Source: Aristaeella lactis
GTDB taxonomy: Bacteria > Bacillota > Clostridia > Christensenellales > Aristaeellaceae
Direction of reading: 5' to 3'
DNA: 64,000 bases
NCBI RefSeq assembly: GCF_018118585.1
Contig: NZ_CP069421.1
Location: 1,302,001-1,366,000, forward strand
Positions 1 through 64,000 of this stretch are shown here, one piece after another (the first letter of the stretch is position 1; the number at the start of each line of letters is the position of its first letter). The notes under the pieces are model-generated. The model was not told where the DNA came from and made no database searches. It saw only the letters and a program-made list of their open reading frames with translations. The position numbers and the translations under genes were made by a program.

Positions 1-204
1 TGTAACCGCCGGCAGGTCCTTGTACTGCTCCAGGTAGGCAGTATAAGTGTTGCTCCGGCCGATACCGGTTACATCGGTGGACAGGTCGACGCCCTCGTAC
101 TTGCTCTTGAAATTGTTTTCGGAGCGGCTGAGCAGCCAGATTCCGCCAATCACAAGAACAGCGACAAGGACGCCGATGAGAATGTTCCGCCATTTCCTTG
201 ACAT
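1..204 (-). CDS. Membrane-anchored protein of unknown function, N-terminal part only
   Basis: Only the first 68 codons lie in the window; the gene runs off the left edge. The ATG follows GGGAGAG at good spacing. The product begins with a short basic stretch (MSRKWRN), then one hydrophobic segment at about residues 8-25, then a polar extracytoplasmic region starting SRSENNFKSKYEGVDLS. There is no lipobox cysteine, so it is probably held by an uncleaved signal anchor. Some clostridial extracellular solute-binding proteins have this kind of start, but 68 residues are too few to name a family. It has its own consensus promoter at 303-331. Confidence 0.6.
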   Translation of the reverse strand, partial: MSRKWRNILIGVLVAVLVIGGIWLLSRSENNFKSKYEGVDLSTDVTGIGRSNTYTAYLEQYKDLPAVT

Positions 205-302
205 GAGTTCATCTCTCCCAATCACGGCGTTGAGACGCCGCAAAAATCAAGTATCCGGGATTGTTAAATTGGTTGGAATTACACCAGAAATAAACCTTTT
301 TA

Positions 303-331
303 ATTATATAGATATTACTGTTGCATGTCAA
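303..331 (-). promoter_or_regulatory. Consensus promoter for the leftmost gene
   Basis: On the minus strand, TTGACA (326-331) and TATAAT (303-308) are separated by exactly 17 bases, a perfect match to the vegetative sigma consensus. The expected transcript has a leader of about 90 bases containing a small hairpin near 230-240. Confidence 0.85.
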
Positions 332-344
332 ATGTACGTACAAC

Positions 345-371
345 AAGGCGGTGCCATTTCGGCACCGCCTT
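345..371 (-). terminator. Terminator after pheST
   Basis: AAGGCGGTGCC and GGCACCGCCTT form a perfect 11-bp stem with a 5-base loop, 34 bases past the pheT stop. The following minus-strand bases are T-rich (TTGTTGT) rather than a pure T-run. Confidence 0.75.
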
Positions 372-404
372 CCGGAAATGTTTTCAGTGTTGAAAAACCT
401 ATGA

Positions 405-2813
405 TTATCTGATCTCAGCGCCCAGTTTGAACTTCAGGTTGCCAAGAATTTTTTTAATGTATTTATCAAGTTCTTCGGGCTGGAGGGGCTTGTCATCCGC
501 CTCAAAAGTGATCTTGAAGGCCATGCTCTTGCGGCCCTCACCGATCTGCTCGCCCCGGTAGATATCGAACAGCTCCACATCGCTGACCTTCGGGCAGGCC
601 CGGGCGATCTCGTGCATCAGGTCGCCGCAGGGCGTTTCCTCCGCAACGGTCAGTGCCAGGTCTCGTACGGCAGCCGGGAACGCGGACAGCGGACGGTAAC
701 GGAAGCTGGCGGCCATATGGCTCATCATGGTTCCGTAGTCGATCTCGCCCAGGAAGATCTTGTGGTTGGACTTGGCATCCTTGTGCAGCTTCAGTTCGCC
801 GGTTACTTCATTCGCCAGCTTGCCGAAGCAGCCGATCCGCTCCCCTTCGCAAAGGATGTAGGCGGCGATGCCGGGATGCAGCCACGGCACGTCCGTGGCG
901 CGTTCCACGTCGAACTTCAGGCCCAGCGCCTTCCCCAGGGCTTCCACCGTACCCTTGACGGTGAAGAAGTCTTCCTGCTCGCCGAAGGCGGCAAAGCCAA
1001 GGTGCGGCCGTTCGTCCGGCAGTTCCCCGCCCTCACGCGGGATATAGATATTGCTGATCTCGAAGATCCGGCCTTCGTTGTTGCCCTTCTTCAGGTTCTC
1101 CACAACCACGTTCATCAGGCTGGGTACCAGCAGGGGCCGCATGATGGCCAGGTTCGCGGAGATCGGGTTTTTGATCCGCAGCACATTCCGTTCCGGCGCG
1201 TCCTCCGGGATCCGCATGAAATCCAGGTCGCTGTCGGCATAGAAGGACAGCGTGTAGGCCTCGTGGTATCCCTGGCCGCACATGATGCGGCAGACCCGTT
1301 CCTTCCGCTGCTGTGCGGGAGTCTTTCCGCCGGTGGTCACGGTGGCGTTCTTCAGGAAGGTGGGGGTTACATGGTCATAACCGTACTCACGGATCACTTC
1401 CTCCGCCAGGTCCGGCTCACCGACCTCGATATCCTCACGGTACCGGGGCGCGGTTACATCCAGGGTGTCCCCGTCCTGCTTCACTTCAAAGCTCAGGTTC
1501 TTCAGGATCCGGAGCACGTCCTCCGCGGGCACCTCAATGCCCAGGATGTCGTTGATCCGCTTCAGGCTGGCAGTGAAACGCTTGCCGGTCCGCGGCGCGC
1601 CCGCGCTGCAGTCAAAGGCGCTGGAGGTGATCTCGCCGCAGCCCAGCTCCTGGATCAGGTGCAGGGCCCGGGCCATGCCCAGCTCCGTAATGTATTCGCT
1701 GATGCCCTTCTCAAACCGGGCGGAAGAATCGCTGCTCTGTCCGAGCGCGCGGGAGGTCCGGCGAACGTTGTCCCGGGCGAACTTCGCCGCTTCAAACAGC
1801 AGCTGGGTGGTGTTTTCCGTAATTTCGCTGTTCAGGCCGCCCATGATGCCCGCCAGGGCCACCGGACGGTTGCCGTCGCAGATCACCAGGTTTTCAGGCG
1901 TCAGGGTGAATTCCTTCTCATCCAGGGTCTGGATCTTCTCCCCGTCCTTTGCCCGGCGGACGATGATCCGGCGATCCTGCAGCTGGTCCATGTCAAAGGC
2001 ATGCATCGGCTGGCCGATCTCCAGCAGCACGTAGTTGGTGATATCCACCACGTTGGAAATGCTGCGCAGTCCGCACAGGGCCAGGTTGCGCTTCATCCAG
2101 CGGGGGCTCTCCCCTACGGTGATGTTCCGCACGCCGTGTCCCAGGTAACGGGGGCACAGATCCGGCGCTTCCACCGTGATATCTAGGCCCGGGAACTTGT
2201 AGTCGCTCACGGTGTAGTCCGTGGCGGGCATTTTCAGTTCCTTGCCCAGTGCCGCGGCAACCTCCCGGGCAATGCCGAGCACGCTCTGGCAGTCCGGACG
2301 GTTCGCCGTGATGGAAATGTCAAAGATATAATCGTTCATTCCGACCACTTCGCGGATATCGGTTCCGGGAACGGTATCCTTCGGCAGGTCCATCAGTCCG
2401 TAAACCTCCGCGCCGGGATACAGGTCATCGTTCAGGCCCAGTTCCTCACCGGAGCACAGCATGCCGTCGGAGGGAATGCCTTTCAGGGGCTTCGCCTTGA
2501 TAGTGATCCCGCCCGGCAGGGTAGAATTGTCCAGCGCGGCGGGCGTATGCATGCCGGCATATACGTTCGGGGCACCGGTCACGATCTGGATCGGGTTGCC
2601 GTAGGAACCGCAGTTCACCTGGCAGATCTGCAGGTGGGTTCCTTCCACCGGTTCGCAGGAGAGCACCTCGCCCACGACCACGCGGCTGACCTCCTTCCCC
2701 AGGTCGATCAGCTCCTCCACTTCAAATCCGCAGCCGAAGAGCTTCTCTTCCAGCTCCTCCGCCGTGATGTCAATATCCACATATTCCTTTAACCAGCTGT
2801 ACGGAACCTTCAT
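405..2813 (-). CDS. pheT: Phenylalanine--tRNA ligase, beta subunit
   Basis: PheT forms the alpha2-beta2 enzyme with PheS that charges tRNA-Phe; the beta chain holds the editing and tRNA-binding parts. The 802 residues match the usual length. In order I see the EMAP-like tRNA-binding domain (about 40-150, with VVVGEVLSCEPVEGTHLQIC), the B3/B4 editing region (about 210-385), B5 (about 405-475), the catalytic-like core, and a C-terminal FDX-ACB anticodon-binding domain (about 708-801). The start follows GGAGAG. It lies 119 bases after pheS in one operon; that gap holds an AATGAA-type satellite and part of an inverted repeat, but no clear terminator. Confidence 0.97.
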   Translation of the reverse strand: MKVPYSWLKEYVDIDITAEELEEKLFGCGFEVEELIDLGKEVSRVVVGEVLSCEPVEGTHLQICQVNCGSYGNPIQIVTGAPNVYAGMHTPAALDNSTLPGGITIKAKPLKGIPSDGMLCSGEELGLNDDLYPGAEVYGLMDLPKDTVPGTDIREVVGMNDYIFDISITANRPDCQSVLGIAREVAAALGKELKMPATDYTVSDYKFPGLDITVEAPDLCPRYLGHGVRNITVGESPRWMKRNLALCGLRSISNVVDITNYVLLEIGQPMHAFDMDQLQDRRIIVRRAKDGEKIQTLDEKEFTLTPENLVICDGNRPVALAGIMGGLNSEITENTTQLLFEAAKFARDNVRRTSRALGQSSDSSARFEKGISEYITELGMARALHLIQELGCGEITSSAFDCSAGAPRTGKRFTASLKRINDILGIEVPAEDVLRILKNLSFEVKQDGDTLDVTAPRYREDIEVGEPDLAEEVIREYGYDHVTPTFLKNATVTTGGKTPAQQRKERVCRIMCGQGYHEAYTLSFYADSDLDFMRIPEDAPERNVLRIKNPISANLAIMRPLLVPSLMNVVVENLKKGNNEGRIFEISNIYIPREGGELPDERPHLGFAAFGEQEDFFTVKGTVEALGKALGLKFDVERATDVPWLHPGIAAYILCEGERIGCFGKLANEVTGELKLHKDAKSNHKIFLGEIDYGTMMSHMAASFRYRPLSAFPAAVRDLALTVAEETPCGDLMHEIARACPKVSDVELFDIYRGEQIGEGRKSMAFKITFEADDKPLQPEELDKYIKKILGNLKFKLGAEIR

Positions 2814-2882
2814 TTTTTATCTCTCCTGCCCTGCATTTTCGCCTTTATCATGAGTATAAACCACTTTGGATTTACACTGTAT

Positions 2883-2948
2883 CATTTTTCATTCTTCATT
2901 CTTCATTCTTCATTGGCAATTCAAAGAATGAATCATTCTTTGAATTGC
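2883..2948. repeat. Inverted repeat over the pheS stop, fused to an AATGAA satellite
   Basis: GCAATTCAAAGAATG (2916-2930) and CATTCTTTGAATTGC (2934-2948) are perfect 15-base inverted copies. The pheS TGA stop (2933-2935) sits at the loop, so one arm is the last pheS codons and the other lies just beyond the stop. On the minus strand the arm runs straight into a tandem AATGAAG-like satellite (2883-2913). No T-run follows, so this is not a classical terminator. Confidence 0.85.
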
Positions 2949-3955
2949 TTCAGGAACTTCATGTCGTTCTCAAAGAACAGCCCGATATTGTTGATCCCGT
3001 ACTTCAGCATCGTGATCCGCTCAATACCGATACCGAACGCGATACCCGAGTATACGTTCGGGTCAATGCCGCAGTTCTCCAGCACATGGGGATGCACAAC
3101 GCCGCCGCCCAGCACCTCGATCCAGCCGGTGTGTTTGCACAGGCTGCAGCCCTTGCCGCCGCACTCGAAGCAGCTCACGTCCACTTCGACGCTGGGCTCA
3201 GTGAAGGGGAAATAGCTGGGACGCAGGCGGGTCCGCACATCCTTGTCAAAGATCTGCTGCACAAACTTGTCCAGCATGCCCTGCAGGTCGCAGAGCGTGA
3301 TCCCCTTGTCCACCACGAGGCCTTCCATCTGGTGGAACATGGGGGAATGGGTCGCGTCGCTGTCGGAGCGGAACACCCGTCCGGGCACCAGCACCTTGAT
3401 CGGCGGCTTCTCCATATCCATCACCCGGATCTGTCCGCCGCTGGTCTGTGTGCGCAGCAGCAGTTCATTGTCCAGGTAGAAGGTATCCTGCATATCCCGG
3501 GAGGGATGATCCTTCGGAACGTTCAGGCGGGTGAAGTTGTGATCGTCATCCTCGATTTCCGGACCTTCGAAGATCTCGAAGCCCATACCAGCGAAAACGT
3601 TGATCATCTCATTCTTCACCAGGGTCAGGGGATGCAGTCCGCCCAGCGGCTGCTCCTTGCCCGGCAGGGTGATATCCACCTGTTCCCGGCGGTTGCGGGC
3701 AGCGAGCTCCAGCTCATCCATCTTTGCGCTCAGGGCCTGGTACTTTTCTTCCACCAGCACCTTGAACTCATTGATCACCTTGCCCATGGCAGGACGGTCT
3801 TCCTTGGCCACCGCGCCCAGGCCCTTCATCAGGTCGGCGACAGCGCCTTTCTTGCCGAGAAACTCCTGCCAGAACTCAGCCAGCTTTTCCTTGGTGTCGA
3901 TCTGGCCGATCTTCTGTTCCATCTGTTCCCGCAGTGCCTTGATCCTCTGCTCCAT
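2933..3955 (-). CDS. pheS: Phenylalanine--tRNA ligase, alpha subunit
   Basis: PheS carries the class II catalytic site for Phe-AMP formation and transfer to tRNA-Phe. I place the start at 3955, giving 340 residues ([11 protein letters not shown]...), because GGGAG precedes it and family length fits. An in-frame ATG at 4069 would add 38 residues that read through a structured leader and look non-coding. The N-terminal 85 residues are a coiled coil. Motif 2 is seen in [17 protein letters not shown] and motif 3 in [14 protein letters not shown]. It is first in the pheST operon, with a promoter at 4078-4106. Confidence 0.96.
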
Positions 3956-3995
3956 GTGTTCCACTCCCGTATCTGAATGATATAAAACACAGACA

Positions 3996-4072
3996 TCATA
4001 ACTGTGAACGGTGTTTCTCCCGGCGAAGGGAAGAGAGCCTTCCGGCCGCTGTGATACACCGCTCACCATAAC
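3996..4072 (-). promoter_or_regulatory. Structured 5' leader of pheST
   Basis: The mRNA leader begins about 7 bases past the -10 box and can fold into a long hairpin. GTGAGCGGTGT pairs with ACACCGTTCAC (one G-U), enclosing a second stem built from GAAGG/CCTTC and CCGG/CCGG segments. I do not see the TGGNACCGCG T-box sequence or a Phe-rich leader peptide. It could be a protein-binding or mRNA-stability element; its role is unknown. Confidence 0.5.
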
Positions 4073-4077
4073 ATGTA

Positions 4078-4106
4078 ATTATGGATTATGAACAATGAAT
4101 TGTCAA
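4078..4106 (-). promoter_or_regulatory. pheST promoter
   Basis: TTGACA (4101-4106) and CATAAT (4078-4083) are 17 bases apart on the minus strand. The -35 box is perfect and the -10 has one mismatch. The boxes lie inside an AATTCATTG-type repeat-like stretch. Confidence 0.75.
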
Positions 4107-4221
4107 TTCTTTATTGTATTTCTTGGTTTTTTCAGTGCTCCCCTGCTCTGTAAAAAGGCAGTCTGCTTCCCCGTCCTTCCCGTTATTGACTTTATATCCT
4201 TCATCCTTCATATAAATCAGG

Positions 4222-4252
4222 AAAACTCCTGCGATCACATCGCAGGAGTTTT
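4222..4252 (-). terminator. dnaA terminator
   Basis: AAAACTCCTGCGAT and ATCGCAGGAGTTTT form a perfect 14-bp stem with a 3-base loop, 40 bases past the dnaA stop. The stem ends in a T-run on both strands. Between it and the stop lies an AATTCAG-type satellite (about 4257-4291). Confidence 0.9.
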
Positions 4253-4291
4253 ATCCTTCATTCTGCATTCTGAATTCTGAATTCTGAATTA

Positions 4292-5620
4292 TTATTGCGC
4301 GTTCTTCACCAGTGTTTTGATGTCTTCCACCACTGCCCGGATGTCGGTGTTCGCGGTCGTGTTCGCTTCCACCGTCTTGCAGCTGTGCAGAACCGTTGTG
4401 TGGTCCCGTCCGCCGAACACATTGCCGATCTGGGGCAGGCTCATGCCGGTCATTTCCCGGGTCAGGTACATGGCGATCTGCCGCGGCACGGTGATCTCCC
4501 GTTTCCGGGTGGGCCCGGTCAGGTCGTCCATCGTCAGGCCGTAATAGTCGCTGACGGTCTGCATGATCAGTTCCGCTGTGATCTGCTTATGCCTGCGGGA
4601 ATCAAAGATCTCCTTCAGGGCCCGCTCGCACAGGTCCACGGTGATCGGCTCCTTCACCAGCGTGGAGTAAGCCACCAGCCGGGTCAGGCACCCTTCCAGT
4701 TCACGGATATTGCTGTCGATCTTACCGGCGATCAGCTGAAGCACTTCATCCGGCACTTCGATATTCTCCTGCACGGTCTTTTCCCGCAGGATGGCCACGC
4801 GGGTATCCACGTCCGGACGCTGGATGTCCGCCACCAGGCCCCACTCGAACCGGCTGCACAGCCGTTCCTCCAGGCGCTGGATATCCTTCGGCGGCTTATC
4901 GCTTGTCAGGATGATCTGCTTGTTCTCGTTATGCAGTTCATTGAAGGTGTTGAAGAACTCCTGCTGGGTACTTTCACGGCCGGCGATAAACTGGATATCG
5001 TCCACCATCAGCACGTCCACCTTCCGTATCTTTTCCCGGAATTCGTAGGTCTTCTTCATCTGGATGGCGCTGATCAGTTCATTGGTGAAGTTCTCGCTGG
5101 TCATGTACAGGATCTTCTTCTGGGGATCCGCCTGGTGGATGAAATGGCCGATGGCCTGCATCAGGTGGGTTTTGCCCAGTCCCACACCGCCGTAGATAAA
5201 CAGCGGGTTATAGGCTTCGGCAGGGCTTTCCGCTACGGCCAGCGCGGCCGCGTGGGCAAAACGGTTGCCGTTGCCCACAACAAAGCTCTCGAAGGTATAC
5301 TTCGGATTCAGGTGGGGATCGGTATCGTCAGGAGTCTTCTCCGTGTCGCCTGTGTCCAGTTTGGCCTTCATCTCTTCCTTGTTCAGCAGCACGATCCGGA
5401 CAGGTTTGCCCGCCACTTCACCCAGTTTCTTCTCGATCAGGGCGGCATACTTGTTCTGGATCATGGAGATCATGCGTTCCATTTTGACCGTGATGAACAG
5501 GGTATCATCCTCCAGCAGTCCGGGAACCATGTTGCCGTCGATCCACGTGTTGTAAGACACGAAGTTCATTTCCCGCGACAGCAGGGCACAGGTCTGCTCC
5601 CAGAGCGACTCCATATTCAT
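4292..5620 (-). CDS. dnaA: Chromosomal replication initiator DnaA
   Basis: DnaA binds 9-base boxes at oriC, melts the origin and loads helicase. The 442-residue product has domain I (about 1-75), a short linker, the AAA+ domain with Walker A YGGVGLGKTHLM and Walker B VLMVDDIQFI, and the C-terminal DNA-binding domain with the signature GGRDHTTVLHSC. An ATG after GGAG gives MNMESLWEQ; the second ATG two codons on is also possible. No dnaN, recF, gyrB or rpmH is next to it, unlike the usual order. Three TTATCCACA boxes lie 100-200 bases upstream, so autoregulation is likely. Confidence 0.98.
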   Translation of the reverse strand: MNMESLWEQTCALLSREMNFVSYNTWIDGNMVPGLLEDDTLFITVKMERMISMIQNKYAALIEKKLGEVAGKPVRIVLLNKEEMKAKLDTGDTEKTPDDTDPHLNPKYTFESFVVGNGNRFAHAAALAVAESPAEAYNPLFIYGGVGLGKTHLMQAIGHFIHQADPQKKILYMTSENFTNELISAIQMKKTYEFREKIRKVDVLMVDDIQFIAGRESTQQEFFNTFNELHNENKQIILTSDKPPKDIQRLEERLCSRFEWGLVADIQRPDVDTRVAILREKTVQENIEVPDEVLQLIAGKIDSNIRELEGCLTRLVAYSTLVKEPITVDLCERALKEIFDSRRHKQITAELIMQTVSDYYGLTMDDLTGPTRKREITVPRQIAMYLTREMTGMSLPQIGNVFGGRDHTTVLHSCKTVEANTTANTDIRAVVEDIKTLVKNAQ

Positions 5621-5699
5621 CAGTCATTCTCCATTCATCTGTTTATAAAACGCATACGCGATCATATACTTTACACTTGTTACAAAAGGCGGCGAAAAA

Positions 5700-5967
5700 A
5701 GCGCACGAGAGATCGTGAGCTGTGGATAACCGGGCTGTGGATAACTCGCCTTTTGCAAACCGGCCCGACTATCATAACAAAAACATTATGGAATATCAAG
5801 GGTCTTGCCCTGTGGATAAAAATATTGAAATTTAAGGATTCCTTCATTTGTTCAGTCAAGGTTTTGTGCCCGTCCGGCCTTATGCCACAAGATTTATGGT
5901 CTGAAAAATTTATTTGTATCGTTTTTTTATTGTTTTATGTATTCCCTGATAAATTCAACTTGAAAAG
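5700..5967. other. DnaA-box cluster and AT-rich stretch, possible oriC
   Basis: Three exact TTATCCACA boxes, all on the minus strand, lie at 5721-5729, 5736-5744 and 5811-5819. An AT-rich stretch follows (about 5820-5967), suitable as an unwinding element. This is what an origin next to dnaA looks like. Against it, the rRNA operon and most genes to the right point back toward this site, which would make them head-on to replication. Confidence 0.6.
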
Positions 5968-5996
5968 TTAACAATTTCTTCATTTTATGATATGAT
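5968..5996 (+). promoter_or_regulatory. Promoter of the gene at 6039
   Basis: TTAACA (5968-5973) and TATGAT (5991-5996) with a 17-base spacer, one mismatch in each box. It fits a start 40 bases further on. Confidence 0.6.
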
Positions 5997-6038
5997 ACGG
6001 AGTACATAATATAGGAAATCATGGACGGAGGAATGGGC

Positions 6039-6545
6039 ATGATCGAGGCCTGGCATGTGAGGGAAGCCCTGCGTTTCCGCTTTGGCTCCGCTCTGGTGGA
6101 TATTCCCGGGATCTGGGACCGGGCAGCCAAAGTTCTGCAGGCTTACGCGCCGTATAAGGATACCTTTGCCGACCTGGCTGTCCGCCTGGAAGATGTCCTC
6201 TTCAATACCGTCTATGAGCAGCTGGGCCCGTCCATGGGTGTGGAAATGGATGACGGTTCCCTCCGCCGGATCCGCTCCGCTGAACTGAAGGACGCCGCCG
6301 ATGATGTGATGGGCGTTCTTTTTGATCAGCTGAAGGTTTACTCCGTTACCTATGAATCCCTCCATCAGTACTGTATCGACACCGGTTCCTTCTCCGCCAT
6401 GCGCGTGCTTTACACAAAATACGCGGATTTCATGCCGGCCGCAGAGCGGAAGATCATCGCCAGGATCATCCGGGATAACCGTCCCCGCTCCGTCTGGGAA
6501 AACTGGCTCGATCCCGAAGACATCCCCCCTCTCCCTCCCCGGTAA
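6039..6545 (+). CDS. Protein of unknown function
   Basis: I do not recognise this 168-residue soluble protein. GGAGG at 6027-6031 points to the ATG at 6039 (MIEAWHVREALRF); an upstream in-frame ATG at 6021 precedes the GGAGG and is unlikely. The sequence is rich in helix-forming residues, has no signal peptide, no membrane segment and no cysteine pair, and ends in a Pro-rich tail (EDIPPLPPR). It sits just across the DnaA-box region from dnaA and starts a rightward run of genes. An AATGAA-type satellite follows the stop (6552-6590). Confidence 0.75.
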   Translation: MIEAWHVREALRFRFGSALVDIPGIWDRAAKVLQAYAPYKDTFADLAVRLEDVLFNTVYEQLGPSMGVEMDDGSLRRIRSAELKDAADDVMGVLFDQLKVYSVTYESLHQYCIDTGSFSAMRVLYTKYADFMPAAERKIIARIIRDNRPRSVWENWLDPEDIPPLPPR

Positions 6546-6605
6546 AAACACTTAATTGTTCATTTTTCATTGTTCATTGTTCATTCGCACATTACGAGGT
6601 ACCTT

Positions 6606-7493
6606 ATGAAAAGACTTCTTTGCCTTATACTCCTCCTCATTTCCCTCCCTGTCCTGGCCTCCGCGGAAACGCTTGTCACAAGCTTTTATCCCGTCTGGAT
6701 CCTGACTCTGAACCTGACGGATGGGATTGAAGGTCTTGATGTTGTCAACATGGCGGAGCCCACAACAGGCTGTCTCCATGACTATACCCTCCAGAATTCA
6801 GATATGGTCACCCTGTCCAAAGCGGATGCCCTGCTGGTGAACGGTGCGGGAATGGAATCCTTCCTGCCTGTCGTCACCGGCGCTTATCCGGACCTTCCTG
6901 TCATCGATGCCACCGACGGCCTGCCTTTCATCGGCGAATCGGATATCGTGGAAATCGGTGAGGCTGAAGAAGGCGAAGCCGTCAACTCCCACCTCTGGCT
7001 GGATCCGCAGCGTGCTGCCGGCATGGCCGCCAACCTGGCGGAAGGTCTGGTGAAGCTCCTGCCGGACCGGGAGCAGCAGATCCTGGATAACCTGGAAAAG
7101 TTCAGCGAACGTCTCAAAGCGCTGGACGAAACCGTCCGGGAGGAAACCGCGGGCATTGACCGGAAGGTAATCATCTTCCATGAGGCTCTCCCCTATTTTG
7201 CCGAAGCCTGCGGCCTGACTCCCGCAGCCATCGTCAACAAGGAACCGGAAGATAGCCTGCCCACCGCCCAGCTTGTCACCGTGACAAAGCTGATCCGTTC
7301 CGAAGAAAAGATGCCCCTGATCCTGAAATCGGCCGAAGAGGATCCTTCGGTAAACACCCTGGTCAATGAAACCGGCATCCCGGTCTGCGAGCTGGATCCC
7401 ATGACCTCCGGCCCGGACAATCCGCCCCTGGATTACTATGAAGCCATTATGATGCAGAACGTACAAACCCTTTTAAACGCAATAGCTCAGTAA
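6606..7493 (+). CDS. Metal ABC transporter substrate-binding protein (ZnuA/TroA-like)
   Basis: This looks like a periplasmic-type binding protein for Zn or Mn. The start at 6606 follows GAGG and gives 295 residues with a clear signal peptide (KRLLCLILLLISLPVLASA). Likely metal ligands sit in CLHDYTLQ, NSHLWLDPQ and IFHEALPYF, the places where the family keeps histidines. There is no lipobox cysteine, so anchoring in a Gram-positive type cell is unclear. No permease or ATPase gene is nearby, so it must work with a distant transporter or act alone. An AATTCAG-type satellite (7503-7536) separates it from the next gene. Confidence 0.85.
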   Translation: MKRLLCLILLLISLPVLASAETLVTSFYPVWILTLNLTDGIEGLDVVNMAEPTTGCLHDYTLQNSDMVTLSKADALLVNGAGMESFLPVVTGAYPDLPVIDATDGLPFIGESDIVEIGEAEEGEAVNSHLWLDPQRAAGMAANLAEGLVKLLPDREQQILDNLEKFSERLKALDETVREETAGIDRKVIIFHEALPYFAEACGLTPAAIVNKEPEDSLPTAQLVTVTKLIRSEEKMPLILKSAEEDPSVNTLVNETGIPVCELDPMTSGPDNPPLDYYEAIMMQNVQTLLNAIAQ

Positions 7494-7550
7494 AACTCTT
7501 TATAATTCTGAATTCTTAATTCTGAATTCTGAATTAAGAAAGGATCATCT

Positions 7551-8330
7551 ATGTTCAGCGTGAGCCCGGATATCTATGAGGTTCTTTCCGTTGCTTCACG
7601 CTGGATTTTTGCCTTTTTTGCCCTCATGCTGCTCGTTTTTGCCCTTGTCTGGCATCATGCCGAGCGGAAAGAGCGCAAAGAACGTTTCAAAAACCTGCCG
7701 GGCGCCGGCACTGTGGGAGAACTGATCGTCCTCTCCGGCAGTGATGAGCTGGCCGAAGGAACCTGGTTCCCGGTTCCGCGGGAAGGCGTTCTCGGCTCCC
7801 TTCGTTCCTGTGACCTGGTAATCCCCTGCCCCGGCGTCAGTTCCCAGCATCTTGATTTTTCCTGGCAGGACGGTTCCGGCCTCTTGATCCGTCCCCGTGT
7901 CGGCTGTGAAGCCCTGATCGACGGAACGCCTGTCACCCGTCGTTTCGGCACACAGGATAAGCCGCTGCTGCACGGTTCTGTGCTGCAGGTGGGCACCGCT
8001 GCACTCCGCCTACAGCTGTATGCGGCCCTTTCTCATACCAACCGTACATTTACCCCGCCCGTTCCCTTCCAGGGACCGGAGACCGGTTATGGTACGCCGC
8101 AGGCCCAGCCACCGGTGCAGTATCCTGCCGCGGCAATGCAGCCCTGGGCTGTTCAGCCCATGCAGGCGCCGGTCCCGCAGGAACCTCCGGAGTATGTTGA
8201 AACCATTCAGTATATGCCGGAGCCCGTACAGGCAGCGCCGGAACCTGTTCCGCCTGAACCGCAGCAGCCCGCCCCCGCGCGTCCCCGCCGGAGCCGCAGT
8301 GAGCGCTGGAAGGAGGACTGGAGCGAATGA
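7551..8330 (+). CDS. Membrane-anchored FHA-domain protein
   Basis: The 259 residues contain one N-terminal membrane segment (about 15-35), a forkhead-associated domain (about 55-165, with LGSLRSCDLVI and SSQHLDF, the GS..S and SxxH positions), then a long Pro/Gln-rich tail ending in basic Arg residues. FHA domains bind phosphothreonine, usually on targets of Ser/Thr kinases; no kinase is in this window. The gene overlaps the next one by 4 bases (ATGA), so they are co-translated. That partner resembles an FtsW/RodA protein, which suggests a role in cell-wall synthesis or division. RBS AAAGGA precedes the ATG. Confidence 0.88.
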   Translation: MFSVSPDIYEVLSVASRWIFAFFALMLLVFALVWHHAERKERKERFKNLPGAGTVGELIVLSGSDELAEGTWFPVPREGVLGSLRSCDLVIPCPGVSSQHLDFSWQDGSGLLIRPRVGCEALIDGTPVTRRFGTQDKPLLHGSVLQVGTAALRLQLYAALSHTNRTFTPPVPFQGPETGYGTPQAQPPVQYPAAAMQPWAVQPMQAPVPQEPPEYVETIQYMPEPVQAAPEPVPPEPQQPAPARPRRSRSERWKEDWSE

Positions 8331-9460
8331 GTAAGCTGAAATCCTCCCCGCGCCTGCGCTTCACCGGCGCAGCCATCCTGCTTTCCGCCCTGCTTTTCCT
8401 GGTACCGGCGGTAAAGGACGGCAATGAACAGCTCTACCTGCTGGCCCTGCTTGTTCCCTGCGGAATGCTGCTGGTCGGCACAGTGCTGGCCCGGGTGTTC
8501 TCCCTGGACCGGCTGATCCTTAACCTGACACTCTGGATCTGTGCCGCCGGAATCGCTGCTTATGCTTTCACGGATCCGGCTGCCGCCCTGGCCCACGCCC
8601 TGAACTGCGGCGCTGGAATGGCGGTGCTCCTGGTGGGTGGAATCCTGATCCGTTCCCTTTCCAATTCCCTGCTCACCTCTGTCTGCACTGCCTTCCTGGG
8701 GATCCTGCTTCTCGCAGGCAAAATCCTTTCCCCGACCCTGACAGTTTCGGTCACAGGTGCCGCCCTGGCCCTCCTGCTGATCGCCTTTACCTCCCTGCTT
8801 TCCCGCCAGGGACCCATCTCCGCTGCCCTCACGGGGCTCGCGGCGCTGGCCCTGCTGCTCTTTATCGGTGAAACGCAGGAAGCCCTGCTCTGGGGCATCA
8901 CCCTGACGCTGCTGCTCTTTGCCGCGGACGGACGCCTTATTGTCGTGCTTCCCTCCCTGGCTGCGGTGGCACTGGTTTTCTTTGGGGCATACCGGCTTTT
9001 CCCCGGCATGTCCGTCACCGTGTCCGCCTCTTCCCTGAATGCCCTGGTCTCTTCCGGAGCCATCGGAGCGGATGTCCTTCCGGAAGGGATCGCCGCAGCG
9101 GAAAGCATTCCGCTCTTCCAGCGCCTTACCGGTCATTTCGGCCTGCTCTTTGCCGGGCTGACAGTCCTTCTTTTCCTGCCGCTCACCCTGCGCGGCGCGG
9201 CGGTTTCCGTCACCGCCCGGACCCGTTTTCATTCCTCCTTGGCTATGGGGATCTGCCTGCTGCTTGCCCTGCGTACCTTCGCCGGCCTGCTCTGTGCCTT
9301 TGAGGTGATCCCATTCGCCGGCCCGGACCTTCCCTTGCTCACATCCTCCCTGCCGGACCTGTGGAGCCAGCTGTTCCTCATCGGCATGCTGTGCGGCATT
9401 TCCGGACGGAATGACGCTGACCTGGCGGATGATGCCCACCTTGCAATGCTGGCCAGGTGA
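8327..9460 (+). CDS. Divergent SEDS (FtsW/RodA-like) membrane protein
   Basis: The 377 residues are almost all hydrophobic, with about ten membrane segments. The last part (RTFAGLLCAFEVIPFAGPDL followed by LWSQLFLIGMLCGISGR) lines up with the end of FtsW/RodA, where a Gly-Pro loop precedes the final helix. The stretch VLPEGIAAAESIPLF corresponds to the LPExxTDFIF loop that carries the catalytic aspartate of SEDS glycosyltransferases; here the Asp position appears to be Glu or Ala. It may be an inactive or altered SEDS protein paired with the overlapping FHA gene. The assignment rests on motif spacing by eye. Confidence 0.65.
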   Translation: MSKLKSSPRLRFTGAAILLSALLFLVPAVKDGNEQLYLLALLVPCGMLLVGTVLARVFSLDRLILNLTLWICAAGIAAYAFTDPAAALAHALNCGAGMAVLLVGGILIRSLSNSLLTSVCTAFLGILLLAGKILSPTLTVSVTGAALALLLIAFTSLLSRQGPISAALTGLAALALLLFIGETQEALLWGITLTLLLFAADGRLIVVLPSLAAVALVFFGAYRLFPGMSVTVSASSLNALVSSGAIGADVLPEGIAAAESIPLFQRLTGHFGLLFAGLTVLLFLPLTLRGAAVSVTARTRFHSSLAMGICLLLALRTFAGLLCAFEVIPFAGPDLPLLTSSLPDLWSQLFLIGMLCGISGRNDADLADDAHLAMLAR

Positions 9461-9512
9461 GCATCGTTATATAGTTGCAGGATGATTCCCTGATTGATGA
9501 AAGGATGCCCCC

Positions 9513-9851
9513 ATGAAACAGATGCGTTCCCGTTTCCGGCTGCTCACCCTGCTGATGGCCTGTGCCTTTCTGCTGGTGCTGGTGCTCTGTACCGGAAATG
9601 TGCTGAAGACTGCCGGAATTGACCTCAATTCCCTGTCTTCCCTGCTGCCCCAGCCCGGCGCGTCCGTTTCTCCTTCTCCGTCGGTTTCCCCGGATGCTTC
9701 CGTTTCCCCTGACGCTTCTGTCTCTCCCGGTGAGTCCAATGCGCAGGATTCCTGGTCTGTCTGGGGATTCACTCCCGCGCCCGCAGAAACCACACCCGCT
9801 CCGGGGACTGACAATTCCCCGAATCCGGAGTATAATCTCTTTGGTCTCTGA
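9513..9851 (+). CDS. Small membrane-anchored Ser/Pro-repeat protein
   Basis: 112 residues. One hydrophobic segment (about 10-28) is followed by an extracellular low-complexity region with near-identical SVSPDA units (about 51-72) and a Pro/Thr-rich end (TPAPAETTPAPGTDN). No enzyme motif is visible. Such linkers span the cell wall. The ATG follows AAAGGATG. It lies between the SEDS-like gene and the CHAP-like gene, all in one direction with short gaps, so it is probably part of the same envelope unit. Confidence 0.7.
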   Translation: MKQMRSRFRLLTLLMACAFLLVLVLCTGNVLKTAGIDLNSLSSLLPQPGASVSPSPSVSPDASVSPDASVSPGESNAQDSWSVWGFTPAPAETTPAPGTDNSPNPEYNLFGL

Positions 9852-9881
9852 TCACTTTTCCCGGAAGGAAGTAATGGCGAA

Positions 9882-10679
9882 ATGAAAGTCTTTAAACGCT
9901 TTTTTGTTTTGATGTGTGCCCTGGTCCTGCTGTCCGGCTCCGCCCTGGCAGCCAAGCCGAAAGCCACTCCCACCCCTGCCCCTATTGAGATCACAACAGA
10001 CGTGGTTGCCGAGCCGCCGGAAATCATCCGGAACATGCTGGATATCGCCCGCACCGAGTGGGAAACCACCGAGGGCAAGAAGCTGAAGAAGAGCAATAAG
10101 TATACCAAGTGGTGGAATAACTACGAATGGGAATGGTGCGCCGGCTTTACCACCTGGTGCACCCTGGAAGCCGGTATTCCCCAGGATGACGAGAAAACCA
10201 TCCTCAAGCGGGAGGAAGGCACCATTGAGGGCGACCAGGACGGCATCTACTCCTGCAAGGCCTCCAGCCCCACCAAGCTGATCCACTCCTTCCTGCACAT
10301 GCACAGGACCACCATGATCCCCCAGAAGGGCTTTATTGTCCTCTACGGAGAGGAAAGCAACTACAAGATCCATGTGGGCATCGTCTATGACGTGCAGAAG
10401 CTGGATAACGGCAAATACCGCCTGACCACCATCGAAGGCAACATGTCCAACACCGTCCGCATGTATGTGGCGGACTATGAGCCCGTGGATGTCTATCATG
10501 AGCAGAAGCGGTCCCCCAAGACCAGCAACCTTTCCGCGGTCCCTGAAGCCGAACAGGAAGGCGAAACCGGCAAGGCACGCACCTATGACCTGCGCTATAA
10601 GGGCAAAAACAAGAAAAAGCCCTGGTATATCACCTGCTTCCTGATGACCTGGATCCCGGAGGACGGCGCTGCCGAATAA
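9882..10679 (+). CDS. Secreted CHAP/NlpC-like amidase-fold protein
   Basis: 265 residues with a cleavable signal peptide (about 1-24, ending in SGSALAA) and a short TPTPAP linker. The core has EWEWCAGFTTWC (likely catalytic Cys near residue 86), then HVGIVYDV with the expected His, then TTIEGNMSNTV, the polar third position; this is the Cys-His-polar layout of CHAP and NlpC/P60 peptidoglycan hydrolases. It probably cuts wall peptides. The reading frame starts at the ATG after GGAAGGAAG. It follows the Ser/Pro-repeat protein by 30 bases. Confidence 0.8.
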   Translation: MKVFKRFFVLMCALVLLSGSALAAKPKATPTPAPIEITTDVVAEPPEIIRNMLDIARTEWETTEGKKLKKSNKYTKWWNNYEWEWCAGFTTWCTLEAGIPQDDEKTILKREEGTIEGDQDGIYSCKASSPTKLIHSFLHMHRTTMIPQKGFIVLYGEESNYKIHVGIVYDVQKLDNGKYRLTTIEGNMSNTVRMYVADYEPVDVYHEQKRSPKTSNLSAVPEAEQEGETGKARTYDLRYKGKNKKKPWYITCFLMTWIPEDGAAE

Positions 10680-10712
10680 AAGGCTGACGCATCAGAAACG
10701 GAGGAATCATTC

Positions 10713-11345
10713 ATGCCCTGGATGTACGCGGTCTCCGCTCTCTGCCTTTTTGTCTGTCTTCCCTTCTTTATGCACTACAAGCGAATACTCCGCTATCATC
10801 TGGCCGCCTCCTTTAAGGCCCTTGGAACACTGTGCGCTGCTTCCATGGCCCTGACAGCCGCCCTGCGCCTGGACCAGTACTGCTGGATCTGTTTCGGGGC
10901 CCTGCTGCTGCATTCCGCCGCGGATTACCTGATGGAGTTCAATATGTACCTGGGCGCCGGCTTTTTCCTGGCCGGCCATATCTGCTATATCTGTTTCTTT
11001 ACTCATCTGTTCCCGGTCTCCGGCCTGCACCTGATCGCCCTGCTCTGCCTGCTTGGCATCGTGGTCTTCCTGCTTTGGCGCTGGCGGAGACTGGTCGGTA
11101 AACAGCTTCCCTTCTTTGCAATCTATGCTGTTGTTCTCTCCATCACCGCAGCCTGCGCTATTGCCGGCCTTTCCGCCCATACCCTGCAGGGCCAGATGAT
11201 CGCCCTGGGCGGCGCCCTCTTCTTCCTGAGCGACGCCATGATCCTAGGCCGCACCCTCTTCACCGCCACCCACGCCGTCGACTGGGTCATCATGATCACC
11301 TACTACGCCGCACAGCTGCTCATCGCAGCTTCGTGCCTCGTATGA
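10713..11345 (+). CDS. YhhN-family membrane protein (lysoplasmalogenase-like)
   Basis: 210 residues with about eight membrane helices. The pattern FKALGTL, LLLHSAADYLMEF, FFLAGHICYICFF, GALFFLSDAMIL and YYAAQLLI follows the YhhN family, whose studied members cleave the vinyl-ether bond of lysoplasmalogens. Many anaerobic Clostridia make plasmalogens, so the function is plausible. GGAGG precedes the ATG. It is the last gene of the rightward run and faces the rRNA operon; a hairpin array follows its stop. Confidence 0.82.
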   Translation: MPWMYAVSALCLFVCLPFFMHYKRILRYHLAASFKALGTLCAASMALTAALRLDQYCWICFGALLLHSAADYLMEFNMYLGAGFFLAGHICYICFFTHLFPVSGLHLIALLCLLGIVVFLLWRWRRLVGKQLPFFAIYAVVLSITAACAIAGLSAHTLQGQMIALGGALFFLSDAMILGRTLFTATHAVDWVIMITYYAAQLLIAASCLV

Positions 11346-11383
11346 TCATCCAAATTTCGTATCCTCTTCCAAGAAACCAGTCA

Positions 11384-11475
11384 GTGAAATGTTGACTTCG
11401 TCAACGTGAAATATTCGGCTCCGCCGAATGTGAAATATTGGCTTCGCCAATGTGAAATATCCGTCTTCGACAGAT
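11384..11475. repeat. Hairpin array 1 (GTGAAAT linker)
   Basis: Four units in a row. Each has the linker GTGAAAT (starts 11384, 11406, 11430, 11452) followed by a hairpin with a 3-base loop. Stems are GTTGAC/GTCAAC, ATTCGGC/GCCGAAT, ATTGGC/GCCAAT and ATCCGTC/GACAGAT (one mismatch). Loops are TTC, TCC, TTC and TTC. Stem sequences all differ while pairing is kept; the linker is identical. Two more arrays are at 27227-27467 and 61665-61837. Confidence 0.9.
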
Positions 11476-11797
11476 GTTTTTTATACTCATTTTCCAAGTA
11501 TGCTCCCAAAGCCCCGTTCCTTCTACAAGATACATGCAAGCAAGTTCGCAGGCAGTCCTCGAAAATGTCATTCCGAGCGTAGTCGAGGAATCCCTTGATA
11601 AGCAGTTGCTTTAGCAACTGCCATTTCTTTTATCACAAGTGTTCTGTGTGGAACACATACCCATACAGCTTTCCAAAGCACGCCAAAAACACACTTCTGA
11701 CAACCGGTCAAGGGTTTCACAAGTGGCCTGCGGCCACCCTTGACCAGCTGCCATCAGTGTGCTGAAGGGCAGTCAAGGAGGGTCAGATCAATCTGCC
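11476..11797. repeat. Gene-free repeat-rich spacer
   Basis: I see no gene here. It holds a CATTCCGAGCGTAGTCGAGG sequence (about 11570-11593) like short dispersed repeats known in many bacteria, a GCAGTTGC/GCAACTGC hairpin (about 11601-11620), a hairpin GTGTTC/GAACAC (about 11639-11658), and a larger stem (11706-11745) in which GGTCAAGG pairs with CCTTGACC and GTGGCC with GGCCAC, with TTTCACAA bulged out. That bulge resembles the linker of the hairpin arrays. Confidence 0.6.
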
Positions 11798-11867
11798 CTC
11801 CCGGGCCGTTACCAATCAAATACCACCGACACTGAAGAGCTTAACTTCTGTGTTCGGTATGGAACAT
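11798..11867 (-). pseudogene. Truncated 5S rRNA copy
   Basis: About 70 bases match the 3' two-thirds of the intact 5S gene at 12324-12439 with a handful of changes; the core ACTGAAGAGCTTAACTTCTG is identical. The 5' domain of the 5S is missing or unrecognisable, so it cannot make a normal 5S rRNA. A GGAGGG...CCCTCC stem lies just beyond its 3' end, like a terminator. Confidence 0.8.
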
Positions 11868-11915
11868 ACGAGTAAAGTGTCTTATTATTCTCAAAGCATC
11901 AGATACTAGTAACGT

Positions 11916-12088
11916 TGTTCGGTATGGAACAGGGGAGCGAGCCGAATGTCAGCCCAGTGGGCTGTCGGCGAAGCCGAAATGAGGCGAACGAGTCAACCGA
12001 AACGAGCAATGCGACCGCTCCAAGGGAGCAGTGCGACGATTGAGGTTGCGGAGGAACCTCTTCGTCTCTCCCCCTCCCACCTGTTCCC
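11916..12088. repeat. Scattered 5S rRNA fragments around a 119-base insert
   Basis: GTTCGGTATGGAACAGG (11917-11933) and GGAACCTCTTCGTC (12053-12066) are neighbouring pieces of 5S, here split by about 119 foreign bases. A third piece, CCACCTGTTCCC (12077-12088), is the same 5S region in inverted orientation. The insert has many CGA-containing steps and small stems (GCTCC/GGAGC, AGCCCAGTGGGCT) but no gene I can support. Confidence 0.7.
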
Positions 12089-12161
12089 GAAGCTTCCTAC
12101 ACTGCTCGCCTGGATTCCATTTATGGAATCCGTGAGTGAGCCTTATAAAGGCGAACGAAAC

Positions 12162-12221
12162 AATCTGGGTGATCGCTTCTTTTGCATATAATGCAAGGAT
12201 AGAAGCGATCACCCAGATTGA
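12162..12221. repeat. Perfect 20-bp inverted repeat with nested stem
   Basis: CAATCTGGGTGATCGCTTCT and its exact inverted copy flank a 20-base loop that itself contains TTGCAT-ATA-ATGCAA. Flanking DNA adds GCCTT-ATA-AAGGC (12141-12153) and GGATTCCAT-TT-ATGGAATCC (12112-12131). No T-run follows. It lies between the 5S fragments and the rRNA terminator. Confidence 0.85.
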
Positions 12222-12285
12222 ATAAGGCGAGCGTCTTATCTTTTATACCAATACTCTATATCTTCAAATACCGCCGGATTCCATG

Positions 12286-12318
12286 AAAAAACTCTGTAGT
12301 TTTCACTACAGAGTTTAT
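12286..12318 (-). terminator. rRNA operon terminator
   Basis: Just past the 5S gene, AAACTCTGTAGT and ACTACAGAGTTT form a perfect stem with a short loop, followed on the minus strand by TTTTTTC. An outer stem also pairs GCCGGATTCCA with the 5S end. Confidence 0.92.
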
Positions 12319-12323
12319 TGGAA

Positions 12324-12439
12324 TCCGGCGGCGACCTACTCTCCCGGACCGTTGCCAGTCAAGTACCATCGGCACTGAAGAGCTTAACTTCTGTGTTCGG
12401 TATGGGAACAGGTGGAACCTCTTCGTCATAGCCACCGGA
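12324..12439 (-). rRNA. rrf: 5S ribosomal RNA
   Basis: The minus strand reads TCCGGTGGCTATGACGAAG through CCATACCGAACACAGAAG to GTAGGTCGCCGCCGGA, with the two ends complementary as in 5S helix I. Length 116. It is the last gene of the operon, about 197 bases after 23S. Confidence 0.95.
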
Positions 12440-12636
12440 AATTGTGAGCTATTTAGGAAATCACTTTCGTGATTTCTTCGTCCCTTTAGCGGAACGATTG
12501 GCCCTTTCCGTCGTTCTTTTCTTCCTCTTCCAGGGCCCTTCGGATTGCCTTACGCAACCCTGACAACTGCACAGCCATAAGATTCAGGATTTGGTGACCT
12601 GTTTTTCTGTTCTAATTGATCTCAAGATCTTTCTGA
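12440..12636 (-). other. 23S-5S spacer
   Basis: No tRNA gene is visible. A stretch CTGTGCAGTTGTCAGGGTTG (minus strand, near 12556-12575) copies part of the 16S-23S spacer, and GAAATCAAGC next to the 23S end pairs with the 23S 5' flank as a processing stem. Confidence 0.6.
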
Positions 12637-17366
<4,730 letters not shown>

Positions 17367-17504
17367 ATCCTGTTAACATCTTTCGATGCTTCACTCTTTG
17401 GAATCTTCGCTAGTCTTTCCTTAATGTTTGCGCGTTTCTTCTCTGTATCGTTTTCAAGGTTCGCTCTGCATCATTCCCTCGCTTTCGCTCGGGCGAGCTT
17501 GACT

Positions 17505-17533
17505 ATAATACCAAAGCCACTACTACTTGTCAA
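17505..17533 (-). promoter_or_regulatory. rRNA operon promoter
   Basis: TTGACA (17528-17533) and TATTAT (17505-17510), 17 bases apart on the minus strand, about 140 bases before 16S. A-rich tracts upstream of the -35 look like an UP element. A GCGAAAGC hairpin follows in the leader. Confidence 0.88.
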
Positions 17534-17573
17534 GCAGTTTTTTTCAGTTTTTCTGAAAAAAGTTGAAAATGGC

Positions 17574-18107
17574 TTATCGGTCTGATGGTGTAAGGGTTTT
17601 GATCTTCCACTGGCCGTTTTCACGCGTCAGGAACGCGTTGTATTCGGCATCCTGCCAGGCAGGCGGATAGACAGCGTCCGCGCCGTCCCTGGCAATGATC
17701 TCATCCGCCCGGGTTCCCTTGACACGGCCGTCGATCCGCGGGATCTTTTCCTTAATTGTAAGGCGGGCGGTGTTGTCCCAGGGCCAGATCCACACGAATC
17801 CCATTTCCAGCCGGTGGTCAATACCGCGGACGTTGTAGGCTTCATAGGGAGAATTCCCGTTTTCCGCCGCGGTGATCCCGCTGTCATTCTGCAGGCTCAC
17901 CGTCATGAAATACTTCTCCAGTTCCTTCTTGTTGTCTTCCATTCCCATAATATACTTGGCCCGGCTCGCCATGCCGTCCTTCAGGACGATCTGGATATTG
18001 CTCAGGTTCATCGTATAGTAGAACACGGTCATGATCAGGCCAAGGATCAGGCAGACAGCAAGCAGCCGGTACGCGAAAAACCATACGATCCGACGCAGGT
18101 ACTTCAT
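17574..18107 (-). CDS. Membrane-anchored protein of unknown function
   Basis: 177 residues. A basic start and one hydrophobic segment (about 9-31) are followed by an outside domain of about 145 residues with no motif I recognise. Trp-rich WIWPWDNTAR and NGQWKIKTL are notable and may be beta strands. The ATG follows AAAGGAG. It is downstream of the NYN-domain gene by about 44 bases and probably co-transcribed with it; its stop lies just upstream of the rRNA promoter. Confidence 0.75.
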   Translation of the reverse strand: MKYLRRIVWFFAYRLLAVCLILGLIMTVFYYTMNLSNIQIVLKDGMASRAKYIMGMEDNKKELEKYFMTVSLQNDSGITAAENGNSPYEAYNVRGIDHRLEMGFVWIWPWDNTARLTIKEKIPRIDGRVKGTRADEIIARDGADAVYPPAWQDAEYNAFLTRENGQWKIKTLTPSDR

Positions 18108-18151
18108 GTCTGTTCTCCTTTCATAAAGGAATTTGCTTGATTATCCAGGCA

Positions 18152-19141
18152 TCAGAGGAGCTTGATCAGCATGGTCTTCTGCTCATCCATCTCCACAACC
18201 ACCAGGCCGTCCTTTTCAAGCTGCTTCATCACGTCGGAAAAGCGCTTGAAGCCGATGGACCGCTCGGTGAAGTCCGGATAAGCCGTAATGATGTCGGCTT
18301 TGAGGATGGAAGGATTGACCCGGTCAAATCCTCCCTCTTTATAAGCACGAATCTGGGCAGCAAAAGCTTCCTTCCAGTTGTCACGGGTCAGCTGCGGGAT
18401 CGTTTCGCCGGATTCCGCCGCGTTGGTCAGCCCGACCATGACGTTGAAATTGTCGTTATGCACCCGCAGGTCGCCGAAACGATTTGCCAGCTTGGTCAGC
18501 AGTTTATAGAAGGTAGCGCATCCATAAGCCTTTTCATTGAAGTCCGGCCGCAGGCGCAGCAGGGTTCCCTTCAGCTCACTGGCATAGATCTCATCCTGGT
18601 CCTGTTCTTCCAGGACGGTGGTCAGGAGCTTGTTCAGCTCGCTCTCATCCGCCGCTTCCTCGGTGTTGACGCTGACCTTCTGCTTCTTCGGCTTCTCCAC
18701 ATTGCGTTTGCCCACCGTCTCCAGGAACTGGAACTCATTGCAGGCGTTGATAAAGATGTTGCTGGCAGCCTCACTGCGGCTGATGCCCAGCACGAATTTG
18801 CCCATGCTCTTCAGCTTGCCGACCAGCGGAACATAATCGCTGTCGCCGGATACGATGCAGAAGCTGTCAATAAGTTCGTTCTTGTAGGCAACTTCCAGCG
18901 CGTCGATCACCAGCTGGATATCCGCGTTGTTCTTCTGGCTGATTCCGTAGCGCAGGCTGGGTACCACGGTGAAGGTATTGCTCAGCAGCACTTCCTTCAG
19001 GTCGTCAAACTTATCCGTATACCCGTATACTTTGCCCAGCAGGATATCGCCGCGGATCTTCACCTTCTCAAGAATGCTCTTGAGCGTAGCCATTTTCGCC
19101 CCGCAGTTCTCCAGGTCGACAAATACAGCAAATTTACTCAG
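18152..19141 (-). CDS. NYN-domain (PIN-like nuclease) protein with C-terminal winged-helix region
   Basis: The reading frame continues 16 codons upstream of the first ATG (19093) and encodes SKFAVFVDLENCGAK, the classic start of a NYN domain with the catalytic-site Asp. The likely start is a CTG at 19141, 8 bases after AAGGAAGAAGG; no ATG, GTG or TTG fits better. The NYN core (about 1-155) shows IVSGDSDYVPLV with its acidic residues. A basic linker and a LOTUS/OST-HTH-like region (about 185-325) follow. Proteins of this kind are thought to cut or bind RNA. Length 329 residues with the CTG start. Confidence 0.85.
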   Translation of the reverse strand: MSKFAVFVDLENCGAKMATLKSILEKVKIRGDILLGKVYGYTDKFDDLKEVLLSNTFTVVPSLRYGISQKNNADIQLVIDALEVAYKNELIDSFCIVSGDSDYVPLVGKLKSMGKFVLGISRSEAASNIFINACNEFQFLETVGKRNVEKPKKQKVSVNTEEAADESELNKLLTTVLEEQDQDEIYASELKGTLLRLRPDFNEKAYGCATFYKLLTKLANRFGDLRVHNDNFNVMVGLTNAAESGETIPQLTRDNWKEAFAAQIRAYKEGGFDRVNPSILKADIITAYPDFTERSIGFKRFSDVMKQLEKDGLVVVEMDEQKTMLIKLL

Positions 19142-19273
19142 AAATAAAACCTTCTTCCTTAACGCCGTCTTCCGGAGCCCGGAAACACCGGCGGCAGTGT
19201 CGTTCAGTTCCGGCCCTTAAGCTGTGCCGGTTTTGTCAGTATAACATTTCCAGGCTGAAAGCACCAGTCTCCC

Positions 19274-20032
19274 TCAGCCGTTCCGGAGAACCAGTTCCAC
19301 CGGGCAGTGGTCGGAGCCGAATACCTCCTGGTGGATCCCCGCGCTCTCCAGCCGGTCCTTCAGCCGTTCCGAAACAATGAAATAGTCAATGCGCCATCCT
19401 GCGTTCTTCTCCCGGGCGTGGAAGCGGTAACTCCACCAGCTGTACTGATCCCGGACGTCCGGATAGAAATACCGGAAGGTATCCACAAAACCGCTGCCTA
19501 GGAGCGCCGTCATCTTGTCCCTTTCCTCAATGGTAAAGCCGGCGTTGTGCTGGTTGGATTTCGGATTCTTCAGGTCAATCTCCTGATGGGCCACATTCAG
19601 GTCCCCGCAAAAGATAACGGGCTTCTCGCTGTCCAGCTTCCGGATATAGCCCAGGAAGGCGTCCTCCCACTCCATCCGGTACGGCAGGCGTGCCAGGCCG
19701 TCCTGGGAATTGGGCGTGTAAACTGTAATAAAGAAGAAATCCGGGAATTCCAGCGTGATGACCCGGCCTTCATGGTCGAAGGCGTCCTCCCCGATCCCGT
19801 AGCGGACAGACAGCGGTTCCTGTTTCGAAAAAACCGCGGTGCCGGAGTAGCCTTTCTTTTCCGCGTAGTTCCAGAACTGGTGATAGCCGGGCAGCTCCAT
19901 CTCGATCTGTCCCTCCTGCAGCTTTGTTTCCTGCAGGCAGAAAAGATCCGCGTCCAGCTGTTCAAAAGTTTCCATAAAGCCCTTGCCCATCACCGCGCGC
20001 AGGCCGTTCACGTTCCAGGATATCATCTTCAT
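19274..20032 (-). CDS. xth: Exodeoxyribonuclease III
   Basis: 252 residues of the EEP phosphatase fold, the usual length. It cleaves abasic sites and trims 3' ends in base excision repair. Motifs visible are SWNVNGLRA, CLQETKLQ (metal Glu), YTPNSQDG, GDLNVAHQEIDL, WRIDYFIVS and GSDHCPVEL (catalytic His). It stands alone: a promoter with TTGTCA (20104-20109) and TAGAAT (20080-20085), 18 bases apart, precedes it and a divergent glycosyltransferase gene follows on the other side. Confidence 0.96.
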   Translation of the reverse strand: MKMISWNVNGLRAVMGKGFMETFEQLDADLFCLQETKLQEGQIEMELPGYHQFWNYAEKKGYSGTAVFSKQEPLSVRYGIGEDAFDHEGRVITLEFPDFFFITVYTPNSQDGLARLPYRMEWEDAFLGYIRKLDSEKPVIFCGDLNVAHQEIDLKNPKSNQHNAGFTIEERDKMTALLGSGFVDTFRYFYPDVRDQYSWWSYRFHAREKNAGWRIDYFIVSERLKDRLESAGIHQEVFGSDHCPVELVLRNG

Positions 20033-20226
20033 CGGTCATACACTCCGTTTTTCTCTTTTTCAGCGGTTCCCGCGCGGGTATTCTATCATAAGTGATCCAC
20101 CTGTGACAATCGGAAGGCCGTTCCTGTTCCCCCGCGTCATTTTCGTTTCTGCTTCCGTTATGGACAAAACCGGCAGATGACGGTAAAATATTCATATATG
20201 AAATTAAGATGCCGGAGGTCTTTCAG

Positions 20227-20997
20227 ATGGCTTCAATTCTTTCTGCCTGCCTGGTGCTTTATCACTGCGGGGACGAACTGACTCACGCCCTTCGGTGTAT
20301 TCAGGACGCGGATCTGAATGTGGATGTTTACCTGGCGGACAACACCCCGGAGGATATGACCGCCGAAAAGGTCCAGTGGCTTTTCCCCGGTGTCACCATC
20401 CTGCCGCAGAAGGGCAACATCGGCTTCGGCCGTGCCAACAACGCGGTGCTCCCCTACCTCCAGAGCAAATACCATCTGATCATGAATCCGGACGTGACGT
20501 TTGAGCCTTCCCTTCTCAGCCGGATGGTTCAGTATATGGAAGCCCATCCCAAAATCGCGATCCTCACGCCCCGGGTCATGAACGAGGACGGAACCGAGCA
20601 GTACCTGCCGAAGAAGCGGATCACGGTTCATTACCTCCTCAGCGGCCTACTGGAAAAGTACGGCGGCATCTTCCGCCGCTGGCGTGATGAATTCACCATG
20701 GCAGATATGGATATCTTCTATCCGGTCCCCGTTGAGTTCGCCACCGGTTGCTTCCTGCTGATCCGGACCGAAATCTTCAAAAAGCTTAACGGCTTTGATC
20801 CCCGTTTCTTCCTTTATCAGGAGGATTCAGACCTGAGTCGCCGGGTCCTGGAAGAGAACCTTGGCAGTATTGTTTATCATCCGGATATGCGCATCACCCA
20901 TCAGTGGGCCCGGGAAAATACCCGCACCTTCAAAGGCCGCATGCGCCAGGTTCGCTCCGTCTGGAAATACTTCTGGAAATGGGGTGTCACCTGGTGA
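20227..20997 (+). CDS. Family 2 glycosyltransferase
   Basis: 256 residues of GT-A fold, similar in style to WbbL-type rhamnosyltransferases. CGGAGG places the start at 20227 (MASILSACLVLYHCG); an upstream in-frame ATG at 20209 precedes the ribosome site. It shows DNTPED, GNIGFGRANN, the metal-binding MNPDVTFEP (DXD-like), ATGCFLLIR and YQEDSDLSRR. No membrane segment is clear. It overlaps the next gene by 4 bases. The pair probably adds sugars to a cell-surface polysaccharide; donor and acceptor are unknown. Confidence 0.9.
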   Translation: MASILSACLVLYHCGDELTHALRCIQDADLNVDVYLADNTPEDMTAEKVQWLFPGVTILPQKGNIGFGRANNAVLPYLQSKYHLIMNPDVTFEPSLLSRMVQYMEAHPKIAILTPRVMNEDGTEQYLPKKRITVHYLLSGLLEKYGGIFRRWRDEFTMADMDIFYPVPVEFATGCFLLIRTEIFKKLNGFDPRFFLYQEDSDLSRRVLEENLGSIVYHPDMRITHQWARENTRTFKGRMRQVRSVWKYFWKWGVTW

Positions 20998-21926
20998 GTA
21001 CCGCGGTGCTGCTGGCTGCCTGGAACGGCAGCGCTTACCTGCCCGCTTTGCTGGATTCCCTGTGCGCCCAGACTGATCCGGATTTTACCGTGATCATGCA
21101 GGATGACGGATCAACAGACGGCACGCCCGGCCTGCTTCAGGAAACAGCAGGACGAGACAGCCGTTTTGTTTTTGGCGCTGAACAGGGTCAGCACCTGGGT
21201 GCCGCCGGAAACTTCCTTTCCCTGGTCCGCCAGGCGGAAGCTGATTATATCCTCCTGTGCGACCAGGATGACGTGTGGGAACCGGAAAAGATCGCTCTCC
21301 TGAAACAGGAGATGCTCTCCCTGGAATCCCGCTATGGTGCGAACACACCCCTGCTTGTCCATTCCGACTGCTCCCTTATAGATGAAAGCGGTGAACTGAT
21401 CGGTGAAAGCTTTTTCCGCCGCCAGGGCTGGGATCCCGCCGCGGTCACCCTGCCCCGCCTGCTGGTGCAGAACAACGTCACCGGCTGTACACTGATCATG
21501 AACGAGGCGCTCCGGAAACTGGTTGCCTCGCATGCCAAAGCCAAAGAGCTCTTCATGCATGACTGGTTTATCGCCCTGACCGCTGCCGCCTTCGGTCATA
21601 TTTCCTTCGTGGACCGGCCGCTGACCCGCTACCGCCAGCACGGTGACAACACGATCGGGGCCAGCACGCAGCCGCTGCTGATCCGGGCCTTTTCCGCCCT
21701 GCGGAATGGGAAAGCCGCAAAGCGCCGGATCCTGCTGACCTATACCCATACGGCAGTGTTTAAAAAGCTGTATGGAGACGAACTGCCGGCCCCGGCCCAA
21801 AAGACGGTTGATGATTATCTTGCAACCCGGCATATGTGGAAAATCCGCCGCGTCCTGGCCGTCCGCCGGATGGACTGCGTGATGCAGAGCCCGGTCACGC
21901 GCCTCGGTCAGATCCTTTTCGGCTGA
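20994..21926 (+). CDS. Family 2 glycosyltransferase
   Basis: 310 residues, starting at a GTG (20994) that overlaps the upstream stop, giving STAVLLAAWNGSAYLPALL. Motifs are QDDGSTDGT (nucleotide binding), LLCDQDDVWEPEKI (DXD), NNVTGCTLIMN and FMHDWFIALTAAAFG, as in RfbF/WcaA-like enzymes. It is co-translated with the previous glycosyltransferase. The C-terminal third is basic and could touch the membrane. An ATG at 20904 would lie inside the upstream gene and produces unrelated residues, so it was rejected. Confidence 0.9.
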   Translation: MSTAVLLAAWNGSAYLPALLDSLCAQTDPDFTVIMQDDGSTDGTPGLLQETAGRDSRFVFGAEQGQHLGAAGNFLSLVRQAEADYILLCDQDDVWEPEKIALLKQEMLSLESRYGANTPLLVHSDCSLIDESGELIGESFFRRQGWDPAAVTLPRLLVQNNVTGCTLIMNEALRKLVASHAKAKELFMHDWFIALTAAAFGHISFVDRPLTRYRQHGDNTIGASTQPLLIRAFSALRNGKAAKRRILLTYTHTAVFKKLYGDELPAPAQKTVDDYLATRHMWKIRRVLAVRRMDCVMQSPVTRLGQILFG

Positions 21927-22018
21927 AAGAAATCGAAAAAACCGCTTGCATTTTACATTCGTACGTGATATCATAGTCGGGCTTGATGTGTGACACTCCA
22001 ACGAGGAGGATGATTTCC

Positions 22019-22231
22019 ATGGGTAAGTTTTGTGAGATTTGCGAAAAGGGCACGCTGAATGGCAACAACGTCAGCCATTCCAACCGCAAGAGCCACCGCA
22101 TCTGGGCGCCCAATGTGCAGAGCGTTCGTGTGATGGTCAATGGCACCGCCAAGCGGATGAACGTGTGCACTCGTTGCCTGCGCAGCGGTAATGTGCAGCG
22201 CGCACTGCCCAAGGTCCACGAAGAGGCCTAA
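22019..22231 (+). CDS. rpmB: Ribosomal protein bL28
   Basis: 70 residues (MGKFCEICEKGTLNGNNVSH...) with two Cys pairs, CEIC and CTRC, so this is the zinc-binding form. L28 is a large-subunit protein near the E site. GAGGAGG precedes the ATG. It stands alone between the glycosyltransferase pair and a terminator; its expression is probably from a separate promoter in 21927-22018. Confidence 0.96.
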   Translation: MGKFCEICEKGTLNGNNVSHSNRKSHRIWAPNVQSVRVMVNGTAKRMNVCTRCLRSGNVQRALPKVHEEA

Positions 22232-22251
22232 TCCCCGGAATGATCACATTC

Positions 22252-22288
22252 AACCCGCCTGTCAGTACAACAGTGCGGGTTTTCTTTT
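22252..22288 (+). terminator. rpmB terminator
   Basis: AACCCGC (22252-22258) pairs with GCGGGTT (22275-22281), followed by TTCTTTT on the plus strand, 21 bases after the rpmB stop. Confidence 0.8.
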
Positions 22289-22314
22289 ATCTGTTTTTCC
22301 AAAACAGATAAAAG
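22284..22314. repeat. Perfect 14-bp hairpin
   Basis: CTTTTATCTGTTTT and AAAACAGATAAAAG flank a 3-base loop. It overlaps the T-run of the rpmB terminator and may act as a second terminator. Confidence 0.85.
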
Positions 22315-22400
22315 AAACTCTTAACTCTAAACTCTAAACTGATAACTCTTCACTGCCCGCCCGCGGGCAACTTTTCACTTTTCACTCTACACTAAATTCA
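22315..22400. repeat. AGTGAAG-type satellite around a short palindrome
   Basis: Tandem copies close to ACTCTTCACT/ACTCTAAACT run on both sides of the palindrome GCCCGCGGGC (near 22360-22370). The same satellite type is at 51064-51126 after lon. Confidence 0.75.
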
Positions 22401-22402
22401 AA

Positions 22403-22431
22403 AAAACCGCTTACGTTCCGTAAGCGGTTTT
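22403..22431 (-). terminator. Terminator after the pyruvyltransferase-like gene
   Basis: AAAACCGCTTACG and CGTAAGCGGTTTT form a perfect 13-bp stem with a 3-base loop and T-rich ends on both strands. It serves the leftward gene ending at 22451 and may also back up rpmB. Confidence 0.85.
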
Positions 22432-22435
22432 CTCC

Positions 22436-22494
22436 ACCATTTTTCATTCTTCATTCTTCATTTTTCATTGAGCAATGAACTCCGTTCATTGCTC
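22436..22494. repeat. Inverted repeat plus AATGAA satellite at the 3' end of the pyruvyltransferase-like gene
   Basis: GAGCAATGAAC (22470-22480) and GTTCATTGCTC (22484-22494) are perfect inverted copies around a 3-base loop. The minus strand then runs into tandem AATGAAGAATG units (22436-22469) that contain the stop codon. So the last 12 or so residues of the protein are encoded by this element. Confidence 0.85.
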
Positions 22495-23521
22495 CCTTCA
22501 GCCACTCTCTTCCCTCTCTCCGCAGCTCTTCCATGCCCTTTTCCCTGATCAGCCGCTGGAACTGGTCCACGCGGCTGTTCTTGCTTTCGGGATCTTCTTC
22601 CCTGTACCGGCGGAGCAGCTCCGTCCGTGTACCGAAGATCGTTCCGAAGACCAGGCCATGGAAACTGTCAGTGCAGAAGCAGGCCGCGTCCCGGACAGCG
22701 GCCAGGAATTCCTCCGGTCCCGCGCCGTCCAGCAGCTCATAGCCGCTGCGGTAGCTTTCCGCCGTCACCGGCATCACCAGGACCCGCAGTCCGGTCTCCT
22801 GCTGCAGGGCCCGTACTTTCTCCCAGTACCCGGCATTTTCCCCGATAAAATAGCAGAGCAGGTAGGGTTCGCCTTCCGGCGCCTGTCCCGCGATCTCATT
22901 CCATTCGTCCCGGGACAGCAGGCACACCGGATCAGGCATCACTTCCGCCTTCCTGCCTGTCATCTGTTCCAGCAGTTCGGCGCCTTCCTGTTCCCGGACG
23001 GAAACGGCACGGAATCCTTTGGTCCACCGCCGGATCTTCCGGATTTTGGAAGCCTTAGGCAGGGTGCTGACGCCCAGGCTGGCCGCGTAGGCGATCCTGG
23101 GTGTTTCTTTATCCGCAAACGTCAGGAAATAGGCAGGGTTCAGCCATACCGGATTCCAGATCTGGTCGCTGCCGCAGATCAGCAGGTCCAGGTCCCGGCT
23201 CTGCTCCCGCAGGTCCTTCCCGTTCCGGCAAAGCGCGCTCAGCTTCATCCGTTTCCGGTAAAACGCCGGAATGGCATCGCTTTTGCGGCGTGCGCCGCTC
23301 TGGTCCGCCATCACGCTGCGCTTCCGGATGCCGTCCAGGATCAGTTTCAGGCTGTTTCCGCTGGTCAGCAGGTTGCGGATCTTTTCCAGGCGGTCCGGAT
23401 TGTAGTCCAGGTGCACGCACTCAACGCCCAGCTCGCTCACTGTCCGCTGGAGCGCGTAGGCCTGCAGCGCGGATCCGTAATTGTTGTTATGCAGAAAGGT
23501 AATGATCCCTGCTTCTGCCAT
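22451..23521 (-). CDS. Polysaccharide pyruvyltransferase-family protein
   Basis: 356 residues. The start GIITFLHNNNYGSALQAYAL, the middle LICGSDQIWNP and SLGVSTLPK, and the C-terminal TDSFHGLVFGTIF are the hallmarks of the family that adds pyruvate ketals, or related groups, to surface polysaccharides. The true donor and acceptor cannot be told. The stop lies inside a satellite repeat, so the C-terminus (MKNEE) is probably not ancestral. It follows the epimerase gene by 4 bases and is probably in the same operon. Confidence 0.88.
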   Translation of the reverse strand: MAEAGIITFLHNNNYGSALQAYALQRTVSELGVECVHLDYNPDRLEKIRNLLTSGNSLKLILDGIRKRSVMADQSGARRKSDAIPAFYRKRMKLSALCRNGKDLREQSRDLDLLICGSDQIWNPVWLNPAYFLTFADKETPRIAYAASLGVSTLPKASKIRKIRRWTKGFRAVSVREQEGAELLEQMTGRKAEVMPDPVCLLSRDEWNEIAGQAPEGEPYLLCYFIGENAGYWEKVRALQQETGLRVLVMPVTAESYRSGYELLDGAGPEEFLAAVRDAACFCTDSFHGLVFGTIFGTRTELLRRYREEDPESKNSRVDQFQRLIREKGMEELRREGREWLKGAMNGVHCSMKNEE

Positions 23522-23525
23522 TTTC

Positions 23526-24638
23526 TCACTCCGTCCGCGTCTGTCTGCCTGTCAGGATGTCCGCGATCCGTTCGCAGGCGTGTCCGTCTCCGTAGGGGTT
23601 CTCCGCGTGGGCCATCTGCTCATAAGCCGCCTTGTCATCCAGCAGCCTGGTGAATTCGCGGTATATGGTTTCTTCGTTGGTTCCCACAAGCTTCAGGGTA
23701 CCTGCCTTGATTCCTTCCGGCCGCTCCGTTGTGTCCCGCATGACCAGCACAGGCTTGCCGAGGCTCGGCGCCTCCTCCTGGATGCCGCCGCTGTCCGTCA
23801 GGATCAGGTAACTGCGGGCCATCACGTTGTGACAATCCAGCACATCCATAGGCTCCGTCAGCCGGATGCGTTCGCAGCCGCCCAGTTCGGCGTCCGCCGC
23901 TTCCCGCACAACGGGATTCATATGGATCGGATACAGGGCCTTCACATCCTCATGTTCCTCCACCACCCGGCGGATGGCACGGAACATGGCATGCATGGGC
24001 TCCCCGAGATTTTCCCTCCGATGGGCAGTCAGCAGGATCAGGCGGCTTCCGGCGGCCCAGTCCAGGTCCGGATGGCTGAAGTCTTCCCGTACGGTAGTCT
24101 TCAGCGCGTCAATGACCGTGTTGCCCGTCACATAAATGCTGTCCGCTTTCTTTCCTTCCCGGATCAGGTTGTCCCGGCTCAGCGGGGTCGGGGCAAAGTT
24201 CCAGTTGGCCAGGATGGAAACACACTGGCGGTTGAACTCTTCCGGATAGGGGGACAGCAGGTTATAGGTGCGGAGTCCGGCTTCCACATGACCCACAGGG
24301 ATCTGCAGGTAGAAGCACGCCAGCGCCGCGGCGAAGGTGGTGCTGGTATCCCCGTGCACCAGGACCGCGTCAGGCCGTTCCTTTTCCAGGACGCCCTTCA
24401 TGCCCTGCAGCACCCGGGTGGTAATGTCAAACAGGGTCTGCCGGTCCTGCATGATCGCCAGATCATAATCCGGCACAACCTCAAAGGCATCCAGCACCTG
24501 CTGGAGCATGCCCCGGTGCTGTCCCGTAACGCAAACCAGTGTCTGCACGTCTTCCCGCTTTTTCAGTTCCCGGACCAGCGGGCACATCTTGATGGCTTCC
24601 GGCCGGGTGCCGAAAACCAGCATAATCTTCTTAGGCAT
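23526..24638 (-). CDS. wecB: UDP-N-acetylglucosamine 2-epimerase (non-hydrolysing)
   Basis: It interconverts UDP-GlcNAc and UDP-ManNAc, the precursor for teichoic-acid linkage units and other wall polymers. 370 residues from the ATG at 24638 (MPKKIMLVFGTRPEAIKMCP), full family length. Motifs GTRPEAIK, VHGDTSTTFA, HVEAGLRTYN, TDSGGIQEE and RDTTERPEG are all present. It overlaps the 115-residue gene upstream by 8 bases. A longer ATG start at 24698 would run inside that gene. Confidence 0.96.
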   Translation of the reverse strand: MPKKIMLVFGTRPEAIKMCPLVRELKKREDVQTLVCVTGQHRGMLQQVLDAFEVVPDYDLAIMQDRQTLFDITTRVLQGMKGVLEKERPDAVLVHGDTSTTFAAALACFYLQIPVGHVEAGLRTYNLLSPYPEEFNRQCVSILANWNFAPTPLSRDNLIREGKKADSIYVTGNTVIDALKTTVREDFSHPDLDWAAGSRLILLTAHRRENLGEPMHAMFRAIRRVVEEHEDVKALYPIHMNPVVREAADAELGGCERIRLTEPMDVLDCHNVMARSYLILTDSGGIQEEAPSLGKPVLVMRDTTERPEGIKAGTLKLVGTNEETIYREFTRLLDDKAAYEQMAHAENPYGDGHACERIADILTGRQTRTE

Positions 24639-24978
24639 CGTCCCAGTCCACCAATCCTTTGGATTCAAGGTACTCCTGCTGGTAGTCCATGTAGTCATCC
24701 ACCAGGGAGGCCAGCTTCACAGCCTTCACGGGATCCAGCTTATTCTGCTCCGCCAGCTTCTCCACCATGTATTCAAAGGCCTCATCGTCCTCATAATACT
24801 CGGTGCCGGCGCCGCCTTCCTCATCGATCACGTGATGCTCATGCATATAAGCCATGTCCGCGTCGATGGTCTGGCTGATCAGGTCCGCCAGGTTATCCGC
24901 CAGTTCGGGATGATCCTTCGCGTGGATCCGCGCAAGAATGAACTCCAGTGCCTCCTGTTTGTCATACCCCTTCATCAT
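24631..24978 (-). CDS. Small acidic protein of unknown function
   Basis: 115 residues, strongly acidic, probably all helical, with no signal or membrane segment. The start MMKGYDKQEALEFILARI follows AAAGGATG. It holds MAYMHEHHVIDEEGG, a His cluster that could bind metal. I do not recognise it. It overlaps the wecB start by 8 bases and follows topB by 17, so it is co-transcribed with both and translation is probably coupled to wecB. Confidence 0.75.
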   Translation of the reverse strand: MMKGYDKQEALEFILARIHAKDHPELADNLADLISQTIDADMAYMHEHHVIDEEGGAGTEYYEDDEAFEYMVEKLAEQNKLDPVKAVKLASLVDDYMDYQQEYLESKGLVDWDDA

Positions 24979-24995
24979 AACCCTGTCATCCTTTC

Positions 24996-27164
24996 TCAGT
25001 GCTGTTTCACGTAGATCATTGAACGGTCCACCGACGGGACCTCATTTCCGTTCTGATAGAAGAGGATCTTCCCCTCTTTGATCATCAGGATCCCTGTGGA
25101 ACCCTGCAGCTGTTTCTTTTCCAGCAGCAGCTGCATCAGCTTCCCGGTCAGGGCCGGTCCGCCGCCTTTCTGCAGGCAGTCCTTCCAGACCGTAAAGTTG
25201 CAGCCCTTCTCCGTGCATCCGAAAGCCATGGAGCTTTCACGGACACCGCCCTTGCCGCAGATCGGGCATACCGCCCCCTGCAGCACAACCGGCGCGCTCC
25301 GTTTGACGCCTGCCTTTCCCTTCCGGCGTTCTTCCGCCGGGAACGTGACCGCGGCAGCGGTATTCCGCGCATAGTCTACCAGGAAACTGCTCATCCGGGC
25401 AATACCGTCCATAAACCGCTGCGGATCCTGTTCACCGTCGGTAATATCATGCAGGGCCAGTTCCCACCGTCCGGTCAGTTCCGGGCTGGAAAGTTCTCCC
25501 GGCACCACGTCGATCAGCATAACGCCCTTGTCTGTCGCGTTCAGGGTCTTCCCTTTCCGCTGGGCATAGCCCACCTTCAGCAGGCGCTCAATGATCGCCG
25601 CCCGGGTGGCCGGGGTTCCGATGCCGCTGCCCTTCATCTGCCGGACAAGCTCCTCGTCATCCAGTTCCTTGCCGGCGGTTTCCATAGCAGCCAGCAGGCT
25701 GGCGTCCGTGTGGGGAGCCGGCGGCTTGGTCTTGTCCTCTTTGATCCTGGTTCCCGCGACCGTCCGGGTATCTCCCTCCTGGAGGGGCGGAAGCGGATTC
25801 TCGCTCTCCCCTTCCTCAACGATCTTTTTCTTCTGCTTCGGCGGGTTTTCCAGCGGCGGCACGTCGTGCCAGCCGTTGTTTACGATCACCTTTCCCGTGG
25901 TACGGAACTGATGCTCCTCCACCTGGGTGATGATCTTTGTCGCGTCATAGTCACAGGCCGGATAGAACGCCGCCAGGAGACGCCTGGCCACCATATCATA
26001 CAGCTTCCGCTCGTCCTCGGTGAATTTGGAGGGATCGGCGCGTTTGGCCGTAGGAATGATGGCGTGGTGATCCGTTACCTTGGTTTTGTCAATGGTGCGC
26101 TTGCTCACCGGCAGCTTCCCGTCCGGCAGCGCGCCGGGCACCAGCTTCTGGTAGCTTTCCGGCAGCAGCTTCATGGTCTGCACCACCCGCGGGATCATAT
26201 CCGGCGGCAGGAACCGACTGTCCGTCCGGGGATAAGTCAGGGCCTTGTGCTTTTCATACAGGCTCTGGGCCGTCTTCAGCGTCTTGTCCGCGGTAAAGCC
26301 CAGCATCCGGTTGGCGTCCCGCTGCAGGCTGGTCAGGTCATACAGCTGCGGCGGCAGTTCCTTCTTCCGGACAGTTTCCGCCTGGATGACCGTGCCGGTT
26401 TTCCCTTTCACTTCCGCGGCGATCTGCTCCGCGTCCTGCTTTTCCTTCAGGTGTGTATCCGGGTCCAGCTTATCGGAAAAATAAACACCGCTGTAATCCC
26501 CGAAGTCCGCTGTCAGCGTGCAGAAACCTTCCGGTTTGAAGTTCTCTATTTCCTTCCGCCGTTTCACCAGGATAGCCAGTGTCGGCGTCTGGACCCGGCC
26601 GATGGAAAGCAGCGTATTGTATTTCAGTGTAAAGGCCCGACTGGCATTCATACCCACCAGCCAGTCTGCCTTGCTCCGGCAGCGGGCGCTCTCATACAGC
26701 CCGTCATAATCCGCGCCGGGGCGGATATCCCGGAATCCCTCTGTGATCGCCTCATCCGTCATGGAGGAGATCCACAGGCGCTGGAAAGGCTTTTTGCATC
26801 CGGCTTTTTCGTAGATGTACCGGAAGATCAGTTCTCCTTCCCGCCCGGCATCTGTCGCGCAGATCAGGGAATCCGTTTCTTTATCGTTAATCAGCTTTTT
26901 AACTTTGCTGAACTGGTCCTTCGTGGTGGAGATCACCTTCAGCGGAATAGTCTCCGGCAGGATTGGCAGCGTGGCAAAGGACCACTTTTCGTACTTGGGA
27001 TCCAGTTCATTCGGCTCCACCAGCGTCACCAGATGGCCCACAGCCCAGGTAACGATGTACTGATCCCCGATCAGGCAGCCATCGCCGCCTGTCCGGCATC
27101 CGAGCACCCGGGCAATATCCCTGCCCACACTGGGTTTCTCGGCCACCACTACAATCTTTCCCAT
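24996..27164 (-). CDS. topB: DNA topoisomerase III
   Basis: A type IA topoisomerase that relaxes and decatenates DNA through a covalent tyrosine. 722 residues. The TOPRIM domain (about 3-140) has EKPSVGRDIA and DAGREGELIF; the active-site Tyr is about residue 311 in ALTYPRTDSRFLP. The C-terminus has a topoisomerase-type zinc ribbon (CPICGKG...CTEKGCNF) and a short extension. A weak promoter (TAGGCA, 17 bases, TAAAAT) lies just upstream. The genes after it (115-residue protein, wecB, pyruvyltransferase) look like one operon. Confidence 0.96.
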   Translation of the reverse strand: MGKIVVVAEKPSVGRDIARVLGCRTGGDGCLIGDQYIVTWAVGHLVTLVEPNELDPKYEKWSFATLPILPETIPLKVISTTKDQFSKVKKLINDKETDSLICATDAGREGELIFRYIYEKAGCKKPFQRLWISSMTDEAITEGFRDIRPGADYDGLYESARCRSKADWLVGMNASRAFTLKYNTLLSIGRVQTPTLAILVKRRKEIENFKPEGFCTLTADFGDYSGVYFSDKLDPDTHLKEKQDAEQIAAEVKGKTGTVIQAETVRKKELPPQLYDLTSLQRDANRMLGFTADKTLKTAQSLYEKHKALTYPRTDSRFLPPDMIPRVVQTMKLLPESYQKLVPGALPDGKLPVSKRTIDKTKVTDHHAIIPTAKRADPSKFTEDERKLYDMVARRLLAAFYPACDYDATKIITQVEEHQFRTTGKVIVNNGWHDVPPLENPPKQKKKIVEEGESENPLPPLQEGDTRTVAGTRIKEDKTKPPAPHTDASLLAAMETAGKELDDEELVRQMKGSGIGTPATRAAIIERLLKVGYAQRKGKTLNATDKGVMLIDVVPGELSSPELTGRWELALHDITDGEQDPQRFMDGIARMSSFLVDYARNTAAAVTFPAEERRKGKAGVKRSAPVVLQGAVCPICGKGGVRESSMAFGCTEKGCNFTVWKDCLQKGGGPALTGKLMQLLLEKKQLQGSTGILMIKEGKILFYQNGNEVPSVDRSMIYVKQH

Positions 27165-27226
27165 GCCGCACCTCCAACTATATTATTTTACCACATTTCC
27201 GGGGCTTTGCCTATGAATAATATACA

Positions 27227-27467
27227 GCAGAAGTCATTGTCTTCTGCCGTAATGATATATTCGTCTTCGATGAATGCTTTATATGCTCTGCCATTCATCT
27301 GACTGATTTGGTTATGTTAGATTGCTTAGTCACACTATTCAAAACTTTCACCGACAGGCGAAAATATCACATCCCGCGCAGCGGGATATATCATATTGAG
27401 CCGTACAACGGCTCAATATATCATGTTTGCCCTTGGCAAATATATCATTCGCCCGTTTTCGGGCGAA
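27227..27467. repeat. Hairpin array 2 (ATATCAC/ATATCAT linker)
   Basis: Four units at 27364-27467: linker ATATCAC or ATATCAT followed by ATCCCGC-gca-GCGGGAT, ATTGAGCCGT-aca-ACGGCTCAAT, TTTGCC-ctt-GGCAAA and TTCGCCCG-tttt-CGGGCGAA. A weaker unit (TTTC..GAAA) precedes them. A further unit in the opposite sense lies at 27252-27275 (ATGATAT, then ATTCGTC-ttc-GATGAAT), next to a GCAGAAG/CTTCTGC stem (27227-27247). The remaining bases of this gene-free stretch hold nothing else I can name. Confidence 0.88.
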
Positions 27468-27503
27468 AAAGAACGGCCTTTCCTGCCGGAAAGACCGTTC
27501 TTT
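27468..27503 (-). terminator. metG-tatD terminator
   Basis: AAAGAACGG and CCGTTCTTT enclose an inner TTCC/GGAA stem, with T-run on the minus strand. It lies 3 bases past the tatD stop and abuts hairpin array 2. Confidence 0.9.
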
Positions 27504-27505
27504 AA

Positions 27506-28279
27506 TTACTCAAGCCCGTAGACTTTTTTCGCGTTTTCTGTCGTATAAGCGGCGACTTCTTCCGGATCTTCTCCCCGGATTTCCGCCATCTTCATCCCGA
27601 CATACCGCACATTCGCCGGCTCATTCCGCCGTCCCCTGACCGGTTCCGGCGCCATATAGGGGCTGTCCGTCTCGATCAGCAGCCGGTCCTTCGGCACCAG
27701 CCTGCAGGCTTCCTGCAGCTTCGGCGCCTTTTTGAAGGTCAGCGGTCCTGCAAAGGAAATGTAATACCCGAGCTTCAGGTACTCCTTCGCGATCTCCGCG
27801 CTTCCGGAGAAGCAGTGGATGATTCCCCCGGTCAGCTTCGCCTTCATGCTTTTCATGATCTCCAGCATTTCAGCATGCGCATCCCGGATATGATAGGCCA
27901 CCGGAGCTCCAAGCTCCCAGGCCAGTTCCATCTGCCGGAGGCACACCTCCCGCTGGACGTCCCGCGGGCTGTGGTCATAATAGAAGTCCAGGCCGATCTC
28001 CCCGATGGCACGGATCTTTCCCTTCCGGTACCAGTCCGCCATCTCCGCGAGATCCTCTTCCTGAAAGCCTTTTGCCTCATGGGGATGGATCCCGCCGACA
28101 GCAATGGCTCCCTCATGCTCCCGGGCAAAGCGGATCGCCCGCCGGGAGGTTTCCATATCGGAACCGATCACCGCGTACCGGGTAATACCGAACTCCGCCA
28201 TGCGGGCCAGCGCTTCATCCCGGTCTTCGTCAAAGGCCTCTTCATCCACGTGGCAGTGGCTGTCAAACCATTCCATCAT
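27506..28279 (-). CDS. TatD-family metal-dependent hydrolase
   Basis: 257 residues of TIM-barrel amidohydrolase fold, the usual TatD length. Motifs are WFDSHCHVD, GGIHPHEA, IGEIGLDFYYD, VAYHIRDAH, HCFSGSAE and LIETDSPYMAPEP. TatD proteins are 3'-5' DNA exonucleases with possible tRNA-linked roles. It overlaps the metG stop by 4 bases, the common metG-tatD arrangement in Bacillota. Confidence 0.95.
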   Translation of the reverse strand: MMEWFDSHCHVDEEAFDEDRDEALARMAEFGITRYAVIGSDMETSRRAIRFAREHEGAIAVGGIHPHEAKGFQEEDLAEMADWYRKGKIRAIGEIGLDFYYDHSPRDVQREVCLRQMELAWELGAPVAYHIRDAHAEMLEIMKSMKAKLTGGIIHCFSGSAEIAKEYLKLGYYISFAGPLTFKKAPKLQEACRLVPKDRLLIETDSPYMAPEPVRGRRNEPANVRYVGMKMAEIRGEDPEEVAAYTTENAKKVYGLE

Positions 28280-30297
28280 CCGATCAGGGCGCCGTCCTCA
28301 ACGCCTTCGCCGACGCTGACCAGCCGCAGGTTGCCGTTGTCATCCAGTGCGGACAGGATCATGCCCTGGCTCTCGATTCCGGCCAGCTTGGCGGTCTTCA
28401 GGTTGGTGATCACCGCCACCTGTGTTCCCACGAGGGTTTCCGGCTCATACCACTTCTGGATACCGCTGACCACAGTACGTTCCCCGTCCTTGCCCAGGCC
28501 CAGGCGGAACTTCAGCAGCTTGGTGCTCTTCTCCACCTTTTCGCATTCCAGCACGCGGGCTACCTGGATCTTGCACTTGAAGAAATCGTTGATATCGATC
28601 TCCGCCGGATATTCCGGTTCATCGTGCTTCTTCTCAGCCTTCTTTTCGGCCTTCTGTTCCTTCTTCTGCTGTTTCTCCTCAGCCTTGGCGTCCTTCTTCT
28701 CTTCCTTGCCACCGGCCAGGGCTTCCAGCTCCTTGTTCACGTCAATGCGGGGGAACAGTGCCTCGCCCTTCTGCACCTTGGTGCCGGCAGGCAGTATGCC
28801 GAAGGTCTTCAGGCTGTCCCAGCTCTTCAGGGCTTCGTCATTCACACCCAGCTGGGCGAAAATGCGGGCGGGCGTGGAGGGCATGAAGGGTCCGATCAGC
28901 ACGGCGGCAAAACGTACGCATTCCGCCAGGGTCAGCATCACGTTGGCCAGCCGGTCCTTCTTCTCCGGATCCTTGCCCAGCACCCAGGGCTGGGTCAGGT
29001 CGATATACTTGTTGCACTCGCCGATCACCTTCCAGACCTCTGCCAGGGCCTGGGAGAACTGCAGCTTGTCCATCTGCTCGTCCACCAGCTTCGGCAGGGC
29101 GGCACAGTGCTCCTTCAGGGGCGCATCCAGTTCCGGATCAACAGCATCGGTCCAGGCGGGCAGCACGCCGTCGAAGTACTTCTCGATCATGGCAACGGTC
29201 CGGCTGACCAGGTTGCCCAAGTCGTTGGCCAGGTCCGCGTTCATGCGGGTCAGGAAGGATTCATTGGTGTAGTTGCCGTCCGCGCCGAAAGGCATTTCCC
29301 TCATCAGGTAATAGCGGAGCGGATCCACGCCGTAGCGGGCCACGATGGGGCCGGGATAAACCACGTTGCCCTTGGACTTGCTCATCCGGTCGGCGCCGAA
29401 GAGCAGCCAGCCATGGCCGAATACCTGCTTCGGCAGGGGCAGGCCCAGGGCATGCAGCATGATCGGCCAGTAGATCGTGTGGAAACGCACGATCTCCTTG
29501 CCTACCAGGTGGATATCCGCCGGCCAGTACTTTTTGTACAGTTCGTCATGATCCGTTCCGTACCCCAGGGCAGTGATGTAGTTGCTCAGCGCGTCGATCC
29601 AGACGTACACGGTATGCTTGTCATCAAAGTCCACCGGAATGCCCCACTTCACGCTGGTACGGCTCACGCACAGGTCCTGAAGGCCCGGGCGCAGGAAGTT
29701 GGTCAGCATTTCGTTGGCCCGTTTCGCCGGCTGGATGAAGTCAGGATGGGTCTCGATATAGTCGATCAGCCAGTCCTGGTATTTGCTCATCTTGAAGAAA
29801 TAGCTTTCTTCCTTCATGGGCTGGCAGGGACGTCCGCAGTCGGGACAGACCTTCACGCCGTCCTTTTCCACCAGCTGGGTGGGCGTCCAGAAGCTTTCGC
29901 AGGGAGTGCAGTACATTCCCTCGTACTCGGCCTTGTAGATATCGCCCTGCTCATAGAACTGGCGGAAGATCTTCTGTACCACCTTGGTATGCCGTTCCTC
30001 GGTGGTGCGGATGAAATCGTCGTACTGAATGTCCATGAGTTTCCAGAGATCCTGCGTTTCCGCGACGATCTTGTCCACGTATTCGATCGGGGTCACGCCG
30101 GCTTCCGCCGCCTTCTTCTCGATCTTCTGGCCATGTTCGTCCGTACCGGTCAGGAAATATGTATCATAGCCCTGCATCTTCTTGAACCGGGTCATGGTAT
30201 CAGCAGCCACTGTAGTGTAGGTGTGGCCGATGGTCATGTTGCCGGATGGATAATAGATCGGCGTAGTGATGTAGAACGTCTTTTTGCTCTCACTCAT
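28276..30297 (-). CDS. metG: Methionine--tRNA ligase
   Basis: Class I synthetase, 673 residues. The HIGH motif appears as TIGHTY after IYYPSGNM, zinc ligands as CTPCESFW and CPDCGRPC, and the KMSKS motif as DRMSKSKGN. A C-terminal EMAP-type tRNA-binding domain (about 565-665) is joined through an unusually long Lys/Glu/Ala-rich linker (about 520-558). GGAGG precedes the ATG. No T-box is visible in the short leader, and the rpmA terminator lies just upstream. Confidence 0.97.
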   Translation of the reverse strand: MSESKKTFYITTPIYYPSGNMTIGHTYTTVAADTMTRFKKMQGYDTYFLTGTDEHGQKIEKKAAEAGVTPIEYVDKIVAETQDLWKLMDIQYDDFIRTTEERHTKVVQKIFRQFYEQGDIYKAEYEGMYCTPCESFWTPTQLVEKDGVKVCPDCGRPCQPMKEESYFFKMSKYQDWLIDYIETHPDFIQPAKRANEMLTNFLRPGLQDLCVSRTSVKWGIPVDFDDKHTVYVWIDALSNYITALGYGTDHDELYKKYWPADIHLVGKEIVRFHTIYWPIMLHALGLPLPKQVFGHGWLLFGADRMSKSKGNVVYPGPIVARYGVDPLRYYLMREMPFGADGNYTNESFLTRMNADLANDLGNLVSRTVAMIEKYFDGVLPAWTDAVDPELDAPLKEHCAALPKLVDEQMDKLQFSQALAEVWKVIGECNKYIDLTQPWVLGKDPEKKDRLANVMLTLAECVRFAAVLIGPFMPSTPARIFAQLGVNDEALKSWDSLKTFGILPAGTKVQKGEALFPRIDVNKELEALAGGKEEKKDAKAEEKQQKKEQKAEKKAEKKHDEPEYPAEIDINDFFKCKIQVARVLECEKVEKSTKLLKFRLGLGKDGERTVVSGIQKWYEPETLVGTQVAVITNLKTAKLAGIESQGMILSALDDNGNLRLVSVGEGVEDGALIG

Positions 30298-30326
30298 GGT
30301 TCATTCCTCCGTAAAATTAGTGAAAA

Positions 30327-30351
30327 GGGCTGTTGCGACGCAACAGCCCTG
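30327..30351 (-). terminator. rplU-prp-rpmA terminator
   Basis: AGGGCTGTTGC and GCAACAGCCCT form a perfect 11-bp stem with a GAC loop, followed by TTTT on the minus strand, 18 bases after the rpmA stop and within the metG leader. Confidence 0.9.
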
Positions 30352-30368
30352 AATCATCTGACCCGCTC

Positions 30369-30668
30369 TTACTGAGCTTCGGCCGCGGTCTCAACAGGAT
30401 ATACGGAGACCTGCTTGCGGTCCTTGCCCAGGCGCTCGAAACGAACGATACCGGTGGTCTTGGCGAACAGGGTATCATCCTTGCCGATGCCTACATTGTG
30501 GCCGGGATGGATGTGGGTCCCGCGCTGACGCACGAGGATGTTGCCGGCCAGAGCCAGCTGTCCGTCGGCACGCTTCGGTCCAAGACGCTTGGATTCGCTG
30601 TCGCGGCCGTTACGGGTGGAGCCCATACCTTTTTTATGAGCGAAAAACTGAAGATTAAGCTTCATCAT
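30369..30668 (-). CDS. rpmA: Ribosomal protein bL27
   Basis: 99 residues. The start [14 protein letters not shown] has the Bacillota extension in which the Prp protease cuts after LNLQFF, leaving mature AHKKG. L27 reaches the peptidyl-transferase centre. It overlaps the prp stop by 4 bases, so protease and substrate are co-translated. Confidence 0.97.
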
Positions 30669-31012
30669 TTTTGTTTCCTCCGTTCTTTAATGGAAAAACT
30701 CACGTTCTGCGGATAAGTCTCCGCAAGATCTTTCAGTCCCTGCCTGAGCATACTCATGAGGATCTGCGCCTTTTGATTTTCCTCTTCCGTCATCTCCGGA
30801 AGATCGAAATCGAGAATTCCCTTCTCGGCGTTCTGCTCACGGATCTGTGCTGCGATACCGTATTCACCTTCCAGTGTGTTTACACAGGAACATGTCAGGA
30901 TCGATGCACCGGCACAGACAATATCCTTGCCGGCTTCTGCCCAGCCACTGTGACCCTGAAGTCTACAGCCGGTCAGGTTCTCCCCTTCCCGGTACAGGAC
31001 TGCGGTGATCAT
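30665..31012 (-). CDS. prp: Ribosomal-processing cysteine protease Prp
   Basis: 115 residues. The catalytic pair is seen in [18 protein letters not shown] (His near 22, Cys near 34). Prp removes the N-terminal extension of L27, and possibly related phage proteins. It lies between rplU and rpmA with one-base or four-base overlaps on each side, as is usual in the phylum. Confidence 0.95.
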
Positions 31013-31320
31013 TACGCGTTGATCGCGGTGATCTCCACCTTGGTGTAGGGCTGACGATGGCCGATCTTTCTCTTGGTGTCTTTCTTGCTCTTGTACTTGT
31101 AAACGGTGATCTTTTCACCCTTCACCTGAGCAATGACCTTGCCCTCGACCTTAGCGCCTTCAATGGTGGGATTGCCGACTTTCACGTCGTCTTCGCCGCC
31201 GATCATCAGCACATCGAAGGAAATCTTGGAATCAGCTTCCTGGTTCACTTTGTCGATGTAAATCACATCGCCCTGGGATACACGGTATTGTCTGCCGCCC
31301 GCTGCAATAATAGCGTACAT
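31012..31320 (-). CDS. rplU: Ribosomal protein bL21
   Basis: 102 residues (MYAIIAAGGRQYRVSQGDVI...), with the C-terminal family signature KSKKDTKRKIGHRQPYTKV. First gene of rplU-prp-rpmA. AGGAGG precedes the ATG. Its mRNA leader is structured and may mediate L21 autoregulation. Confidence 0.97.
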   Translation of the reverse strand: MYAIIAAGGRQYRVSQGDVIYIDKVNQEADSKISFDVLMIGGEDDVKVGNPTIEGAKVEGKVIAQVKGEKITVYKYKSKKDTKRKIGHRQPYTKVEITAINA

Positions 31321-31439
31321 GGGACAGCACCTCCTAATTCAATCTCGCCGGGACTTTGAGGTTGCGCGGAGCGCATTTGGACAGACCTCTCCCGAGCGGC
31401 TACCTGAATAAGATATCACCAGCACCCTATGCGTGTCAA
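31321..31439 (-). promoter_or_regulatory. rplU promoter and structured leader
   Basis: TTGACA (31434-31439) and TATCTT (31410-31415), 18 bases apart on the minus strand. The leader folds as nested stems GGGA/TCCC, GAGGT/ACCTC and TGCGC/GCGCA just before the ribosome site. This resembles ribosomal-protein leaders known upstream of L21 in Bacillota, but I cannot confirm family membership by eye. Confidence 0.6.
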
Positions 31440-31442
31440 GCT

Positions 31443-33854
31443 TTATTTTTCATCCGTTCCAACCTTTTCGGAAGTACCGAAGGCGAGCACTTCCACCTCC
31501 GGCCGTCCGGAAGGATCGGATTTCACGACGCGGTTCAGCTGTTTGCCCATGAAGGCGACAACTGCCGTCTGCCCGCCGTCCAGGTTCACCGCGATGGAGC
31601 AGCCCTCATCCAGCATGATCTGGGCCAGGTTCTCCATCATAACACCGGTGGACCGTTCCATGCCGTTCTTCTTCCCGACCCGGCCTTCGCAGAGCACGTC
31701 CACATAGTGACCGGGTTCCACCATACCAAACGCGTGGCGGGGATTGTTCACCCGGTTCGCGTTGGCGATATAATCGGTAAACGCTCCGTCCCGGACCAGG
31801 CAGGGACCGAAGGTGTAAACGTCTGTCGCGCCGTTCGCGATGTATTCATTCGCGCCCATGTCCCGGGAGGCATGGCTTTCCACATGCCCGTCGCTGTACA
31901 GCGCCAGGGTCTCATAGTTCGGCATGGTCCGTTCCTTGATCTGGGGATCATCATACAGGATCTCCCCGTTCCGGATCACAATGCCCACGTGGCTGCTCTT
32001 GTCCGATTTGGCCCGGCCGGCCCGGTAGGTGTAATAGTCCGTGCTGAAGGCCAGCACCGCCTTCTGCTCCCGGGCGATCTCCTTGATAAACTTCGCGCCT
32101 GTGCGGGGCTTGTCCGGATTGGAATACACGGTATGGGGCAGCTCGCCCGCCTCATAGTCGCACCAGATATGGGTCACAAAGCAGTAGAACGCCTGCTCCG
32201 GATCGGACTTCCTGACTTTGTTGAATTTCAGGTAATTCCGTTCGATCTGGATCCGCAGCGTCGGGGATACATACATCCAGTGGCCGTTCTCCTCGTCCTC
32301 CAGGATGTATTCTCCCTCGTCCACATAGCCCCGGGCATTCAGCTTCACGTCCGCCCAGTCCGGAGCGGCAGGCGCGGCTGTTCCGTTTCCGGAAGGCCGG
32401 GCCGTTTCGGTTTCCTCTTCCGCGGTTTCCGGTTCATCCCCGGTTTCCGCATCCGGTTCTTCTTCGATGAGTTCGGTTTCCTCTATCTCCGGTTCCAGCG
32501 TGGAAGGTTCTTCCTCCTCCACGATTTCCTCTACGACTTCCTCTTCGTCCTCTTCCTCCGGAAGTTCCTCCTCAGCGGGATCTTCTTCCTCTTCTTCCGC
32601 GGGCGCTTCCGTTACCGCCGGTTTCGCGGCGGTTTCGATATGCTCCAGGAAATCGTTATGGAGGGTATCCTCGCCCACCCGGCTGGCATAGAGGCCGAAC
32701 CGGTTGTTCGGATAACGGCGGACGCCGTATTCAGCCACGGAAAACACCACCTGTTTTCCGTTGAACTTATGTCCTTTACCCGCCTGGGTCACATGGAGGG
32801 AAAACGCTTCCTCCGACACCTCGTTGGCGGTCTTTCCTCCCATGGATTCCATGGGTGTGTCAAAGTTGAAGGCGGTGGCACCGGCCTCGTCCCCATACAG
32901 GTGGATATAGAGTTTTTTCACTTCCCACGGTCCGAACAGGGATCCGGATTCCGGATAGGCCGTGCTGTCCGCTGCCTTATCCCAGCATTTGATCGCCGCG
33001 TCCACCAGCATCTTGTGCTGCGGATGGCCGTATTCCCCGTCAACGTCCTGGGTTACCACAACCTCAGGCCGGTATTTCCGGTACAGGTCCGTCACCCAGC
33101 TGAGCACCTTGTCCTCCCCGCCCATGTCCTTATAGGCCCGGGCGATTTTGGAGGGGTTGCTGTACTTGTCGCTGAAGGGTCCGAATTCCGGATAGGTCCG
33201 GACGCCCATGGCCCACAGGCCGTTCAGTGCCTCGCTCCGGCGGGTGGTATTGGAATAGGTCAGGTAAGCGACCGTCACATTCTTTTTCTGCTCCGAAGCA
33301 TACCAGGTAATGGCGCTGCCCAGGAAAAGGACGTCATCATCCGGATGGGTCGCCAGGAACAGGATATCCGATGAACCGGCAGGTTCCTCCCACCGCTGCA
33401 CCCAGTCAGGCACTTCGCCCTTGCCGAAGGCAAAGATCTCGTTGAAGCCCATGACGTTCTTCTTTTCCATGGTAGAGAGGATCCTGACCTTCTTCAGTCC
33501 GTCCAGTTCGAAAAACGCGTGGTGGTAGCGGGGCGTTCCGCCCTCAGCCACAGTCACCCATCCGTCTCCGCTTTCCTTCTGGATCACGTAGGTGTCCGGC
33601 ATTTTCTGGAAGCACAGGTACAGGCCGTAGATCGGCTTATCGGAAGAGATGACCACCCAGGGCTCCTTCCGGCTGCTGCTTTCCCAGAATGTTGTGTATT
33701 TTCCGTCTGTAATCGCCTTGATCTTGCCGGGCTGGTCCGCCACCTTCACCTTCAGGTTCGCGGTCAGGTTTTCCGCCTCCTCAGCCGCGGCCGGAAAGAC
33801 AGCCAGCAGCAGGAGGACCAGGAGAACCGGAATCAGGACTTTCAGTTTGTTCAT
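31443..33854 (-). CDS. Secreted PIG-L deacetylase fused to a phosphodiester glycosidase domain
   Basis: 803 residues from the ATG at 33854, after AAAGGAT. A signal peptide (about 1-24) leads to a discoidin-like beta domain (about 25-145), then a PIG-L deacetylase domain with ATHPDDDVLFLGS and QDVDGEYGHPQHKML (zinc site). A very acidic linker (about 410-500, Glu/Pro/Thr-rich) joins it to a NAGPA-type phosphodiester glycosidase domain with STDYYTYR, FGPCLVRDG and AVNLDGGQTA. The protein could deacetylate and trim GlcNAc-containing surface polymers. A smaller paralog of the last domain is at 57074. It lies downstream of deoB. Confidence 0.88.
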   Translation of the reverse strand: MNKLKVLIPVLLVLLLLAVFPAAAEEAENLTANLKVKVADQPGKIKAITDGKYTTFWESSSRKEPWVVISSDKPIYGLYLCFQKMPDTYVIQKESGDGWVTVAEGGTPRYHHAFFELDGLKKVRILSTMEKKNVMGFNEIFAFGKGEVPDWVQRWEEPAGSSDILFLATHPDDDVLFLGSAITWYASEQKKNVTVAYLTYSNTTRRSEALNGLWAMGVRTYPEFGPFSDKYSNPSKIARAYKDMGGEDKVLSWVTDLYRKYRPEVVVTQDVDGEYGHPQHKMLVDAAIKCWDKAADSTAYPESGSLFGPWEVKKLYIHLYGDEAGATAFNFDTPMESMGGKTANEVSEEAFSLHVTQAGKGHKFNGKQVVFSVAEYGVRRYPNNRFGLYASRVGEDTLHNDFLEHIETAAKPAVTEAPAEEEEEDPAEEELPEEEDEEEVVEEIVEEEEPSTLEPEIEETELIEEEPDAETGDEPETAEEETETARPSGNGTAAPAAPDWADVKLNARGYVDEGEYILEDEENGHWMYVSPTLRIQIERNYLKFNKVRKSDPEQAFYCFVTHIWCDYEAGELPHTVYSNPDKPRTGAKFIKEIAREQKAVLAFSTDYYTYRAGRAKSDKSSHVGIVIRNGEILYDDPQIKERTMPNYETLALYSDGHVESHASRDMGANEYIANGATDVYTFGPCLVRDGAFTDYIANANRVNNPRHAFGMVEPGHYVDVLCEGRVGKKNGMERSTGVMMENLAQIMLDEGCSIAVNLDGGQTAVVAFMGKQLNRVVKSDPSGRPEVEVLAFGTSEKVGTDEK

Positions 33855-33880
33855 CGTTTCATATCCTTTGTTACCAAGTG

Positions 33881-35050
33881 TTATTTGTTTTTCAGCGCGT
33901 CCGCGAAGGACTTCGCGCCGAAGCGTTCTTCCAGGCCCAGCCACTCCACGCAGGTCGCGCCGATATCCGCGAAGGTTTCCCGGGTACCCAGGTCAACAGC
34001 TTTCTCCATGCCGGGTGTCCACGCCATGATCGGAACATATTCCCTGGAGTGGTCGGTGGACTGGATAAAGCAGGGATCGCAGCCGTGGTCCGCCGTGATG
34101 ATCATCAGGTCACCCGGCTTCAGCAGCTCCATCATCTCATCCAGCCGCCTGTCAAAGGATTCCAGGGCAAAGGCAAAGCCTTCCGGATCATTCCGGTGCC
34201 CGTACTGGGAATCTGTATCCACCAGGTTGGTGAAGCAAAGGCCGTTAAAATCCGTTTTCATAAAGCCGATCAGCGAGTCGATACAGGCAGGGTTGCCCGC
34301 CGCGTGGTCGCTTTTCGTCAGGCCCTGGTGGGCAAAGATATCCTCGATCTTGCCTACCCCGATGCTCTCCATACCCGCTTCCTTGACCACATCCATCAGG
34401 GTGCGTCCGCAGGGCGGCATGGAAAAGTCCCGTCGGCGGCCGGAACGGGTGAAGTGCCCGGGCCGTCCGTAGAAAGGCCGCGCGATAACCCGGCCGACGC
34501 CGAGTTCGCCCTGGAGCATCTCCCGCGCGATCCGGCAGAACTCATAAAGCTTCTCCGGGGAGAAGATATCTTCATGGCAGGCGATCTGGAATACGCTGTC
34601 CGCGCTGGTATAAACGATGGGCGTATGGTTTTTCATATGCTCCTCGCCCAGTTCCTCCAGGATCACGGTACCCGAAGCTGCCTTGTTGCCTATACATTTA
34701 TGCCCGATGGCCTTCTCATAAGCCTCCATAAAGGAAGCCGGGAAGCCGTCCGGGAATGTCGGGAAAGGCGTCTTCACAGGAACACCGGCGATCTCCCAGT
34801 GACCGGAAGTGGTATCCTTTCCCTTGCTCTTCTCCATGGCGCGTCCGTAGGCGCCGATGATCTTTCCATCATATTGATATCCTGTCCCCGGGATCTTTCC
34901 GAGGCCCAGCGATGCCATATTCGGCAGCTGGGGGTTCTGTGAGGCGATCACGTGACCCAGGGTATTGGTACCCACATCGCCGTAATCCGCGGCATCAGGC
35001 GCTTCACCGGCGCCAACAGCATCCAGTACAGTCAGGAAAACGCGGCTCAT
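33881..35050 (-). CDS. deoB: Phosphopentomutase
   Basis: It moves phosphate between C1 and C5 of ribose or deoxyribose in nucleoside use. 389 residues, alkaline-phosphatase superfamily. Motifs are TVLDAVGAGEAPDA, GKDTTSGHWEIAG, NLVDTDSQYGHR and ITADHGCDP. Two ATG codons adjoin (35053, 35050); GGAGG spacing favours the second, which follows the rimI stop overlap. Start positions upstream at 35119 run inside rimI and were not used. Confidence 0.96.
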   Translation of the reverse strand: MSRVFLTVLDAVGAGEAPDAADYGDVGTNTLGHVIASQNPQLPNMASLGLGKIPGTGYQYDGKIIGAYGRAMEKSKGKDTTSGHWEIAGVPVKTPFPTFPDGFPASFMEAYEKAIGHKCIGNKAASGTVILEELGEEHMKNHTPIVYTSADSVFQIACHEDIFSPEKLYEFCRIAREMLQGELGVGRVIARPFYGRPGHFTRSGRRRDFSMPPCGRTLMDVVKEAGMESIGVGKIEDIFAHQGLTKSDHAAGNPACIDSLIGFMKTDFNGLCFTNLVDTDSQYGHRNDPEGFAFALESFDRRLDEMMELLKPGDLMIITADHGCDPCFIQSTDHSREYVPIMAWTPGMEKAVDLGTRETFADIGATCVEWLGLEERFGAKSFADALKNK

Positions 35051-35553
35051 CATTCTTCCTCCTTTTCTATCCAGGGTTCTTCTGTATAATCCGGATCCAC
35101 GTCCGGAAGATGTTCGCAAACCATCAGGTAAGCGTCTTCGTTATTGTCCTCATAGTACCGTTTCCGCTTTCCCACGGAAATAAAGCCGAGGCTTTTATAA
35201 AGGTTCTGGGCCCGCAGGTTGCTGACCCGCACCTCCAGCGTGGCATAGGAAGCGCCGAGGTTGGACAGGATCTGAAGCAGCTCCGCTGTCAGTTTCCGGC
35301 CGATACCACGGCCCCTTGCCTCTTCCCGGACCGCAATGTTGGTGATGTGACTTTCATCCAGGATCACCCAGGCCCCGGCATAGCCAAGGATCTGGCCGTC
35401 CTCTTCCGCCACCAGGTACCTGGCCACCGCGTTCCGGGTCAGTTCCTGCCGGAAGCTTTCCCGGCTCCAGGGCCGCGCGAAGGTGGCCTGTTCAATCTCT
35501 GCCACCTGGTCCACATCCTTCAGGCGCATGAACCGGACCACCGTTTCACTCAT
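35050..35553 (-). CDS. rimI: Ribosomal-protein-alanine N-acetyltransferase (RimI-like)
   Basis: 167 residues from the ATG at 35553, of GNAT fold: ITNIAVREEARGRGIGRKL is the acetyl-CoA loop and LEVRVSNLRAQNLYKSLGF the second signature. RimI acetylates the N-terminus of bS18 in E. coli; in Bacillota the substrate is not certain. A basic, acidic-ending C-terminal tail (about 145-167) is extra. It overlaps tsaB by 8 bases and deoB by about 1. Confidence 0.93.
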   Translation of the reverse strand: MSETVVRFMRLKDVDQVAEIEQATFARPWSRESFRQELTRNAVARYLVAEEDGQILGYAGAWVILDESHITNIAVREEARGRGIGRKLTAELLQILSNLGASYATLEVRVSNLRAQNLYKSLGFISVGKRKRYYEDNNEDAYLMVCEHLPDVDPDYTEEPWIEKEEE

Positions 35554-36238
35554 GCCCCATGGCCTCCAGCAGCTTTTTGTTTTTCTGGGCGTTCGGCGGA
35601 CGCAGGTAAGTGGCCTGCAGTCCGAGATAGTCTGTGCTCTCGTCTTTGGAAAGCGCGATGGCACCGGCGGCGGAAGGCCGCAGGTACCCGCGGTACGCGG
35701 GCGCGAAAACCGCCTTCTCTCCCATCCGCTCCGTAACAGCCTTCCGGTGGACCGGAGCGCCGTCACCGATAAACAGGAAACGCTCACCGAGCTTTTCCAC
35801 GGTGTCCAGGTAATCCTCCAGCTTCATCGGCGCGTCGCCCGTCAGCCGTTCTCCCTTCCGGAACGCGGCACCGTAAACCTGTCCGGCCCGGGCGTCCTGG
35901 ATGGGACATATGATTCCGTCAAAATCCCCCGCGGAAGCAGCCAGCGCCTCCAGGGCATCCACCGGAATGCAGGGCAGCCCCGCTCCGTGGGCAAGGCCTT
36001 TCGCGGTTGCCACCCCGATGCGTACGCCGGTAAAACTGCCAGGTCCCGTCACCGCTGCCACCGCGTCCAGGCCGCTGATCTCTGTTCCGGCCGCGTTCAG
36101 CGCGGCTTCGATCATCGGCATCAGGCTGGCTGAATGCGTGTTTTTGTTCTGGGCTGTGAACTCGCTGTAGACCTTTTCCTCATCCATCACAGCCGTACCG
36201 CATACGGGGCCCGAAGTATCGATCACCAGTATTTTCAT
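35546..36238 (-). CDS. tsaB: tRNA t6A biosynthesis protein TsaB
   Basis: 230 residues of ASKHA fold. The start KILVIDTSGPVCGTAVMDEE and the TGPGSFTGVRIGVATAKGLA motif identify TsaB, the partner that with TsaD and TsaE transfers threonylcarbamoyl to A37 of tRNAs. tsaE lies 9 bases upstream; tsaD is not in this window. The C-terminus (PPNAQKNKKLLEAMGHE) overlaps rimI. Confidence 0.95.
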   Translation of the reverse strand: MKILVIDTSGPVCGTAVMDEEKVYSEFTAQNKNTHSASLMPMIEAALNAAGTEISGLDAVAAVTGPGSFTGVRIGVATAKGLAHGAGLPCIPVDALEALAASAGDFDGIICPIQDARAGQVYGAAFRKGERLTGDAPMKLEDYLDTVEKLGERFLFIGDGAPVHRKAVTERMGEKAVFAPAYRGYLRPSAAGAIALSKDESTDYLGLQATYLRPPNAQKNKKLLEAMGHE

Positions 36239-36247
36239 CTTTCTGCC

Positions 36248-36700
36248 TCATTCCAGCGAAATCATCCGGAAACCGCCGCAGGATTCCGCTTCAATATGCC
36301 GGGTATTCTCCCCGTCCGCCGTGATTCGGATCCGGAGGCAGTCCTCCGGCACAGCGTCCGGGCACTGTTCCGGCCATTCCACCAGGGCGATGCCGTTTCC
36401 GCCCAGGTATTCATCCATCCCGAGTTCATACAGTTCCTCGGAGCTTTCCAACCTGTACCAGTCGAAATGATACAGCGGCACGCTGCCGCTCTCATAGACG
36501 TTCAGGATCGTAAAGCTGGGACTGGTCACCGTTTCCTGCACGCCGAGGCCTTTGGCAACCCCCCGCGCCAGTTCACTCTTCCCGGCTCCCAGGTCTCCCT
36601 CCAGCAGGATCACGTCCCCCGCCTTCAGCATTCCCGCCAGCCGTTTCCCAAGCTCCCGCGTTTCCGCCGCGCTGTTTGTAATGATCATCTTAAACACCAT
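36248..36700 (-). CDS. tsaE: tRNA t6A ATPase TsaE
   Basis: 150 residues. The P-loop is LEGDLGAGKSELARG; TSPSFTILNVYE and HFDWYRLESSEEL are family signatures. It supplies ATP hydrolysis to the TsaBD complex. Either the ATG at 36700 or the one at 36688 could be used; the ribosome site (GGTG) is weak. The start lies next to an AATGAA-type satellite behind galK. Confidence 0.94.
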   Translation of the reverse strand: MVFKMIITNSAAETRELGKRLAGMLKAGDVILLEGDLGAGKSELARGVAKGLGVQETVTSPSFTILNVYESGSVPLYHFDWYRLESSEELYELGMDEYLGGNGIALVEWPEQCPDAVPEDCLRIRITADGENTRHIEAESCGGFRMISLE

Positions 36701-36754
36701 TAATTGTTCATTGTTAATTGTTCATTGTTCATTGGATTGATCAGAGATCAATCC
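36699..36754. repeat. Inverted repeat over the galK stop, fused to an AATGAA satellite
   Basis: GGATTGATC (36734-36742) and GATCAATCC (36746-36754) are perfect inverted copies with a 3-base loop; the galK TGA (36741-36743) lies at the arm-loop edge. On the minus strand the second arm runs directly into AATGAACAATGAACAATTAA units (to 36699), which reach the tsaE start. Confidence 0.85.
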
Positions 36755-38024
36755 TTGCGGCTCCAACCGGCCGTATATTCAGCACCCTGCAGGCATCATC
36801 CCCGAAGGCCCGGTTCATGGCCTGTACAAAGCTGTCAACCTTGTCCAGCGGAACAAAGTTCAGGGTGGTTCCGGCAAATCCGCCGCCGTGGATGCGCCAG
36901 GCTCCGGTGCCGTGCAGCATTTCCTCCGCCATGCACAGGGCCAGGCTCAGGCTCTGGTCACCGTTATCCGCATAGATATTCTGGAGATACATCCAGCTGG
37001 ACCGTCCGCTTTCCAGGATCAGCCGGAAGAAATCCTCAATCCGGTCTTCCTTCAGCGCGGCTACCTGTTCCGGTACCCGCGCGTCCTCCCGAATGAAATG
37101 GAAGGCCCGCAGCAGTGCCCTGTCACTGACCTTTCCGCGCAGGCTGCCGATCTGTTCCATGAGCTGTTCCCCGGTCAGTCCGCGAAGAACCGGCTGCCCG
37201 AAGCATTCCGCGACGCCCTTCATCTCCGCCGGGATCGCAGCGTAATGATCTGTCAGGTTCGCGTGGGAACCGCCTGTGGCAACCACCACCAGCGCATAAC
37301 CTTTTTTCGCGAAATCATAGGAGATCGCCTCCACCGCCGGGTGGTTTGTATCCCCAAAGTCAACGGTCACCAATCCACCCGCCGCGCTGGCCATCTGATC
37401 CAGCAGTCCGGAGGGCTTGCCGAAATATTCGTTTTCCGCCTGTTTGCTGATCTGTGCGCGAAGCACATACGGCATATTAAAGGCGTTGTACAAGCTGTCC
37501 AGCACACCGGTCAGCATGACCTCCAGCGCCGCGGAGCTGCTCAGGCCGCTGCCACCGGCCACCGTAGAAGTCACAACAGCATCAAACCCGCCGATGCGGT
37601 ATCCTGCCTGCCTCATTCCGGCCGCAACGCCCCGGATCAGGGCCCGGGTTGTTCCTTTTTCTTCCGAATGCACGGCAAGGTCCGTCATGTCCATTTCGAT
37701 CGGATCATATCCCTCGCTGTGAAAGCGCACAGCCAGGTCATCCCGCGGGCTTACGGCGCACAGGGCGTCAAGGTTGACCGCCGCCGCAAGCACCCGCCCG
37801 TGGTTATGGTCTGTATGGTTGCCGCCGATCTCTGTTCGTCCCGGCGCGCTGACCAGCTGAACACCCGTCTGTTCCCCGAATACTTCCGCGTGCCTGCGGA
37901 GCAGTCCGGCATAGCGCTTCGTCTGTTCCTCCAGCGCCGCTTCGTCAGATCCGTAAAGATACCGGAGCTGTTCCTGCACGCCGGTCGTGTTTAGTTTGCG
38001 GATCGCCTCTTCCGTATAACCCAT
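36741..38024 (-). CDS. galK: Galactokinase
   Basis: 427 residues of GHMP kinase fold, phosphorylating galactose at C1 for the Leloir pathway. Signatures: GRTEIGGNHTDHNHGRVLAA (variant of the galactokinase signature), GGSGLSSSAALEVML (ATP loop) and RIHGGGFAGTTLNFVP. No galT or galE is beside it. It follows a solute-binding lipoprotein gene by 15 bases, so that protein may bind a galactoside, but this is inference. Confidence 0.94.
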   Translation of the reverse strand: MGYTEEAIRKLNTTGVQEQLRYLYGSDEAALEEQTKRYAGLLRRHAEVFGEQTGVQLVSAPGRTEIGGNHTDHNHGRVLAAAVNLDALCAVSPRDDLAVRFHSEGYDPIEMDMTDLAVHSEEKGTTRALIRGVAAGMRQAGYRIGGFDAVVTSTVAGGSGLSSSAALEVMLTGVLDSLYNAFNMPYVLRAQISKQAENEYFGKPSGLLDQMASAAGGLVTVDFGDTNHPAVEAISYDFAKKGYALVVVATGGSHANLTDHYAAIPAEMKGVAECFGQPVLRGLTGEQLMEQIGSLRGKVSDRALLRAFHFIREDARVPEQVAALKEDRIEDFFRLILESGRSSWMYLQNIYADNGDQSLSLALCMAEEMLHGTGAWRIHGGGFAGTTLNFVPLDKVDSFVQAMNRAFGDDACRVLNIRPVGAARIDL

Positions 38025-38039
38025 CTGAATCTCCTCCGT

Positions 38040-39536
38040 TCAGTGAAGAACTTTCTGCCAGATTCCGATCAGTTCCTGCAGTCCTTTTTCTTCCACTGTG
38101 CTGCAGAACGTGTTCCAGTTTTCATCGGTCAGTTCCGTATCTCCCGTCACAAAGCAGGCCATGGCCTTCTCAGCATAACGGGACAGGTCGTTCTGGATCT
38201 CCGCGACCCGGGCTTCCTCCTCTGCCGTCAGCGTTACCGGCGGATACGGGATCACGCTGAGCTGCTTCAGCCCGATCATTCCGTTCACGATCCGGCGGGT
38301 TGCCTCATCCCGGTACTTGCTCTGGAACAACTCATCGGTATATCCCGGAGCAACTCCGCCCTCGCTGATGGTATGGGTAGGCAGGATTTCATCCGCGACG
38401 GTTTCCAGCGGGTAGTTCCACTCCCACTGCCCGTCCTCGTTCCAGATATATTCGTCCCCTTCAACGCCATAGCTGGCCGTCAGGCTGCCCTCTTCCGTAT
38501 AAAGGTAATTCACCCAGGCAACGAGCTTTTCAGGTTCCGCGCAGGCGGACGTGATCGCGAAGGTGCCGCGGATCAGGTCCCCGGCAAGGTCCCGGTATAC
38601 CTGGCTGCCGTTGTATTCCAGTGGAGCCAGGATGGCATACTGTTCCAGTGCCGTCTGGGGCAGGATGGTCATGGGCGTGGAGGACATCAGCAGTCCGTAC
38701 GGAATAGCCTTTTTCTCATCCGTGATCTGGCGGGCATCGTCTGTTGTAGAGAAGCCGGTATGATCAAGCAATCCCTCTTCCCACAGCTGGTGAAGCCAGG
38801 TCAGGAAAGCCCTGTTCTCATCTGATGTAAGGGAGGAAGTGACCTTCCCGTCCTTTTCCGTCACATAATAGTCATTGTCAATGATGCCGAAGGCATGGCC
38901 CAGGAACCGGAGTTCCCACATGCCGATAAAGCCGAGCGGGATTTCATCCTTCTGGTAGTTTCCGTTGGGATCATCATTTTTGAAAGCGCGCAGGACCTCT
39001 GTGAGCTCATCCGCCGTCTTCGGCATCTCCAGCTTCAGTTTTTTCAGCCAGGCAGTGTTGATCCACATAGCGTCGTTGTTCTGGAGCGTGTTGATCGCGG
39101 GCAGGGCCGGTATGGCCCCGTCTTCCATCGTGATCGCCTTTTTCCACTCCGGATGCTCTTCAAGCATTTTCCACAGATCCGGGGCATATGTTTCAAGGTA
39201 GGGAGAAAGATCGATGATTTGACCGGCCTGATACAGGTCGCGGACTTCAGAACTGTTCAGTTCCGCTTTGAAAAGCACATCCGGAAGGTCCGTGCCCTTC
39301 TTCAGCTCCAGTTTCCGTCTGGCCCAAGCGTCCGCCTCCGTATACTGGCGGAATTGGAACGAAATACCGGTCTTTTCCTGCATCCGGCTGAAGAATGAGT
39401 TTGTGTCCCATACACGGTAGCTGACTTTTCCGTCATATCCTTCCAGAATATAATCCGGCGCCTTCTGCGTGCTTTCGCCGCAGGCGGCGGAAAACAGCAG
39501 CATCAATGCCAGGATCCAGACAATTCCTTTACGCAC
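38040..39536 (-). CDS. ABC-type sugar-binding lipoprotein
   Basis: 498 residues from a GTG at 39536, chosen because AGGAGG lies 7 bases before it. RKGIVWILALMLLFSAACGE is a lipoprotein signal with lipobox SAAC. The rest is a family 1-type extracellular solute-binding protein (SYRVWDTNSFF, GTDLPDVLFKA, PALPAINTLQNNDAMWINT). No permease or ATPase gene is near, so its transporter must be elsewhere. A -10 TATAAT (39574-39579) lies upstream with only a weak -35. It leads the operon with galK. Confidence 0.88.
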   Translation of the reverse strand: MRKGIVWILALMLLFSAACGESTQKAPDYILEGYDGKVSYRVWDTNSFFSRMQEKTGISFQFRQYTEADAWARRKLELKKGTDLPDVLFKAELNSSEVRDLYQAGQIIDLSPYLETYAPDLWKMLEEHPEWKKAITMEDGAIPALPAINTLQNNDAMWINTAWLKKLKLEMPKTADELTEVLRAFKNDDPNGNYQKDEIPLGFIGMWELRFLGHAFGIIDNDYYVTEKDGKVTSSLTSDENRAFLTWLHQLWEEGLLDHTGFSTTDDARQITDEKKAIPYGLLMSSTPMTILPQTALEQYAILAPLEYNGSQVYRDLAGDLIRGTFAITSACAEPEKLVAWVNYLYTEEGSLTASYGVEGDEYIWNEDGQWEWNYPLETVADEILPTHTISEGGVAPGYTDELFQSKYRDEATRRIVNGMIGLKQLSVIPYPPVTLTAEEEARVAEIQNDLSRYAEKAMACFVTGDTELTDENWNTFCSTVEEKGLQELIGIWQKVLH

Positions 39537-39629
39537 AGCTGTTCCTCCTGAATACACAACATTTCAACTTAATATTATATCCTACCGCGGTTCTTTTTTC
39601 CAGTCGTCTTTTTCCGGAGCATAAAGAAA

Positions 39630-39655
39630 GGACGGCGGTTTATGATCCGCCGTCC
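39630..39655 (-). terminator. Terminator after ftsZ
   Basis: GGACGGCGG and CCGCCGTCC form a perfect 9-bp stem with an 8-base loop, followed by TTTCTTT on the minus strand, 13 bases past ftsZ. Confidence 0.9.
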
Positions 39656-39667
39656 GTGAATGACTTT

Positions 39668-41116
39668 TTATTTTTTCCGCTTCATGAAACCGGGAACACC
39701 GTGGGTGTCGGTTTCCAGGGCCTGGCTCTGAGGCACCTGCGGGAAGCTGCCGGTCTGCCCGGTCACCTGGCCGTTGCTGTTAAACTGCGGCTGGTAATTG
39801 GTGGGCTGTGCGGCAAAGGCAGGAGCCTGCGGAATGCCGGGGTTCTGTCCCATGGGAGCAAAGGGCTGTGTGGCCTGGACAGGCTGCTGCGGAGCGGTCT
39901 GCTGATAGCTGAAGCCCGTCTGGAAGGAGCCTGTGTTCACCATGCCGGGAACGCCCATGCTGGGACGGCTGCTGCTCATGAAGGTAGGAACCTCACCCGT
40001 GTTGCCGGAAGAGAAGGGGCTGGCCGGAGCGGCTGCCGGAGCATCAAAGGAGGTGTGGGCAGCGGTTTCCGTCCTGGAGAAATTCGTTCCGAAGGAGCCG
40101 AACAGGCGTTCATGCTCGATCTCACGCGGCTTGCGTGCCGGCTCCTTGGCCGGGAACGGCGTCTTCTCGAAGCCCGTGGCGATAACCGTGATGCGGACTT
40201 CGTCGCCCATGGTTTCGTCGATGCCGGCACCGAAGATGATGTTCGCGTCCGGATCGGCCGCTTCCATAATGAGGTTGGCCGCCTCGTTGATATCCACGAT
40301 GGAGATGTCCTCGCCGCCGGTCACGTTGATCAGCACAGCGCGGGCACCGTCGATGTTCGTCTCAAGCAGCGGAGAGGAAATGGCGTTCTTGGCAGCGTCG
40401 ACCAGCTTGTTCTCGCCGCTTCCCAGGCCGATACCCATATGGGCCATTCCGCCGGATTCCATAACCGTCTTCACATCCGCGAAGTCCAGGTTGATCATGG
40501 CAGGCACAGCGATCAGGTCGCTGATGCCCTGGATGCCCTGGCGGAGCACGTCATCCGCGATCTTGAAAGCTTCGATCATGGTGGTTCCCTTGTTGACAAC
40601 CTGCAGCAGGCGGTCATTGGGGATCACAACCAGCGTATCCACATGCTGCTTCAGCTCGGCAATACCGGCTTCTGCGTTCTTCATGCGCTGTTTGCCTTCG
40701 AAATTGAAGGGCTTGGTCACAACGGCGATGGTCAGTGTGCCAAGATCCCGCGCGATTTCCGCCACAATGGGAGCCGCGCCGGTACCGGTGCCGCCGCCCA
40801 TACCGGCGGTGATGAACACCAGGTCCGCGCCTTTCAGGGCGGAAGCGATTTCTTCGCGGCTTTCTTCAGCCGCGCGGCGGCCCACCTCAGGGATGGCGCC
40901 GGCACCAAGACCCTTGGTCAGCTTTTCGCCGATCTGGATCTTCACCTGTGCGTTGGTCTGGCTCAGGGCCTGGCGGTCCGTATTCACGGAGATAAACTCC
41001 ACCCCCCGCAGGCCGGCGTCGACCATGCGGTTAACGGCGTTGTTGCCGCCGCCGCCGCAACCAACTACCTTAATGCTAGCGAAGGTGTTCTGTTCTTCGT
41101 TCTGGAACTCAATCAT
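39668..41116 (-). CDS. ftsZ: Cell-division GTPase FtsZ
   Basis: 482 residues, longer than the usual 380-400. The GTPase core (about 1-320) has the [15 protein letters not shown] start, the tubulin signature [10 protein letters not shown] and the catalytic T7 loop region. The extra length is a Gln/Pro/Thr-rich, disordered C-terminal linker of about 150 residues, ending in the conserved peptide VPGFMKRKK that binds FtsA and other partners. The start at 41116 ([10 protein letters not shown]) follows GGAGGTTAAGAGC. It follows ftsA by 4 bases. Confidence 0.96.
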
Positions 41117-41120
41117 GCTC

Positions 41121-42314
41121 TTAACCTCCCAACAGACTGCGGAAAAAGTCTTTGATCTTGCCGCTTGCACCGGCTGCCGGCTGACGCTGCTGTTCAATCG
41201 TATCGATGATCAGGTCCATCAGGCCCAGCGCGCTGGAGAAGCAATGGCTGTTCAGCTTGGTGGTCCGGCGGGGTGTCTCCTGCACAGGCCTTCCAAGGCG
41301 TCCGGCCAGGTATTCCTTGCCGCCGCGGTTGAAGCTCAGTCCGCCGCCGGTCAGGAACACATTGGACCAGCTGCCCAGGCCGCCGAAGTCATCGTCAACA
41401 GCCTCTTTAATGCTGGCGCATATATCATCAAGCGCTTTGCACAGGACCGGCTTAACCTGTTCCCGGGTGAAGGCGGTGCCTTTCTGGCCGTCCGCTCCGG
41501 GAACCTCGTAAGTCTCCCCTGTCGTCTCGATTCCGTAGATAAACTTGCGTTTAATGTCTTCCGCGGCGCTAAGGGAGATATCCAGCTCCTCTGCCAGGGC
41601 CACGGCCAGGTCGCCGCCGCCCACGTCCAGCACCTTGTGATAGATGATGGCGTCTCCTTCCACACCGATGATCTCAGTGTTCAGGTAGCCCATATCGATC
41701 AGCACGGAAGTGTGGTCGCGTTCCTGCTCGTTCAGGTAAAGCATCGCTTCACCCGCGGAAGTGGAGTAGAAACCGGTCACCACGATGCCCAGGTCCGCCA
41801 TGCGGTTGGTCACATCATCAATAAAGAACCGGTTGCCCACCGCGAAGCTGATGAAAGCGGTCATCTCACGGCCCTTCATGCCCACAGGCTCCAGCGTCTT
41901 CTTGCCGCTGTCCACCATAAACCAGGCAGGGCTGGAATGGACTACAACACCGGGCACATTCGCCAGGTTTTCAGCAGCCTTGCTGAAAGCGGTCTTGACG
42001 TCAGCCGCGGTCACCCGCGGATCCGTTCCCTTGAGGGGCACGGTTACTTTGGTGGCATACACATGGGTAAAGGCACCGGGAACACCGACGTTGATCTCTT
42101 TGATCTTGCTGCCGGACTGTTCTTCCGCGTCCGCGATGGAGCGGCGGATCGCCTCATCCAGCATGCCGGGATTGTTCCATCCCTCTTCGAGATAACCGTC
42201 ATACTTCGTTACGCCGGCGGCGGTGATGTCACAGCGCTGACTGCCGCTGTTTTCAGCTACGAGCGTAACAATTTTGCTCGTACCGAAATCAATGGCTGCA
42301 ACCGTTGTTTTCAT
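41121..42314 (-). CDS. ftsA: Cell-division actin homolog FtsA
   Basis: 397 residues. ATPase motifs are [31 protein letters not shown] and [11 protein letters not shown]. The C-terminal [12 protein letters not shown] is the amphipathic membrane-targeting helix, which ties FtsZ to the membrane. I place the start at 42314 ([11 protein letters not shown]); an upstream in-frame ATG (42422) lies before the -10 box of the promoter at 42394-42422. It shares that promoter with ftsZ. Confidence 0.95.
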
Positions 42315-42393
42315 AGGTTTCTCTAGCCCCCCGTTTTCCGGATCCGTGGAAACACCACGGTCTTTCACTACAAAATAATGTACACCTTCAAGA

Positions 42394-42422
42394 ATTATAC
42401 CTTCTTCAGGCTGTCTTTGCAA
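42394..42422 (-). promoter_or_regulatory. Internal ftsA-ftsZ promoter
   Basis: TTGCAA (42417-42422) and TATAAT (42394-42399), 17 bases apart on the minus strand, in the 193-base gap after ftsQ. It allows ftsAZ to be expressed apart from the upstream wall genes. Confidence 0.7.
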
Positions 42423-42507
42423 GGGTTTTGCACTTTTTTATTACAATTATTTGCGTTTTTTGTAACAATTTTCATCCTGTTTCGCTTTCCGGCAGAACGA
42501 TCTGTCA

Positions 42508-43554
42508 TTATTCCGGAATAAACATGGGTTTTTCCGGGTTTGTAACGTTGATGGTTCCTGCCGAATAGCCCAGTTCGACCAGCTTATCCTGGACCAGCAG
42601 CATGCTGCGCAGTTTGGCGTGGATATTGTTCGCGTCCCCCAGGGCCACCGTAAATCCGTACCGGGTGGCAAGCAGAATGGAATTAATGTTGCTGATATCC
42701 GCGTCAGCGATCTTGTCAATGCAGCTCAGCACCTTCATTTCCTGGAACAGCTCCCTGAAGATGCTTTTCTGCTGTTCGTTGCCCAGGTTGACATACTGGC
42801 CAACCATCGTATTGGACCGGACCTCAAGTCCCTTGACCTCCACCAGGTCGATCGGGCGTTCATCCGGGTTTTCCGACTCATACAGGACCATCCGGTTTTT
42901 GTCCATCACATACATAATGCCGCAGTAAGTCAGCCAGCAGCGCGGCTCCCTTTCCGCGACGGAAAGGGTCACCGTTCCCGGCATTTCCCTGTCCATATAG
43001 ACAAAAAGCAGTCTGTAGTCAGATGTGATATGTTCCTCAACCTTTTTCTCGTTCAGCGTGAAGATGCTGTCGCCCAGGTGAATGCCGCTGACCCGGATGA
43101 TCTCCGCGGCGGGGATGCTTTTATTGCCGATCACGCGGATTTCCTTTACGCTGAAGACAGCAAACCGGAGAACCAGGATCACAGCGGTCACAAATACAGC
43201 GATAAGCAGAAGAACACGCAGCGGATGCGAGTTCTTTTTGCCTGTAACTTTGGTTTTTGTTCTGACCGGCTTCACCACGGATCCTGCCTGCGTGTTCTGC
43301 CGGTAGGATCCTGTGTCCTGGGGCCCCTGAACCGGGGAATTCCAGAAATCACCGATATGTTCATTGACGTTTTCCGACCGGATTGCTTTCAGTTCCGGTG
43401 CGTCTTCCGGTTCATCAAAGGGATTGCTGTTCACAGGAGCAGGACCGAACCAGGTGTTTTTCTGCCAGTCCCGGACGCCCTGATCGCCGTTTGCGGCCGA
43501 CCCCGTCCGTTCACCTGCGGTGCGCGGCCTGTAGCCGCCGTTCTGTCCGTCCAC
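42508..43554 (-). CDS. ftsQ: Cell-division protein FtsQ/DivIB
   Basis: 348 residues from a GTG at 43554 after AGGTAGG. A long basic and Pro/Gly-rich cytoplasmic part (about 1-110) is followed by one membrane helix (about 113-133) and a POTRA domain (SVKEIRVIGNKSIPAAEIIR), then the FtsQ beta domain (TVTLSVAEREPRCWLTYCG). The cytoplasmic part is longer than usual. DivIB stabilises the FtsL-FtsB complex at the septum. It follows the murD terminator, so its transcription may come partly from a weak local promoter or read-through. Confidence 0.92.
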   Translation of the reverse strand: MDGQNGGYRPRTAGERTGSAANGDQGVRDWQKNTWFGPAPVNSNPFDEPEDAPELKAIRSENVNEHIGDFWNSPVQGPQDTGSYRQNTQAGSVVKPVRTKTKVTGKKNSHPLRVLLLIAVFVTAVILVLRFAVFSVKEIRVIGNKSIPAAEIIRVSGIHLGDSIFTLNEKKVEEHITSDYRLLFVYMDREMPGTVTLSVAEREPRCWLTYCGIMYVMDKNRMVLYESENPDERPIDLVEVKGLEVRSNTMVGQYVNLGNEQQKSIFRELFQEMKVLSCIDKIADADISNINSILLATRYGFTVALGDANNIHAKLRSMLLVQDKLVELGYSAGTINVTNPEKPMFIPE

Positions 43555-43615
43555 CGGTGTCCTACCTTTCCCTTTCCGACCGGAGATCCTTTAATCCCTG
43601 TCTTGATTCATGAAA

Positions 43616-43653
43616 AGCTGAAATAAACAGACTTTGGTCTGTTTATTTCAGCT
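43616..43653 (-). terminator. Terminator overlapping the murD stop
   Basis: AGCTGAAATAAACAGAC and GTCTGTTTATTTCAGCT form a perfect 17-bp stem with a 4-base loop, followed by TTTTC on the minus strand. The murD stop (TAA) lies inside the first arm. Confidence 0.85.
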
Positions 43654-45004
43654 CCTTTACGATTTCTTTAAACACCCGACCACGTTCTTCGTAGTCCTTA
43701 AACATGTCAAAACTCGCGCACGCGGGGCTCAGCAGCACACACCAGCCCTTGTCCGCAAGGGTGCGCGCCTTTTCCACCGCATCTTTCATTGTTGAGGCAT
43801 CTGTCAGATTTGTGAAACCAACCCGTTCCAGGCTGTTGCGGATCAGTCCCGCCGTTTCCCCGATCAGCACCGCATGGCGGATCATGGGGCTGTTGATGAT
43901 TTCCCTGGACAGCGGATCAAACGAGGTGTGCTTGTCATACCCGCCCAGGATGATCACGGTCGGCTGGCTCATGGTCTGAACCGCCTTGATAGTGGAATCC
44001 ACATTGGTTCCCTTGCTGTCGTTGATATACTCGATGCCGTCCAGTTCACGCACCGTCTCGATCCGGTGTTCCACACCCCGGAAAGTCTTCAGGCTGTGGC
44101 GGATAACCGGAACAGGCACATTCATCGCCGCGGCGACGCACACCGCGCCAAGGGCGTTTTCCAGGTTATGGGGACCCGGGATGAATACTTCCTCCGTCCC
44201 GCAGATCTTCTTCTCATTTCCATCCAGGCGCAGCATAATCTGTCCGTCGCGGACAAAGGCGCCTTCCTTGACTTCCTGTTTCCGGCTGAAAAAGAGCACC
44301 TTGCTCTTAACCTGTTTGCTCAGTCCATCCAGGCCGGGATCATCCGCGTTGAACACAGCGTAATCCGACGCGGTCTGGTTTTTGAACATCCGCATCTTCA
44401 GGGCGGTATAGACCTCCATGGTGCCGTGCCGGTTCAGGTGGTCTTCGGTAATGTTGGTCAGCAGGGCCACATGGGGATGGAAGGTGTCCGCAGTTTCCAT
44501 CTGGAAGGAGGACACTTCGCACACGATCACGTCTTCCTTGCGGCTGACCAGGGAGGCAAGGGAGAAAGGATAACCGATATTGCCCACCACATGGGTAACC
44601 TTGCCGCTGTTGGCAAAGATCTCACCCAGCAGGGAGACGGTCGTGGTTTTTCCGTTTGTTCCTGTAACTGATACCAGCGTACCACGGGAAAGCTGTGCCG
44701 CCAGTTCCAGTTCGCCGATCACATAGATGCCCATTTCCTTTGCCTTCACAACAAAAGGCGCGGTATCCGGAATACCGGGGGAAATGACCAGGCAGTCCTT
44801 CCCTTCCAGCAGTTCCATGGCGGGGCATCCGAACCGGCGCTCCAGCTGCAGGCCTTCCAGAGGCTTCAGCTGCTGGCCCAGTTCCTCCTCCGTCTTCGAA
44901 TCATTGACGGTGACCTCCGCTCCGGAGGCACGCAGCAGCTGCGCCGCAGCCACACCGCTGCGGGCCATGCCGACTACCAGTACTTTTTTCTTTTCGTAAT
45001 TCAT
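43643..45004 (-). CDS. murD: UDP-N-acetylmuramoyl-L-alanine--D-glutamate ligase
   Basis: It adds D-Glu to UDP-MurNAc-Ala in the cytoplasm. 453 residues, full length, with KVLVVGMARSGVAAAQLL, the ATP loop SVTGTNGKTTTVSLL, ITEDHLNRHGTMEVY and INDSKGTNVDST. GGAGTATC precedes the ATG. It follows mraY by 11 bases in the murE-mraY-murD run, and a stop-overlapping terminator ends it. Confidence 0.97.
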   Translation of the reverse strand: MNYEKKKVLVVGMARSGVAAAQLLRASGAEVTVNDSKTEEELGQQLKPLEGLQLERRFGCPAMELLEGKDCLVISPGIPDTAPFVVKAKEMGIYVIGELELAAQLSRGTLVSVTGTNGKTTTVSLLGEIFANSGKVTHVVGNIGYPFSLASLVSRKEDVIVCEVSSFQMETADTFHPHVALLTNITEDHLNRHGTMEVYTALKMRMFKNQTASDYAVFNADDPGLDGLSKQVKSKVLFFSRKQEVKEGAFVRDGQIMLRLDGNEKKICGTEEVFIPGPHNLENALGAVCVAAAMNVPVPVIRHSLKTFRGVEHRIETVRELDGIEYINDSKGTNVDSTIKAVQTMSQPTVIILGGYDKHTSFDPLSREIINSPMIRHAVLIGETAGLIRNSLERVGFTNLTDASTMKDAVEKARTLADKGWCVLLSPACASFDMFKDYEERGRVFKEIVKELK

Positions 45005-45015
45005 AATGATACTCC

Positions 45016-46035
45016 TCAGAATGCCTTGCAGACCGCGATCACGGCGATGAGGCTCAGCAGCAACGTGATGCCTGTGTACATGCTCACAATCTGCGTTTCA
45101 GAATATCCTTTTTTCTCAAAGTGATGATGGACCGGACTCATCAGGAAGATGCGCTTCCCGTGGGTCAGCTTGTAGTAATACCGCTGCAGGATCACGCTCA
45201 CACTGCTCATGATAGGCGTGAAACAGATCAGCACCAGCAGGATCGGCTGGCGCAGCAGCATGGCCATGGCAGCCATTCCGCCTCCCAGCAGCATGCTTCC
45301 GGTGTCGCCCATAAAGGTTTTGGCCGGATAACGGTTATACCGGAGGAAGCCCAGGCACGCTCCGGCCATGCTCATGGCGAAGACGCCCGTTGTCGCGGCT
45401 CCGGTCAGGTTTCCTTTTCCCGTCAGGGAAGCCGTCAGGATCAGGATCGCGCAGATCACCGCCCAGGCGGATGAACCCACAGCTGTAACAGAACCCAGCA
45501 GGCCGTCAAGGCCGTCCTGCAGGTTGCTGCTGTTGACAATAAAGATGACCAGCAGAGTCATGATCGGAATATAAAAAATACCCAGGTCCCATTCCGCTCC
45601 GCAGAACGGCAGGCAGATGGCGCTGCCGACGCGCGGTGAAAAATAGCAGTATACGCTGAATCCCAGGGAGACGATTACCTGTCCGGCAATCTTCTGCCAC
45701 GGGTTCAGTCCGTCATGGCGTTTTTTGACTGCCTTGATATAGTCGTCCGCAAAACCGACACCCATGCTCAGGAAAGAAACGCCAAGCAGCGGGAAAATGA
45801 AATCCCATTTGCCGTCCCATTCAGCAGGATGGAAGATCAGGGAACCCAGCAGGATACCGGCCGCCATCATCAGGCCGCCCATAACGGGAGTGCCCTGCTT
45901 CTGCTGGTGGCTCGGACCCAGTTCGTAGATCGTCTGACCGAAATGCAGTTTCTTCAGATACCGGATCAGCCCCGGCCCGATCAGCAGTGCTGCTGCCAGT
46001 GCGATAAGCGCTGCTCCGATCATCCTGTAATACAT
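45016..46035 (-). CDS. mraY: Phospho-MurNAc-pentapeptide transferase MraY
   Basis: 339 residues, about ten membrane helices. It makes lipid I from UDP-MurNAc-pentapeptide and undecaprenyl phosphate. Signatures: GTPVMGGLMMAAG, GFADDYIKAVKKRHDGL, NSSNLQDGLDGL and MSPVHHHFEKKGYSETQIV. AAAGGAGAAAC precedes the ATG. It lies 12 bases after murE. Confidence 0.97.
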   Translation of the reverse strand: MYYRMIGAALIALAAALLIGPGLIRYLKKLHFGQTIYELGPSHQQKQGTPVMGGLMMAAGILLGSLIFHPAEWDGKWDFIFPLLGVSFLSMGVGFADDYIKAVKKRHDGLNPWQKIAGQVIVSLGFSVYCYFSPRVGSAICLPFCGAEWDLGIFYIPIMTLLVIFIVNSSNLQDGLDGLLGSVTAVGSSAWAVICAILILTASLTGKGNLTGAATTGVFAMSMAGACLGFLRYNRYPAKTFMGDTGSMLLGGGMAAMAMLLRQPILLVLICFTPIMSSVSVILQRYYYKLTHGKRIFLMSPVHHHFEKKGYSETQIVSMYTGITLLLSLIAVIAVCKAF

Positions 46036-46047
46036 ACCGTTTCTCCT

Positions 46048-47514
46048 TTATTCCTGCTCTTTCTGCATTTCCAGCAGCAGATCGCTTACGATCACCTTTT
46101 CATCAAACGGACGCTTGATGCCCATGATCTCCTGGTAGGTTTCGTGTCCCTTGCCGGCCAGCACGATCACGTCTCCGTCCTCGGCCATATGCAGCGCGCG
46201 GTTGATGGCCTCCCGGCGGTTTTCGATCACTTCATAGGGCTTGCCCAGGGGTTTGATACCCTTTTCGATCGCGGCAAGAATCACCATCGGGTTTTCTGTC
46301 CGCGGGTTATCCGAAGTCAGGATGCAGTAATCCGCAAGACGGCCGCCGATCTCGCCCATCATCGGGCGCTTTCCCTTGTCCCGGTCGCCGCCGCAGCCGA
46401 ACACCGCGATCACCCGGTGACGGGTAAACTGACGCACCGTCTTCAGGATGTTTTCCAGCGCGTCCGGCGAATGGCTGTAGTCCAGGATGACCTTATAAGG
46501 CGTACCGGTCTGCAGCACCTCGATCCGTCCGGGCACCCGGGTCACAGCCTCCAGGCCCGCCTTGATCTTCTCCGGGGCAATCCCCATAATCAGCGCGCAG
46601 CTGGTGGCTGCCAGCGCGTTATAGACGTTGAACATACCCGTCATCCGCATCTGGATGGCGATCTGGTTCATGCCGTGCAGCTGGACATTGAAGCGTGCGC
46701 CTTCCTCGGTGATCTCAATATCCCGGGCGAAAACGTCCGCGTTCACGCAGATGCCGTAGGTAATATAGGGGCTGCTGATGCCGTCCCGCAGCTTGGCGGA
46801 AGTCTCATCATCCGCGTTGATCGCGGCATTCTTGACCATTCCGCTTGTAAAGAACAGCTTCTTTGTTTCGAAATACCGTTCCATGGTATAGAAGTAATCC
46901 AGGTGGTCCTGGCTCAGGTTCGTATAGCAGCCGACCTCAAAGGTCATTCCGTCCAGCCGGTTCATGTCGATGGCGTGGGCGGATACTTCCATGCAGACAA
47001 CCTTGACGCCTTCGTCCGCCATCATGCGGAGCATCTTCTGCAGGTCGATGGGGTCCGGCGTGGTCAGCTTGCTGTCCAGGTGCTGCTCCTCCACAACCGT
47101 ACCGGTGGAACCGATAATGCCGCACTTCAGTCCGGCTTTTTCGCAGATGCTCTGCAGCAGGTATGTCGTTGTGGTCTTTCCCTTTGTGCCGGTAATACCG
47201 ATCATGCGCATCTGACGGGACGGATGTCCGTAAAACGCGTCAGCGATCCGGGCCATGGCGGCGCGGCCGTTGTTCACCAGTACCTGGGGAATATCCATTT
47301 CAACAAAATGCTCCACGATCAGCGCGACGCATCCGTTTTCCACAGCTTCCCAGGCATAATCATGGGCGTCAAACCGTGCGCCCACAATGCAGAAAAACAG
47401 CCCGGCCTCTGTCTTGTCCCGGCTGGAGGAGGTAAGCTCCTTTATTTCTGTATTCATATCGCCGCGGGTCTCCTCAACATAGGGGAGTTCCGTCAGCAAT
47501 TCCCATAATTTCAT
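46048..47514 (-). CDS. murE: UDP-MurNAc-tripeptide synthetase (meso-diaminopimelate-adding)
   Basis: 488 residues. ATP loop GITGTKGKTTTTYLLQSIC, the carbamylated-Lys region, VNADVFAR and YSHSPDALENILKTV are typical. The substrate motif reads SDNPRTENP; DNPR marks meso-diaminopimelate enzymes as opposed to lysine-adding ones, so the wall is probably of the m-DAP type. The start follows GAGAGGTGGACAG. A hairpin over the ftsL stop lies just upstream. Confidence 0.96.
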   Translation of the reverse strand: MKLWELLTELPYVEETRGDMNTEIKELTSSSRDKTEAGLFFCIVGARFDAHDYAWEAVENGCVALIVEHFVEMDIPQVLVNNGRAAMARIADAFYGHPSRQMRMIGITGTKGKTTTTYLLQSICEKAGLKCGIIGSTGTVVEEQHLDSKLTTPDPIDLQKMLRMMADEGVKVVCMEVSAHAIDMNRLDGMTFEVGCYTNLSQDHLDYFYTMERYFETKKLFFTSGMVKNAAINADDETSAKLRDGISSPYITYGICVNADVFARDIEITEEGARFNVQLHGMNQIAIQMRMTGMFNVYNALAATSCALIMGIAPEKIKAGLEAVTRVPGRIEVLQTGTPYKVILDYSHSPDALENILKTVRQFTRHRVIAVFGCGGDRDKGKRPMMGEIGGRLADYCILTSDNPRTENPMVILAAIEKGIKPLGKPYEVIENRREAINRALHMAEDGDVIVLAGKGHETYQEIMGIKRPFDEKVIVSDLLLEMQKEQE

Positions 47515-47602
47515 TCCTGTCCACCTCTCTGTATCGGCCGATCCGGCCTTCTAATAGATTACCACAAAACGGTTTTCTTTTCCACCCGACTGAAATACGA
47601 AG

Positions 47603-47626
47603 GGGAGACCGATTGATCAGTCTCCC
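47603..47626 (-). repeat. Inverted repeat over the ftsL stop
   Basis: GGGAGAC and GTCTCCC, with inner GAT/ATC pairing, flank the ftsL TGA (47617-47619). No T-run follows, so it may slow ribosomes or protect RNA rather than terminate. Confidence 0.7.
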
Positions 47627-48219
47627 GCGTAGGAGGTCAGTCTTCCCTCCAGATCAGCGTTTTCAGCCGCCTGGGCCGCTGTGGACATTACCAGCTGCGC
47701 GCTTTCCGGAGCGGTCAGGACGATTGTCCTCGCGCCGTTGGAGGAGATCAGATTCAGTTTGACCGCCTCGGTACGAACGCTGGTATTGCTTTCGCTGAGT
47801 TGGATTTCCGCCTTTTTTCTTTCGTTTTTGTTCTGCTGTTCTTCTATGGATGTATGCAGCTTCTGGATCGTCCTGCTGCCCATTCCGACAGATGCCAGGT
47901 CCGCGACCAGGATAGCGGCCAGGATAACGCCGATGACAATCAGGGCCGCCAGCGCGGCATCCCAGCGGATTCCTTCACTTGAAACAATTTTTCTTTGGGG
48001 TCTGGTTTCCTCAATGGCGGGCTTGCGTTCGCAGACAGGGATCCCGCCTGTCCAATCCTGTGTCTGGTGGAATGACGGCAGGGAGGCAGAGCATGTCATT
48101 CTTGACCGGTGAATATCTGCCTGCTGCTGGCGGAAATCAGAATTCCTGTATCTTCTTTCCTGCCAGTTGATTACGCCGTCCTGCAGCTTATTCCTGACCC
48201 TGGCGGTCATTTCAGTCAT
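47617..48219 (-). CDS. ftsL: FtsL-like division protein
   Basis: 200 residues, called FtsL from its place right after mraZ and its build. A basic cytoplasmic part (about 1-85) leads to one membrane helix (about 92-110, ALAALIVIGVILAAILV) and then a short coiled coil (about 118-150, TIQKLHTSIEEQQNKNERKK) and an outside end. Sequence identity to known FtsL is low, as is normal for this family. The cytoplasmic part is longer than in most. No rsmH lies between mraZ and this gene, unlike most genomes. Confidence 0.75.
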   Translation of the reverse strand: MTEMTARVRNKLQDGVINWQERRYRNSDFRQQQADIHRSRMTCSASLPSFHQTQDWTGGIPVCERKPAIEETRPQRKIVSSEGIRWDAALAALIVIGVILAAILVADLASVGMGSRTIQKLHTSIEEQQNKNERKKAEIQLSESNTSVRTEAVKLNLISSNGARTIVLTAPESAQLVMSTAAQAAENADLEGRLTSYAGD

Positions 48220-48234
48220 CCATGCTCACCTCCT

Positions 48235-48759
48235 TCACTCTTTCTGTGTTTCCAGCCCCGCTATCATTTCCAGAAGCTGGGGCAGTTCATCCTTGAATCG
48301 GTTCCAGATATCGCCGCTGGAGGATACCGCGGCAATGCGCACATGATCGTTGGCGCCGGTGATTTCCATTTCTTTCTCATCGTGGAGGATCTTCTGCCGG
48401 ATATTGGCCGGAAGGAGAACCCTCCCCTGCGCGTCGCAGGTCTGTTCATCAAAGCTCAGCGCGTAAAACTGTTCAAGATACCGGTTCAGTGCCGGGTTCA
48501 GCTTGCCCAGCCTCTCATATGTCTCGTTTCTTTCCTCCCATTTCTCTGTCGGATAAATAGCAACAGACTGGAAATCAAAAGATGGAGCGATACAGAAAGT
48601 TTCGCCCAGCTTTTCGCGGAATCCCTGGGGGATTACCAGTCTTCCTTTACTGTCCAGGCCGTGGTTAAAGGAGCCGATAAACCGTTTGGCCCTTTTTTCA
48701 CCGTTGTTTTCGGGGGTTACGGCGTTATTGACGGAGTTGTTGTTTTCTGAGTTGTCCAC
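48235..48759 (-). CDS. mraZ: Transcriptional regulator MraZ
   Basis: 174 residues if translation begins at the GTG at 48759, which follows GGGGG at good spacing; the ATG at 48783 precedes that site. Two AbrB-like domains are present with GSFNHGLDSKGRLVIPQGFR and LSFDEQTCDAQGRVLLPANI. An Asn-rich N-terminal extension of about 27 residues is not usual. MraZ represses its own cluster in E. coli by binding TGGG repeats. The leader has GTGG and GGGG at 10-base steps just before the start and a GTGGGG..GGG pair upstream, possible operators. Confidence 0.92.
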   Translation of the reverse strand: MDNSENNNSVNNAVTPENNGEKRAKRFIGSFNHGLDSKGRLVIPQGFREKLGETFCIAPSFDFQSVAIYPTEKWEERNETYERLGKLNPALNRYLEQFYALSFDEQTCDAQGRVLLPANIRQKILHDEKEMEITGANDHVRIAAVSSSGDIWNRFKDELPQLLEMIAGLETQKE

Positions 48760-48906
48760 TACACCGTTCCCCCTTTCTACCACTTTTATGTTCGTTTTTG
48801 GGATGATCTTCCCTTTTTCCCCACAAATTTAACACAAGAATGCGTTCTCTGCAATACCCGATTTGTACGGTCGCGATATGACGATATGCATTTTGTTAAT
48901 CTTTTT

Positions 48907-48935
48907 GTAATACTTTTGTAACTTTTAAAAGTCAA
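48907..48935 (-). promoter_or_regulatory. mraZ (division cluster) promoter
   Basis: TTGACT (48930-48935) and TATTAC (48907-48912), 17 bases apart on the minus strand. The leader of about 140 bases holds the G-rich MraZ-operator-like repeats. Confidence 0.7.
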
Positions 48936-48979
48936 TTGTGTCCTGTTTATCTTATTTCCCGCTATATTTGGTAGAAAAA

Positions 48980-49012
48980 AGAGGACATACTTCCATCAGA
49001 AGCATGTCCTCT
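48980..49012 (-). terminator. Terminator of the metallophosphoesterase gene
   Basis: AGAGGACAT and ATGTCCTCT pair, with an inner CTTC/GAAG stem, followed by TTTTTT on the minus strand, 30 bases past the stop at 49042. Confidence 0.9.
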
Positions 49013-49041
49013 CAAAGAAAAAAACTGAAAAAATTAATAAT

Positions 49042-49743
49042 TTATTTTTCGAGTATCAGTTTCGGAGAAAATCCGATACTGTCGCAGGATACCAGTTCAT
49101 ACCGTACACCGTTATGTTCGCCTGTAAAGCCAATCTGGATGCCGGCCCCGTGCAGGTGTCCGTAAACAGCCGTATGCACATGGTATTCCTCCATCAGGGC
49201 GGTATAGGCTGAATCCATTTCGCCGTTCAGCAGCGGCGGATAATGCATCATCGCGATCAGCGGCCGACCGTCTGCCATTCCCGCGGCGGCGTCCAGCGCC
49301 AGGCGGAGCCGTTCTGCCTCCCGCAGGTAGATCTTTTCATCCTGGGCGCCAAGCGGGGTGTCCTTCGTCGGGATCATCCATCCGCGTGTTCCGCAGACCA
49401 CAAAATCCTTCAGATCCGCCGCGCTGTGCTGAAGCACCGTAATGGACGGGGGAACTACAGACCGTACACGGCTGATGGAATTCCACCAGTAATCATGATT
49501 CCCCTTACACAGGATCTTCCGTCCCGGCAGCCTGCCGATCTCAGCCAGGTCTTCCGCCGCGTCCTGCAGCTGCATGGCCCAGCTGATGTCTCCCGGAACC
49601 AGCACAACGTCCTCATCCCTGACAAGGTTCAGCCAGTTTTCCCGGATATGAAAAAAGTGCCTGTCCCACTGGGGCCCGAATATATCCATGGGTTTATCGT
49701 CTCCCCCGGACATATGCAGGTCTCCAATGGCAAACAGGCGCAT
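49042..49743 (-). CDS. Calcineurin-like metallophosphoesterase
   Basis: 233 residues. Metal ligands are plain: FAIGDLHMSGG, VPGDISWAM, CKGNHDYWW, MMHYPPL and VYGHLHGAG. Proteins of this subfamily are conserved in Bacillota and their substrate is unknown. The ATG follows AAAGGAG. It lies 35 bases after the zinc-ribbon gene and may be co-transcribed with it from the promoter at 50381-50409. A second, different phosphoesterase lies at 60955. Confidence 0.93.
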   Translation of the reverse strand: MRLFAIGDLHMSGGDDKPMDIFGPQWDRHFFHIRENWLNLVRDEDVVLVPGDISWAMQLQDAAEDLAEIGRLPGRKILCKGNHDYWWNSISRVRSVVPPSITVLQHSAADLKDFVVCGTRGWMIPTKDTPLGAQDEKIYLREAERLRLALDAAAGMADGRPLIAMMHYPPLLNGEMDSAYTALMEEYHVHTAVYGHLHGAGIQIGFTGEHNGVRYELVSCDSIGFSPKLILEK

Positions 49744-49778
49744 AAAATCTCCTTTGTCATTTCACGGAAGAAACACGG

Positions 49779-50195
49779 TCAGATCTCGTCGTCCTCCGCG
49801 TCCTCATCCGCGTCTCTTTCTTCATCTTCCCGGACATCTTCCAGGCTCAGTTCCTGGTCGATCTCCTCGTACTCGTCCGTTTCTTCCTCCTCAACATCGG
49901 GGATGATCTCATCCATGCCGCTCACGGCATCCATATCGCCGATGGTGGAGGTGTCAACGTTTTCGGCTTCGCTGCCGGAATCGCTGTCATCGGTGCTGTT
50001 GCTCTTGTTCATTTCCCTCAGGCAGAACAGGCATACATCCTTTCCCGGCAGAGCGGGCTCTTCATTGCAGATGCTGCACAGTTCGATTTCCTCTGAGCGG
50101 GATTCCCCTTTCATCTCCTGCAGGCAGATCTTGCAGTACTTTTCATCCTCCCGGATGTAGTTCAGGTCGCAGCGGGGACACTTGACCAGGTTCAT
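49779..50195 (-). CDS. Double zinc-ribbon protein with acidic tail
   Basis: 138 residues. Two Cys4-type pairs lead (CPRCDLNYIREDEKYCKIC and CSICNEE..VCLFC, about residues 6-60). The last 75 residues are nearly all Asp, Glu and Ser, which suggests binding to a basic partner or nucleic-acid mimicry. No catalytic motif is visible. GAGGAGG precedes the ATG. It has a strong promoter with an operator-like palindrome, so it is probably regulated. Function not known. Confidence 0.82.
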   Translation of the reverse strand: MNLVKCPRCDLNYIREDEKYCKICLQEMKGESRSEEIELCSICNEEPALPGKDVCLFCLREMNKSNSTDDSDSGSEAENVDTSTIGDMDAVSGMDEIIPDVEEEETDEYEEIDQELSLEDVREDEERDADEDAEDDEI

Positions 50196-50380
50196 GGCAT
50201 TTCCTCCTCAATGTGATCATTTGTGAACAAATTCCCACATTTGTGATCTTTCGTGACACTTTCAATGCTTTCTTTTACACTTTGGCACTAAAAACAGAGG
50301 ATAAAGCGGCTTTTCTTTCCACTTTTCCGGCATTGTCCCCCACTTTTCAGCCGAAAGCACTGCGTAATCTACGGACATGG

Positions 50381-50409
50381 ATTATACTATGCATATGATA
50401 CATATGCAA
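50381..50409 (-). promoter_or_regulatory. Promoter with palindromic operator, zinc-ribbon gene
   Basis: TTGCAT (50404-50409) and TATAAT (50381-50386), 17 bases apart. The perfect palindrome TGCATATG-ATA-CATATGCA (50390-50408) fills the spacer and overlaps the -35, as a repressor site would. The long leader also has two AAAAGTGG repeats and three TTTGTGA-like repeats near 50220-50260. Confidence 0.7.
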
Positions 50410-50443
50410 TAGGAAAAAACACATTTCGGAAAAAAAGCAAAAC

Positions 50444-51040
50444 CTATACTTCTTCAGCATGCAAAACTTTATCTATGAGGTTCAGCAGATCTTCCCGGCC
50501 GGTGCCGTCCTCACCGCTGAAACAGATGATTTCCCAGGGCTGCACGCTCAGCGCCCGGCAGATCGGTGCCAGGTATTTACTCCGCGCTCCCCTGCTGATC
50601 TTGTCCGCTTTGGTGGCGATAACGGAGAAAGGGATATCCATTTCCCGGAGGAAACGGTTCATCTGCTTGTCATCCTCTGTGGGCTCGTGGCGGATATCCA
50701 CCAGGCAGAGCACATGGAGCAGCTCGTCCGCTTTGGTGAAATAATCCTGCATCATCTGGCCCCAGCGCTGTTTTTCCTTTTTATCCACCTTGGCGAAGCC
50801 GTACCCGGGCAGGTCCACCAGATGAAACTCTTCGTTCAGCAGGAAGACATTCAACAGCCTGGTTTTGCCGGGGGTGGAGCTGGTCCGCGCGAGCTTGTTC
50901 CGCCGGCACAGCTTGTTGATCAATGTGCTTTTGCCCACATTGCTCTTCCCCGCCACCGCGATCTGGGGCAGTCCTTTTCCGGTAAAATCACCGTAGTCCG
51001 CCATGGACGTCACGAAATCCGCTGATTTAATCTCCATCAT
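50444..51040 (-). CDS. engB: Ribosome-biogenesis GTPase EngB (YsxC)
   Basis: 198 residues from the ATG at 51040. G1 AGKSNVGKSTLINKL, G3 DLPGYGFAKV and G4 TKADKISR are clear. EngB helps assemble the 50S subunit and is essential in several Bacillota. It is last in tig-clpP-clpX-lon-engB. Between lon and this gene lies an AGTGAAG satellite with a small hairpin. Confidence 0.95.
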   Translation of the reverse strand: MMEIKSADFVTSMADYGDFTGKGLPQIAVAGKSNVGKSTLINKLCRRNKLARTSSTPGKTRLLNVFLLNEEFHLVDLPGYGFAKVDKKEKQRWGQMMQDYFTKADELLHVLCLVDIRHEPTEDDKQMNRFLREMDIPFSVIATKADKISRGARSKYLAPICRALSVQPWEIICFSGEDGTGREDLLNLIDKVLHAEEV

Positions 51041-51063
51041 TTTCTCTGCCCCCTTCCTGAGCG

Positions 51064-51126
51064 CAGCGAAGGAACTCTTCACTCTTCACTGTTCACTCTT
51101 AACTCTTCACTCTTCACTCTTCACTT
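51064..51126. repeat. AGTGAAG-type satellite after lon
   Basis: On the minus strand, tandem AGTGAAG-like units begin directly at the lon stop and run about 60 bases, with single-base variants (AGTTAAG, AGTGAAC). A CCTTCGC..GCGCTCAGG stem follows before engB. Confidence 0.8.
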
Positions 51127-53433
51127 TCAGCAAAGCGCGATACGAAGAACTTCCTTCACGTCGTTTACCTTCACAACCTTAAACTGTTCCAGCACGTGCT
51201 CCGGAATCTTCTCCAGGTCCTTTTGGTTCTCTTCCGGGATCACCAGGGTCCGGATACCCGCACGGTAGGCTGCCATGGTCTTTTCCTTCAGGCCGCCGAT
51301 GGGAAGCACCCTGCCGCGCAGGGTTACCTCACCGGTCATGGCCACATCCTGCCGCACCGGCTTTCCGGTCAGCGCGCTTACCAGCGCCGTGGTCATGGTC
51401 ACGCCGGCGGACGGACCGTCCTTAGGCACCGCGCCTTCCGGCACATGGATATGAATATCTATATCCTGGTAGAAATCCTTCTGGAGGCCCAGCTCTTCGC
51501 TGTGGGCCCGTACCCAGCTGAATGCCGCTTCAGCGGATTCCTTCATTACATTACCCAGCTGGCCCGTCAGTTTCAGGGCGCCCTTGCCGGTCATGGTGGA
51601 GCACTCCACCTCCAGCATTTCGCCGCCCACGCTGGTATAGGCCAGTCCGTTCACAACGCCGACCCGCGGCTCCTTTTCCGGAGGCTCGCGCAGGTACCGG
51701 GGCGCTCCGAGCATTTCCCGCATGGCCTTCTTTGTCACGGTCATGGAGTGTTTCCCCTGGTCCAGCATCCGCACAGCCGCCTTACGGCAAAGCTTGGCGG
51801 CAGTTCTTTCCAGCGTACGTACGCCTGCCTCGCGGGTGTAATCCTCGATCATAGCTTTCAGCACCTCATCACCCGCTTTCAGGGCGTTAGGCTTCATGCC
51901 GTGCTCTTTGATCTGTTTGGGCAGCAGGTGCCGTTTCAGGATCTGGAGCTTTTCCTCTTCCGTATAGCTGGAAACCTCAATCAGTTCCATCCGGTCCAGC
52001 AGCGGAGCGGGAATGGTTTCCATATTATTGGCCGTGGTGATGAACATCACCTTGCTCAGGTCAAAGGGCAGCTCCATATAGTGATCGCGGAAGGCGTGGT
52101 TCTGCTCGGAATCCAGCACTTCCAGCATGGCGGACGCAGGATCACCGCGGAAATCCCCGCTCATCTTGTCGATCTCGTCAAACAGGAACACCGGATTGCA
52201 GGTACCCGCCTGTTTCATCCCGGCGATGATCCGTCCGGGGATGGAACCGATATAGGTCCGGCGATGGCCGCGGATCTCCGCCTCATCCCGGACGCCGCCA
52301 AGGCTGACCTGGACAAACTTCCGGCCAACCGCCTCGGCGATTGCTTTCACAATACTGGTTTTGCCCACGCCGGGAGGTCCCACGAAGCACAGGATCGGTC
52401 CCTTCATATCCTTTTTCAGGCGCAGCACTGCCAGGTACTCAATGATCCGCTCCTTGACGTCCTCCAGGCCGTAATGGTCCCGGTTCAGGATTTCCCTGGC
52501 CCTGTTCAGGTCCAGGTTGTCCTCCGTTTCCTTGCCCCAGGGAAGGTCGAGGATCCACTCAATATAGGTCTGGCTGACAGAGCTTTCAGGACTGCCGGGC
52601 GCCATGCGGGAAAGCCGGTCCAGTTCCTTTTCGCACTTGGTGCGGGCTTCCTCGTTCAGCGGCGTTTCAGCCAGCCGTTTCCGAAGATCCGCTGTATCCG
52701 TTTCGTCCCCGTCGCCCAGTTCGGTCTGGATCGCCTTGATCTGCTCACGCAGGTAATAATCCTTCTGGTTCTTCTCCACCTGTTTCCGGATGCGGGCCTG
52801 GATCTGCTTTTCCGTATCCGCGATGTCGGTTTCCCGCATCAGGATCGCGCAGACCTTTTCCAGCCGGGCCACCGGATTCAGTTCATCCAGGATCGCCTGG
52901 CGGTCTTCCCGCTTTGTCAGCACATTGGCTGCCAGCAGGTCCGCTTCCTCACCGGGCTTGTCAACCGCCCGGATCAGCTCCACGGTATCCTGGCTCACCC
53001 GCTGGGAGGTCTTTGTGAACTCCTCAAACAGATCCTGCGCGGTGCGCAGCAGCGCCTTCGCGTCCGCGGAGCGGACCGTACGGTCTTCACAGACCTTGAT
53101 CACAGCCTTCAGGCAGGGTTCTTCGCTGAGCTTTTCCTGCACAACGCCCCGGGCTGTGCCTTCCACGAGCACACGAATGTTTTCCCCGGGCAGGTTCATC
53201 ACCTGCTTGACCTCGGCGATGGTTCCGACCTTGCACAGGTCGCCCCATTCCGGATCTTCCGTGTCATCGCTTTTCTGGCTGACAAGGAAAACCTTCTGCT
53301 TGTCCATCATTCCCTGTTCCAGCGCGGCCAGGGACTTTTTCCGCCCCACGTCAAAATGAAGGACCATGTTCGGAAAGAGCATCAGTCCCCGCAGGGGTAA
53401 TACAGGCAATTCGATTGTCTGATTTTTTTTCAT
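51127..53433 (-). CDS. lon: ATP-dependent protease Lon
   Basis: 768 residues: N-terminal substrate domain (about 1-205), helical region, AAA+ module with [15 protein letters not shown] and a [10 protein letters not shown] Walker B, then the protease domain with [14 protein letters not shown] holding the catalytic Ser (about 672) and the Lys about 43 residues later. Lon degrades damaged and regulatory proteins. It lies 77 bases after clpX and may have a promoter there; I found no convincing boxes. Confidence 0.97.
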
Positions 53434-53510
53434 GATATCCTCTTTTTATATACGGCAAAGTGCCCTTTTATCAGGGAGCATCGGGGCTTATACCGTTGAA
53501 ATATTACGGA

Positions 53511-54806
53511 TCAGGACGCGTCTGTTTCGTCTGCTTTTTTCTCAGCGCGCCTTGCGGTTCGTTTTCCCACACCGGAGATCAGCGTCGGCTTTCCGCCGTT
53601 CACCGCTTCTTTGGTCACAATACACTCGTTCACATCGGGCAGGCCGGGCAGTTCAAACATGGTGTCCAGCATCGCGTTCTCGATGATGGCACGCAGGCCG
53701 CGGGCGCCGCACTTGCGGTCAATGGCCTGCCTGGCGATCTCCCGGATCGCTTCCTCTTCAAAGGTCAGGCGAATGCCGTCCATATCCAGCAGCGCTTCAT
53801 ACTGCTTGCAGAGCGCGTTTTTCGGCTCCGTCAAGATCCGGATCAGCGCGTCCTCATCCAGGGCGTCCAGGGTAACCAGGATCGGCAGACGGCCGACGAA
53901 TTCCGGAATAAGACCGTATTTGGTCAGGTCCTCCGGCTGCACGTCCTTCAGAGCGTCCGTCCGGGCAGGATCCCGCTGGCTCTGGATTTCCGCGCCAAAG
54001 CCCAGTGTCTTTTTGCCGATACGGTTTTCAATGATCGGAACCAGTCCGTCAAAGGCACCTCCGCAGATGAACAGGATGTTGGTCGTGTCGATGCGGACCA
54101 TCTCCTGGTGCGGGTGCTTCCGTCCGCCCTGGGGCGGCACAGCGGCTTCGGTGCCCTCCAGGATCTTCAGCAGCGCCTGCTGTACACCTTCGCCGCTGAC
54201 GTCCCTGGTGATGGACATATTCTCTCCCTTGCGGGCGATCTTATCAATTTCATCAATATAGATGATACCACGCTGGGCTTTTTCGATATCCCAGTCCGCG
54301 GCCTGGATCAGCCGGAGCAGGATGGTCTCCACGTCATCACCGACGTAGCCGGCCTCCGTGACGCTGGTGGCATCCGCGATGGCGAAGGGAACCTCCAGGA
54401 TCCTGGCCAGGGTCTGGGCCAGATAGGTTTTACCGCTTCCTGTGGGGCCCAGCAGCAGGATGTTGCTCTTCTGGAGCTCCACATCATCCCGTGTCTGTTT
54501 CCGGTTGACACGCTTATAGTGATTGTATACTGCCACGCTCAGTGCGCGCTTAGCCCGTTCCTGGCCGATCACATACTCATCCAGGATCTTCTTCATTTCA
54601 GCGGGCGAGGGCAGTTTTACGGGACCGAAGGATTCAGGGCCGACATCTTCGGGAAACAGGCCTTCATCATTCAGGATCTCGTTGCACAGGGCGATGCACT
54701 CATTGCAGATATAGACATTCGGGCCGGCCACGAGCCGGTTGACCATCCGCTGTTCTTTTCCGCAGAAGGAGCAGCGCGGTGTCTGTCTGCCGTAATTGTT
54801 AGCCAT
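53511..54806 (-). CDS. clpX: ClpX ATPase subunit of ClpXP
   Basis: 431 residues. The N-terminal zinc domain ([16 protein letters not shown]) binds adaptors and substrates; the AAA+ part has Walker [15 protein letters not shown] and Walker [11 protein letters not shown]. The IGF loop for docking on ClpP is seen as KKTLGFGAE, a GFG variant. It follows clpP by 9 bases. Substrates unfolded by ClpX are passed to ClpP. Confidence 0.97.
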
Positions 54807-54815
54807 GCCTCAACC

Positions 54816-55412
54816 TCACTTTTTCTGTTTGTCCCGCGGCTGATAGATCTCATCAATAATATGATAATCCAGCGCTTCCTCAGCGCTCATGAAATAGTCG
54901 CGTTCCACATCCGCCTGCACCTTCTTCAGGGGCTGGCCGGTCATTTCGGCCATCATGGCGGTCATCTTTTTCTTGGTCTTCATCAGCCACTCAGCGCGGA
55001 TAGCCACGTCAGTAGCCTGGCCCTGGGCACCTCCCAGGGGCTGGTGAATCATCACCTCGGCATTGGGCAGCGCCAGCCGCTTGCCCTTTTCACCGGCCAT
55101 CAGCAGGAAAGCGCCCATGCTGGCTGCCATGCCCACGCACACTGTGCGGACCTGGGGCCGGATATACTTCATGGTGTCATAGATAGCCATGCCGGCTGTC
55201 ACAGAGCCGCCGGGGCTGTTGATATACAGGCTGATATCGCTGTCCGGGTCTTCCATTTCGAGGAACAGCAGCTGCGCTACCACCAGGTTGGCTGTGTCAT
55301 CGGTGATCTCTCCTCCGAGGAACACAATCCGGTCCTTCAGCAGGCGGGAATAAATATCGTAGGAGCGTTCTCCCCTGTTCGTCTGTTCAATAACCATCGG
55401 AATAAGCGGCAT
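54816..55412 (-). CDS. clpP: ClpP protease subunit
   Basis: 198 residues from the ATG at 55412 ([20 protein letters not shown]). The catalytic triad is visible as Ser in [13 protein letters not shown], His in MIHQPLGG and an Asp in the later helix ([15 protein letters not shown]). AAAGGAGGG precedes the start. An upstream in-frame ATG at 55466 is inside the spacer palindrome and was rejected. Part of the tig-clpP-clpX run. Confidence 0.97.
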
Positions 55413-55434
55413 GTTGATCCCTCCTTTGACCGAA

Positions 55435-55458
55435 ACGGCGGCCCGGCCGGGCCGCCGT
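55435..55458. terminator. Palindrome between tig and clpP, possible attenuator
   Basis: ACGGCGGCCCGG and its exact inverted copy are adjacent, giving a 24-base perfect palindrome, followed on the minus strand by TTTC. It could cut down read-through from tig into clpP. Confidence 0.6.
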
Positions 55459-55468
55459 AAAGGCAAAC

Positions 55469-56968
55469 TTATTCAGCTTCAGTTTTCTTGGCCGTCTTCT
55501 TGGCGGCGGGTTTCTTTGCGGGCTTTTCTTCAGCGGGAGCTTCGGCAGCCGCAGCCTTCTTGGTGGTCTTCTTCGCGGGCTTCTCTTCAGCGGGAGCCTC
55601 AGCGGTTTCGGCCTTCTTGGTGGTCTTCTTCGCGGCGGGCTTCTTGGCGGGCTTCTTTTCAGCCGGTTCCTCAGCCTTCTTTTCCTCCACCTTGGCGTCC
55701 TTCTTCAGCAGGTCCAGCACCAGGCGAATGGCGGCGTTATCCTTCAGGTAGTTCTTCTGTTCATCGGTCAGGTTCTTCTTGAAGGTTTCCACTTCCTGGC
55801 CAACCTGTTCAGCCTGCTCGGCGATCGCCTTTTCGATGTCCTCTTCGGTGGGCTCCAGCTTCTCGGCGTTGCGGATCGCTTCGATCACCAGTTCGATCCT
55901 GACCCGCTTTTCAGCTTCGGGCTTGTACATCTGCTTCAGGCCGTCCACGGTCTGGCCGGTGTACTTCAGGTAATCTTCCATCCGCAGGCCCTGGTAGCTC
56001 ATCCGCATGGCCATCTCACGGACCATGTAGGTCGCCTGGTCATCGATCATGGCTTCGGGAATGTCGATCTGGGCATTCTCGGCGGCCTTCTCAACCAGCG
56101 CGTTCTCGGTGGCGATCTCGTTGTTCTTCGCGATCCGGTCGGTCAGTTCCTTCACGATGCCTTCCTTATATTCTTTGAAGGTGTTGAAGTCGCTGATGTC
56201 GGCGGCAAAATCGTCATCCAGTTCGGGAACCTCGGTCATCTGGATGCCGTTCACCTTCACGTGGAACACGGCGTCCTTGCCCTTCAGCTCTTCAGCGTGG
56301 TACTCATCGGGGAACTTGACGTTCAGGTCTTTCTCCTCACCCAGCTGCATGCCGACCATCTGTTCTTCGAATCCGGGGATGAACTGATGGCTGCCGATGG
56401 TCAGGGTCTGGCCCTTGGCGGTGCCGCCGGCGAACGCAACGCCGTCCACAGAACCGGCGTAGTCCAGGTTCACGGTGTCACCTTCCTGTACAGGACGGTC
56501 TTCGACATCAATGGTACGGCTGGCCTTTTTCCGGTCTTCCTCAATGCGGGCATCCACCATCTCGTCCGTCAGCTTCTGCAGTTCGGCCTCAACGGTCAGT
56601 CCCTTGTAGTCGCCCAGGGTCACATCGGGACGGACGTACACTTCCAGATGGAACTTCAGGTCCTGTCCGGCGCCGATCTCATCCAGGTCAATCTGGGGCT
56701 GATCAACGGGCTTCAGGTCATATTCCTCAACAGCCGCACGGTACGCGTCCGGGAAGATGATCTCAAAAGCGTCATCATAGAAAACGCTCTCACCGTAAAG
56801 GGTCTCGATCATTTTTCTCGGAGCCTTGCCCTTCCGGAAACCCGGAACGTTGATGCGCTTGCGCAGCTTCAGAAAAGCCTTCGTCATTGCTTCGTCAAAC
56901 TGTTCCGCAGGGATGGTAAAGGTCAGTTTAGCTTTGTTTCCGGACAGCTTCTCGTAGGTATGGCTCAT
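55469..56968 (-). CDS. tig: Trigger factor with Lys/Ala-rich tail
   Basis: Ribosome-bound chaperone and prolyl isomerase, 499 residues against the usual 425-450. The ribosome-docking signature is [14 protein letters not shown] (about 40-53); an FKBP-like domain (about 155-245) and the helical C-terminal domain follow. The last 70 residues are a repeated, histone H1-like sequence with [11 protein letters not shown] blocks and [10 protein letters not shown], not part of normal trigger factor. The promoter at 57032-57060 serves it; AGGAGG precedes the ATG. Confidence 0.96.
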
Positions 56969-57005
56969 GAATATCTTTCCTCCTGAATCATTTCAGCATA
57001 AAACA

Positions 57006-57060
57006 GCGGTGCGCATAAAACACCGCATGGCATTGTATCACAAGTTTCCTTGTATTGCAA
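57006..57060 (-). promoter_or_regulatory. tig promoter and leader hairpin
   Basis: TTGCAA (57055-57060) and TACAAT (57032-57037), 17 bases apart; the spacer contains the palindrome ACAAG-GAAA-CTTGT. The leader has a GCGGTG/CACCGC hairpin at 57006-57026. I see no CIRCE or CtsR site. Confidence 0.65.
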
Positions 57061-57073
57061 CAGTTTCTGCGGT

Positions 57074-58024
57074 TTACCACGGATCGGAGACGGTTGGCAG
57101 CAGATCAGAGTGCCCTACGCCGAGGATATCACTGGTGGCGCGGGAGGGTTTGTTCTTCTTGCCGTTCTGCATTTTACACAGCTGATGGCCCATGAAGACA
57201 ATGCAGGAAGTATCCCCGCCGTCCAGGTTGAACCCCACCGTGCATCCTTTATCCAGCAGTTTCTCCGCCAGGAACCGGATCCCGTCGCCTTTGCTCCGTT
57301 TGATCCGGCCTTCGAGCATCATGAAGAAGTAATGGCCCTTCTCCACCATGCCCACCGCGGTGCGTTCCGCATGGCTGGTTCCGTATTTGTTCAGCGCGTC
57401 CTCATTCAGCTTTCCGTCCCGGATCAGGATCGGTCCGAAGGCCAGGACGTCCACGGCACCGTCCGCCAGGTACTCCTCCGCCTTCTTCTCATCACTGTAG
57501 AAGACTTTCATATCCCCGTCCGGCCAGATGGCCAGGCAGTCCAGGTTCGGGAATCCCTTGGCGTTCTTTTTCCTCGTCTTGTCAGACCAGACCTTGCCGT
57601 TCCGGATCAGAATCCCCGGGTTCCGGATCTTCTTTCTCAGCCGCCACATACCGAAGTCACTGGAGACCGCCAGCACTGTTCCGTTCTTCCGGGCGATCTT
57701 GTGCGGATAACCCGTGGAGGATTTCCAGTTTTCCGGATCATTGGCAACCATCCGGGGGCCTTCGGAGCCTTCCGCGCAGAAGATCTCCGCCTCATACCAG
57801 ACCCTGGCGGGTTTCGTCTGTTCCCGGCGGAAGATCTCAATGCGCAGCGTCTCGCTGGCGTACCGCCAGACGCCGTTCTCCTCGTCTTCCCAGACAAACT
57901 CCCCGGAGTCCAGAAAACCGGCATCATTCAATGCCGGAAATTCTCCTTTTTCTTCGGCTTCCGCGCACAGTCCGCCCCACAGGAGCACCAGTGCCAGCAG
58001 CAGTCCAAGTGTTCTCTTTATCAT
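57074..58024 (-). CDS. Secreted phosphodiester glycosidase (NAGPA-like)
   Basis: 316 residues with a signal peptide (about 1-24). The body matches the C-terminal part of the fusion protein at 31443: EDEENGVWRYASETLRIEI, LAVSSDFGMWR, FGPILIRDG, GMVEKGHYFFMMLEGR and NLDGGDTSCIVFMGHQL. The family removes GlcNAc from phosphodiester-linked sugars. The two genes are paralogs; this one lacks the deacetylase half. It follows purC by 6 bases, an unlikely metabolic pair, so the link may be only transcriptional. Confidence 0.88.
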   Translation of the reverse strand: MIKRTLGLLLALVLLWGGLCAEAEEKGEFPALNDAGFLDSGEFVWEDEENGVWRYASETLRIEIFRREQTKPARVWYEAEIFCAEGSEGPRMVANDPENWKSSTGYPHKIARKNGTVLAVSSDFGMWRLRKKIRNPGILIRNGKVWSDKTRKKNAKGFPNLDCLAIWPDGDMKVFYSDEKKAEEYLADGAVDVLAFGPILIRDGKLNEDALNKYGTSHAERTAVGMVEKGHYFFMMLEGRIKRSKGDGIRFLAEKLLDKGCTVGFNLDGGDTSCIVFMGHQLCKMQNGKKNKPSRATSDILGVGHSDLLPTVSDPW

Positions 58025-58030
58025 ATCTCC

Positions 58031-58747
58031 TCAGCTCACACCCATCATGCGGTGAAGCACTTCCTGGTAGGCTTCCGCCACATTGTCCATGTCTCTCCTG
58101 AACCGGTCGATATCCAGCGGCTCATGCGTTCCGGCGTCCCAGAACCGGGCCGTATCCGGAGTAATCTCGTCCGCGACGATAATGCGTCCGTGATAGCGTC
58201 CGAACTCCAGTTTAAAGTCGATCAGCTCGATGTTGATATCCTTCAGGTAGGCCGTCAGGATCTCGTTGATCCTCAGGCTGACCCGGTTGATCTCTTCCAT
58301 TTCTTCCGGGGTGGCCAGTTTCATCGCGTAGATATGGGAATTATTGACCAGCGGATCCGGATCATTTCCCGTGTTGCGCAGTTCAAACTCTACCACCGGG
58401 GGGTCCAGCTTCGTGCCCACCGGAATCCCGGTGCGTTCCGCCAGCTGTCCGGCTGAGCGGTTGCGGATCTTCACCGAAAGCGGAATCATCTCACAGCGTT
58501 TCACCAGGCAGTGACGCGCGTCAATGTGCTCCAGGTAGTGGCTTTCGATCCCGTTCTCCTCCAGGAGATGAAAAAGGTGTTCACACACCGAATTGTTAAC
58601 CTCGCCCTTGCCGAGGATCCTTCCCCGCTTCAGGCCGTGAAACGCCATCGCCTCATCTTTAAAATAGACGATCGCCTTATCCGGGTCATCCGTGGCATAG
58701 ACTTTCTTGCCTTTGCCTTCCCGCAGAATCATCCCGATTTCCGGCAT
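58031..58747 (-). CDS. purC: Phosphoribosylaminoimidazole-succinocarboxamide synthase
   Basis: 238 residues from the ATG at 58747, after GGAGGGACTC. It joins CAIR and aspartate in purine synthesis. Signatures: GKGKKVYATDDPD, KRCEMIPLSVKIRNRSAG and IELIDFKLEFGR (SAICAR synthetase signature). No other pur gene is next to it. A longer ATG start at 58792 overlaps the -10 box and was not used. The promoter is at 58783-58811. Confidence 0.96.
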   Translation of the reverse strand: MPEIGMILREGKGKKVYATDDPDKAIVYFKDEAMAFHGLKRGRILGKGEVNNSVCEHLFHLLEENGIESHYLEHIDARHCLVKRCEMIPLSVKIRNRSAGQLAERTGIPVGTKLDPPVVEFELRNTGNDPDPLVNNSHIYAMKLATPEEMEEINRVSLRINEILTAYLKDINIELIDFKLEFGRYHGRIIVADEITPDTARFWDAGTHEPLDIDRFRRDMDNVAEAYQEVLHRMMGVS

Positions 58748-58782
58748 TCCGAGTCCCTCCGTAATCAAGAATACACGAAAAT

Positions 58783-58811
58783 ATTTTATCATTCCCGTTT
58801 TTATTTCTCAA
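58783..58811 (-). promoter_or_regulatory. purC promoter
   Basis: TTGAGA (58806-58811) and TAAAAT (58783-58788), 17 bases apart on the minus strand, one mismatch in each. I see no purine riboswitch core between it and the start. Confidence 0.65.
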
Positions 58812-58893
58812 GACCGATAAATTGTGCGGACAGTCTCCCAAATCCGACAAATAGCGCACTTTCCATATAGATGCATCCAAATCGTTCGTCTTT

Positions 58894-58922
58894 TTGCCAT
58901 TTTCCCTGAAAACTGTTACAAT
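58894..58922 (+). promoter_or_regulatory. Promoter of the ParB-like/BMP gene
   Basis: TTGCCA (58894-58899) and TACAAT (58917-58922), 17 bases apart on the plus strand, about 105 bases before the GTG start. The gene-free stretch between it and the start contains a mixed AATTC/AATTG satellite (58975-59010). Confidence 0.55.
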
Positions 58923-59025
58923 GTATAAGATCTTGAAAATCCATGATTTTATTCAGATGACAGGACCTGAACTTATAATTCTTCATTCTTAATTCTACAT
59001 TTTTAATTGGAAAAGAAGTGATAAA

Positions 59026-60945
59026 GTGGATCATTACAGCAAAGCCCGCCGCGAGGGTCTCCGCATCTATCAGGCGGCTATACAGAACAATACCGATCCC
59101 TATCTTCCGGTACTGGAGGAACGGGTTCCCAATCTTTCAGCGCTCAGCCGGTTCTCCCTCGGCATCATGACCATCCCGCTGGACCGGGTTGTCGGTTCCG
59201 TGTCGCGGGGCCGCAGCTACGCCTTCACCGAGGGCTTTATGCCGATCCTTGAAGGCGGCAGCGAGTTTGCCGCCAAGTGGGACCACCTGTGTGAAAGCGT
59301 GGAAGCTGAAGGCGTCAACCAGCCGATCACCGTGCTGGAATACATGGGATACTACTATGTCATCGAAGGCAACAAGCGCACCTCTGTCATGAAATACCTG
59401 GACTCCCGGGATATCGAGGCGGATGTCACCCGTGTTTATCCGCCCCAGAGTGATGATCCGGAAGTTGTTTCCTATTATGAATACTGTGATTTCTGCAAGC
59501 AGACCGGATTGTACGCCATCTTCTTCTCCAGGCCGGGTTCCTATGAGAAGCTGCTGTCCCTGCCCGGTATCCGCGCCGGGGAAAAATGGACAGAGGATGA
59601 GATTCTGTCCCTGCGGAAGCTGTATCACTATTTTGCCGAAAGCTACCTGACCCTGACCCGTGGCAAGACGGTCATGCCCTGCGGCGATGCTTTCCTGACC
59701 TACCTGATCGCCTTCGGTTACCTGGACGTGAAGGATGATGACCTGGGGAAGACCGCGGAGCGCGTCCGCCTGATGGCGAAGGAATTTGAGGAACGCGAAG
59801 GCCGCGTCACCCTGGTCATGGAAAAGGTGGAGCCCCCGGTTCCCCTGATCTCCGCCCTGTTCCATCCGTCAAAGGTCAAGGCTGCTTTCCTCTTCAACCG
59901 GTCCATCCAGGATTCCGCCTGGAACTACTGGCATAACCTGGGCCGCCTCGAAGCGGAGGAAAAACTGGGCGACAAGCTGGAAACCACCACCTGCATCGTG
60001 CCTTCCCGGGCGGACTTTACCGAGGAGATTGACAAGCTCATTGCCGATGGCTACACCGCCATCTTTGCCACCTCCCCTGTCATGCTCAACAGCGCTGTGG
60101 AACCGGCCCTCAAGCACCCGGAAGTCCGCTTCATGTGCTGCGCCCAGCTGTCCAACTATACCAACATCCGTACTTACTATATCCGGTTCTATGAGGCCAA
60201 ATTCCTGCTGGGTCTCGCCGCCGGCATCCTGTCTGACAACGGCAAGATCGGCTATATCGCGGACTTCCCGATATACGGTGCCCCCGCGGCTGCCAACGCG
60301 TTTGCCCTGGGCGCCCGGATGGTAAATCCCAACGCGAAGATCTATATGAACTGGTTCTCCGCTTCCTGGTTTGACCCGGACCTTCCCTTTGAGGATCCGG
60401 AGATCAAAGTGATCTGCAACCGGGATATCACCGCACCGAACCGGGATGCCCGGGACTACGGCCTGTATGTCCGCGAAGGCGATGACATTCTCCACATGGC
60501 CACCCTCGTTCCCCGCTGGGGCCTTTTCTACCGCATGATGACCGAGCGGCTCCTGAACGGCACCCTCAAACCCGCTGACAGCAAGGACAGCGTTGCCAAC
60601 TACTGGTGGGGACTGGGATCCAACATCCTCGACGTGGCTTTCTCCTCCCGCTTCGATCCCTATGCTGCCCGGATCGTTCATCACTTCCGTGAGCAGCTTC
60701 GGGAAGGTTCTTTCTCTCCCTTTGAAGGCGAACTGCGGGACCAGGCCGGCACGCTCCGTTGCGACGCGGACCGTCGTCTCACACCTGCCGAGATCCTGTG
60801 TATGGATTATCTGGCGGATAACATCATCGGTACCATTCCGGAAATCGATGACCTCATCGAGACTGCCCGCCCGCTGGTCAAGCTCCAGGGTCTTCACGGT
60901 GAACTGACACCCCAGCTTTCAGCTTTCAGCTGGAACAGAAAGTGA
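59026..60945 (+). CDS. Cytoplasmic ParB-like domain fused to a BMP-family nucleoside-binding domain
   Basis: 639 residues from a GTG. The N-terminal 150 residues resemble the ParB/Srx fold (IPLDRVVGSVSRGRSYAF, PITVLEYMGYYYVIEGNKRT; the EGNKR motif takes the place of ParB GERR). After a helical link (about 180-285) comes a PnrA/BMP-type fold (about 290-600) with KVKAAFLFNRSIQDSAWNY and AAGILSDNGKIGYIADFPI. There is no signal peptide, no lipobox and no membrane helix, so it acts inside the cell, unlike usual BMP lipoproteins. It could sense a nucleoside or similar ligand. The next gene, a phosphoesterase, follows by 9 bases. Confidence 0.8.
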   Translation: MDHYSKARREGLRIYQAAIQNNTDPYLPVLEERVPNLSALSRFSLGIMTIPLDRVVGSVSRGRSYAFTEGFMPILEGGSEFAAKWDHLCESVEAEGVNQPITVLEYMGYYYVIEGNKRTSVMKYLDSRDIEADVTRVYPPQSDDPEVVSYYEYCDFCKQTGLYAIFFSRPGSYEKLLSLPGIRAGEKWTEDEILSLRKLYHYFAESYLTLTRGKTVMPCGDAFLTYLIAFGYLDVKDDDLGKTAERVRLMAKEFEEREGRVTLVMEKVEPPVPLISALFHPSKVKAAFLFNRSIQDSAWNYWHNLGRLEAEEKLGDKLETTTCIVPSRADFTEEIDKLIADGYTAIFATSPVMLNSAVEPALKHPEVRFMCCAQLSNYTNIRTYYIRFYEAKFLLGLAAGILSDNGKIGYIADFPIYGAPAAANAFALGARMVNPNAKIYMNWFSASWFDPDLPFEDPEIKVICNRDITAPNRDARDYGLYVREGDDILHMATLVPRWGLFYRMMTERLLNGTLKPADSKDSVANYWWGLGSNILDVAFSSRFDPYAARIVHHFREQLREGSFSPFEGELRDQAGTLRCDADRRLTPAEILCMDYLADNIIGTIPEIDDLIETARPLVKLQGLHGELTPQLSAFSWNRK

Positions 60946-60954
60946 GAGAACAGT

Positions 60955-61620
60955 ATGCGGATTCTGGCTATTGCGGACGAGCCCTCTCCCCGGCTCTGGG
61001 GAGAGCTCTGCCGGGATGCACTCCGGGACGTGGATATCATCCTCTCCGCAGGGGACCTGCCGGCAAAGTATCTGTCCTTCCTGACCTGTTTTACCGACGC
61101 GCCGATCATCTATGTGTACGGTAATCATGATGACCGTTATGAGAAGGAACCCCCGGAAGGCTGCCTGTGTGCGGAAGGCACGGTAGTCCAGATCAAAGGC
61201 GTCCGGATTTTCGGCCTCGGCGGATCTGTCCGCTACCGGCCGGACGGGACCCATATGTATACCGAAAAGGAAATGTCCTCCCGCATCGCTTCGTACCGGC
61301 GGATGCTGCGGAACACCGGCGGTTTTGATATCCTGCTCACCCACTCGCCGATCCGCGGCTTCGGGGACCAGGAGGATATGGCGCACCGGGGCTTCCAGTG
61401 TTTCGGTCCCCTGCTGGATACCTGGCGCCCCGCCGTGATGGTTCACGGACATGTTCACCAGGCCTATACCGGTTCCCATTTCGTCCGGGAAAGAAACTGG
61501 AACGGTATTCCCGTCATCAACGCCAGCATGGCCTATGAGTTCGACCTGCCGGAAACGCCAAATAAAAAAGAACCGAACCGCCGCGGCGTCCGGTTCATGG
61601 AAAAAGCCAGCCGTTTCTGA
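60955..61620 (+). CDS. Calcineurin-like metallophosphoesterase
   Basis: 221 residues. The first metal motif is altered: MRILAIADEPSPRLWGEL lacks the usual DxH, so the first His ligand is missing or moved. Later motifs stand: LSAGDLPAKYL, VYGNHDDRY, LLTHSPIRG and MVHGHVHQAY. It may use one metal, cleave a cyclic nucleotide or other phosphodiester, or be partly inactive. It is 9 bases after the ParB-like/BMP gene and probably works with it. Confidence 0.88.
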   Translation: MRILAIADEPSPRLWGELCRDALRDVDIILSAGDLPAKYLSFLTCFTDAPIIYVYGNHDDRYEKEPPEGCLCAEGTVVQIKGVRIFGLGGSVRYRPDGTHMYTEKEMSSRIASYRRMLRNTGGFDILLTHSPIRGFGDQEDMAHRGFQCFGPLLDTWRPAVMVHGHVHQAYTGSHFVRERNWNGIPVINASMAYEFDLPETPNKKEPNRRGVRFMEKASRF

Positions 61621-61634
61621 TCCCTCATCAAGTA

Positions 61635-61657
61635 AAGCCGGAGCATCGCTCCGGCTT
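61635..61657 (+). terminator. Terminator-like hairpin, left bracket of array 3
   Basis: AAGCCGGAGC-ATC-GCTCCGGCTT, 15 bases past the phosphoesterase stop. T-run is weak. Its near twin is at 61840-61864 with one compensatory base-pair change. Confidence 0.7.
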
Positions 61658-61664
61658 AAACCAT

Positions 61665-61837
61665 CTATCACATCCGCCGCAGGCCAGTATTTCAACAAAT
61701 TCGTGCCTTCGACCTGGCCAAAACCATATATCACATCCGCCGAAGGCGGATATTTCACATCAGCCGCCCTGCGGCTGATATTTCACATCTTTTCGTCAGA
61801 AAAAATATATCACATTGGCCGAAGGCCAATATTTCAT
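61665..61837. repeat. Hairpin array 3 (ATATCAC/ATTTCAC linker)
   Basis: Clear units: ATCCGCC-gaa-GGCGGAT (61735-61751), ATCAGCCGC-cct-GCGGCTGAT (61759-61779), an AT-rich weak stem (61787-61806) and ATTGGCC-gaa-GGCCAAT (61814-61830). Linkers between them are ATATCAC, ATTTCAC, ATTTCAC, ATATCAC and ATTTCAT. Two decayed units lie at 61665-61727. The array sits between two convergent genes and fills most of the gene-free stretch. Confidence 0.9.
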
Positions 61838-61839
61838 TG

Positions 61840-61864
61840 AAAGCCGGGGCATCGCCCCGGCTTT
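61840..61864 (-). terminator. Terminator-like hairpin, right bracket of array 3
   Basis: AAAGCCGGGGC-ATC-GCCCCGGCTTT, 2 bases past the PHP gene stop, perfect 11-bp stem, T-run on both ends. Confidence 0.8.
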
Positions 61865-61866
61865 AT

Positions 61867-62649
61867 TCACTCCGTCCATTCCTTCGTTGTCGGAACGTCC
61901 TGCTCATCATCATCCAGCATGTAGGCTTTATGCCGTTCATCGATCACGGGATCAGCCGGCATGATCAGGCGTCCTTCCGGGATCAGCAGCTCCGGCTGTT
62001 TTCCGGACAGGATCACTTTGGCGTAGTCTTTGATATCCGTCAGCCTGTGGTCCAGCGATACGCCGTAAAGCGGCCAATCGGCACCTTTGTGGTTATCCGA
62101 TCCGGCGGACATGACCAGGTTGAATTCCTTTCCGTAAAGCCAGGCCCTGGCGTCGTCCAGGGGATCGTTTCCCGCGTTGGCCACCTCGATACCGTCACAG
62201 TACTTCAGTCCCAGGCGGATCCGGTCCATATAGTTCCGCATCCGGAACGGATGGGCCTGTACCACGCAGCCCCCGGCCTTGTGCACTTCCTCCAGCTGCT
62301 CGTGCCGGGTCCAGTGTTCCATCTCCGGATGGGCTTTCATATACTCTTTTGTCAGACCGTAGATCAGGTATTCATCAAAATGGATATTCTGCTCCAGGCC
62401 GAAGAAGACATCCAGGCCGATCCGGTCTCCCTCTTCCTTCGCGTCTTCATATCCCTTCCAGAACAGATCCACCCGTTCTTCCCAGGGCAGTTCCCGGTTC
62501 ACAGCGGTGTTTCCGCCGAAAAAATGGTCCGTAATGATGATCCCGGTAAAACCGGCTTCCTTATAAACCCGGGCCTGTTCTTTGCCCGTCACCTTTCCGC
62601 AGGCGCTTCCCTGGCAGGTATGCATATGGGTTTCATATAAAAATGGCAT
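61867..62649 (-). CDS. PHP-domain phosphoesterase/hydrolase
   Basis: 260 residues. PHP metal ligands are in ETHMHTCQGS, IIITDHFFGG, FGLEQNI, VQAHPFRM and SAGSDNHKG. PHP proteins hydrolyse phosphates (histidinol phosphate, nucleotides, polymerase-associated DNA); this one's substrate is not clear. A loop of about 50 residues (NTAVNRELPWEERVDLFWKG onward) is large for the family. GGAAGGAGAG precedes the ATG. The promoter is at 62682-62710. Confidence 0.9.
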   Translation of the reverse strand: MPFLYETHMHTCQGSACGKVTGKEQARVYKEAGFTGIIITDHFFGGNTAVNRELPWEERVDLFWKGYEDAKEEGDRIGLDVFFGLEQNIHFDEYLIYGLTKEYMKAHPEMEHWTRHEQLEEVHKAGGCVVQAHPFRMRNYMDRIRLGLKYCDGIEVANAGNDPLDDARAWLYGKEFNLVMSAGSDNHKGADWPLYGVSLDHRLTDIKDYAKVILSGKQPELLIPEGRLIMPADPVIDERHKAYMLDDDEQDVPTTKEWTE

Positions 62650-62681
62650 GGCGTCTCTCCTTCCGGATATACATCCATGCC

Positions 62682-62710
62682 ATTATATTCAATTAAACCG
62701 TTTTTGTCAT
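62682..62710 (-). promoter_or_regulatory. Promoter of the PHP gene
   Basis: ATGACA (62705-62710) and TATAAT (62682-62687), 17 bases apart on the minus strand. Confidence 0.75.
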
Positions 62711-62787
62711 TCTTTTTTTATGCTCGTCATATCCTTTTGCTTTCCTGCTGTTTACTTGTGTTCCCGTCCATTTATTTGCGGAATCAG

Positions 62788-62825
62788 TTGATATAATTCT
62801 GAATTCTGAATTCTGAATTCTGAAT
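62788..62825. repeat. AATTCAG satellite after the VWA gene
   Basis: Four tandem TTCTGAA-type units (AATTCAG on the minus strand) begin directly after the VWA gene stop. Same type at 4257-4291 after dnaA and 7503-7536. Confidence 0.85.
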
Positions 62826-64000
62826 TTAATGACTCCGTTCCAGCAGCGTCAGCAGGTACACAAACTCTTCCTTATATGCGTCTCCGGAAACGCTTTCGCA
62901 GCCCCGGACCAGTTCCAGTGCCTGGGTATAGGTCGCAGTGCCCTTCCACTCGCTTTCCCGAAGGAGCATACCGGCTTCCGCAACCGCCGCGGCAAACCGC
63001 AGGTTCTCGCTCATGTTTTCCTTCACGGCTTCATCCGTCACAGGATATTCATACAGTTTGCTTACCGTTCCTTCCGGCTCCTTGGCGCGGATGGAGACTG
63101 TCAGCCAGTCGGTCTTTTCCGCCGCGTCGGACACCTGGGCATTCTGGTAGCGGCTTTCCGCCTCACCGAATTCGAAATCGGAATCTGCCGGAATGATCTC
63201 ATACAGGGCCGTCATGCGGTGACCGCTGCCGATCTCTCCGCCGTCCTTCTCGTCATTGGCGAAATCTTCCGCGGCCATCACCCTGTCTTCGTAGCCGATC
63301 AGCCGGTAGCCCTTCACCTTGGCAGGATTGAAGTCCACCTGGATCTTAACGTCCTTGGCCACGGTGATAAACGTGCCGCCGCCTTCTTCCACCAGGGCCT
63401 TGCGGGCTTCATAGATGGTGTCGATATACCGGCAGTTGCCGTTGCCGTAATCCGCCAGGGCTTCCATCTTGTTATCCTTGTAGTTGCCCATGCCGAATCC
63501 CAGGCAGGTCAGGCTGATGCCGCTTTCCCTCTTTTCCGTCACAAGCCTGGTCAGTTCGCCTTCGCTGGTCACGCCAACGTTCAGGTCGCCGTCTGTCGCC
63601 AGCAGGATCCGGTTCACGCCTCCTTCCCGGTAATACTTCGCGGCGATCTCATACGCCCGGAGAATTCCGGCACTGCCGTTGGTGCTGCCGCGCGCTTCCA
63701 GTTCGGAAATAGCCTCCATGATCCGGGTCTTGTCGGCTGCCGGAGTGCCCTCCAGTACAACACGGTCGTTGCTTGCGTAAGTGACAATGGATACGGTGTC
63801 TTCCGGATCCAGTTCCTCCAGCAGGAGCATGAACGCCCGCTTCACCAGGTCCAGCCGGTCGCTGCCAAACATACTTCCGGATGTATCGATCAGGAAAACC
63901 AGGTTATGTCCGGGACGTTCATCCTTTTTCACTTCCTCCGCCTGCAGGCCGATCAGCATCAGCCTGGTCTTTGCGTTCCAGGGGCAGGGAGCGATTTCCG
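62826..64000 (-). CDS. VWA-domain protein (YfbK-like), C-terminal part
   Basis: The frame is open to the right edge, so the start lies outside. The visible 390 residues begin with EIAPCPWNAKTRLMLIGLQ, the linker before the von Willebrand factor A domain in YfbK-type proteins, then the MIDAS metal site FLIDTSGSMFGSDRL and LLATDGDLNVGV. The last 150 residues form the extra beta/helical C-terminal domain of this family. Function unknown; usually secreted or membrane-anchored. An internal ATG at 63959 is not the true start because the upstream residues are conserved in style. Confidence 0.88.
   Translation of the reverse strand, partial: EIAPCPWNAKTRLMLIGLQAEEVKKDERPGHNLVFLIDTSGSMFGSDRLDLVKRAFMLLLEELDPEDTVSIVTYASNDRVVLEGTPAADKTRIMEAISELEARGSTNGSAGILRAYEIAAKYYREGGVNRILLATDGDLNVGVTSEGELTRLVTEKRESGISLTCLGFGMGNYKDNKMEALADYGNGNCRYIDTIYEARKALVEEGGGTFITVAKDVKIQVDFNPAKVKGYRLIGYEDRVMAAEDFANDEKDGGEIGSGHRMTALYEIIPADSDFEFGEAESRYQNAQVSDAAEKTDWLTVSIRAKEPEGTVSKLYEYPVTDEAVKENMSENLRFAAAVAEAGMLLRESEWKGTATYTQALELVRGCESVSGDAYKEEFVYLLTLLERSH

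Follow-up and report, generated by a model that had tools for sequence, protein, structure and literature searches.

The window, a stretch of 64,000 nucleotides from the genome of Aristaeella lactis, raises the question of what kind of element is formed by four short hairpins that stand in line behind a gene and share one seven-base linker. The earlier note described this series as four hairpins joined by an exact GTGAAAT, with 3-nt loops and perfect or near-perfect stems, and the description is confirmed for every part (Table 1). The first linker begins 38 nt 3' of the stop codon of the YhhN-family gene, and all four hairpins close on a loop of 3 nt. The RNA fold of this copy (100 nt) reaches -35.0 kcal/mol compared to a shuffle mean of -18.65 (z = -5.43, with 0 of 200 shuffles as good), and the DNA fold gives z = -4.31 against shuffles, with the three inter-hairpin linkers mostly open. 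The word GTGAAAT taken singly is not enriched in the window, with 11 occurrences where shuffles have 8 on average. Spaced pairs of GTGAWAT occur six times, three at this copy and three near 61.7 kb, compared to none in 100 shuffles.

Table 1. Positions of the Gut-1 copies, their parts and neighbouring features in the window
Feature	Position	Strand	Remarks
Upstream gene, YhhN family (PF07947)	10713-11345	+	same DNA as L001:914-1543
Rfam RF01706 Gut-1 match	11382-11463	+	60.2 bits, model 1-77 of 77
Linker 1	11384-11390	+	GTGAAAT
Hairpin 1	11391-11405	+	GTTGAC-TTC-GTCAAC
Linker 2	11406-11412	+	GTGAAAT
Hairpin 2	11413-11429	+	ATTCGGC-TCC-GCCGAAT
Linker 3	11430-11436	+	GTGAAAT
Hairpin 3	11437-11451	+	ATTGGC-TTC-GCCAAT
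Linker 4	11452-11458	+	GTGAAAT
Hairpin 4	11459-11475	+	ATCCGTC-TTC-GACAGAT, single C.A mismatch
T6 run	11477-11482	+	terminator-like together with hairpin 4
Third copy	27338-27448	-	four hairpins, ATGATAT/GTGATAT linkers; 24.1 bits, below threshold
Second copy	61728-61839	-	four hairpins (one imperfect), mixed ATGAAAT/GTGAAAT/GTGATAT linkers; 43.4 bits, below threshold
Period-7 array at gene end	2882-2914		
Period-7 array at gene end	4259-4290		
Period-7 array at gene end	6555-6585		
Period-7 array at gene end	7504-7535		
Period-7 array at gene end	22438-22469		
Period-7 array at gene end	36703-36734		
Period-7 array at gene end	51074-51125		
Period-7 array at gene end	62795-62826		

CRISPR arrays consist of identical repeats of some 20 to 40 nt separated by non-repeating, non-palindromic spacers. 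The constant part of the element measures 7 nt and its variable parts are self-complementary, which rules out a CRISPR, as had been argued before. The further claim that no described family fits is wrong, because the window copy matches the covariance model of Rfam RF01706, Gut-1, over the full model length and clearly above the threshold (60.2 against 50 bits). The earlier note had itself named membership in a known repeat family as a refutation, and Gut-1 turns out to be that family. The window element also shows the hallmark of Gut-1, hairpins linked by UGAAAU with covarying stems. Linker sequence and hairpin series are thus shared with the Rfam entry, and 22 matches above the threshold are found in the window's genome; the model, however, comprises three hairpins, so that the match covers only the first three at the window copy, whereas the commonest unit in this genome has four and is dispersed 3' of genes. 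In the accessible part of the 2010 paper, Gut-1 is listed as "Human gut only" (PMC2864571), whereas similar arrays are found here also on contigs derived from the guts of ruminants and further animals. In the open-access literature searched, no function is on record for Gut-1, a full-text search returned no paper on "gut-1 RNA", and no paper was found on palindromic GTGAAAT repeats or on intergenic heptamer tandem repeats with stop codons in Firmicutes. Gut-1 may have stayed unexplained because many of the genomes that carry it have been assembled only from metagenomes. The window element is genuine and structured, lies at a gene end and belongs to a multi-copy Rfam family already known.

The window's genome (3.45 Mb) contains 73 Gut-1 matches at E<=10, 40 at E<=1e-4 when filtered more strictly, and the 22 above the threshold; the weakest of the 73 are insecure because 9 of 14 control genomes also match at E<=10, compared to 0 of 14 above the threshold. 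Spaced GTGAWAT pairs occur 126 times genome-wide, compared to none for the reversed pattern, and chance does not account for such pairs. A script recognizing linkers and hairpins in the fetched DNA delivers 65 chains, 35 with four units, 17 with two, 10 with three and 3 with five, some of the three- and five-unit chains being parser errors. The 30 chains parsed as other than four units are partly parser misses and partly real. The term "array" used for the element earlier is not quite apt: the commonest state is a four-hairpin unit, and at one gene end (L044) sister species carry four units (G001), three (G035) and two (G022), which is consistent with loss from a four-unit form. The two further copies in the window begin 29 nt after the stop codon of the minus-strand gene at 61867-62625 and 57 nt after that of the minus-strand gene at 27506-28279, respectively.

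Some regularities extend beyond the hairpins. GTGA continues after the last hairpin in 37 of the 65 chains, and TTACT or ATACT stands at the next expected place in 24. Copies start either after a locus-specific hairpin, then mostly with ATGAAAT, or after GGTAA, then mostly with GTGAAAT; the window copy is among the exceptions to this rule. The linker core is mostly uniform within a copy, being TGAAAT, TGATAT or, in G007, TGAATT, with exceptions such as the second window copy, which mixes two cores.

The proposal that pairing is kept despite sequence change is supported by a comparison free of any pairing requirement. Among segments of the window's genome chosen solely by the spacing of two linkers, 119 of 124 distinct ones have at least five Watson-Crick pairs at their ends, compared to a mean of 0.58 and a maximum of 3 after shuffling; the pooled stem count from the parser, which itself requires pairing, is circular. 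An alignment of hairpins 1 to 3 from 34 of the 35 four-unit copies (L055 was left out) shows two-sided changes in 15 of 22 consensus pairs, with only 17 of 748 pair cells broken or gapped. Folding to minimum energy as RNA makes the linkers' AT and GT pair across each hairpin through A-U and U.G, which leaves 3 nt between stems in 83 of 96 gaps of the 35 four-unit copies, and 31 of these copies fold into four domains. The U.G pair is conserved where U-A would pair better, which suggests that the linker letters matter beyond pairing.

Perfect hairpins could also be produced by a mutational process rather than by selection. Replication template-switching is a process that corrects imperfect palindromes, and functionless repeats might be kept perfect in this way. 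Such an origin would account for stems that turn over at one locus with pairing retained, and an inverted copy of a coding end, as described below, is the expected leftover of fold-back copying. Template-switching alone, however, explains neither the bias in orientation and position nor the constant linker and loop types and the four-unit architecture, and junk repeats of this kind are considered rather unlikely.

The position of the copies behind genes was determined with gene calls based on codon scoring. Of the 59 chains with a call for the upstream gene (6 of the 65 have none), 47 are co-directional with it and 12 opposite. Merging neighbouring chains results in 57 clusters, of which 44 are co-directional, 9 opposite and 4 without a call (p = 1e-6). 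Co-directional chains starting within 71 nt of the stop codon number 36, whereas three opposite clusters lie that close to the neighbouring gene; in 6 copies, the TGA of the first linker itself serves as the stop codon. The strand of the copies is observed to switch in large chromosome blocks with few exceptions (on G000:C1 at about 276-617 kb, 1028-1093 kb, 1.39-2.34 Mb and 2.68-3.39 Mb, G000 being the window's genome). This is as replication or gene co-orientation would give, the two not being separated here. The host genes are diverse and include housekeeping genes, as judged from 38 upstream proteins: besides YhhN at the window copy, phosphoglycerate kinase, IMP dehydrogenase, glutamate dehydrogenase, EF-G, fumarase and chaperonins are found. 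A regulon of host genes was rejected, since no protein family occurs in more than 2 of the 38 (E<=1e-10).

This placement bears on the classification of Gut-1 as a free-standing small RNA. Rfam types the entry as "Gene; sRNA", the accessible part of the 2010 paper groups it with motifs whose expression is most likely separate from mRNAs (PMC2864571), and the structure is strongly kept. Dozens of dispersed copies that lie closely 3' of stop codons in the gene sense, and a stop codon within the first linker in 6 copies, argue against it and make a free small RNA improbable. No sigma-70-like promoter is found in 11300-12350, an absence that says little because 1.1 are expected there by chance. 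The evidence shifts Gut-1 from a free RNA towards a dispersed 3'-end element.

Ordinary intrinsic terminators in tandem are the second obvious candidate, given hairpins 3' of genes and, at the window copy, a T6 run behind hairpin 4. The ortholog of this copy in G004 has two hairpins, the final one a perfect version of window hairpin 4 followed by a T-run, and looks like the better terminator; no array lies at the orthologous gene end in G001, G015, G016, G022 or G035. The terminator-like site of the window copy is not called by a consensus terminator scan. A run of at least five T in the 14 nt behind the last hairpin is found in only 2 of the 35 four-unit copies, the window copy among them, whereas the other 33 lack the T-run that follows the G+C-rich hairpin of an intrinsic terminator, and some copies (the L004 group) lie between closely spaced co-directional genes. 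The element is for these reasons not simply a terminator, in agreement with the earlier reading; tandem terminators have little probability as a general explanation.

As a copy of Gut-1, the window element is probably a non-autonomous element that is dispersed over gene ends and carried on mRNA 3' ends. In favour of this reading are the number of copies, their placement and orientation behind genes, the frequent four-unit build, the compensatory changes in the stems, the patchy occurrence at orthologous gene ends and the stop-spanning hairpins described below. Nine of the 53 clusters with a call run opposite to the upstream gene, 30 of the 65 chains were parsed as other than four units, and the two enzyme families searched as machinery do not track the element, which counts against this reading. 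The usual unit consists of four short hairpins with 7-nt linkers (GTGAAAT, ATGAAAT, ATGATAT and the like) 3' of the stop codon in the gene sense. Copies may spread through insertion at gene 3' ends and would be transcribed together with the upstream gene. The hairpin cluster could then serve as a platform at the RNA 3' end, where it might block 3'-5' decay and, at the window copy with its T-run, help or buffer termination; the linkers perhaps bind a protein. An orphan Rfam entry would in this way become a testable object, a multi-copy gene-end element with housekeeping genes as neighbours.

Comparison of species shows where the element is present and absent. Among 61 genomes including the window's own, Gut-1 matches at E<=1e-4 occur in 10 and matches above the threshold in 9. 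The counts at E<=1e-4 are 40 in the window's genome, 41 in G001, 45 in G022, 41 in G035, 14 in the incomplete G004, 1 in G003 and 4 in G007, with none in the other genus members drawn; in other families, G044 has 50, G047 25 and G051 9. In a wider draw, 4 of 398 genomes carry Gut-1, the window's own included. The exact three-linker pattern is found in at least 118 stretches of genome contigs, and a lax hairpin script accepts at least 66 of these, including 43 of the 80 matches listed with names; a few passes are evidently false (L163, L187). Of the 43, a check by hand finds 38 labelled as Clostridia or a subgroup, many from the ruminant gut among the matches listed, and many carriers are known only as metagenome-assembled genomes. 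Two contigs labelled Akkermansia and Akkermansiaceae (L141, L144) also bear GTGAAAT-hairpin arrays, which represent either transfer between phyla or mis-binned contigs. At L078 (G044), L068 and L085, in a distant family, the arrays are longer and more regular, with linkers of the types GTGATAT and GTTATAT and with TTGCCTATCGGCAA hairpins that recur; they possibly represent a different subtype.

Orthologous gene ends in sister species are empty, hold a copy with other stems or hold a different dispersed repeat, usually an array of 31-33 nt with a period of 7. At the gene end L015, the element lies 3' of the stop codon in G000, G001, G004, G007 and G022, neither repeat is present in G015, G016 and G064, and a period-7 array stands there in G035. 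In G000, hairpins 2 and 4 at this site are unlike their counterparts in G001, G004 and G022, and G007 differs in all four linkers. Similar patchy presence is seen at other gene ends.

The period-7 (heptad) arrays form a second class of gene-end repeats in these genomes. A self-match script finds eight in the window, seven of them 31-33 nt long, and no other period from 4 to 20 except 14; Tandem Repeats Finder at a low score also reports short arrays of other periods. In 540 kb of fetched DNA, 31 period-7 arrays (19 and 12) occur, whereas no other period from 4 to 15, apart from 14, is found more than twice, and 19 of 30 measure 31-33 nt. All eight window arrays overlap a stop codon or lie within 18 nt of one. 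Read by eye in the gene sense, six are AATGAA-, AATTCAG- or AGTGAAG-like, and two are the complement. A five-AAT heptad pattern matches 310 times on both strands of the window's genome against 3 for the control, and 166 to 498 times per genome in six genus members with many Gut-1 or linker-variant copies, with 71 in G015, 24 in G016 and near 0 in most others; these are counts of pattern matches rather than arrays, and long or self-similar arrays are counted repeatedly and on both strands.

A relationship between the two classes is suggested by the reading of a four-unit Gut-1 copy without its hairpins, which leaves about five heptads. Both could belong to one gene-end heptad family in which the Gut-1 linkers are period-7 units with a hairpin inserted after each, recognized by the same single-strand-binding factor. 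Period 7 as nearly the only short array period in the 540 kb, the high heptad counts in the six Gut-1-rich genus members and the swaps between species, in which Gut-1 in one is replaced by a heptad array in another at L004, L015, L025, L034 and L038, all agree with such a family. Against it, heptad matches number 0, 2 and 0 in the Gut-1 carriers G044, G047 and G051, Gut-1 matches are missing from the heptad-bearing G015 and G016, and the common distribution may reflect shared ancestry. The RNA fold leaves 3 rather than 7 linker bases unpaired, and the GAGGTAG and AATGCAC heptad families have no core in common with the linker. A single heptad family is possible but less likely than not. Intergenic 7-nt repeats that are dispersed and without known function have been described as TAACTGA heptamer direct repeats in Beggiatoaceae and cyanobacteria, and the accessible part of that report considers a cold-shock-type protein of which each copy would bind one heptamer (PMC4679880). 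The same source places those repeats mainly before start codons and as contiguous units, whereas hairpins separate the units of Gut-1.

Gut-1 sites show an additional feature in front of the element, where the end of the host gene often pairs with its own inverted copy across the stop codon. A hairpin with a score of at least 9 flush with the element start is found at 23 of the 65 chains, compared to 23 of 1,080 random positions; 54 chains have any hairpin, and the 11 without one are counted as misses. Orthologous sites were collected by querying 14 gene ends, following up 12 and fetching 80 sites among the matches listed. At 13 orthologous gene ends, a stop-including hairpin, whose 5' arm consists of coding sequence and stop codon, occurs at 19 of 34 sites with Gut-1, at 2 of 15 with heptads and at 6 of 55 that have neither repeat. 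The Fisher test between Gut-1 sites and sites with neither gives 7e-6 (without G000, 11 of 21 against 6 of 55, p = 3e-4). These values overstate independence: the set of orthologs is small and its members are related, the gene ends were chosen by way of G000 copies, several of them because a hairpin was present, and sister species share some hairpins by descent, so that events are fewer than sites. The site classes are imperfect. Of the six hairpin-bearing sites scored as having neither repeat, the one of G004 at L044 is a Gut-1 copy whose linkers are variants, and those of the same genome at L038 and L032 have a heptad-like tail; G035 and G001 at L004 (rearranged Gut-1 sequence) and G035 and G022 at L047 (a remnant) were also scored as neither, and G035 at L032 was scored as Gut-1 on a copy 125 nt away.

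The two arms of these hairpins change together. The coding ends of G000 and G004 at L048 differ and the non-coding arm differs to match, and at L032 coding end and arm differ in step across several species. At L047, a terminator is lengthened by an outer stem in G000, G001, G022 and G035, which is not the case in G007, G016 and G064. The non-coding arm may have been copied on insertion or selected afterwards. Stop hairpins without the element, in G007 at L032 and L038 and in G062 at L047, count against copying on insertion. An explanation of the hairpins before the element as simple terminators applies to some of them (L032, L045, L047, L055); those at L003, L004, L025, L035, L036, L038, L043 and L058, among others, have no T-run. 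If stop hairpins arise by copying of the host gene's end, the insertion mechanism would be an unusual one; if they are selected, gut Clostridia would repeatedly use structure to control their mRNA 3' ends.

The search for a machinery of movement concentrated on RAYT transposases and reverse transcriptases. Like the repetitive extragenic palindromes known as REP, BIME or REPIN, Gut-1 copies are hairpins scattered between genes in high copy number, with a short tag that stays constant and stems that vary in a compensating way (PMC3733652, PMC2817692, both in their accessible parts), and a REP-like palindrome moved by a RAYT (Y1) transposase, with the linker as the tag, would fit these features. 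The window's genome has 4 Y1_Tnp matches, and 6 of the 7 genus members with Gut-1 matches have at least one. One Gut-1 copy of G001, 3' of the phosphoglycerate kinase gene, ends about 0.9 kb before a Y1 gene, and the matching pair in G022 is about 2.4 kb apart. The tag at the foot of the hairpin is nevertheless GTGAAAT or a variant of it rather than the GTAG or CGTC of REPs, and the four hairpins stand head-to-tail, whereas REP dimers are predominantly head-head, as far as the available parts of these sources go (PMC3733652, PMC2817692). RAYT genes are stated to be always flanked by two inverted REPs in the accessible text of one of them (PMC2817692), whereas none of the six Y1 loci inspected has a GTGAAAT-hairpin array within about 1.5 kb on each side, let alone two inverted copies; four of these loci come from carriers, and three further Y1 genes of G000 lie outside the sample. 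Y1_Tnp is present in 29 of the 61 relatives, many of them arrayless, and was not found in the array carriers G004, G044, G047 and G051. With no array beside the six loci inspected and no co-occurrence, the RAYT transposase was rejected as a partner, and a REP-like origin is very unlikely.

A reverse transcriptase of the RVT_1 type was rejected as a partner as well, since it was not found in five element-rich genomes. The family was searched without a match in G000, G001, G007, G022, G035, G044 and G051, and is present in the carriers G004 and G047 and in the non-carriers G005, G011, G017, G033 and G062. Neither RAYT transposases nor RVT_1 reverse transcriptases track Gut-1, which leaves no candidate machinery among the two. 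Carriage by phages or plasmids was likewise rejected, as positions 11340-11500 of the window have no blastn match at 1e-5 in either collection; on viral contigs, 18 of 120 three-linker loci pass the lax hairpin script, several of them plain direct repeats.

A possible new link connects Gut-1 with the heptad arrays and the stop-spanning inverted copies. As a tentative proposal, Gut-1 units and 32-nt heptad arrays might be one class of gene-end elements that insert directly 3' of stop codons in the gene sense, with Gut-1 sites often gaining an inverted copy of the last codons that is later kept complementary, and with neither RAYT nor RVT_1 involved.

Two minor observations concern the surroundings of the window copy. 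A 5S rRNA-like match on the minus strand at 11780-11895 (34.6 bits, below the threshold of 38) lies between the array and the true 5S gene (12323-12439) and is perhaps a degenerate 5S copy. Another dispersed repeat, GTCATTCTGAGCG...GTCGAAGAATCTC or its complement, stands directly 3' of several Gut-1 copies, at about 11550-11600 in the window and in the flanks of L006, L007 and L013.
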